Of a stretch of DNA of 33,653 nt, positions 1-33,653 are shown in pieces; within the stretch, counting starts at the first letter, position 1; every line of letters starts with the position of its first letter. Made by a program: the position numbers and the translations under genes. The stretch covers positions 1-33,653 of the forward strand of contig CAISHO010000032.1 in NCBI GenBank assembly GCA_903885165.1, in the 5' to 3' direction. The notes below the pieces were generated by a model, which was not told where the DNA came from, searched no databases, and was given only the letters and a program-made list of their open reading frames with translations. Source of the DNA: an uncultured Nitrosomonadales bacterium. Its GTDB lineage: Bacteria; Pseudomonadota; Gammaproteobacteria; Burkholderiales; Gallionellaceae.

Positions 1-182
1 CCTTTGTGGGCGGTCGCTGGTATACCTTCGATGCGACCCAATCCGAGCCTAAAGGCGGACGCGTGACCGTCGCCTATGGACGCGATGCCGCCGACGTGGC
101 CATATTCAATCAATTCGGACCGGCTTTATATCCCCGCGAGATGTCAGTTAGTGTAGAAGTGCTGGACAGCGCGCCCGAGTGA
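1..182 (+). CDS. Transglutaminase-like family protein, C-terminal part
   Basis: The window opens inside this gene. Reading from base 3, about 59 residues run to a TGA at 180-182. The visible part has WYTFDAT, where the Asp is the likely third member of a Cys-His-Asp triad, followed by [14 protein letters not shown]. Both are typical of the end of bacterial transglutaminase-like cysteine proteases. The catalytic Cys and His lie outside the window. The stop overlaps the start of the next gene (TGATG), and that gene belongs to the same superfamily, so the two are probably a translationally coupled pair. Members of this superfamily are often paired or sit next to circularly permuted ATP-grasp genes. 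The partner and substrate cannot be told from here. Confidence 0.75.
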
Positions 183-1033
183 TGCAGAGACTGCGCATAC
201 AACACCTGACGGAATATCACTTCTCGGCTCAGGTCACGCTCAATCAACACCGCCTGTTGCTGCGCCCGCGCGAAGGCCACGACGTGCGTATTGAATCGTC
301 CAAACTACGCATTTCGCCCGACTACGAAATCAAATGGCAACGCGATGTATTCGATAATTCGCTGGCGCTGGTGAACTTCCGTACCCGCAGCGATAAACTC
401 ATCATCGCCAGCGAGGTCGTTATCCAGCATTACGCTCCGGCGCCTTTTGATTTTCTGCTGGAAAGCTATGCGGTGAATTTTCCCTTCAACTATCCGACCA
501 GCGAGCAAATCGATCTGGCCGCCTTTCAGCAACTGATTTTCGTGGCGGATCAATTCGTCATACGGGAATGGTTACAACAACAGGATTTGCAAGGGATGGA
601 GACTTTTGCCCTGCTGGTCAAACTCAATCAGCTCATCAGCCGCCAATTTCGCTATCAAATCAGAGAAGAGCCCGGCGTTCAATCTCCCGCTCAAACGATC
701 ACAAGGCAGAGCGGATCTTGCCGGGATTACGCGACGCTGTTCATTGAGGCATGTCGCAGTTTAGGGTTTGCCTGTCGCTTTGTCAGCGGTTACTTACATG
801 CGCCAGCGACCGAGGTCGGGGGTGCCACGACCCATGCCTGGGTGGAGATTTACCTGCCCGGTTCCGGCTGGAAAGGCTTCGACCCCACTTCCGGCGAAGT
901 CACCGGCAACCGGCATATTGCAGTGGCGGTGGCAAGAAATCCCGAATCCGTTCCACCTGTTTCCGGCAGCTTTATCGGTGCCGGGGCTCCGCTGATGAAA
1001 GTGAACGTACAAGTCAATCTGCTAATCGGTTGA
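182..1033 (+). CDS. Transglutaminase-like cysteine peptidase with N-terminal beta domain
   Basis: This 283-aa protein has the two-part layout of bacterial transglutaminase-like proteins. Residues 1 to about 90 form a beta-rich N-terminal domain (opening [18 protein letters not shown], with RLLLRPREGHD). A papain-like core follows with SGSCRDYATLF (Cys about 180), THAWVEIYLPGSGW (His about 218) and GFDPTSG (Asp about 234), so the Cys-His-Asp triad looks complete. I chose the ATG at 182 because it overlaps the preceding stop as TGATG. A GTG one codon earlier is possible. No signal peptide or membrane segment is visible, so it is probably cytoplasmic. The family includes peptidases and amide-forming enzymes, and the substrate cannot be predicted. 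It is probably in one operon with the gene before it. Confidence 0.85.
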   Translation: MQRLRIQHLTEYHFSAQVTLNQHRLLLRPREGHDVRIESSKLRISPDYEIKWQRDVFDNSLALVNFRTRSDKLIIASEVVIQHYAPAPFDFLLESYAVNFPFNYPTSEQIDLAAFQQLIFVADQFVIREWLQQQDLQGMETFALLVKLNQLISRQFRYQIREEPGVQSPAQTITRQSGSCRDYATLFIEACRSLGFACRFVSGYLHAPATEVGGATTHAWVEIYLPGSGWKGFDPTSGEVTGNRHIAVAVARNPESVPPVSGSFIGAGAPLMKVNVQVNLLIG

Positions 1034-1114
1034 TCGTGCAATAATCACAGTGGCCATAGGCCAAAATCATCATTTGAGTAAATAAGTCTTTTAATACACC
1101 ACCAAATCAAAACG

Positions 1115-1612
1115 ATGAAACCGTTAGCCCAACTTCATATCGACATAGACGATCGCGTGCAATCCATCCTGACGGAGCGCACCGACTGGCTGTGCGGAAA
1201 AGGATGCGACGGCTGTTGCCGGCAGCTCGCCCGCGTCCCGCAACTCACCATCGCCGAGTGGGACTTGTTGCGGGAGGGGTTAACGGAACTGGCACCGGAA
1301 CAACTCGAAGAAATTGCAAAACGCATGGCTGCCCAGACCTTGTCGCGCCCCGTCACTTGTCCCCTGCTAGACTTGTCTACCGGCGCCTGTCCCGTCTATC
1401 TTCATCGACCTGTGGCATGCCGCACCTACGGTTTTTACGTACAGCGCGATCTGGGACTTTATTGCCACGACATAGAATCTAAAGTAACCGATGGCGCGCT
1501 ATCTGACGTGGTGTGGGGCAATCACGACGCCATAGATCAGCGACTCGCAGCCCTTGGCAAAAGTCGCCCCTTAACCGACTGGTTTGCCGAGTGGATAGCG
1601 GAAAATTCTTGA
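1115..1612 (+). CDS. YkgJ-type cysteine-cluster protein
   Basis: This 165-aa protein carries the conserved cysteines of the YkgJ family, thought to bind zinc or an Fe-S cluster. An N-terminal group CGKGCDGCC spans residues 27-35. A second group follows with CPLLDLSTGACPVYLHRPVACRTYGF at about 101-126 and a final YCHD. The RPVACRTYGF block is the most diagnostic part. It lies 81 bases after the transglutaminase gene on the same strand and may be co-transcribed with it. No signal peptide or membrane segment is visible. The family has no settled biochemical role, so only the metal-binding assignment is made. About 190 bases with no recognisable feature follow before the convergent HxlR gene. Confidence 0.8.
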   Translation: MKPLAQLHIDIDDRVQSILTERTDWLCGKGCDGCCRQLARVPQLTIAEWDLLREGLTELAPEQLEEIAKRMAAQTLSRPVTCPLLDLSTGACPVYLHRPVACRTYGFYVQRDLGLYCHDIESKVTDGALSDVVWGNHDAIDQRLAALGKSRPLTDWFAEWIAENS

Positions 1613-1805
1613 GAAAGCCATTGTCTTCACAATGATTGTAATAACGACGCCGTTAGCAAGCATTGAGTTTCAATATTTTGATAAGACGCAGCGAGTTGTT
1701 CAAGATCGACAGGTAGCACATACAAATGCATATCTTTCCGGCCTAGTCATAAATTATCCTTAACAATCAGACAGAAAATCGAGGATACTCTCTCGCGCAT
1801 TTTAT

Positions 1806-2141
1806 TTAACTTGCTATTTCGCCCTGAAGTTTTTCCAACTCATCCAGAACGCGGATGAATTTTTTTCCGAATGGGGTAACCACGTACTCCACACGCGGAG
1901 GCACCTCATTGAAGGCGATGCGCTCAACAATGCCAAACTCCACGTTTTTACGCAGGCATTCATTGAGCACTTTTGTTGTTAAACCCTCAACGTTACGAAC
2001 CATTTCACCGGGCCGATTGATGTTATTTGCAAGAAGTGCGTAAACCGTAAGTGACCATTTACAGCCACAAATGGTCTCAACCATTCGCGCGCTCCGTTCT
2101 GGAGCAGATTTTCTGGAAAATAATTTCTCTTTACTATTCAT
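1806..2141 (-). CDS. HxlR family winged-helix transcriptional regulator
   Basis: This 111-aa protein has the typical size and order of HxlR regulators. A Cys-containing GCKWSLTVYALL segment lies at about residues 25-38. A recognition region reads RPGEMVRNVEGLTTKVLNECLRKN, and the wing reads VPPRVEYVVTPFGKKF. Members bind DNA as dimers and often sense redox or electrophile stress through cysteines. The two cysteines at the start of helix 1 (CGCKW) would suit that, but sensing is inference. It is divergent from a short-chain dehydrogenase 107 bases away, a common arrangement in which the regulator controls both genes from the shared intergenic region. Confidence 0.85.
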   Translation of the reverse strand: MNSKEKLFSRKSAPERSARMVETICGCKWSLTVYALLANNINRPGEMVRNVEGLTTKVLNECLRKNVEFGIVERIAFNEVPPRVEYVVTPFGKKFIRVLDELEKLQGEIAS

Positions 2142-2156
2142 TAAGATGTACCGACA

Positions 2157-2171
2157 AGTAACTACCGTACT
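2157..2171. promoter_or_regulatory. Possible HxlR operator in divergent intergenic region
   Basis: The bases AGTAACTACCGTACT form an inverted repeat with AGTA and TACT arms around a 7-base centre, 15 bases from the HxlR start codon. Short GTAC or AGTA half-sites are typical of HxlR-type operators, and the position between the divergent genes is right. The arms are only 4 bases, so chance is not excluded. A separate perfect hairpin (CCCGCTT, TTC loop, AAGCGGG, 2180-2196) lies in the probable 5' leader of the dehydrogenase gene and has no U-tract. Confidence 0.3.
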
Positions 2172-2248
2172 AATTTGTGCCCGCTTTTCAAGCGGGTGCA
2201 GTTCTTCATAGACTATGTCACATTACTACTACCTGTGGAGATAACCTT

Positions 2249-3016
2249 ATGAAAAACGTCACCCAACCCTTAGCCCTTATCGTGGGCGGTTCCAGCGGAA
2301 TGGGTCTTGCAACCGCGAGACTCTTGTTGGAGCGTAACATAACAACTGTGCTTGTTGGTAATTCAGCAGACAAGCTGGAAGCGGCAAAGCACGAGCTATT
2401 GACATTTGGCAATGTTGAAACCATTCAAGCTAATCTGTACCAAGCAAATGATGTACAGCGCATTGCTGAATTTGCCGAAAACCATGGTCGCCACATCAAA
2501 TACCTGGTCAATGCGGCGGGCTACTTCAAGCCCACACCATTCTTGGAGCATACGCACAAGGACTATGACACTTACCTGGATTTGAACCGCGCTGCCTTTT
2601 TTATTTCACAAGCTGTAGCAAAAAACATGGCGTCCAACGGCGGAGGCTCGATTGTGCATATTGGATCAATGTGGGCAAAACAAGCCATTAAGGCAACGCC
2701 TTCATCTGCCTATTCGATGGCGAAGGCCGGATTGCACTCTCTCACGCAACACATGGCGATGGAATTGGCCGAGCACCATATTCGTGTAAACGCGGTTTCA
2801 CCCGCCGTGGTTAAAACCCCGATTTACAAGGCATTCATTGACCCGGGGAAACTTGACGAAGCCCTAGCCTCATTCAACAGCTTTCATCCGATTGGAAGGA
2901 TAGGCACACCCGAGGACGTGGCAAAAGTTATTACCTTCTTGCTTGGCGATGATGCGAGTTGGGTAACTGGCGCAATTTGGGATGTTGATGGTGGCGTTAT
3001 GGCTGGACGTAACTAA
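2249..3016 (+). CDS. Short-chain dehydrogenase/reductase (SDR)
   Basis: This 255-aa protein is a classical SDR. The nucleotide-binding motif is GGSSGMG near residues 13-19. NAAGYF precedes the active site, then GSMWAK with the catalytic Ser, and YSMAK with the Tyr and Lys of the catalytic triad. The C-terminal block [34 protein letters not shown] is a textbook SDR ending. The ATG at 2249 is chosen because GTGGAG lies just upstream and the protein then begins right at the first beta strand. An in-frame extension to 2177 would add an unconserved leader. The substrate is unknown. Divergence from an HxlR regulator suggests inducible expression, perhaps by a reactive carbonyl or quinone. Confidence 0.88.
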
Positions 3017-3411
3017 AGATGCTAAGGACGGTCGGCTGGCTTCCAGCCACCGCGTTACTTCACGTTGCCTAATGCAAAACAGCTCTTTACGGTTCTCAAT
3101 AATAGGCGGTTTCTACACGCCAGACATTCTACACTCCAGTGGCCGGTTCTGTATCAAACACGCAACTCAAGCTCCGCCCCGTGACGGACTGTTGATGGCA
3201 CACATCAGAAATACGCCTTGTGACATTGCCCGCCAAATTGCGGATACACGGAGCAACCTATCGATTAACTATCATCTTGAAGAGACAGGCCACTATTACC
3301 AACTCTGAGTCAGTGGCGCGATAGACCAAACGATTCGCATCTGTTCAATAAGCTGAACAGCTATAAGTTAGATTATTACTTATCGCAAGGCAAAAATGCT
3401 GTGTACTGGTT
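3017..3411. other. Intergenic region with a hairpin after the SDR gene
   Basis: About 395 bases without a convincing gene. An open frame overlapping the SDR 3' end runs to 3308, but its product resembles no family I know. A strong stem-loop at 3029-3052 (GGCTGG, CTT loop, CCAGCC, extended outward by CGGT and ACCG with one bulged base) starts 13 bases after the SDR stop. It could stabilise or end the transcript, but it lacks a U-run, so I do not call it an intrinsic terminator. Confidence 0.4.
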
Positions 3412-4353
3412 TCAGACCGAGTAAGGATAGGCAACCCAACTGCGTATCAACGCGACTTCCGTATCCGGCAGGTAGTTGAATCCTGCATCCAGATCGCGCA
3501 CCACGGCATAGACGATTTTAGGCGGCGTAATTGTCCCTGCAACCAGATGAAAATACCAGGCGGAAATATATCCAGCCGCGCGGTCAAACGCCTGCAACTG
3601 TGCGGACATATCCACCCCTGAAGCCTCTTGATTCCACTGAAACGACTTGAGTTCGCGTGCATGACGCGACACCAGTGAGGCTGAGACCACCGGATTGCGG
3701 TATCTGTCCTGATGTTCACGCAGCGCAACGATCCAGTGATCAGAAAAATGCCCGCGCACTGCCGCACTGCTGTGTGACCAGTCGGCAAGCAGACGAGGCA
3801 AGCCGCCATTGCGCCCGTCTGCAAAAGAAATGCGAGCGACAATCTGGCGCATATCGATCAGGCGGCGAAAACGATAACACGGCGCGCCGACCGGCTGCGC
3901 ATCGATCAGTGCGGGCAAAACAGGTTCGATCATTTCCTGAATATCATCAGGTAAATGGTCAGGATCGATCAATTGGCGATCGAGTACTTCCTGCAACTCC
4001 TCCACTTCCAGTTGCAAGAAATCAGCAGGCGCAGGACCATAGGCCGCGACCAGATAATGCGTGCGTCCGGTGTGACGCGTCACCAGCAAACCCTGATTTG
4101 CGTAACGCTCCAGCAACAGGCCGATGTCATCCTCTTGCGTCTTCACCCAGGCGTCCACTGTTTCCGCGATGCGCGTACCGTCCGCTGCGATCACCCCGCC
4201 CTGCCGGTACCAGCCGCCACGGCTCAAAGCTATTTTGAAGGTACAATCGGGCAAGATTCGTCCGGCAATTCCCAGCAACGCACTGTGATGCGGGCGTGGC
4301 GAAATTTTCTCGATATCGGCAGCCAGGCGCTTCATCGTTTCATCATTAATCAT
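3412..4353 (-). CDS. Unrecognised 313-aa protein coupled to the LRV gene
   Basis: I do not recognise this protein. It is soluble-looking, with no signal peptide, no membrane segment and no cysteine-cluster motif. Visible landmarks are GGWYRQGGVIAADG near the N-terminus, an acidic stretch around DPDHLPDDIQEMIEPVLP, and a C-terminal tail ending in RSWVAYPYSV. I place the start at 4353 (MINDETMKRL) because this ATG overlaps the end of the upstream LRV frame by eight bases (ATGATTAA), implying translational coupling. A start eight codons earlier is also open. Its only context clue is this coupling to an Fe-S/LRV gene of the type found near nitrogen-fixation genes, with a molybdate transporter upstream. 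Unlike its partner, it shows no break. Confidence 0.65.
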   Translation of the reverse strand: MINDETMKRLAADIEKISPRPHHSALLGIAGRILPDCTFKIALSRGGWYRQGGVIAADGTRIAETVDAWVKTQEDDIGLLLERYANQGLLVTRHTGRTHYLVAAYGPAPADFLQLEVEELQEVLDRQLIDPDHLPDDIQEMIEPVLPALIDAQPVGAPCYRFRRLIDMRQIVARISFADGRNGGLPRLLADWSHSSAAVRGHFSDHWIVALREHQDRYRNPVVSASLVSRHARELKSFQWNQEASGVDMSAQLQAFDRAAGYISAWYFHLVAGTITPPKIVYAVVRDLDAGFNYLPDTEVALIRSWVAYPYSV

Positions 4354-4893
4354 GTCTCGTCCTCTTGCAAAAACCATTCAAACGGTGATACACCGCCTCA
4401 CGCACATCCGGCTCAGCATCGTCCACTAATTCGGCGATCGCGTCCAGCGGTGCGTGCATAACGGCTTCCAGACGCACCAGCCAATCCGCATCCGCCTGCA
4501 TTAGGGCAGCATCGTCAGGCAACATATGTGCGGCAGCAATACGGCGCACCCCGGCATCCTCATCTCCTGCCATCCGTCTCAAGCTAAAAGACGGCAAGCG
4601 TCTCGCCACGACACGACGCACCACCTCGTCACTATCCTTGGGCATCGATTACACCGCATCGAGTGGCGCATAACGCGCGGCAATCGCCCGTCGCTCCCAA
4701 AAAAGTCGTTCAGACAGCCTTCAGCAAACTCCCGATTGCGGCGTAAAAAACGGTCGATCTGCCTTCCGCTTTGCACAATCAGACAAACGTCGCCCGGCAC
4801 ACAACCGCCACTTACCAGCAGTGTGTCGCGATGCACGCAGCGCGTACAATCCGCCATTCTCACATCAACCGGGGTAATCGATTGAGCAACCAT
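4346..4893 (-). pseudogene. 4Fe-4S cluster / leucine-rich-variant (LRV) repeat protein, broken by frameshift and stop
   Basis: Two overlapping frames add up to one LRV protein. The N-terminal frame (from the ATG at 4893, preceded by GGAGG) has DCTRC and GGCVPGDVC, the cysteines of the LRV 4Fe-4S domain, then NREFAEGCLNDFF. A six-base A run at 4699-4704 marks a frameshift. In the next frame the family sequence resumes as WERRAIAARYAPLDAV, then meets a TAA at 4649-4651. It reads on as SMPKDSDEVVRRVVARRLP and further repeats of the type RRMAGDEDAGVRRIAAAHMLP down to 4346. TAA is one change away from TTA, so a point nonsense mutation is likely. Proteins of this type are known from the nif region of Azotobacter. 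Alternatively, the six-base run is a sequencing error, but that would not remove the TAA. Confidence 0.7.
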
Positions 4894-5088
4894 CCCATCC
4901 TCCGCCATATCTCCATCTTCCGTTGCTTATCACCCGTCTTAACAGCAACCATCATGCCATCAGAGATATAATTTCATCCATTTGATTTTATTCATAAATT
5001 TTTTATCACTTAAGGCACGGGGATATATACGTAACAACGAAATGGCTGTTATGTCGCAAACACAACTATAGGTTACGTGGGAAATAGG

Positions 5089-5535
5089 CTAAACGAGCGT
5101 TTTGCGCAACACCGTCATATGTGACGGTTCGAAACCCAGTTTTCCGTAAAAATTCAGCGCGGCGCGGTTATCGCAATCGGCCAGCAGCGTGACGCGTGTC
5201 ATTTTTTGTTCACGCGCCCAATCCAGTACATGATTAACCAGTTGTCGGCCAAACCCCCTGCCCCGATATTCAGATCGCACGATGACATCTTCGAGCAACA
5301 GCACCCGCCCGCCTTCCGCCGTGCTGACGGTGATCAGCGCGTTGGCCATACCGACGATCTGCGCGCCGTCACGCAAGACAAACAATTGCCCGCAGGCCGG
5401 GTTTTCCAGAATCAGCGTCAAGCCCTGCAACTGTTTGTCGCGGTCGGGGTGAAAATCGCTTTCCAGCGTAAACAACTCTTCCAGTAAAACCGCCATTTGC
5501 GGCAAATCGCTTGCGGCGCCGAAATCGATATTCAT
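5089..5535 (-). CDS. GNAT family N-acetyltransferase
   Basis: This 148-aa protein is a GCN5-related acetyltransferase. The acetyl-CoA pyrophosphate-binding motif A reads RSEYRGRGFGRQLVNHVL (Q/RxxGxG/A type), preceded by strand LLLEDVIV and followed by RVTLLADCDNRAALNFYGKLGFE, the usual motif B with its Asn and Tyr. The start codon overlaps the modC stop as ATGA, so the gene is translationally coupled as the last member of the modABC operon. The acceptor substrate is unknown. A link with molybdate metabolism is suggested only by position. About 180 bases without a gene separate it from the LRV remnant downstream. Confidence 0.85.
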   Translation of the reverse strand: MNIDFGAASDLPQMAVLLEELFTLESDFHPDRDKQLQGLTLILENPACGQLFVLRDGAQIVGMANALITVSTAEGGRVLLLEDVIVRSEYRGRGFGRQLVNHVLDWAREQKMTRVTLLADCDNRAALNFYGKLGFEPSHMTVLRKTLV

Positions 5536-6605
5536 GCCATCAGTGCTACGCTCTTGACCTGCGCGTAGACCTCCATGCCCACGGACAGCGCCAGCAGATC
5601 GCGTGAACGGCGCGTGATGCGCGAGAGCAGCATCGCATCAATGCCCACCTTCATACGCACAATCACCTTATCCGGCCTCTCATCACAGATCTCTTCGATG
5701 CGCGCATTCAGGATATTGTTGATGCTGGAGCCATGCGGCGCTTGTGTGGCAATGCTAACATCGCGCGCCAGAACACGGGCGCGCACGCGTGTGCCAAACG
5801 GTTGTTCAACCCGGCTCACCCAAAGGCTGCCGACTTCGAAATCCAGCCGGGTAAGATGATAGGTCTCGTCCTGCTGCGCCACGGTAGCCTCTATCACCGC
5901 GCCTGCATCATCGAAATGTGCCGTCGGTAAATCAAGGCGGGATAAAGTCTCGCGCAACGCGCCGCTGGCAATCACTCGCCCCTGTTCTATCAGCACCAGA
6001 TGATCGGCCAGTCTCACCACCTCATCCATCGAGTGGCTGACGTAGAGCACGGGAATATCGAGTTCCAGGTGCAGGCGTTCCAGATAAGGCAGTATCTCCT
6101 GTTTACTGCGGGTGTCGAGCGCGGAGAGCGGCTCGTCCATCAACAGGATGCGCGGGCTAGTCAATAGCGCACGGCCAATCGCGACGCGCTGGCGCTCACC
6201 GCCTGATAGTTTTGCAGGATCGCCGCGTTCGATGAGATGACTCAGACCAAGCCACTCCACTACCTGCTCCAGCGGAACCTTACGCTCAGCGGGTGCGATG
6301 CGCTTGTATCCATACTCCAGATTGGCGCGCACTGACAGATGCGTAAACAGGCTGGCTTCCTGAAATACGAAGCCTAACGGACGCTGATGCACAGGCAAAA
6401 ACGTCGTCTTATCCTGCCAAATTTCACCGTTCATGCTGAGCGTGCCACTCGCGCGCTCAAGGCCCGCGATGCAACGCAGCAAGGTAGTCTTGCCCGAACC
6501 CGAAGGGCCGAACAAGGCCGTGACGCCCGACGCTGGCGCACTGAAATCGGCATCCAGTGCAAAGCCATCGCGTTTTAACGAAAACTGCGCGTTGATCTGG
6601 CTCAT
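5532..6605 (-). CDS. modC: Molybdate ABC transporter ATP-binding protein ModC
   Basis: This 357-aa protein is the ATPase of the high-affinity molybdate importer. The ATPase domain shows Walker [10 protein letters not shown] (residues 33-41), a Q-loop FVFQEASLF, the signature [15 protein letters not shown], Walker [12 protein letters not shown], and the switch His in YVSHSMDEV. After about residue 230 comes a C-terminal extension ending in a TOBE-type domain ([13 protein letters not shown] to QVKSVALMA) that binds oxyanion in this family. The length and domain order match ModC, and its place with ModA and ModB leaves little doubt. The start overlaps the modB stop by four bases, and its own stop overlaps the GNAT start. 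No modE regulator gene lies in the window. Confidence 0.95.
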
Positions 6606-7282
6606 ACTTTCGCAACCTTACCGCCCGCCAGATAAAGCGCCAGCAACACCATAAAGGAAAACAACACCATGCCGCCCGCCAGCACGTGCGCCGATGCGTA
6701 TTCCATTGCCTCAACGTGACTGTAAATGGCGACCGACAGCACGCGAGTCTCGCCGGGTATATTGCCGCCCAGCATCAACACCACGCCGAATTCACCGACC
6801 GTATGCGCGAAGGCGAGTATGCTCGCGGTGATAAAGCCCGGGCGTGCCAGCGGCAGCGCCACGCTGAAAAACTGGTCCCATACTCCGGCACGCAGGGTGG
6901 CCGCTACTTCCAGCGGTCGACGGCCGATAGACTCGAAGGCGCTCTGTATCGGCTGTACGGCGAATGGCATAGAAAACAATACCGAACCTATCACCAGACC
7001 GGCGAAGGTAAACGGCAAGCGGCCTAGATTCAGGGATGTGGTCAACTCCCCCACCGCGCCGTGCGGCCCCATCAGCAACAGCAAATAAAACCCCAGCACG
7101 GTGGGAGGGATCACCAGCGGCAAGGCGACCACCGCCGCCACCGGGCCCTTATACCACTTTCGACTGTTTGCCAGCCACCAGGCCAGCGGCGTGGCAATCA
7201 ACAGCAACAGTACCGTGGTGACGCTCGCCAGTTTGAGCGTCAGCCAGACCGATTGCAGATCTTCAGGTGCTAACTGGAACAT
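6602..7282 (-). CDS. modB: Molybdate ABC transporter permease ModB
   Basis: This 226-aa inner-membrane protein has about five hydrophobic segments, starting with [19 protein letters not shown]. It contains the binding-protein-dependent permease region around [53 protein letters not shown], whose EAA-type loop contacts ModC. This last block is highly typical of ModB and CysT-like permeases. It sits between modA and modC with one-base and four-base overlaps, so the three are translated together. It forms the transmembrane channel through which ModA-delivered molybdate enters. Confidence 0.95.
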
Positions 7283-8031
7283 CAGGGCAACTCATAGCCG
7301 AAGCTGCGTATGATTTCTGCCGCCTTTTTGCTCTTCAGATAAGTCATCAGGGCTCGCGCGGCAGCCGGGTCTTTAGCCGCTTTCAACTGCACCGCGCTCT
7401 GACGTATCGGGCTATACAGATTCGACGGCACCAGCCACGATGAACCCTCGGTCACTTTGCCGTCTTTATAAACTTGCGACAGCGCGACAAATCCCAGTTC
7501 TGCATTGCCGGTAGCGGCGAACTGATAGGTCTGAGTAATATTTTCACCGGTCACCAGTTTGCCCTGTACGCTGTTCCACAACCCCAGTTTTTCCAGCGTT
7601 TCCTTCGCGGCCAGACCATAGGGCGCCAGTTTAGGATCGGCATAGGCTAACTTGTTAAAGTTGCCCTTACCCAATACGGATCCTTTTGCATCGACCAGAC
7701 CCGGCTGCGCGCTCCACAACACCAGTTTGCCTAAGGCATAAACGAAACTGGAATTAGCTACCGCCAGCCCATCCTGTTCCAGACGCTGCGGGTTAGTCTC
7801 ATCAGCCGAAAGAAATACATCGAAGGGCGCACCGCTGGCAATCTGTGCGTAAAACTTACCGCTGGCCCCCGGACTAAGTTTAAGCGTATGTCCGCTTTGC
7901 TGCTGAAACGCCACCGCAATGCGCTCCATCGGTGCGGCAAAATTCGATGCAACCGCAACCCGAACTTCTCCCGCATACACCTCTACACTCATCAAACCCA
8001 GCAACAGCAAGGTAGCCATCGAAATACGCAT
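7282..8031 (-). CDS. modA: Molybdate-binding periplasmic protein ModA
   Basis: This 249-aa protein has an N-terminal signal peptide ([20 protein letters not shown], cleavage likely before GEV). The mature part starts with [20 protein letters not shown] and contains [23 protein letters not shown], the oxyanion-binding segment of the ModA family. [25 protein letters not shown], also conserved, comes later. It captures molybdate (possibly tungstate) in the periplasm and hands it to ModB/ModC. It is the first gene of modA-modB-modC-GNAT. GGGAG lies 6 bases before the ATG as ribosome binding site. A run of five AGTAAT repeats lies upstream. Molybdenum demand could come from nitrogenase or any Mo-cofactor enzyme. 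Confidence 0.95.
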
Positions 8032-8070
8032 ATCAACTCCCGTCAGAATAGTTGCATGATAACAAGCAAT

Positions 8071-8125
8071 ACAGTAATTACAGTAATCAGCAGTAATCAG
8101 AGGGAGTAATCAGGAGTAATCAGGG
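8071..8125. repeat. Five AGTAAT repeats phased at about 10 bases upstream of modA
   Basis: AGTAAT occurs at 8073, 8083, 8093, 8105 and 8115, most copies being part of CAGTAATCAG or GAGTAATCAG. The spacing of 10, 10, 12 and 10 bases puts the copies on roughly one face of the helix. The tract lies 40-95 bases upstream of the modA start, where an activator or repressor could act, and overlaps the 3' end of the small gene 8097-8291. It may equally be a simple slippage repeat. Confidence 0.55.
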
Positions 8126-8291
8126 ACAGACCACGGTTTTTAGTCGCTGAAACGCAATGATCGCCTAAAAACACCCATGCAAAAATAATAATAGACAAAG
8201 ATGTAATGATTTGCGCGTTACGCCAAAATTTTACTTGTGAACGCAAATAGACATTTTCAGCTTGTAACTGCTGAACTTGTAAATTCTTCAT
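8097..8291 (-). CDS. Small coiled-coil membrane protein, unknown
   Basis: This 64-aa protein is not one I recognise. It starts MKNLQVQQLQAENVYLRSQV, a leucine-heptad pattern fitting a short coiled coil. One hydrophobic segment follows (AQIITSLSIIIFAWVFLG, about residues 27-44), then a short polar tail. Its ATG is preceded by AAGGGAGTAAAA, a strong ribosome binding site, which is the main reason to accept it. It overlaps the 3' end of the broken Mrr-type gene by 35 bases on the same strand, suggesting coupling. Its last codons lie inside the AGTAAT repeat tract, so the C-terminus may be recently acquired. Confidence 0.5.
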   Translation of the reverse strand: MKNLQVQQLQAENVYLRSQVKFWRNAQIITSLSIIIFAWVFLGDHCVSATKNRGLSLITPDYSL

Positions 8292-9275
8292 TTTTACTCC
8301 CTTGATGAATTTTGGTCATATTCAGCATCTGGCGACATTTCGGATAATTCTGGCAGCCCCAGAAGTCGCCGCGTTTACTGGTACGTCTGACCAACTTTAT
8401 TCCGCAGGACGGGCATGACGGCGTGGTGAATTCGCCCGATGTCACGAGACTTAAAAGTCGCAGCTGAGCATCTTCAGAAAGGTGCTTAATCATCGCGAGG
8501 AACATCACGCCATTGATCAGCGTGATCCCGTTGGCATTGGCGATTTCCTTCGCGTCATCAGAATAGACACCTGACGCCATGAAAAATCCCTTGGAAATTT
8601 TTTCATGGCTCATCACTCCCAGAAACTCCCTGATCGGTTTCACGCCTACCAGCTTTGAGTTCCATGCTTTGCACTGAACGATCGCCGTAGGTACTTCCGA
8701 GTCATCCTGAAATAATTTGATGTCGATGCCGCCATCGGCACCCAAGCTCGTATGCCCATTTCCTTGTAATACGCTGCCGACAAATCTTCGAACAGTTTCC
8801 ACTCGATCTTCTGCAACAATTCGAGACTCCAGGATGCGGGCTTATCAGGCGGACTGCTTGCCAAGACAATTTCTGCAACTGGAGTCTGCGGAGTTTGAGT
8901 AGCCGAAGTCACCGATTGAGTGCCGATTTTCGGTATGATTTGGGCTGCGCTCTGCCCAGCGCCAGTAGTGATAAATCCGGTTTGTTTACGAGGAAAATAC
9001 GCTGGAGCCGTCGAGGTGATTTCCGACGGTGTGCGTTGGCGGAAAAAATTGAAGATCGCAATCAGGGCAAACGTGCCGCCCAACAGAAATATGAACGGTT
9101 TGAATCCCGTCAACATCGCAGCCAGAAACACGTTACTTTTGGCGAAAGCGGGAGCGATCACATAAGCAAAGCCAAAAATCAGCGCCGAAAACGCAGCCGA
9201 TACACCCCAATGAGAATTGAGAGCGATGGCAAACATAGAGGAATCATTGTTGCGTCGTGTACGCTTTCTGGCCAT
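8257..9275 (-). pseudogene. Membrane-anchored Mrr-type restriction endonuclease with topoisomerase zinc finger, frameshifted
   Basis: Two overlapping frames make one protein. The first (9275 down to about 8750) starts MARKRTRRNNDSSM, has two hydrophobic segments (about residues 25-45 and 58-80), a linker, then IEWKLFEDLSAAYYKEMGIRA, the opening helix of the Mrr nuclease domain. The second continues SLGADGGIDIKLFQDD and AIVQCKAW, the catalytic D...QxK pattern. It ends with CPSCGIKLVRRTSKRGDFWGCQNYPKC, a topoisomerase-type C4 zinc finger. The frames switch within about 8742-8755, where a few codons expected between GIRA and LGADGG are missing, so a small out-of-frame deletion is likely. The catalytic fragment could still be made from the internal ATG at 8802. 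Mrr proteins cleave modified foreign DNA. Confidence 0.75.
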
Positions 9276-9440
9276 GATGTACGAGCTGTAAAACTTGGGT
9301 TAGGCCAATACTCAGGTCAACGTCATGATGCTAACATATCAAGCTTTCACCAAACTTACATAACGCATTGATTTAAAGATATTTATCTTGGCGACTAAAA
9401 AGCAATTTAAACCCAGATAATTCATTGGCACAAAAATGTG

Positions 9441-9585
9441 TCATTCCCGCACAGGCGGGAATCCAGATGATTAAATAAGGTTCCGTGTAGCGGCTCAACA
9501 CCGCTGTATTGTCGGCTTCGCCGGATGTTTTTTACTGGATTCCCGCCTGCGCGGAAATGACGGGCTAATGGATTATTTTTGGGTG
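9441..9585. repeat. Dispersed inverted-terminal repeat element, copy 1
   Basis: A 25-base end at 9441-9465 and its inverted partner at 9536-9560 match at 23 of 25 positions. Each end is itself a small hairpin (TTCCCGC, 4-base loop, GCGGGAA). The core carries two more hairpin-prone stretches (AGCGG/CCGCT and CGGCTTCGCCG). The tail CTAATGGATTATTT at 9565-9578 recurs after the second copy at 18.1 kb, so both are copies of one element of about 145 bases. There is no coding capacity, so it resembles a MITE or REP/BIME element. The flanking non-coding stretch 9276-9703 holds nothing else I can name, except a related CGCAATGACGGG near 9619. Confidence 0.75.
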
Positions 9586-9703
9586 GGGGGTATCTGAATT
9601 GCCACAGCCCTGCAGGCTTCGCAATGACGGGATCGGAAAAATATATCATTGCCCAACACGTGAGATCATCGGGTGAAGTTAGGAATAAATTTCATTTTCC
9701 TTA

Positions 9704-10441
9704 CTACGTATTGATCCCGGCACGACAAATCGCGTAAGCGACACTCACTTCATATTCGTTCACTGCCGCCAGAAAATACCGGTACACGTCGCCGATTGAT
9801 GCATCTAGATTAATAGACTCGAATCCTTCATCGCCGGCCTCGATCGGCACATTGCCCAGCAGAACTTCCTTTGCATATTCGCGCTGGAAAGACGGATCAG
9901 CATGAGCCCCCGCATCGAGGAGTTGCTGCATAGATTTACCTCGCTGCATCAACAGCATCAGATCGTACAGATCGCGCGACCTGACCCGCTGGGAGATGAG
10001 CCAGGACTTCATGGCAAAAATAGTGTCAGAAGCGGCAATGCTAAAACTTGCCTGGTCTTTGATAAGTTCCATGCATGCAAAATGCCGGTACGGAATATCC
10101 AGTCTGGCGAAAAAGGTCACTTTGACACCATCTATCGTGTGATCCCGACTTTGCGACAGCAAATCGATCCCGTTGATTCGCGCCTGAGTAAGTCGCCATG
10201 CCGGGGTGGTGAACTCATGCGAAAAACCGGCGTTAGCCAAGTTAAACAGGATAGCATCCACACGCTCTTTCGACATCGATGTCGCTGGATACCAGAAATC
10301 AAGGTCTTCGCTTAACCTGTGACCGGCCTGTATGGACAGCGCCGTGCCGCCGATCAATACAAATTCCTGCATCAGCAGCTCTTTTGCGAGTGCCTCGAAG
10401 ACGCGCCGGGTGCGCTCCGGCATAAAATCAAGCCGCAGCAC
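9704..10441 (-). CDS. AbiEii/AbiGii-like nucleotidyltransferase (putative toxin)
   Basis: This 245-aa protein has the DNA polymerase beta-like nucleotidyltransferase signature of the AbiEii toxin family. EFVLIGGTALSIQAGHRLSEDLDFWYP near residues 27-53 gives the GG(T)A...R.S.DLD pattern with two metal-binding acidic residues. KSWLISQRVRSRDLYDLMLLM in the second half is the other family block. AbiEii enzymes transfer nucleotides and arrest growth, acting in phage abortive infection as the toxin of a type IV system. The gene overlaps the upstream HTH gene by 14 bases in a different frame, as in toxin-antitoxin pairs. No frameshift is seen. Confidence 0.82.
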   Translation of the reverse strand: MLRLDFMPERTRRVFEALAKELLMQEFVLIGGTALSIQAGHRLSEDLDFWYPATSMSKERVDAILFNLANAGFSHEFTTPAWRLTQARINGIDLLSQSRDHTIDGVKVTFFARLDIPYRHFACMELIKDQASFSIAASDTIFAMKSWLISQRVRSRDLYDLMLLMQRGKSMQQLLDAGAHADPSFQREYAKEVLLGNVPIEAGDEGFESINLDASIGDVYRYFLAAVNEYEVSVAYAICRAGINT

Positions 10442-10910
10442 GCAACCCCGTTTCGATATTACTCAACATTCTGTTTAGTGAAGGAGATGCGACAGGATTC
10501 TTCGCGGCAAAGGTACTGACAGCATCACGCAACGCCGCTATCCCGTAATGCACAGCGACCTTTACCAAATCTTCAAACAAGCCACGTTCGACCACTTTAG
10601 CGATCATCAGCGCGTCCGGCATGGCCGAATTGCTCCAATCATAGGGGAACGACAAGTTGAGACTGGCAGATTTTCTATCGGGGTGTATCGGCATGCTGGC
10701 CGACAAGCTCAAATTCTGACTGGCACTGACCACCCTGTTCAAGCGGTTTACGCCAATCTCTTTGATGGTGCCATTTTCGATACCGTTGATTGTGGCGCGG
10801 GAAACCCCGGCTAGACGCGCGAATTCGGCCTGACTGAGCTTCACGTGCAGTCGAGATTGCTTGATTTGACGCCCCACATTTTTGATATCGATCAACATGT
10901 TAGCAATCAT
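10428..10910 (-). CDS. XRE-type HTH protein, putative antitoxin of the AbiEii-like gene
   Basis: This 160-aa protein has an N-terminal Cro/C1-type helix-turn-helix (GRQIKQSRLHVKLSQAEFARLAGVSRATINGIENG, about residues 13-47). The C-terminal domain of about 100 residues is not one I recognise. It precedes and overlaps the nucleotidyltransferase gene, the usual antitoxin-first order. The ATG at 10910 is preceded by GCGAG. A second ATG lies four codons on. A perfect 16-base palindrome overlapping the -10 element lies just upstream, so autorepression is likely. AbiE systems normally have an AbiEi winged-helix antitoxin. Here an XRE-type protein takes that place. Confidence 0.78.
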   Translation of the reverse strand: MIANMLIDIKNVGRQIKQSRLHVKLSQAEFARLAGVSRATINGIENGTIKEIGVNRLNRVVSASQNLSLSASMPIHPDRKSASLNLSFPYDWSNSAMPDALMIAKVVERGLFEDLVKVAVHYGIAALRDAVSTFAAKNPVASPSLNRMLSNIETGLRAAA

Positions 10911-10930
10911 AATCGGTTTACTCGCAAAGC

Positions 10931-10963
10931 GTCAAATATATTTGACACTCATAGCACTTTCAA
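10931..10963 (-). promoter_or_regulatory. Promoter and palindromic operator of the HTH/AbiEii pair
   Basis: On the minus strand a -35 TTGAAA (10958-10963) is followed after exactly 17 bases by a -10 TATATT (10935-10940). The perfect palindrome GTCAAATATATTTGAC (10931-10946) covers the -10 box, 21 bases before the HTH start codon. A dimeric XRE protein binding here would block RNA polymerase, which is the classic autoregulation of toxin-antitoxin operons. Confidence 0.65.
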
Positions 10964-10971
10964 AACCTCAT

Positions 10972-12309
10972 TTAGCCAATATTGCCGTACAAGCGACCTG
11001 AGCCCTCGATATTGCTGCGAAACTGTGCCAGCAAAACCTCACGGATCTGCTCCATATTCAGCTTGTAGATTTCGCCCGGAAAGAGGAATTCTGCCACGCC
11101 AGAATCAAAGATGCGCTTGACCTCATATTCGTCGTGCGCGATGTCACGCTGAAAACGATAATTTAAATATGACTGATTGGTGTGGATGATCAGCTCCACA
11201 CGCATACCGCCCATACGGGCGAAAAACTTGAGCATTTGCGTCCGGCTGCTGCTGCCGACGTTGCTCGAACTGTAAGTGCCGCCGGTCAGTGTGTCGGAAA
11301 TATCCTCCAGCGTCATCAGGGAACCGCTATTGATGGCTGAGCGGGTCATGTGGCGCACGAAGCGTTTCACATCGCCGATATTGTCCAGCACGGCCATCAA
11401 ACCCAGTTCGTCATCCACCGCGACCGCCGGATTCTTTTCGTTCTTGCGCAACAGCTTCAATACCTTGGCCGCCGAACCCTTCTTGCGCACACTGACGTAA
11501 ACGGGGATGTCACGTTCGCCATCGTTGAACATGCGCCGCTTGAGCAGCGTGAGTTTCTGGCCTTCGGCAAGTTCACCCAAACTGGCACGACTGGCCGCAT
11601 CGATCACCTTCACATCCGTGCAGCAATAATCCTCTGCATCATGCTGACTAAACAGATAGACGCTCTCCAGCTGACCGATCTTGAGTTTGGGACTCCAGAC
11701 GTTGCGATTCAAAAATTCGAGAAACGCATAGAACTTGTTTTCGATATCCGTTTCACGCTCGCGCTGGTCGATGGAGCCCGCGAGGTTCATCAACACGAGT
11801 TTACGTTTGGCTTCGAAGCGCGCCTTCATGTGATAACGGTCGTCAAATACGCACAACAGCAATTCCACCGGGTCATGCGTGGTTTCGATCTCGTTGCAGG
11901 TTTCAACATGCGAAGCGTAGGGGGCGAACAGTTTGCCGCGCAACAGGTCGATGACGGCATCGGCGGTCTTGGCGTACTCACGAATCTTGCTGCGTATCTC
12001 GGAGGTGCTGCCCGTGATGCCGAACAAATTACCCAACAGCAGACAGGCCCGTTCGCTGCGCTCTCTACGCAAGGCGGGATTGGCCAGCAACGCGGAAATT
12101 TCGGCGAAACTCTCTATCCCGAGAAAGTCGAAGATTTGAGCGCGAACCACGCGGTACTTGGTGGCAGATAATCTATCGTTGCCAAACTGTCTGGCCCAGA
12201 TCCGCATATCCTTTGAAAACGGCTGGCCCAGCGTAAAACTATCCGTCACGGCGAACGGACCGTTCTGTTTCATCGCGGTAAAAATGGATTTATCGTCTAT
12301 CAGGCTCAT
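10972..12309 (-). CDS. 445-aa protein with RelA/SpoT-like motifs in the C-terminal half
   Basis: I do not recognise the whole protein. The N-terminal half (1-260) is helical-looking with no named domain. The second half has a motif order recalling (p)ppGpp synthetase domains. It runs VRKKGSAAKVLKLLRK (274-289, like RxKxxxSxxxK), VDDELGLMAVLDNIGDVKRF (298-317, like the D(D)xxG strand), GGTYSSSNVGSSS..MLK (343-361, like the GYxSxH region), then RVELIIHTNQSY (370-381, like ExQIRT). The last block is DIAHDEYEVKRI (389-400, like the HxxYK end). This resemblance is my inference by eye. Both the synthetase and the wider nucleotidyltransferase superfamily remain possible. There is no membrane segment. 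It lies 61 bases upstream of the HTH/AbiEii pair on the same strand, so it may belong to a defence island. Confidence 0.55.
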   Translation of the reverse strand: MSLIDDKSIFTAMKQNGPFAVTDSFTLGQPFSKDMRIWARQFGNDRLSATKYRVVRAQIFDFLGIESFAEISALLANPALRRERSERACLLLGNLFGITGSTSEIRSKIREYAKTADAVIDLLRGKLFAPYASHVETCNEIETTHDPVELLLCVFDDRYHMKARFEAKRKLVLMNLAGSIDQRERETDIENKFYAFLEFLNRNVWSPKLKIGQLESVYLFSQHDAEDYCCTDVKVIDAASRASLGELAEGQKLTLLKRRMFNDGERDIPVYVSVRKKGSAAKVLKLLRKNEKNPAVAVDDELGLMAVLDNIGDVKRFVRHMTRSAINSGSLMTLEDISDTLTGGTYSSSNVGSSSRTQMLKFFARMGGMRVELIIHTNQSYLNYRFQRDIAHDEYEVKRIFDSGVAEFLFPGEIYKLNMEQIREVLLAQFRSNIEGSGRLYGNIG

Positions 12310-12549
12310 GGAATATCAATTCTGAATTTATGCGCTTCATCATACCATTGCGCCTATGGCGTCAGGTCTTGCATTAATACATTTGGAGTCAAACAGCCTC
12401 CACCCCGCCCCCTTGTGCGACAAATTTCCGGCATTGTCGTGTTTATGCCAAAGCCCATCACGCTGCAAGCTGCGCCAGCCCTGAAGAGCACCAGCTAGCT
12501 CGCTTTTTGCAAGGTAACACATCGTCAACTTATTCGAGGAGTTACCCCA

Positions 12550-13242
12550 ATGCGTTCACCATTTGAAAACGTCTTCACCGGCTTATCCAATGACAGCGTC
12601 ATCCCCTATCTGGGACCCGGCACACTGGACGGCGTCATCAATCAGAACACTGGCAAAGCCATTCCAGACGACAGCGATAGCCTGATTCTGGCGATGAACA
12701 ACGGGCTGCCGATGGCACCGAAACTGATGTTTGAATTTTCCCGTGCGGCGATGAACGTGGAGCTGAAAAATGGCCGCTCCAGCGTTAACCCCTTTCTCGA
12801 CACCACCTACCGCGACACGAAATGGGGCACATCCGCTTTACATAACTGGCTGGCGAAACAAAGCCTCTCCTATATTATCGATGCCAACCGTGACACGCAG
12901 TTGCAGCAGCAATATGCGGGCATTACACACAACTTGATCGTCGGCACGGCGAGAATTTCCAGCAAGGCATACCGCTTTCAGCTATTTTATTATGACGGCA
13001 AACACTACTCCTCCATCGATCAGGAAGCGGTCAACACCAGCCTGCCTGTGCTGTTCAAGCCGCATGGAAAGGCTGTTTGGAGCCCGCCTGATACGCCATC
13101 AGATCCTCTGAGATGCAGCACCACACGCGAAGGGGCTAGCCGAAATCAATGCAGGATAGCCGACCTTGTTTCAGTCAGGAATCCGCGAAACGGAATGTTG
13201 CCAAACGAGCTTCTAATAGCTGAAAAACGAGTGTGCCTGTGA
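12550..13242 (+). pseudogene. SIR2-like family protein, truncated at the 3' end
   Basis: The first 173 codons look like a SIR2-like (NAD-binding fold) protein. VIPYLGPG near residue 18 corresponds to the usual VPFxGAG motif. SYIIDANRDTQLQQQY is the TTNxD-like part, and PVLFKPHG at about 167-174 corresponds to the KxHG motif. After about base 13066 the sequence loses family character, and 57 unrelated residues follow to the stop at 13242, so the 3' third has been replaced or deleted. The ATG at 12550 has GAGGAG 9 bases upstream. I associate this subgroup (MRSPFENVFTGLSNDSVIPYLGPG) with nitrogen-fixation clusters, but that is from memory and unverified. The 240 bases upstream, shared with the divergent 445-aa gene, hold no clear promoter. 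Confidence 0.6.
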
Positions 13243-13369
13243 CAGGAAGAAATGTAACTAATTGTAAAAATCTGAACTATTCAACCGAAGACTACTCTGA
13301 GCTACCGTGAGCATTAGCTTACTCATGTCCTCCCTGAGCATGAGTCTTAACACCCCGTTGAGACATTTC

Positions 13370-13404
13370 GCCCCTGAGCATAAATGTGCCAGGGGCATTT
13401 TTTT
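13370..13404 (+). terminator. Rho-independent terminator after the SIR2-like remnant
   Basis: GCCCCTG (13370-13376) pairs perfectly with CAGGGGC (13390-13396) around a 13-base loop, followed after one A by seven T. It points in the plus direction and would end transcripts from the SIR2-like gene 128 bases earlier. In the surrounding non-coding stretch 13243-13563 I see no other feature. Confidence 0.8.
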
Positions 13405-13563
13405 GCAATCACCGCACTGCATTGAGCAATACTTAAAGTAGAGCGAACGCGACGCCCTTCCTCAAAATTAAACCCGAAAGCTCCCGCCAAAGATCCCCGT
13501 GCCGGAGACGCAAGCCGGGCGAACAAGTAGTAAAACTTGCCTGGTCGATGCAAATTGGCACTA

Positions 13564-13842
13564 TTAATGGCTTAGTGCTTTTTCGAGTGAATGGAGAAAT
13601 TTCTTTGCATCGTGCTCTGTCACGCGATATGTCACCGTTGCGCCGGTGACTAACTTGGGACAGGAATTCACCAACTCCAGCACAATGGGATATTTTCCAG
13701 CCGCGATCGCTTCATTTAAAGAATTTAACCTGTTACCCGCGTCTTCCAATGTAAGGCAGAAGTGATGGTCATCATCGGTGATGCTGATACTTTTGATGCC
13801 CGCATGAGTGACTACTTGGCAATGAAACAGTTTCTTAGACAT
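13564..13842 (-). CDS. Hypothetical 92-aa protein
   Basis: I do not recognise this protein (MSKKLFHCQVVTHAGIKSISITDDDHHFCLTLEDAGNRLN...). It is small and soluble-looking. An N-terminal beta-rich half is followed by helices, and a TVTYRVTEHDAKKFLHSLEKAL tail ends it. I chose the ATG at 13842, preceded by AGGGGGAAGAGC. A frame open to 13884 would add 14 basic residues without a better ribosome site. It stands alone, with over 200 bases to the next gene on either side. The strong ribosome site is the main support. Confidence 0.5.
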   Translation of the reverse strand: MSKKLFHCQVVTHAGIKSISITDDDHHFCLTLEDAGNRLNSLNEAIAAGKYPIVLELVNSCPKLVTGATVTYRVTEHDAKKFLHSLEKALSH

Positions 13843-14069
13843 GCTCTTCCCCCTTGAGTTGATGCGTAGTTTTTGTGAACGCACGGCAGTCTGCGCGCCA
13901 CTCTCTTGTATGTCAAATGACTGGACTGTACCAGTGAGTCAATGTGTCAAATAAGACATGTTTTCATGAAACCATTTTGGACACAGCCAATTTCCCGACA
14001 GACTCACACAAAAAATCAGGGGAAGAAGCATTTCGGCACTCACCAAAATCAGCGGGCAATATTTACCCT

Positions 14070-14816
14070 TTAAAAAAGCATCAACGCAGCAAAAAATAAC
14101 AGGCATGAAAATAACAAACGCAGCAGCCTTTCAGGAAGACGGTGAGCCAAAGCCACTCCCCATGAAATGCTGAGCATCCCGCCCAGCGCCAACGGTATAC
14201 CCATATCCCAGTTGACTTTTCCTGCCGACGAATAAGCAAGCAGTGCGACAATGGCTCCTGGTGACACAGTCGCCAAAGCGAGACCCTGAGCGGTGGTTTG
14301 CCGCTTAATGCCAAAAAAATTAGTCAGAAACGGAGCCACGATCAGTCCGCCTCCCACAGTGAATAAGCCTGAAAAAACACCACTGATCAATCCCAACACG
14401 CTGAGCCAATTTTGGGGAAGCTCACGACTTGGAAGGATTTTTTCCTTTTGAGGGCGCAATTCGAAGAGCAGAAAAGCCGACAAGCCGATAAGAAAGCAGG
14501 CAAATACAACACTAAGCGTCTTGGAATCTAGCATAGATGCATATTTGGCCGTCACATACGTTGAAACGATGGAAGACAGCCCAAGCAACAATGCTGATTT
14601 CAAATCAATGGGATTGCGTTGCTTATAACGCCAAAAGCCCAAGATGACATTCGGCGCAATCATGATCAGAGCTGTTCCCTGAGCCAGTTGCTGATCCATC
14701 CCAAAGAACCATACAAGCACGGGAATAGCAATCAACCCCCCGCCAATCCCGAATACCCCACCGACACAGCCAAGCAAGAGCCCGACACCAAAATCCAAAA
14801 ATATCGAGAATGACAT
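14070..14816 (-). CDS. TauE/SafE family membrane transporter (sulfite exporter-like)
   Basis: This 248-aa integral membrane protein has about seven to eight hydrophobic segments. The two family repeats are visible. The first is GLLLGCVGGVFGIGGGLIAIPVLVWFFG near the N-terminus, the second VLGLISGVFSGLFTVGGGLIVAPFLTNFFGIKRQTTAQGLALA in the second half, each with the GIGGG/TVGGG signature. The family exports sulfite, sulfoacetate or related anions across the inner membrane. The actual substrate is not predictable. The ATG at 14816 is preferred over one ten codons earlier because the protein then begins at the first membrane helix. It lies about 240 bases downstream of the tehA-like gene. The gap contains no clear gene. 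Confidence 0.88.
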   Translation of the reverse strand: MSFSIFLDFGVGLLLGCVGGVFGIGGGLIAIPVLVWFFGMDQQLAQGTALIMIAPNVILGFWRYKQRNPIDLKSALLLGLSSIVSTYVTAKYASMLDSKTLSVVFACFLIGLSAFLLFELRPQKEKILPSRELPQNWLSVLGLISGVFSGLFTVGGGLIVAPFLTNFFGIKRQTTAQGLALATVSPGAIVALLAYSSAGKVNWDMGIPLALGGMLSISWGVALAHRLPERLLRLLFSCLLFFAALMLF

Positions 14817-15054
14817 GCCTGACACGTTCCTTTGGTAATAAACCATTTATCAATTCACTTGCAGGCGAATGATAGTACAGCGAATGACCGATTAACCCAA
14901 ACTGAGCCCAACAGCCACTTTGCCGCACCTGAGCTTTACAGGAAAAGATACATTCTGGAGGCGGTAAAGCGAACCTCTCCGTCAAGACAACTAAGGTGTC
15001 TACGTTAACATGGACGCCTATTTCATCTAGCTGGACCGCGCTGCCCACAACATT

Positions 15055-15999
15055 TTAAATATTGGGCAGCAGGGTGTTACTAAGAGCACGCCATGCAGTA
15101 CGAAACGAGAGATAACCGATAAACAGGTTGGCACCCACAAAAATTGGTATAGCGAGTAGCTGCGCTGCACCAACCCCTGCCAATGCTAATTTAAGTGCGC
15201 AGACTGTTGCAGCAGAAATGCCAAATGTATAGGCCCAATAGGAAGGGGAAAAGGGTTGTGCGCCGAGCCATGGCCCAAGCCTCAAACCCAGCAAGAGTTG
15301 AAACAGGCCGTAGCCCCAGAGCATCAACAGCCAATGATCTTGGGAACCCGGTTCAAGCATCAACCAAGCCATGGCGCAAACCACCGGCGGCGCAAACTGG
15401 ATGCCGAGAAGTGGGCGCTGCGCTGCCGGCAAGGCATTGGGGTGCCATAGACGCTGGATGATGAGCGATTCAAGCGCCAGCCAGGAAAAAACTCCGGCCC
15501 CCAAAAACAACCAGCCCCAGTCCGGGTGGCCGAGTCCACCCAGCGCCGCTGCGCTGGTAAAATTACCGGCCACAGTGGGCAAATAAAGGGTTGGCAGCGT
15601 ATCCAGATTATCGCGTCCACCTTGCCATTGCGCGCCGGTATGCCAGAGCGAGAAAGCCAAATGCCAGATAATTCCTGCTGCGGCAAGCATCCATGCAAGT
15701 GAGCGTGAGTAAGGCAATACCGCTAGAACAATCAGCAGTGTCGAAACAGCCAGCAGCGCGGGGGTGCTCCCCTGTACCGGATGTTGTAATTCTTTACGAA
15801 CGATTTCCGGATACCTGAGGGCTTGCAATAGATAAGCTACAAGCAATAACGACCATACCAGTACAGATAACAGCAGCACACCTTCTCCGATTACCGAAGG
15901 CATACCCCAGAGTCGAACTGAAAGACGCCAAGCTTGACCGAGTCCGGAAAGGCCCAGAACCATCCCAAAAAAAGAAGCTGGAAGCGGAGAGCGTGCCAC
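15055..15999 (-). CDS. tehA: TehA/SLAC1-type anion channel (tellurite-resistance/dicarboxylate transporter family)
   Basis: This 314-aa protein has about ten hydrophobic segments and the C4-dicarboxylate/tellurite (TDT) family landmarks. These are ASFFGMVLGLSGLGQAWR at the start, LPTLYLPTVAGNFTSAAALGGLG in the middle, and APPVVCAMAW and FSPSYWAYTFGISAAT later. TehA homologues are trimeric anion channels of the inner membrane. The tellurite name comes from overexpression, and the natural role is probably anion efflux. The start codon is GTG at 15999, with AGG nine bases upstream. It follows the cupin gene by 45 bases and the D,D-carboxypeptidase before that by 38, so the three may be one transcript. 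Confidence 0.85.
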   Translation of the reverse strand: MARSPLPASFFGMVLGLSGLGQAWRLSVRLWGMPSVIGEGVLLLSVLVWSLLLVAYLLQALRYPEIVRKELQHPVQGSTPALLAVSTLLIVLAVLPYSRSLAWMLAAAGIIWHLAFSLWHTGAQWQGGRDNLDTLPTLYLPTVAGNFTSAAALGGLGHPDWGWLFLGAGVFSWLALESLIIQRLWHPNALPAAQRPLLGIQFAPPVVCAMAWLMLEPGSQDHWLLMLWGYGLFQLLLGLRLGPWLGAQPFSPSYWAYTFGISAATVCALKLALAGVGAAQLLAIPIFVGANLFIGYLSFRTAWRALSNTLLPNI

Positions 16000-16044
16000 G
16001 TGGTTTACCTAGTAGATGTGTTTATTTAAGTGGAACGCCGTTAT

Positions 16045-16701
16045 TCAATCCAACAAGTGACCTGTCATCACCAGTATGAGGCAACCTTCAATACTGAAGG
16101 GATGGTGGGCGCTCATGTGAGGGCTGCGCATCCAGGTTCCAGCAGGATACTTGCCGAACTCATCCTCGAAAACTCCTTCCAGCACCAGGATTTCTTCTCC
16201 ACCATAATGACGGTGCGGATTGAATTTCGTTTCAGGTGCCCAACGCACCAAGGCCGTATGTTTTGTTGAAAATTCAGCCAGAGGCAGAACGGTCAATCCT
16301 GTCACAAGGCCCTGAAACCAGTTGGCACTTCGCGTATCAAGAATCGTACGCTGATTATCATCTAACGTCAGATAGTTATTTTTAACGAATAACGTGCAAC
16401 CTGATTTGGATCCAATCGTGCGGGATGATTTAGGTGGATTTTTAATATACGTTCCTACACCATAAATACCCTCTTCGTCCTCGTACTCACCTTCGAGAAC
16501 CAGAATCTCCTGCCCTAAAGGGTATATTTGAGTTACAAGTTGTGTATTTGCCTCGTGTCTTTCGATTGAAGTGATTCGCGCAGCCTCATCGGCACGCTGT
16601 TCAAGAAGTTTGCACTTCATGCAAGATAGGCGCGAATCAACCCACGGCAATGTGGATGAGTTAAGCACAATCCGCTGTGTGATATCGTCGTTAAATTTCA
16701 T
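16045..16701 (-). CDS. Two-domain cupin protein, ChrR-like
   Basis: This 218-aa protein has two cupin halves. The first includes YPLGQEILVLEGEYEDEEGIYGVGTYIKNPP. The second includes FNPHRHYGGEEILVLEGVFEDEFGKYPAGTWMRSPHMSAHH, with the HxH...E metal-binding pattern in the second half only. The first half has lost the His pair. This layout resembles the ChrR cupin-like family, whose founding member is an anti-sigma factor responding to singlet oxygen. The zinc-binding ASD domain of true ChrR is absent here and no ECF sigma gene is adjacent, so a dioxygenase-like or sensor role is equally possible. An early Cys pair (CMKCK) is notable. Confidence 0.75.
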   Translation of the reverse strand: MKFNDDITQRIVLNSSTLPWVDSRLSCMKCKLLEQRADEAARITSIERHEANTQLVTQIYPLGQEILVLEGEYEDEEGIYGVGTYIKNPPKSSRTIGSKSGCTLFVKNNYLTLDDNQRTILDTRSANWFQGLVTGLTVLPLAEFSTKHTALVRWAPETKFNPHRHYGGEEILVLEGVFEDEFGKYPAGTWMRSPHMSAHHPFSIEGCLILVMTGHLLD

Positions 16702-16739
16702 AATAAATGTTCATCGATTGGCCGTTATTTGATCAGCGA

Positions 16740-17900
16740 TTACATGATACCCAGCGTGGATTTGATAGAATGCCATTGACGCACAAACCATCCCGCTCTC
16801 TCCACAGACACCAACGCAACCAGAGGGACAATCGAAATCACATGCGTGTCGTCGCTTAAAATCAATCGTCCAACAACTTGCCCCTGCTTCAATGGCAACG
16901 GCATATTGACTGGAATATCCACCGTCGGCTTGAGCATCGCATAGTGTCCGCGAGGCACAGTGACCCATACATCTGCAGCAGCCCCTAACGTAATTTGTGC
17001 GGGCGTAGCTTGGATATTTTTCACGGTTTTAAGCACCTGGCCAGCTTTGTAGGCAAGATGGGTTTCGAAAAAATGATAGCCATAATCCAACAGCGCTTCA
17101 GCAGCTTCTGCGCTCGCTTTACGGGTACTAGAGCCCAGGACTACGGCAATCAGAGGACGACCATTGCGCAAAGCGGTTGCATCGAGGCAATAACCCGCTT
17201 CATCAGTATGCCCCGTTTTCATGCCGGTCACGCTAGCGTCGCTGAAAATCAGTGGATTCCAGTTCTGCTGTGTGACTTTGTTATAAGTAAACGTGTGATC
17301 ACCAAAATAATGAAGATATTGCGGAAACTGCTTCATGATATCCCGAGTGAGCAAACCAATATCTCGCGCACTCACAAGATGAGTGGCTGTTGGCAACCCA
17401 TTGACGTTATCAAAATGGCTTTCTGTCATTCCAAGCTGACGTCCTGTTGCATTCATCATTTGCACGAAGCTCGCCGAATTACCCGCAATCGCTTCAGCTA
17501 GTGCCACTGCCGCATCGTTGCCGGACACAACGACCATACCGCTTATCATCTGCTCAACGGTTGCAGGCAAATTAGGCTCGAGAAACATCGTCGAACCGCC
17601 AGCCTTCCAGGCTGCCACACTCACGGGGATCTGCTGATCAAGCTTCAGTGTTCCATTCACCAGAGCCTGAAAAGTAAGATAGGCCGTCATCAGTTTAGTT
17701 ATACTTGCAGGCGGGGTCGACTCATCGGCCGCACGTGCAGCAAGAATTTGGCCTGATGCGGGATCCAGTAATACATAGTGGCGAGCATCCACATTGGGCG
17801 CATCAGGAAAAACTAAAATCTCTTGAGCACGAATGCTCGTGATAGACAGCACCGCAAACAAAAATATGCCTACTGTACGGGTGGAAAAAAGTAGTGCCAT
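16740..17900 (-). CDS. dacC: D-alanyl-D-alanine carboxypeptidase (PBP5/6 family)
   Basis: This 386-aa periplasmic protein has a signal peptide (cleaved near SIRA-QE). All three active-site motifs of S11 peptidases are present: SITK (Ser66, Lys69), SGN (126-128) and KTG (228-230). The C-terminal beta domain (about 280-360) is followed by an amphipathic tail (FVRQWHSIKSTLGIM) that would anchor it to the inner membrane. It trims the terminal D-Ala from peptidoglycan pentapeptides, limiting cross-linking. The length matches PBP5/PBP6. Gene naming between dacA and dacC is arbitrary here. AGGAG lies 8 bases before the ATG. It is the first of a possible three-gene run with the cupin and TehA genes. 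Confidence 0.92.
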   Translation of the reverse strand: MALLFSTRTVGIFLFAVLSITSIRAQEILVFPDAPNVDARHYVLLDPASGQILAARAADESTPPASITKLMTAYLTFQALVNGTLKLDQQIPVSVAAWKAGGSTMFLEPNLPATVEQMISGMVVVSGNDAAVALAEAIAGNSASFVQMMNATGRQLGMTESHFDNVNGLPTATHLVSARDIGLLTRDIMKQFPQYLHYFGDHTFTYNKVTQQNWNPLIFSDASVTGMKTGHTDEAGYCLDATALRNGRPLIAVVLGSSTRKASAEAAEALLDYGYHFFETHLAYKAGQVLKTVKNIQATPAQITLGAAADVWVTVPRGHYAMLKPTVDIPVNMPLPLKQGQVVGRLILSDDTHVISIVPLVALVSVERAGWFVRQWHSIKSTLGIM

Positions 17901-18522
17901 GAAAAACTCCTAATACTGGATAATTTTGAAAACGAGAGTAATACTGTTATGGATATCAGGGAATAAAATTGAGTCTGAGGTGGATCAATTGATTGATTTC
18001 AAGCAACCTCGACAAGTATTTTTTCGGTGTTTGACTCATGCAGCGCGCGGGTGATCATTTTACCAGAGGAAGCAATGGCACAGAACCCCTACCTAAGAAC
18101 GAAAACGCGTCATTCCCGCGAAGGCGGAAATCCATTTGATTAAAAAAATTCTGAGCAGCAGTGCAATATCGATATTTTGTCCGCGTCACGGAGTGTATCT
18201 CTCGCTGGATTCTCGCGAAAGCGGGAATGACGTTACTAATGGATTATTTGGGTTTAAGCATCAACTGAAAAACAGTAGTTACCCACGAAAGACATGAAAA
18301 ACCCGAACAAATTCATATAATTATACGAGTATGAATCATCACCAATTTGGTGAATTGATACACGATCCTAAAAATTTGATCTATTTGCGAGCAACATAAT
18401 TTACCGCTGGCAACCTGCGCAGGCGCGGTTAGAAAAACTATCGCCAACGGCTGTTGAACACAAATACAATGAAAATATATTGGCCTCATGAACCCGCCGG
18501 GATCCATTATTGACGAGCCAAC
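17901..18522. other. Gene-free stretch holding a repeat element
   Basis: About 620 bases lie between the quinone oxidoreductase and carboxypeptidase genes. The only structured part is the repeat element listed at 18110-18255. A perfect short palindrome, TCACCAATTTGGTGA, lies at 18339-18353. The remaining frames give no recognisable protein. Confidence 0.5.
18110..18255. repeat. Dispersed inverted-terminal repeat element, copy 2
   Basis: The end TCATTCCCGCG... (18110-18134) is matched by an inverted end at 18206-18230 that finishes GCGGGAATGA. The tail CTAATGGATTATTT follows, shared with copy 1 at 9565-9578. The cores of the two copies differ in sequence but are of similar length, so structure rather than sequence is conserved. 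There is no coding capacity. Confidence 0.75.
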
Positions 18523-19494
18523 TCAAATGGTAAAAACACTCGAACCCGTTGTTTTGCGCGATTCCAGATCACGGTGAGCTTGCGCTGCATCCTTCAAAGC
18601 ATAGCTTTGGTTGACATGTATTTTTACCTTACCAGCGCTTACCGCCTCAAAAAGATCCGCCGAATTTTCTTCCAGCAAGGGTTTTGTGCCGACAAAGGTA
18701 GCGAGTGTTGGTCTTGTGATTAACAACGAGCCTTTTTGTGCCAGGATAGCTAAATCAAAGGGAGGAACGGGACCTGATGACGCACCGAATTGAACCAGAA
18801 GTCCGCGTGGACGCAAACAATCGAGAGATTTCGTGAAAGTGTCTTTACCCACCGAGTCATAGACCACAGCCAGTTTTTCTCCTCCAGTAATTTCAAGTAC
18901 ACGTGCCTGAAAATCTTCACGAGTATAGATAATCGGATAGTGGCAGCCATTCGCCTTGGCAAGCGCCGCCTTTTCTTCACTGGACACGGTGCCGATCACC
19001 GTCGCACCGAGTGCGGCAGCCCATTGGCAAACGATCAAACCCACGCCTCCGGCAGCCGCATGAATAAGAATCGTATCACCCGGCCCGACTTTATAAATAT
19101 CCCGTATCAAATAGCGTGCGGTCATGCCCTGCAACATCATTGCTGCCGCAGTCTGGTCGTTAATGGTATCCGGGAGTTTAACCAAGCGGTCCGCCGCAAT
19201 GACTCTTTGTTCCGTATAGGCTCCGATCACGGATCCATAGGCCACCCTGTCTCCCGGCTTTAGATGGGTCACGCCTTCGCCGACAAAATCAACGATGCCC
19301 GCCGCTTCCATGCCCGGTACAAAGGGCAGCGGAAGTGGATAAAGCCCGGTGCGGTGATAGACATCAATATAGTTTAGCCCAACTGCAGTTTGCTTTATCC
19401 GCACCTGCCCGATGCCCGGCTCACCGACTTCGGTCTCTTCCCATTGCAATACCTCAGGGCCGCCAGTTTGATGAATTTTGATTACGTGTGTCAT
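18523..19494 (-). CDS. qorA: NADPH:quinone oxidoreductase (zeta-crystallin type)
   Basis: This 323-aa protein is a medium-chain dehydrogenase/reductase of the quinone oxidoreductase group. The N-terminal GroES-like domain includes [18 protein letters not shown] and [19 protein letters not shown]. The Rossmann domain has [79 protein letters not shown] is diagnostic of Qor. No structural zinc cysteines are present, as expected. It reduces quinones with NADPH in the cytoplasm. GGAATTC before the ATG is the likely ribosome site. A long palindrome about 80 bases upstream may be an operator. Confidence 0.92.
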
Positions 19495-19999
19495 ATGTGA
19501 ATTCCTTTTTGATTTGCCATCATTATGTAATGGTACGTTTCACGGTCAAGCGAACTGCGTGCCTTCATCTCCCTCTATGATCACGTGATCAAGAGGAAAA
19601 CGTCTTACCGCAGCATAATCGCCTGTTGGTATTCAGGTGACTTCAAGCAATCGAACTCTGCCTGAGATGATGAAAGTTCGATGAGCACATTGCGTGTACG
19701 GCACATACCCTCGGGATTCAAGTGCTGTCCGGATCGCACTAGAACACGATCAATCATCATTATTACACGGCAAAAAGTGGGAGATGGAGTTTTTTACTCG
19801 GGTAATTTTTCAGACCGCCGTAATGCTAACTGTCGCGATAGACTGGTGACTCAAGGAAGCTGGCGAGGCAGTCTTGCAAGCCATCGACGACTTTCTGCAA
19901 TCCCGCCACAGAGCGCATACATCACTGTTTTGACAGGACGGTTATGAACATCTTGATTCGCTGTTAGAATCGCGCAAACTTACAGGCCGGAGTTGCACT
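19495..19999. other. Divergent intergenic region qorA / ovoA
   Basis: About 500 bases with no convincing gene. It carries the palindrome listed at 19572-19596. A TAGAAT at 19965-19970 may be a -10 box for ovoA, but no good -35 lies at the right distance. An open plus frame at 19681-19947 gives a basic, low-similarity peptide that I do not accept. Confidence 0.4.
19572..19596. promoter_or_regulatory. Long palindrome upstream of the quinone oxidoreductase gene
   Basis: TGATCACGTGATCA (19578-19591) is a perfect 14-base palindrome. It is extended by CCTCT on the left and GAGG on the right with a one-base bulge, giving arms of about 12 bases. It lies 84-102 bases upstream of the qorA start. No U-run follows on either strand, so an operator is more likely than a terminator. 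Confidence 0.45.
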
Positions 20000-22111
20000 A
20001 TGCAAAACGCGTTATTTCAGAGAACCCCTTTATTGACAGGTACGGATGTTGCAGCAAAACGTGAGGAAATATTGTCCTATTTTCTCACCACTTTCGACCG
20101 TTATGAGCAATTGTTCGAATTGCTGGCGAGCGAAGAGGCCTACTATGTAAAGCCCATTTCACTGCGTCATCCGCTGATTTTCTATCTGGGCCACACGGCT
20201 ACTTTTTTTATCAATAAGCTGGTGTTAGCCGGTTTATTGTCGCAGCGCGTCAATGCGTCCTTTGAATCCACTTTTGCCGTGGGTGTAGATGAGATGAGCT
20301 GGGATGATCTGGATGAGGTCAGTGATGCCTGGCCGACTGTAGTAGAAGTGATGGACTACCGGCAGCAGGTTCGTTTAGTGGTTAGTCAACTGATTGAGAG
20401 TTTGCCGCTTGCTTTGCCGGTTGACTGGAATCATCCCTGGTGGACGATCGTCATGGGGATCGAGCATGAACGCATTCATCTGGAAACCTCGTCGGTGCTG
20501 ATCCGCCAACATGAGCTGATAAATATTAAACCCCATCCCGCTTGGGGTGCCTGCCAAGTATCAGGCACGGCACCGGAAAACCAGATGGTAACGATCCCCG
20601 CCGGTGTGATACGGCTGGGTCGTGAAAAATCAGAGACGGTTTATGGCTGGGATAACGAATACGGTTTGCACGAAGCGAGTGTTCCTGCGTTTGCTGCCAG
20701 CCGCTATCTGGTCAGTAATGGTGAGTTTCTTGATTTCGTGGATGATAAAGGTTACACGACGGATGCGTACTGGGATGTGGAAGGGCTGGCGTGGAAGCAA
20801 TTTAGTCTGGCTAAACACCCGACTTTCTGGGTCAGACAAGGCGAAGCGTGGGATTTGAGATTGCTGGCCGAGCTGATCGCCATGCCGTGGAACTGGCCGG
20901 CCGAGGTTAACTATCATGAAGCGGCTGCTTTTTGTAACTGGAAAAAAGCCACAACCGGACTGGCTGTTCGGCTGCCCACCGAGGATGAATGGCATCGGAT
21001 GTATGATTTTTGCGCACCGGCGACGATAGCGGCGGATCATCCAGCATCAGCTAATATCCATCTTGATCATTATGCTTCGCCTTGTCCGGTCAGCGAATTT
21101 GCACATGGTGAACTGTTCGACGTGACCGGTAACGTCTGGCAATGGACGCAAACGCCGATTTATCCTTTGGAAGGCTTTGTAGTACACCCCATCTATGATG
21201 ATTTTACTACGCCTACTTTTGACGGTCGCCACAATCTGATTAAAGGCGGTTCCTGGATATCCTGTGGCAACGAAGCACAGGCAGGTGCGCGCTATGCCTT
21301 CAGACGACATTTTTTCCAGCATGCCGGATTTCGCTATGTGATTGCCGATGCGCCTGTCGTTGCCGCCGCCTCGAATTATGAAACCGATCGCCTGCTGTCA
21401 GAGTATGCTGAATTTCACTACGGCGATGAACATTTCGGCGTGACCAATTTCCCCAAAGCGCTGGCAGATATTGCGATACGCGCCATGGCAGACAAACCCG
21501 CCAAAAAAGCGCTGGATCTTGGATGTGCAACGGGTCGCTCCACGTTCGAACTGGCACGCCATTTCGATCAGGTTACCGGCATCGATTTTTCGGCAAGATT
21601 TGTCGGGGTCTGCGCGCAGATGGCCGAACAGGGTGTGTTACGTTATACCTTGACCGAGGAGGGGCAGCTGGTCAGCTACAAGACGCGCAGGCTGGCCGAG
21701 ATGCGGTTGGAAGAAACCAGGAACCGGGTGGATTTCTTTCAGGGCGATGCTTGTAATCTCAAGCCGGTATTTAGTGGCTATGATTTGATACTCGCCGCCA
21801 ACCTGATCGACCGTTTATACAGCCCGGTAAAGTTTTTAAGTACGGTGCATGAGCGACTCAATATGGGCGGTATTTTGCTGATCGCCTCCCCCTATACCTG
21901 GCTGGAAGAGCACACCCGTCGCGAGGAATGGGTAGGCGGATTCAAGAAGAATGGCGAAAATTTCACTACGCTGGATGGCTTGAAAGAGATGCTGGGTGGA
22001 CATTTTCGCTTGTTGCAGGCGCCGCTTGATGTGCCTTTTGTGATCCGTGAAACGCGACGTAAATTTCAGCACTCTGTTTCTCAAGTCACACTTTGGGAGC
22101 GCATCGCTTGA
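20000..22111 (+). CDS. ovoA: 5-histidylcysteine sulfoxide synthase OvoA with fused methyltransferase
   Basis: This 703-aa protein has the full three-domain architecture of OvoA. The DinB-like N-terminal domain (about 20-170) carries the iron-binding HxxxHxE motif as EHERIHLE (His156, His160, Glu162). The sulfatase-modifying-factor (FGE-like) domain (about 195-450) shows VPAFAASRYLVSNGEFLDFV, RLPTEDEWHRMYDF, FDVTGNVWQWTQTP and IKGGSWISCGNEA. The C-terminal SAM methyltransferase (about 480-700) has motif I ALDLGCATGRS at about 503-513. OvoA joins cysteine to the C5 of histidine with O2 to give 5-histidylcysteine sulfoxide, and the methyltransferase later N-methylates 5-thiohistidine. GGAG lies 7 bases before the ATG. 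Its stop overlaps the ovoB start. Confidence 0.95.
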   Translation: MQNALFQRTPLLTGTDVAAKREEILSYFLTTFDRYEQLFELLASEEAYYVKPISLRHPLIFYLGHTATFFINKLVLAGLLSQRVNASFESTFAVGVDEMSWDDLDEVSDAWPTVVEVMDYRQQVRLVVSQLIESLPLALPVDWNHPWWTIVMGIEHERIHLETSSVLIRQHELINIKPHPAWGACQVSGTAPENQMVTIPAGVIRLGREKSETVYGWDNEYGLHEASVPAFAASRYLVSNGEFLDFVDDKGYTTDAYWDVEGLAWKQFSLAKHPTFWVRQGEAWDLRLLAELIAMPWNWPAEVNYHEAAAFCNWKKATTGLAVRLPTEDEWHRMYDFCAPATIAADHPASANIHLDHYASPCPVSEFAHGELFDVTGNVWQWTQTPIYPLEGFVVHPIYDDFTTPTFDGRHNLIKGGSWISCGNEAQAGARYAFRRHFFQHAGFRYVIADAPVVAAASNYETDRLLSEYAEFHYGDEHFGVTNFPKALADIAIRAMADKPAKKALDLGCATGRSTFELARHFDQVTGIDFSARFVGVCAQMAEQGVLRYTLTEEGQLVSYKTRRLAEMRLEETRNRVDFFQGDACNLKPVFSGYDLILAANLIDRLYSPVKFLSTVHERLNMGGILLIASPYTWLEEHTRREEWVGGFKKNGENFTTLDGLKEMLGGHFRLLQAPLDVPFVIRETRRKFQHSVSQVTLWERIA

Positions 22112-23277
22112 GTGTCAACTTCGATCAGTTAATTGATCGCAACGGCACTTCATCCGTCAAACATGACGGCCGTGAGGGATATTTCGGCACTAAAGAGGTG
22201 CTGCCGCTGTGGGTGGCGGATATGGATTTTGCAGCCCCCGAGGCGGTGACCCGTGCTTTGGCCGAGCGCGCGGCCCATCCGGTTTATGGTTATACGCTAT
22301 ATCCAGAAAGCAGCTATCAGGCGCTGATAGACTGGTTGAAAAAGCGCTACGACTGGCAAGTGCCGCGCGAGTGGATCGTGATGGCGCCGGGTGTGGTGCC
22401 GACTTTGTTTGCATCGGTGCTGGCGTTTACCAAACCGGATGAAGGCGTCATTGTGCAACCACCGGTGTACTTCCCGTTCTTTTCTGCGGTGACAACCAAT
22501 GCGCGCCGGCTGATCGAAAACCCGCTTCTGCTGAAAAATGGCCGATACGTGATGGATTTTGAGCATCTCGAACGCTGTGCGGCAGAGGGCGCGCGCCTAC
22601 TGATACTGTGTTCGCCGCATAATCCGGTGGGTAGAGTATGGCGAGAATCCGAATTAAAGGACGTGCTGCGTATCGCGCGTCGTTATGATCTGACCATCTT
22701 GTCGGATGAAATCCACGCTGATTTGACTTACCCCGGACAGACACACACGCCGCTGGCGATGCTTTCAGGCGATTCCGAAAAGCTGATAACCGCCGTGGCA
22801 CCAAGCAAGACCTTCAATATTCCGGGTTTAGGCCTGTCTTGTGTCATCGCAGCGGATCCGGCACATCGCGCAGCGCTCAGGACGGTTTTTGACAGTCTGC
22901 ATATGGGGAATTTCAATCCGTTCAGTATTGCCGCTTTTGAAGCGGCCTATCGCGGCGGGGAAGACTGGCTGGATAGTTTGATGCGCTATCTGGCCGCTAA
23001 CCGCGATTTTGTCAGCGACTATTTAACAAGAAATCTGCCCTATATTCGTCTGATTCAGCCGGAAGGAACTTATTTACTTTGGCTCGATTGCCGTGAAATG
23101 GACTTGAATGATGAAGCCTTGCGTGATTTTTTTGTGCAAAAAGCGGGCGTGGGCATGAATCCCGGCACGGTTTTCGGGCAGGGCGGCAGCGGTTTCATGA
23201 GACTGAATATCGCCTCACCCAGGTCCGTGCTGGCCGATACACTGATGAGGATCTCACGGGCTTGTCAGTTAAGTTAA
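22108..23277 (+). CDS. ovoB: PLP-dependent C-S lyase, probable OvoB
   Basis: This 389-aa protein is a MalY/PatB-type fold-type I PLP enzyme. LPLWVADMDFAAPEAVTRAL and HPVYGYTLYPESSYQALIDWLKKRY are family blocks near the start. LCSPHNPVGRVW, ILSDEIHADLTYPG (PLP-binding Asp) and APSKTFNIPGL (Schiff-base Lys) are all present. I choose the TTG at 22108, which overlaps the ovoA stop as TTGA and has GGGAGC 7 bases upstream. The protein then begins SVNFDQLIDRNGTSSVKHDG like its relatives. Coupling to ovoA points to the ovothiol beta-lyase OvoB, which cleaves histidylcysteine sulfoxide to 5-thiohistidine. Alone, the sequence could also be cystathionine beta-lyase. Confidence 0.85.
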   Translation: MSVNFDQLIDRNGTSSVKHDGREGYFGTKEVLPLWVADMDFAAPEAVTRALAERAAHPVYGYTLYPESSYQALIDWLKKRYDWQVPREWIVMAPGVVPTLFASVLAFTKPDEGVIVQPPVYFPFFSAVTTNARRLIENPLLLKNGRYVMDFEHLERCAAEGARLLILCSPHNPVGRVWRESELKDVLRIARRYDLTILSDEIHADLTYPGQTHTPLAMLSGDSEKLITAVAPSKTFNIPGLGLSCVIAADPAHRAALRTVFDSLHMGNFNPFSIAAFEAAYRGGEDWLDSLMRYLAANRDFVSDYLTRNLPYIRLIQPEGTYLLWLDCREMDLNDEALRDFFVQKAGVGMNPGTVFGQGGSGFMRLNIASPRSVLADTLMRISRACQLS

Positions 23278-23303
23278 ATCTAGTATTGAGATCACAATAG
23301 CGA

Positions 23304-24197
23304 TCATTTCGCCTGCCAAACACCAACGGCCTCAGTCAACTCAAAGAGTGATTTCACCACCCAGACTCCCTCAGTCAAGTGACGAGAAACGCCACTCCCC
23401 CCCGCCCAAATCGCTACTTCTTGCGGCAACGCATTGCGCATTTTTGTTAAACCAATTTTGATCTGGGCAGGTGTCATCGCGGCACTAAATGAAAGGGCGA
23501 CCAAATCAACTTGTTGCGTATTTGCGGCCAGCACAATTTCACTAATCGGCGTTTGTACTCCCAGCATGATGCAATGTGCGCCAGATAAACTCAAGGTGGC
23601 CTCGACCATCGATAAACCGAGTGCGTGCGCCTCGCCTGGCAAAGTAGTCAGTAACACTCGCGGACTGCCGTTACTATCGCGCAGGGTAGCAATGACAGCG
23701 CTCAGTACAGTAGTGACTTGCTGGCTATACAGATGCTCTTCGAAAATACGTATCTCACCCCGCATCCAAGCCTCACCGACCAGATGGTTCAATGGGGTCA
23801 ACGTCTTAGACAAAAAATCGCCCAAGCCCTGTTGCAACATCGATCGACTCAGCGCAAGACGTAGTGGATTGGCTTGATTGGCTTTGATTAACTTAAAAAG
23901 CATCAACAATTCATCCGAAGGCACTGCTTGATTTTGCGGGAGCCGCTCAAGCAAGCATTTCAACTCCTCCATACTTAAACCAACCACCTTAACTGGACGC
24001 ATACCAGAATCAAGTAATCGCTTGATTAAATGTAGTTTTTCAACCTGCTCAGCAGGGTAAAAACGGTCATCACGCTCATCGCGAATAGGGAGCGGAAAGC
24101 CATAACGCTTCTCCCAAACGCGCAACGTATCTTTACCAATACCCGTTTCGCGCTCTACTATCCCGATATTAAACAATTCAAATTTTGTCTTAGACAC
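23304..24197 (-). CDS. MerR-type regulator with cobalamin-binding domain (CarH/LitR family)
   Basis: This 297-aa protein starts with a MerR helix-turn-helix (NIGIVERETGIGKDTLRVWEKRYGFPLPIRDERDDRFY, residues 10-47). A helical-bundle B12-binding domain follows with W144-x9-E154-H155, then a Rossmann-like B12 domain with GEAHALG (E189-x-H191-x-x-G194) and SFSAAMTPAQI. This W-x9-EH plus E/DxHxxG combination is the mark of light-sensing CarH/LitR repressors that bind adenosylcobalamin. The residue after Trp is Met145, where Thermus CarH has the His that becomes the second ligand after illumination. It is convergent with ovoB and divergent from gpx-blc-CIA30, likely targets through the 282-base shared region. 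That region is AT-rich with no operator I can name. Confidence 0.88.
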   Translation of the reverse strand: MSKTKFELFNIGIVERETGIGKDTLRVWEKRYGFPLPIRDERDDRFYPAEQVEKLHLIKRLLDSGMRPVKVVGLSMEELKCLLERLPQNQAVPSDELLMLFKLIKANQANPLRLALSRSMLQQGLGDFLSKTLTPLNHLVGEAWMRGEIRIFEEHLYSQQVTTVLSAVIATLRDSNGSPRVLLTTLPGEAHALGLSMVEATLSLSGAHCIMLGVQTPISEIVLAANTQQVDLVALSFSAAMTPAQIKIGLTKMRNALPQEVAIWAGGSGVSRHLTEGVWVVKSLFELTEAVGVWQAK

Positions 24198-24479
24198 GAT
24201 TGACTTTTATTAGTGATTTAATCTATTATCCTTCAAAGTACTTTTATTTGTCCATGACAACTTTGACGACCACGCTTGATTAAAGCTAATACTTCAAATC
24301 AACGTATCCCCGTCATCGGTTCTGGATTGAACTGTCGTTTTTTGTTCACCACCAACTGCCGGAATATCGCTGCAGGTATGTATGAAAAAATCCCGCTAAT
24401 TGGCAGCCTGATGCGCTTTGTAAAACGTATAGCAAGAAGTTAAATTAACTTTTATTGATGCACTACCAGGAGAGAACAC

Positions 24480-25010
24480 ATGAAAATTCCATTCACCCTT
24501 TGCATCTTGTTTTTTTCACATCTCGCATTTTCTGCTAATTGCCCACCCATACTTGACCGGACGATTACCACTTTACAAGGAGAGAAGATTAATCTTTGCC
24601 AATATGCCGGCAAGCCAATTTTAGTGGTAAACACTGCAAGCAAATGTGGCTACACCCCGCAGTTTGAGCAGCTTGAAAACATGTACGGGAAATATCAAAC
24701 GCAAGGTTTACTCGTATTAGGCTTCCCTTCCAATGATTTTAATCAGGAACTTACTAATAACGGTGAAATCGCGAAATTTTGCAAGCTCACCTATAAAGTA
24801 AAGTTTCCAATGAGCGAGCCGAGCAAAGTAACCGGTAAAGATGCTAGCGCATTCTATAAAGTTTTAGCCAAAACAACGGGCGTCGAACCACAATGGAACT
24901 TCCACAAATACCTCATCGCGCCCGATGGTAAAACTATTTACAGTTTTCCCTCCGAAGTTGAGCCGGACAATCCAGCCATACTCAATAAAGTCGTTGAGAT
25001 GCTAAAGTAA
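24480..25010 (+). CDS. Glutathione peroxidase family protein, exported
   Basis: This 176-aa thiol peroxidase has a signal peptide (MKIPFTLCILFFSHLAFSA) and so probably acts in the periplasm. The peroxidatic Cys is Cys56 in VVNTASKCGYTPQFEQLE. The second landmark is GFPSNDFNQE, where Asp replaces the Gln of animal enzymes. The catalytic Trp is W139 in EPQWNFHKYL. Bacterial members usually use thioredoxin-like reductants rather than glutathione. AGGAGAG precedes the ATG. It heads a run with a lipocalin gene (18 bases on) and a CIA30-domain gene, divergent from the B12-type MerR regulator, which suits an oxidative or photooxidative stress role. Confidence 0.9.
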   Translation: MKIPFTLCILFFSHLAFSANCPPILDRTITTLQGEKINLCQYAGKPILVVNTASKCGYTPQFEQLENMYGKYQTQGLLVLGFPSNDFNQELTNNGEIAKFCKLTYKVKFPMSEPSKVTGKDASAFYKVLAKTTGVEPQWNFHKYLIAPDGKTIYSFPSEVEPDNPAILNKVVEMLK

Positions 25011-25028
25011 ATAGCGAATCGAGGACAT

Positions 25029-25607
25029 ATGCATTTCGGGATGTTTAAATACTCAATGTTAGTTGTGATGTGGCTGCCGGCGCTGGTTTTTGGCCAACCC
25101 GTCACCACCGTTGATCATGTTGACCTCAATCGTTACTTGGGTAGGTGGTACGAGATTGCCGCTATTCCTCAATACTTTCAGCGGATGTGTGTTCGTGACG
25201 TTACTGCCGAGTATGCGCTAAACGACGGCGGCATTTCGGTCACCAATCGTTGCACAACGGATAAAGGTACTTCTGTTGCGCAAGGCCACGCGCGCCTTGT
25301 AGACCCCCTGGATAGCGCAAAACTAGAAGTTACCTTCGTGAAAATCTTTGGTTGGCAATATTTGCTTGGCGGTGACTACTGGATAATCGACCTGGCAACG
25401 GATTATCGTTATGCCGTAGTTGGACACCCGAATCGTAAATATGCGTGGGTTTTGGCAGCGACCCCTCGTCTTGCCTCGACAGATATCGCTTTGATTGTGA
25501 AAAATCTGCAAAAGAACGGCTACGACACTTGCCAGCTTATCACTACCATACAAACAAACGGCTTATCAGTGAAGCAGCCACTATGCGAGTCTGCGACAAC
25601 CAAATAA
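25029..25607 (+). CDS. blc: Bacterial lipocalin (Blc-like)
   Basis: This 192-aa protein has a signal peptide-like start (MWLPALVFGQP). The lipocalin signature GRWYEIAAIPQYFQRMC at about 38-54 contains the GxW motif. GGDYWIIDLATDYRYAVVGHPNRKYAWVLAATPRL follows, the second conserved region typical of Blc and plant temperature-induced lipocalins. Unlike E. coli Blc I see no lipobox, so it is likely soluble periplasmic. Blc proteins bind fatty acids or lysophospholipids and are linked to membrane stress. The gene ends in TAATG, overlapping the next start by one base. GAGG lies just before the ATG at 25029. An in-frame ATG at 25041 is an alternative. Confidence 0.9.
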   Translation: MHFGMFKYSMLVVMWLPALVFGQPVTTVDHVDLNRYLGRWYEIAAIPQYFQRMCVRDVTAEYALNDGGISVTNRCTTDKGTSVAQGHARLVDPLDSAKLEVTFVKIFGWQYLLGGDYWIIDLATDYRYAVVGHPNRKYAWVLAATPRLASTDIALIVKNLQKNGYDTCQLITTIQTNGLSVKQPLCESATTK

Positions 25608-26137
25608 TGCTTACTCAATCGCTAATATTAGATGACCGCACCAGCAATACCTTGCTGGCCAACAACAGGTGTGTATGGAGAGCCGTCTCTGACTCCGTGA
25701 TGGGTGGCGTGTCACATGCAGCATTAACACCTGCACAGGTTGAAGGAAAAAACTGTCTGCACCTCTCAGGCGTGGTCAGCTTAGAAAGAAATGGCGGTTT
25801 TCTGCAAGCCAGTATAGATTTGTCGACTAACGGGATCCTCGATGCCAGCAACTATCTAGGCATCTCGTTTGAAGTTTATGGCAACAATGAAATTTATAAT
25901 TTACACTTGCGCACTTCCGATACCACCCTTGTTTGGCAGTCTTATCGTGCGAGTTTTTTCGCACCCTCAAACTGGGAAAAAATCAGCATACCTTTTGAGG
26001 AGTTCGCGCCACATCGACTTCACTCACCCCTCAATATCCGCCAGCTTAAACGCTTAGGTATTGTTGCTATTGGTCGCCCCATGTCAGCAAACTTGTATTT
26101 TAGAAACGTTGTGTTTTTAAATAAAAAGTTAACATGA
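25607..26137 (+). CDS. CIA30 (complex I intermediate-associated protein 30) domain protein
   Basis: This 176-aa protein matches the CIA30 family. WRAVSDSVMGGVSHAAL near residues 24-40 is the signature (W...SD..MGG.S). LSGVVSLERNGGFLQASIDLS and the C-terminal NIRQLKRLGIVAIGRPMSANLYFRNVVF complete the galactose-binding-like beta sandwich. In mitochondria CIA30 helps assemble complex I. Bacterial versions have unknown roles and often neighbour stress genes. The ATG at 25607 overlaps the lipocalin stop (TAATG), so translation is coupled. An upstream in-frame ATG at 25583 is less likely. There is no signal peptide, so a cytoplasmic product is predicted. Confidence 0.85.
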   Translation: MLTQSLILDDRTSNTLLANNRCVWRAVSDSVMGGVSHAALTPAQVEGKNCLHLSGVVSLERNGGFLQASIDLSTNGILDASNYLGISFEVYGNNEIYNLHLRTSDTTLVWQSYRASFFAPSNWEKISIPFEEFAPHRLHSPLNIRQLKRLGIVAIGRPMSANLYFRNVVFLNKKLT

Positions 26138-26165
26138 AACCTGAGTTACTTGTTAAAATTTACGC

Positions 26166-26185
26166 ATCAATCAATCAATCAATCA
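26166..26185. repeat. Five tandem ATCA repeats before a small gene
   Basis: ATCA is repeated five times without interruption, ending 5 bases before the CGGAGA ribosome site of the gene at 26202. A tetranucleotide run in a 5' leader can change copy number by slippage and alter expression. Five units is a short run, so this is only a possibility. Confidence 0.7.
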
Positions 26186-26201
26186 CATTTCGGAGAAAAA
26201 A

Positions 26202-26447
26202 ATGGCCGTACGTAAAACAAAAGAAGAGCGCATTGCAGCACTTGAAGCACAAATTCAGAAGCTCAAAGAACTATCTATCACCCCCAAAGAAATCAAACTG
26301 ACCAAAGAAAGTTCCGGCATAACAGCCGTTATATCTGCCATTGAAAATGCAGCAGAATTGAATGAAGTGTCTGTCGCTGAAATTATTAAAGCAGTTGCTC
26401 GTATTAAACGTACAGGATTGAAAATTGAGAATTCGGTTCGCAAATAG
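26202..26447 (+). CDS. Small 81-aa protein with N-terminal coiled coil, unknown
   Basis: I do not recognise this protein. It opens MAVRKTKEERIAALEAQIQKLKEL, a basic stretch running into a short coiled coil. A Lys/Ser-rich linker follows, then a compact helical part (ITAVISAIENAAELNEVSVAEIIKAVARIKRTG) and a basic tail. The high lysine content and small size could suit a nucleic-acid-associated protein, but no known domain is visible. CGGAGA lies 6-7 bases before the ATG, supporting the start. It follows the CIA30 gene by 64 bases on the same strand and may share its transcript. Confidence 0.6.
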   Translation: MAVRKTKEERIAALEAQIQKLKELSITPKEIKLTKESSGITAVISAIENAAELNEVSVAEIIKAVARIKRTGLKIENSVRK

Positions 26448-26689
26448 AAGCAGCTCAGCTATTTTTTATTAGTTCGCCTGATTGCTGATGTTTGAGATGT
26501 GCACTTTCAAATGCTGGTTGAGACAGACTGTCTCAGGTTCTCAGCCAGCACAGGCGTTCAATCTCCAACTCACGCTTCGATTATGCAAACTTATGTCAAT
26601 AGCACAAAAACTGTGTAGCTTGGATGCTGCATGGCAATGTCAGACTGAAATAAAAATCACCCACAAACAAACCGTCTTGAATTGAATAT

Positions 26690-27062
26690 TCAAGGCCGGT
26701 TTAGCACCGCCTCAAACGAGATTATCGGCACCGGCTTTCCAAACAAATACCCTTGCATGATATCGCTGTCCCATGCTCAAAATGTAACTCTGAGTCTCTG
26801 TCTCGACGCCTTCTGCAACCACCTTGAGTTTCAGACTATGAGCCAGGCTGCTGATACCAGCGCAGATGGCCACGGAGCTATCGTTGAACTCAATACCCAT
26901 GACAAAGGGCCTGTCTATCTTCAGTTGATCCAAACGCAATCGGCTCAAATAAGCGAGCGATGAATAGCCGGCACCGAAATGATCCAGAGAAAATCCTATT
27001 CCATGAGCTTGCAGCACGCCCATCTTGACGATAGTGCCTTCAATGTCTTGCAGCACCGGACA
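26690..27062 (-). pseudogene. EAL-domain (c-di-GMP phosphodiesterase) C-terminal remnant
   Basis: The fragment reads VLQDIEGTIVKMGVLQAHGIGFSLDHFGAGYSSLAYLSRLRLDQLKIDRPFV and then SSLAHSLKLKVVAEGVET, which is the second half of an EAL domain. The metal-binding DDFGTGYSS motif has become DHFGAGYSS. The EAL signature, catalytic Glu and everything upstream are missing: in-frame stop TAG at 27063-27065, no start. Near 26770 the frame breaks, and the family ending DIMQGYLFGKPVPI continues in another frame down to a TGA at 26690-26692. It is therefore truncated, frameshifted and mutated at a metal ligand, and surely inactive. The stretch 26448-26689 downstream has no recognisable gene. Confidence 0.8.
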
Positions 27063-27228
27063 CTAGTGCATCGGCATAGGTAATGAGCACCCCTTTATGG
27101 GGTTCAAATGCCGTGGCGACGAACAAGTGTCTCTAACTCAGGAGGGGTGCTAATAGCTAAGTGACTGATTGGGAAGAAGAGTTGCTTCATGCAAAATTTA
27201 GCGGGGGAAATAGATTGACTTTTCATGA

Positions 27229-27430
27229 TTACCCACAAAGTCAGACAGCATGCGAGATAGCACCATACGGCTATTCACAAAACTTTCACGATTTTGATAA
27301 CATATTGTTTTTTAATGATTATTATAGATGACAAAAAATAAGCAGCACAAGAAAAAGCCTTGCAGAACACTACTTTAGAGGGCACATCCCCAATTTTATC
27401 CACAGAGTTATCCACAGAAATTGTGGGTAA
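27229..27430. other. Cluster of DnaA boxes next to an AT-rich stretch (candidate replication origin)
   Basis: Two perfect DnaA boxes TTATCCACA lie at 27396-27404 and 27408-27416, three bases apart. A near-consensus box lies at 27421-27430 on the other strand (TTACCCACAA) and the same sequence occurs forward at 27229-27238. A weaker CTATTCACAA lies at 27271-27280. Between them, about 27290-27345 is strongly AT-rich (GATAACATATTG, ATGATTATTATAG) and could unwind. No dnaA, dnaN or parAB gene is adjacent. The surrounding non-coding stretch runs from 27063 to 27723. It also contains an inverted repeat AGCACCCCT (27086-27094) / AGGGGTGCT (27143-27151). Confidence 0.5.
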
Positions 27431-27723
27431 AACAGAAATACTCTTTAGGAACGAGGGATTAGGAGTGAATTGTGGCGGGGATTCTGCCATGTCCTACCGG
27501 GATGGTATGCATTACCATGTCGTCAGAGTCTCCGAAAAAGCAATTTAAACACATACAATTTTCCATCAGGATCAAGCAAGAAAATTTCGTTGCCATGAAA
27601 AGACATTATTCATTGATATTTCTCATTGTGCTTTAAATTCATAGGTATGAGCACGCGGAAAATTCAGAGGTGGATGAGCAGACATAGTTCTGAAAAACTG
27701 AATAGCTGAAAATGTGCCTAGGC

Positions 27724-28200
27724 CTAGGTGATGGTGGATAGGATAAAAGGATCATCAAAAGTGCGGTCGTGCTCTTCAAATATATGTAATATATTGGTGT
27801 AGAGATATCGGTAGCTAGCAGCGGTGCTGACTTGACCGCGCAATGATTTGCATTCACGGACTATTACTTGCAATTGACTTAGAATCTCAAAGTGTGCTTC
27901 CCGATGTTTACGAAAATATTCGTAACCATCTGTTACGTGCGGTCGGCTTAACATGATAGCTTCTTCATGGGAAAAATGCTTTCCGGCCAGGGTATTCAGA
28001 TCATGAATGAAGGCAGGTAGAAGGCCACTGCAAGATCCCCATTTTTCACGGGAACAGCTCGAACAGTCAAGATCTGTTTCCAAATTGCAGCAGGTGTTCC
28101 TAAGGTCATCCATAAACCGATTAATTCTTTCATGCTCCATTTCAATAAGAATGTAGTCATTAGGACTGAGATTGTGTATTGCCTTTGAATGAGCTGCCAT
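27724..28200 (-). CDS. Hemerythrin domain protein with a cysteine-rich insert
   Basis: This 158-aa protein has the full ligand set of hemerythrin-like di-iron proteins. His23 lies in MEHERINRF, H75-x3-E79 in KHFSHEEAIM, H99-x3-H103 in KHREAHFEIL, and H144-x4-D149 in EEHDRTFDD. Such four-helix bundles bind O2 or sense oxygen, NO or iron. Unusually, five cysteines (37, 38, 46, 49, 57) fall between helices 1 and 2 in an extended loop (CCNLETDLDCSSC...C), which could bind a second metal or act as a redox switch. No membrane segment or fused signalling domain is present. It has no co-oriented neighbour within 480 bases. Confidence 0.85.
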   Translation of the reverse strand: MAAHSKAIHNLSPNDYILIEMEHERINRFMDDLRNTCCNLETDLDCSSCSREKWGSCSGLLPAFIHDLNTLAGKHFSHEEAIMLSRPHVTDGYEYFRKHREAHFEILSQLQVIVRECKSLRGQVSTAASYRYLYTNILHIFEEHDRTFDDPFILSTIT

Positions 28201-28681
28201 CCATTTTATCCTTTCATCGATTTGTAACTACAAAAAATACTGGGAACCACTTAACGCAACTCGCTCAATTATACTTGCAGCAGAGATGATAAAAATGGCA
28301 GATAGCCAAAATGTTACTTTTTGTAGTTGATCGACTTAAGAAAGCGCTGATTTACTCGGTTTTGTCGTTCCCGTTCAGGCGGGAATCCAGTCACACAAGG
28401 CGTTGGATCACAGTTTTACGGGGATGAAGAATAAATCAGCATCTCCTTAAAAATTCATGATTCGTTATAACCGAGCGCGGTTGGCGTGCTAACCCCACTT
28501 ACCGGACTCGAAGAATCAACACCCTACCTCACCTCGCCAGAACTACCCACAATAGCCATTACGCCAGCAACGCCACAACAATCTCCGACGGCTCAACGGA
28601 CATATATCATTGCCTTTCGCGGAGGCCTACAAGCGACTCAGGCGAAAACGCCCGATACATTTTGAGAAAGATGACTACAAG
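28201..28681. other. Gene-free stretch with a short repeat element
   Basis: About 480 bases between the hemerythrin and phospholipase genes, holding the element at 28346-28440. A C-rich tract from about 28538 (CCTCGCCAGAACTACCCAC) resembles tracts near 32732 and 33431. No frame gives a recognisable protein. Confidence 0.45.
28346..28440. repeat. Short element with GCTGATTTA / TAAATCAGC ends and a GGCGGGAATCCAG core
   Basis: GCTGATTTA (28346-28354) is matched by TAAATCAGC (28432-28440), giving perfect 9-base terminal inverted repeats 95 bases apart overall. Inside is TCGTTCCCGTTCAGGCGGGAATCCAG (28365-28390, read in parts), close to one end of the elements at 9.4 and 18.1 kb. It is therefore a related but single-ended version. 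Confidence 0.6.
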
Positions 28682-29737
28682 CTACCAGTCCCGAAATGAA
28701 AACCCCAAACCGATTGTCGTTTGCCTATGATTATAATCAATCAATGATTCACCGAACCCAGAAGTCAGTTGAACATGCATTTTTGCGAAGTTCCCCAGCG
28801 GCATAGGCGTTGCCCAGTCCAACTGCATAAATCCATAATTCTGGTTAATCCTTAAGTTGTTGCGCAGCAATAAATTAACTGACTCGATTTTATTCGGTTC
28901 CCAATGCACAACAACATCACCATGCCCAAGATATTTTGTGATGTCAGGATTATCATCCTGCTGCGCACTCTCTGGAATACGCCACCACCCTCTCCCCGAC
29001 AAAGATAAATCCCCCCATTCCCAACCGCCCTGAACATACAATCGATTCCAACTGCGAGAAAGAGGCAGAGCTTGACCGTTCGACTGATGGAGCATACCTA
29101 GATTGATCAACTTCAGGCCTGATAGGTTACCCGTACCCAATGTCGCAATCAGCTCAGGCTCATAATTACTTTCTCGAAATGGCGATGAGTTGTTCGGTGT
29201 AAATAATTGCCAGTTAGATTGCTGCGTGTATCCAGCCCAAAAATGAAGATTTTCAAATCCCATCCAATGAATTTGTTCTGCATCCCACACCTCAGACTTA
29301 AAACTAATTTGAAACTTACTTTCGTAATCGTTAATCATCAAAGGTGTCAATGCATTATGCCCCGGTGAAGGCGTATTGGGATTCGGGTTTGTACGCGTCG
29401 ATTCTCTCGCAATGAAATAGCTGGCACGATGCGGACTAAGCCGCCCAATATCATGCTCAGAATTGCTGTGATTCAACCCATCTAGATTCCAGGAACGCAC
29501 CAAATAACTACGCTGTTTTATGTCAGGTTTATCGGCAATGGGCGACGGAAAATTATTTTGACGACTGCCTGCATGACTGCTCGCGTCAGATTCCGATTGT
29601 GCCAACTTGTCGTAACATTTCAAGCGTTCGCTAACATCCCCTATAGAAGCACAATTGCTCAAATCGCTTGCCTGTGCAGATAGTGCAGCCAAACAACTCG
29701 CCAATAAAAGCACATTGAATTGAATTTTTTCTTTCAT
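28682..29737 (-). CDS. pldA: Outer-membrane phospholipase A (OMPLA)
   Basis: This 351-aa protein has a signal peptide (MKEKIQFNVLLLASCLAALSAQA) and a 12-strand barrel-like pattern ending in the aromatic GLGFSFRDW. The active site is visible. The nucleophile region LGMLHQSNGQ holds the catalytic His and Ser (HxSNG), and SRSWNRLYVQ carries the Asn of the His-Ser-Asn triad. IKQRSYLVRSWNL near residue 75 is another family landmark. The enzyme sits in the outer membrane as a calcium-dependent dimer and hydrolyses mislocalised phospholipids there. A mature N-terminal segment with CASIGDVSERLKCYDKLA is common in betaproteobacterial versions. It stands alone on the minus strand. Confidence 0.92.
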   Translation of the reverse strand: MKEKIQFNVLLLASCLAALSAQASDLSNCASIGDVSERLKCYDKLAQSESDASSHAGSRQNNFPSPIADKPDIKQRSYLVRSWNLDGLNHSNSEHDIGRLSPHRASYFIARESTRTNPNPNTPSPGHNALTPLMINDYESKFQISFKSEVWDAEQIHWMGFENLHFWAGYTQQSNWQLFTPNNSSPFRESNYEPELIATLGTGNLSGLKLINLGMLHQSNGQALPLSRSWNRLYVQGGWEWGDLSLSGRGWWRIPESAQQDDNPDITKYLGHGDVVVHWEPNKIESVNLLLRNNLRINQNYGFMQLDWATPMPLGNFAKMHVQLTSGFGESLIDYNHRQTTIGLGFSFRDW

Positions 29738-30172
29738 TGTATAAACAACCGCTATAAATTATCAAATAAAAACAGATATTTAACACAATAATGTCTGAAT
29801 CAATGACATACATCGTCGAATAAACCAAAGACATTCCTGCGCTGCCGATATTACACCCGCCACCTACTCCTGCACATCCAAAATAACGCCTACGAACCTG
29901 CGGAAGTAACAAGTTTTACATCTTTGTATCGTTTAGCGACGAATCTGAACTATCTGGCGGCAAGGTTTATTTTACTGAACGGGATGCACAAACGGCAGAA
30001 TTTCGGCGTATCATGATTCCACGATTCCGGTTGGCAGCGCTGCATAATATTCAGTCATCGTAGTGCTGTTTGACAGGCACCTGCAAAACAATTTTCAATA
30101 GTGGTGGGCCAGCGCCGGACAGGGCTGTTCAACCTGATTCTTTTCGTTGCAGTCGCATCTAAAGGAGATCTT
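29738..30172. other. Divergent intergenic region pldA / caspase gene
   Basis: About 435 bases with no full gene. One plus frame ending at the TAG 30061-30063 has a protein-like look (SELSGGKVYFTERDAQTAEF). It lacks a start codon, with a stop at 29886-29888, so at most it is a 3' remnant of an unknown gene. No promoter stands out. Confidence 0.35.
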
Positions 30173-32572
30173 ATGAAAACGCCGGGAATTTTTTTTCTGC
30201 CAGTACTACTGCTCCTATTGACAGGTTGTGAGAGCATGATGACGGTCGCACCGCAGTTGAATCTTGCGTCAAATGATCAAAAAATGGAGGTAAAGAGCAA
30301 GGTCCTGATCGTCGGCCTCCTCGATTACTCTGCAGATGGAAAAAGCCTGGTCTCCGGCGGCGCCAGTCCCACTTTAAAGTTGTGGGACATGGAGAATGCC
30401 AAAGGCACTATTTCGATTCCATTGCACGCTCAATATGGTGCGACCGATGTAGCGTACTCACCGGATGGCAAGATTTTGGCGGCATCGGGCAGGACCGGGA
30501 TATTCAACGGCGACGTTGCGCGCCTGTACGATGCAGTTACGGGTACTGAATTAAAGTCCATCAATGATAATTTCGGCGGGCAGTTGTCTTTTTCACCGGA
30601 TGGCAAATATCTTCTGGGCAGCACAGTGTCTATCAGCCTTGCTAGCATATCATTCTCGACGAAATTGCTGGAGATTCAGACCGGCGCAGTTGTCAGGACG
30701 TTTGATGGATTCAAGTTTGGCGCCATTTCACCGGACGGGACTCATGCGGCACTGGTGAGTGAAACAGGACTCGCCCTATTCGATCTGAAGTCCGGAATGC
30801 AGGTATGGCAGCAGTCGGTTACAGCGGGGAACTTCGTCGGAAGCGGGGTGGCTGCCGTTGCATTCACACCCGACCATAAATACCTGCTTGCATCGCGTAC
30901 GGAATTCCACGGCACATTGGGTAGCCAGGCCACCATGTCTGTCGAACTATTGGATGCTGCAACGGGAAATAAAGTCCGGGACCTAGTGAACTTCAGCGTG
31001 GAAGGCACCTTTTTTGCACACGAGAAGGGCAATCAGGAGTTGAAAAGTTTAGTCATCTCTCCGGATGGCAGCGTTTTTATGACCGGAAATCAGCGCGGTG
31101 AATACAGATTGTGGAATATAGCAAGCGGGCAACTAATCAAACAATTGAAACGCCCGGATGAAAAAATGATGCTGGATATGAGCCCCGCTCATGCTGCATT
31201 TTCACCCAGTGGCAAACTGGTCGCAATTTCCTCAGCAGCATCCGTAAGACTGTTCAATGTAGCTAGCGGCGACGAAGTGGCCGCAATGATCGCCTTCGAT
31301 GACGGCGAATGGTTGGTGACGACACCCAGCGGGTATTACAACTCCTCTGAGAAAGGCGACCAATATTTAAGTGTCACTGTCGCTGGCAAGCCTTATTCCA
31401 CCTCTCAACTGCGTGAATCATTCTACCGCCCGGATCTTGTTAAGGTGGCGCTTGCAGGCGATACACTGAGTGAATTTAAAAAGATTGCAGATATAAAACC
31501 GCCTCCGGTTATCGCCATCATCGACACGCCAACCTCGGCATCTGAAGATCAGGTAACTGTGTCGCTGCAAGTGAAGGATCAGGGAGGCGGTATTGGTGAT
31601 GTGCGGCTATACCGTAACGGTACGGCGGTGCTACTCGAAAAGACCCGAAACTTACAGGCTGATGCGGCCGGCGGTCAGGTGCTGCGCTACACGGTGAGTC
31701 TGGAAGCCGGTAAAAATACCATTCGTGCCGTGGCATTCAATAGTGACAACAGTATGCAAAGTACCGATGCAACGGCGGAAATTCAGGCCAGCTTCGCATC
31801 CAGACTTCCTGCACTGTATGCCGTTGTGGTCGGCATCAAGGATTATGTCAATCCAAGACTTGCGCTCACCTATCCGGTGGCTGATGCAGAATTATTTGCA
31901 TCCACATTGCTGGATAAGGGGCGTGGCTTGTTCAGCGCTATTCACATACGCAGCATGCTAAAACCGGAGGAGACGACCAGTGACGCAATTATTGCTGCGC
32001 TGATGCAGGCAAGGAAAGAAGTACATCCGGAAGATTTGTTCGTTTTCTATGTGGCCAGCCATGGGACGGTAGATGACGGACAATATCTCCTGATTACTTC
32101 CAATGTGGGTTCCACTTCCTCGGCGCACCTGAAACAGGATGCGCTTTCACAGGATAAACTGAAAGAATTGATCTCCAACATTCCGTCATCCAAGAAGCTC
32201 GTTGTGCTAGACACCTGCGATGCAGGCAAGCTGGGCGATGCGCTACAGATTGCCATGCTCACTCGCGGAATGAGCAGCGATACGGCGATGAAAGTGCTTT
32301 CACGAGCTGTCGGGTCAACGATTTTGTCCGCCAGCATGTCCAATCAGGAAGCGCTGGAGGGTTATAAGGGGCACGGATTATTTACCTATGTTGTCGTGGA
32401 AGGACTCAATGGCGCAGCGGATGCGGATAACGACGGTTTTGTAAAAACGCTGGAACTGGCTGATTATGTTGATAATCAGGTGCCCGAACTCGCCGAGCGA
32501 CTTTTCAATCATAAGCAATTTCCCATTGTGTCGCCTACCGGCCAGGGCTTTCCGCTGACGAAAACCAGATAA
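30173..32572 (+). CDS. WD40-caspase lipoprotein
   Basis: This 799-aa protein begins with a lipoprotein signal peptide ending in LLLLLTGC (Cys about residue 19), so it is anchored in the envelope. Residues about 45-400 hold WD40-like repeats (YSPDGKILAASG, FSPDGKYLLGS, ISPDGSVFMTG..YRLWNIASGQL). A GEWLVTTPSGYYNSS linker and an Ig-like segment (about 440-540) follow. The C-terminal caspase (C14) domain starts RLPALYAVVVGIKDY, with catalytic His630 in YVASHGT and Cys682 in VLDTCDAGKL. ADADNDGFVKTLE at about 749-761 matches an EF-hand calcium loop. I choose the ATG at 30173, preceded by AAGGAG. Such orthocaspases are calcium-activated proteases cutting after Arg/Lys. Its target is unknown. Confidence 0.88.
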   Translation: MKTPGIFFLPVLLLLLTGCESMMTVAPQLNLASNDQKMEVKSKVLIVGLLDYSADGKSLVSGGASPTLKLWDMENAKGTISIPLHAQYGATDVAYSPDGKILAASGRTGIFNGDVARLYDAVTGTELKSINDNFGGQLSFSPDGKYLLGSTVSISLASISFSTKLLEIQTGAVVRTFDGFKFGAISPDGTHAALVSETGLALFDLKSGMQVWQQSVTAGNFVGSGVAAVAFTPDHKYLLASRTEFHGTLGSQATMSVELLDAATGNKVRDLVNFSVEGTFFAHEKGNQELKSLVISPDGSVFMTGNQRGEYRLWNIASGQLIKQLKRPDEKMMLDMSPAHAAFSPSGKLVAISSAASVRLFNVASGDEVAAMIAFDDGEWLVTTPSGYYNSSEKGDQYLSVTVAGKPYSTSQLRESFYRPDLVKVALAGDTLSEFKKIADIKPPPVIAIIDTPTSASEDQVTVSLQVKDQGGGIGDVRLYRNGTAVLLEKTRNLQADAAGGQVLRYTVSLEAGKNTIRAVAFNSDNSMQSTDATAEIQASFASRLPALYAVVVGIKDYVNPRLALTYPVADAELFASTLLDKGRGLFSAIHIRSMLKPEETTSDAIIAALMQARKEVHPEDLFVFYVASHGTVDDGQYLLITSNVGSTSSAHLKQDALSQDKLKELISNIPSSKKLVVLDTCDAGKLGDALQIAMLTRGMSSDTAMKVLSRAVGSTILSASMSNQEALEGYKGHGLFTYVVVEGLNGAADADNDGFVKTLELADYVDNQVPELAERLFNHKQFPIVSPTGQGFPLTKTR

Positions 32573-32948
32573 GGTTAAAAATTATCATGCTCTTTCCACC
32601 AAGATCCTGAGCCGTTAAGGCTGATGTCACGAACTCGCCCTATCCGAATAGCTGCGTTCGCCAGCCAAAATTTCCGTGAGGCTCAGTCACTCGTGCGAAT
32701 GCAGCCCCTGCCTGCCAACCGAGCTATGTCCCTCGCCAGAACCACCCACGACCGCCCCCGCAACATCCACCACCACACTGATAGTAGAACTGCCGATGCA
32801 ACCGCAATGGAAACAGCAGTGCAACCGGAGACAAACACAGGGAGCAGCGAGGCAATGTGAAACCAAGTTACGTTTTTTTGTTCAATCCCGCTTGGCTGAC
32901 TAATTCGATATATTACTTACCGACGGCATATATAAGCTCACGAATTCT
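32573..32948. other. Gene-free stretch after the caspase gene
   Basis: About 375 bases with no recognisable gene or terminator. From about 32732 it contains the C-rich tract CCTCGCCAGAACCACCCACG, similar to tracts at about 28538 and 33431. All three are followed by ACC/CCA-rich sequence. Confidence 0.4.
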
Positions 32949-33287
32949 TTACAACAGGAAATTCCACAACAACGGTGTCGAAAAAAGAAGAAAAACGGCA
33001 AGTGAAAGCAAATACGGCCATTCTTTTGACAACAAAACATCATGTTGAGTTTGGACTATCTTCGCTTGAATAACATTAGGTAAGCCAGAACTATTGACGA
33101 TTGATTCTGAATCACAAACTAACTGCAAGGGTTCACCAAACTTACTATCCAGCCGCCCTTGCCCTACACACTCCAATTCAAGTTCGTGAAGGGTAGATTC
33201 GAGTCGAAAGGTATTTGAACACCCCGCAGCAGCAATTAATGCGGCATACGCTATTCCGTAAAAAAATGTTTTGATCGGCGTATTCAT
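32949..33287 (-). CDS. Small lipoprotein with C-terminal membrane segment
   Basis: This 112-aa protein is not one I recognise. It has a lipoprotein signal peptide (MNTPIKTFFYGIAYAALIAAAGCSN, with lipobox AAAGC and Cys23). A polar middle part contains two further cysteines (LECVG and LVCDS) that could form a disulfide. The hydrophobic C-terminus PYLLSLAVFLLFSTPLLWNFLL would span the membrane. A lipid anchor plus a C-terminal helix is unusual for so short a protein. GAG in ACGAGTAAAGT just before the ATG is a weak ribosome site. It converges on the caspase gene, 376 bases away. Confidence 0.55.
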   Translation of the reverse strand: MNTPIKTFFYGIAYAALIAAAGCSNTFRLESTLHELELECVGQGRLDSKFGEPLQLVCDSESIVNSSGLPNVIQAKIVQTQHDVLLSKEWPYLLSLAVFLLFSTPLLWNFLL

Positions 33288-33479
33288 ACTTTACTCGTTT
33301 CACAAGAGGCTGGCGCTCCTGCCCAGTCCAGCCTCACCGTAATGTTAGGGTTTGGTACATCTGTTGACAGTAATGAGTGCAGTATCTCAGTCAATATGAA
33401 AATTTGCAAGATTGAGTGTCTGTTACGCGACTCTGCCAGATCACCCCCCCGCCACGACCGCTTCCACACCACCCGCTAT

Positions 33480-33645
33480 CGCAACCACACTGATCTGCAC
33501 ACCACCCAGCATCACAACAGCACGCACGTATCTTGGATATCTTGTGCAGCTCCAGATATCCATCGACAGAGACCCCACCATCATCTTACCTGTACCGTCG
33601 CACAGGCCGGCCATCTTGAGCAGTTGATTGAGTTCGATCGCCGTT
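33480..33645 (-). pseudogene. S4-domain RNA-binding protein (YbcJ-like), degenerate remnant
   Basis: Three pieces of a YbcJ-type S4 protein appear in the right order but in different frames. IELNQLLKMAGLCDGTG lies at about 33588-33640, VDGYLELHKISKIRA at about 33523-33567, and LGGVQISVV at about 33483-33509. The middle VDG...E..K..KI.AG pattern is the S4 RNA-binding hallmark. There is no start codon: a TGA lies in frame four codons before IELNQ. Part of the segment between the first two pieces (normally KxxIAxGxVxVDG) is missing. At least two frameshifts are needed, so it is a decayed gene. The window ends 8 bases further on. Confidence 0.6.
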
Positions 33646-33653
33646 CAATTGAA

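Follow-up and report, generated by a model that had tools for sequence, protein, structure and literature searches.

A DnaA box cluster in a Gallionellaceae genome is probably one of four full-length copies of a DARS2-like DnaA-reactivating sequence

The DnaA box cluster and its surroundings

The DNA analysed here (33,653 nucleotides, hereafter the window) is contig C32 of a Gallionellaceae genome (2.44 Mb in 151 contigs, 99.69% complete). One of its intergenic regions carries a cluster of DnaA boxes (Table 1) adjoining a hemerythrin gene (PF01814, below cut-off), of which no relative was detected at E 1e-15 in the other 75 genomes of the genus. The minus strand (26712–27056) encodes a partial EAL domain (Pfam PF00563, profile positions 142–220 of 236), the remnant of an EAL gene located just upstream of the element. 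Further on, an 823-aa protein combines WD40 repeats with a caspase domain (Peptidase_C14; 30101–32572, + strand). A Pfam scan of 15 ORFs between 15 and 33.3 kb did not reveal any dnaA, dnaN or partition gene, in agreement with a preliminary description of the locus, which had noticed none in the flanks.

The boxes that this description had listed were all found where it had placed them: two perfect TTATCCACA boxes on the + strand separated by 3 bp, two TTACCCACA boxes in opposite directions and a weaker CTATTCACA box. The AT-rich segment reported among them is also present (80% AT over 27290–27345, 64% over 27229–27430), and the adjacent perfect boxes are, as it had argued, unlikely to have arisen by chance, such a pair being found in none of 1000 dinucleotide shuffles. 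It had missed that the inverted box at 27422 is part of a fixed three-box core, and that the element recurs at three other places in the genome. When scored for this core (a box, followed after 5 bp by an inverted one and after 3 more bp by another inverted one; 27396–27430), the window shows 1 mismatch out of 27, against 6 for the best of 1000 shuffles and 9 for the second-best place in the window. Over the window as a whole, single boxes show no enrichment: 10 matches with one mismatch for 7.26 expected, 19 of 100 shuffles reaching 10. The DnaA boxes of the cluster are real and go far beyond chance.

Table 1. Features of the element in the window. Offsets (+) are counted from box III; R1 is the sequence model described in the next section.
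Feature	Position	Strand	Evidence
Whole DARS2-like element (putative)	27192..27460	- (box I first; R1 match on +)	R1, 187 bits, the model including the window copy; alignment with other copies
DnaA box I, TTACCCACA	27422..27430	-	Box scan, comparison with E. coli cores
DnaA box II, TTATCCACA	27408..27416	+	Head-to-head with box I, gap 5 bp
DnaA box III, TTATCCACA	27396..27404	+	Tandem with box II, gap 3 bp
Conserved block	27333..27361	.	Offsets +34 to +62; in the alignment of the family, two weak Fis-like matches overlap it
IHF-like site, AAACAATATGTTA	27298..27310	-	One mismatch to WATCAANNNNTTR; +85 from box III
Weaker box, CTATTCACA	27271..27279	+	Box of the preliminary description; alignment shows no conservation
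Far DnaA box (box IV here), TTACCCACA	27229..27237	+	Oriented like boxes II and III; most of the 48 copies compared have a similar box at about +157

Copies in the genome and distribution

Alignment delimits an element of about 265 bp, of which the genome carries four full-length copies, one in the window, one on contig C148 and two on contig C5. The exact tandem pair of boxes recurs once on C148 and twice on C5, and BLAST identity to the window copy is 76–78%. The C148 copy lies between xseA and a gene resembling tolQ/exbB, which scores below the NCBIfam cut-offs. On C5, the copies are 956 bp apart and adjoin nadK. A pattern scan of genome contigs retrieved five loci from sequences titled Gallionella sp. 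(two), Gallionellales, Nitrosomonadales and Proteobacteria, all of which probably belong to genomes of the same genus as the window. The four copies and these five loci were used to build R1, a sequence-only model, which gives four matches in the genome at strict filters and eight at E 0.1, the other four being short and weak.

R1 matches 152 of the 158 genomes of the family, that of the window included, and all 94 of those that are at least 90% complete and no more than 5% contaminated; the six genomes without any match are at most 82% complete. Within the genus, 71 of 76 genomes have a match (hand count), 17 have at least three and eight at least four, the largest number being six (G085), these counts including some partial or tandem matches. 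In a sample of 250 genomes of the order, 192 match R1; as seven of the 250 are Gallionellaceae, this leaves 185 of 243 outside the family. Among the matches listed for this sample, most run from the vicinity of the IHF site as far as the core.

Conservation of the layout and of the binding sites

The layout was compared in 48 full-length Gallionellaceae copies, labelled from fetched loci and representing a selection of all matches. All 48 have the 5/3 spacing of the core. At +85, the copies deviate from the IHF consensus by 1.65 mismatches on average, the mean for all offsets being 5.88 (sd 0.89); the site, mostly AAACAA (consensus WATCAA), is within one mismatch in 33 of the 48 copies and perfect in six. 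A far box is found at about +157 in most of them, with up to 3 mismatches in a few. The block from +34 to +62 overlaps two Fis-like matches, at +36 and +52, which are weak: their means are 1.79 and 1.83 mismatches, against 4.00 (sd 0.63), and they are within one mismatch in 21 and 18 of the 48 copies, respectively.

The same spacing was retrieved by a box pattern in which the two gaps were left free (0–15 and 0–10 bp). It gave 13 matches in 12 of 250 genomes of the order and 25 in 23 of 369 genomes of the class, and all 38 have the 5/3 spacing; a reversed control pattern gave no match in either sample. This strict pattern misses the genome of the window, whose box I reads TTACCCACA. Of the 38 loci thus found by boxes alone, 17 were fetched, and 13 of these carry an IHF match (at most one mismatch) starting at +82 to +86 (11 of 13 loci from the order, 2 of 4 from the class). 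Of 527 other windows of five offsets, taken on both strands and also on the opposite side of the core, none exceeds two loci.

Divergence between copies is very unevenly distributed. The window and C148 copies differ at 0 of 26 positions of the core boxes, 0 of 9 specified positions of the IHF site, 2 of 9 of the far box and 70 of 165 of the rest, which leaves out the box spacers and the conserved block (p 5e-7). Eight further copies compared with the window copy give p values from 4e-5 to 2e-10. Across the nine comparisons, the sites hardly differ while 34–47% of the rest does; 3 to 9 of the 29 positions of the conserved block (27333–27361) differ. Among the 21 copies with a neighbour other than xseA, pairwise differences average 0.09 for the core, 0.13 for the IHF site, 0.19 for the far box, 0.25 for the block and 0.45 for the rest. 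From this pattern of substitutions, the extra copies look maintained as protein-binding platforms and not like decaying repeats.

Comparison with DARS1, DARS2 and datA of Escherichia coli

DARS sites help to set the time at which bacteria begin a new round of replication. Reverse-complemented, the core of the window reads TTACCCACA-5-TGTGGATAA-3-TGTGGATAA, box I opposing boxes II and III. In E. coli MG1655, the bioD-uvrB gap, which we take to be DARS1, contains TTATCCACT-5-TGTGGATAA-3-TGTGTATTA, and the rppH-mutH region, presumably DARS2, contains TTATTCACC-5-TGTGGATAG-3-TGTGAAGAA. Out of 27 positions of the core arrangement, the window has 1 mismatched, DARS1 has 3 and DARS2 has 5, against 8 at the best place of the datA region. 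The window core thus has both the three boxes with box I opposed to the two others and the 5 and 3 bp spacing of the two E. coli sites. According to the available excerpts of the literature, DARS1 and DARS2 have three boxes each, with a spacing common to both sites and the first box opposed (PMC5742627), and this head-to-head arrangement of boxes I and II is both characteristic of DARS and essential (PMC10380432).

The resemblance to DARS2 extends beyond the core orientation and spacing. Both elements have an IHF or IHF-like site at a set distance beyond box III and in the same orientation: the window has its predicted one-mismatch site at +85 and E. coli its match at +74, i.e. 11 bp or about one helical turn apart. 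Both are intergenic, and for the element a chromosomal location away from oriC, like that of DARS2, is suggested by its copies in two complete relatives (see below), the genome of the window itself being in 151 contigs. By contrast, the family of the window differs from DARS2 by the weak Fis-like matches between the core and the IHF site, by the far box at about +157, by other neighbouring genes and by the presence of several full paralogues per genome. Fis matches between the core and the IHF site do not follow the E. coli order, and the activity of DARS2 needs the Fis sites FBS2-3. According to PMC4245941, moving the DARS2 IHF sites by 10 bp (variant R10) leaves moderate activity, and shifting them by 5 or 10 bp towards the core leaves partial activity.

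DARS1, which is about 101 bp long in the excerpt of PMC5742627, shares the core layout with the window (3 of 27 mismatches to the consensus used), but has no IHF match within one mismatch between +40 and +129 (the best, at +86, has 2 mismatches). When R1 was run on three regions of E. coli, the DARS2 core scored highest (12.9 bits, E 7e-4, over 143 bp), its IHF site being aligned opposite the Gallionella one; DARS1 came second (11.9 bits) and another place near DARS2 third (9.0 bits, L117:3451-3608). Since these regions were chosen as holders of DARS and datA, this result is a fit and not a blind discovery.

Position relative to the replication origin

The preliminary description had primarily proposed a displaced chromosomal origin, to be checked by GC skew and by a search for a second box cluster beside dnaA. 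A displaced oriC was also the first hypothesis of the present analysis, because four of the five pattern-scan loci adjoin xseA. The skew was sampled at 20 places in each of two complete genomes of the genus, G018 and G017, whose records both start at dnaA. In G018 (2.57 Mb, sampled up to 120 kb from its end), it is positive at each of the first 11 samples, which reach 1.28 Mb, and negative at 8 of the 9 that follow, the exception being +0.003 at 1.52 Mb; element copies lie at 144 and 1005 kb. In G017 (3.16 Mb), it is positive at 13 samples up to 1.64 Mb and negative at 7 from 1.78 Mb, and the element copies, one of them weak, lie at 569–836 kb. In both relatives, the sign changes at dnaA and near the opposite side, and the copies are well inside the right arm, i.e. 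away from the skew minimum at which an oriC is expected. G017 has a second box cluster just past dnaA (1460, 1480, 1595 and 1810); the first 20 kb of G018 contain only one strict DnaA box (1424).

These data rule against a displaced oriC, and the four full copies in the genome of the window also disfavour a single origin. It is therefore unlikely that the element is a replication origin. An integrated plasmid origin, which the preliminary description had also put forward, is unlikely because the same element adjoins xseA in many relatives. The dnaA gene of the genome itself is on contig C8, and its own oriC is not seen because this contig ends on the dnaN side of dnaA. The string at the start of C8 (L022, G000:C8, 1–60), presumably an Illumina adapter, sits where the dnaA-dnaN region should continue; the true oriC is probably masked by this assembly artefact.

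Proposed mechanism and alternative explanations

Since the orientation of the core and its 5/3 spacing equal those of the E. coli DARS cores, the site is likely a DARS2-like DnaA-reactivating sequence, of which the genome would carry four full-length copies. By analogy with E. coli DARS1 and DARS2, from which DnaA binding, ADP release and an effect on timing are extrapolated, its functioning could be viewed as follows: ADP-DnaA would bind to the head-to-head boxes I and II and to box III in tandem, IHF would bend the DNA at the predicted site 85 bp away, Fis might bind to the block in between and DnaA to the far box. In the resulting complex, DnaA would release its ADP, the freed protein would take up ATP and active initiator would be regenerated ahead of the next start at oriC. 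The genome encodes DnaA, Hda and the α subunit of IHF (all over cut-off). Behind dusB, it encodes a Fis-family protein that shares 45% identity with E. coli Fis over 75 residues and is below both NCBIfam cut-offs (114 bits for a cut-off of 122).

The conservation of the binding sites would also fit a datA-like or a titration role. In datA, IHF bends the DNA amid the boxes and DnaA hydrolyses its ATP, which lowers the amount of active initiator. The predicted IHF-like site of the window, located between box III and the far box, is indeed flanked by boxes on both sides, as excerpts of PMC4585315 and PMC5742627 describe for datA, which is likewise intergenic. A datA-like site is nevertheless improbable, as the datA region has no head-to-head and tandem core and this core is the most conserved part of the element. 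Plain titration, in which high-affinity boxes would soak up DnaA whatever their arrangement, could account for the two perfect boxes and the four copies per genome, but it needs neither the fixed 5/3 spacing (48 of 48 and 38 of 38) nor a fixed position of the IHF-like site, and is quite improbable. The suggestion of a DnaA-titration site in the preliminary description went in the right direction as regards a site that acts on DnaA, the anatomy pointing to reactivation of the DARS type and not to mere sequestration.

DnaA also acts as a transcription regulator, and the intergenic location of the element would suit a DnaA-controlled promoter of the adjoining genes. These genes are however unrelated from one copy to another (for example xseA, nadK, the PII gene, hemE/priA or cytochrome b561), which makes a gene-specific promoter unlikely and leaves very little credit to a promoter function as a whole. 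Lastly, DnaA boxes, an AT-rich stretch and an IHF-like site resemble the parts of an oriC, but an origin or a relic of one is extremely improbable for an element that is present in several copies per genome, well inside one arm and off the skew minimum of both relatives. A DnaA box cluster beside an AT-rich stretch can thus wrongly pass for an origin.

DARS-like sites are a known kind of element; the multi-copy family and its layout seem undescribed. DARS1/DARS2-like sequences are conserved in many proteobacteria according to an excerpt of PMC10380432, the DARS2 layout in E. coli-proximal beta- or gammaproteobacteria according to one of PMC5742627, and excerpts of PMC4245941 and PMC8682772 ascribe the conservation to gammaproteobacteria related to E. 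coli. The DARS literature that was found, mostly as titles and beginnings of abstracts, is almost wholly devoted to E. coli and did not reveal any description of DARS in Gallionellaceae or of a DARS family with several copies; judging from the same parts, the works that cover DARS1 together with DnaA deal with E. coli or are general reviews and models. The recurrence of the layout (5/3 core and IHF at about +84) across Burkholderiales and other orders would allow candidate DARS to be read from genomes. More tentatively, and at somewhat less than even odds, the DARS2-like element may have become in Gallionella a dispersed family of working paralogues, with up to five further matches, selected and scattered, besides the old copy near xseA. 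The number and place of such stations, and not two loci as in E. coli, would then determine how ATP-DnaA is regenerated, and the core with IHF at about +84 would be an old control device of the whole class. If so, the dispersed paralogues would constitute a natural dosage series on DARS placement and replication timing; models of DnaA control can be tested on the multi-copy family of Gallionella, whose members vary naturally in number and location.

Neighbouring genes and history of the copies

Among the 48 labelled copies, 27 adjoin xseA. The element is likewise next to this gene in a second family of the order (L172-174, L177 and L179), together with purT as checked in L172. A second site is found by hemE and priA (L069, L072-L074; hemE alone confirmed in L125). 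Other copies adjoin a PII gene, a gene for a 126-aa protein without Pfam match, cytochrome b561, P-type ATPase genes and others.

In the tree, the window copy groups with two G083 copies and with those of G017 and G019 that adjoin the 126-aa gene (support 99/96), suggesting a duplication older than these species. The neighbourhoods of the window copy and of its sister copies in G017 and G019 were found to share only the element and a partial EAL domain (L157). Relatives of a gene at 13.57–13.92 kb of the window occur next to the copies in G083 and G085, which hints at a common neighbourhood. Two segments of the window (3.4–8.1 and 12.5–13.2 kb) are collinear with 1.134–1.149 Mb of G018, far from dnaA; no collinearity with this region was detected for the segment that bears the element.

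The two C5 copies, an inverted pair in G085 and a pair in G053 look like local duplications. Those of C5 (L005 1851–3070, G000:C5) bracket a 106-aa ORF (L005:2437-2757), a relative of which adjoins a copy in G074 (L153). A mobile element carrying its own gene was considered and seems unlikely from a Pfam scan, in which neither this ORF nor its G074 relative had a match. The two G085 copies (L155 3829–4613, G085:C110) are near-identical, inverted and about 290 bp apart. Two more weak DARS-like cores (4 and 5 mismatches) occur in tandem in the genome of the window (L024 2200–2660, G000:C10); they did not match the surroundings of six loci that carry tandem or related copies. In L136, L152, L154 and L159, the core part is present as shorter copies in tandem, those of the last three loci adjoining cytochrome b561 and a P-type ATPase gene.
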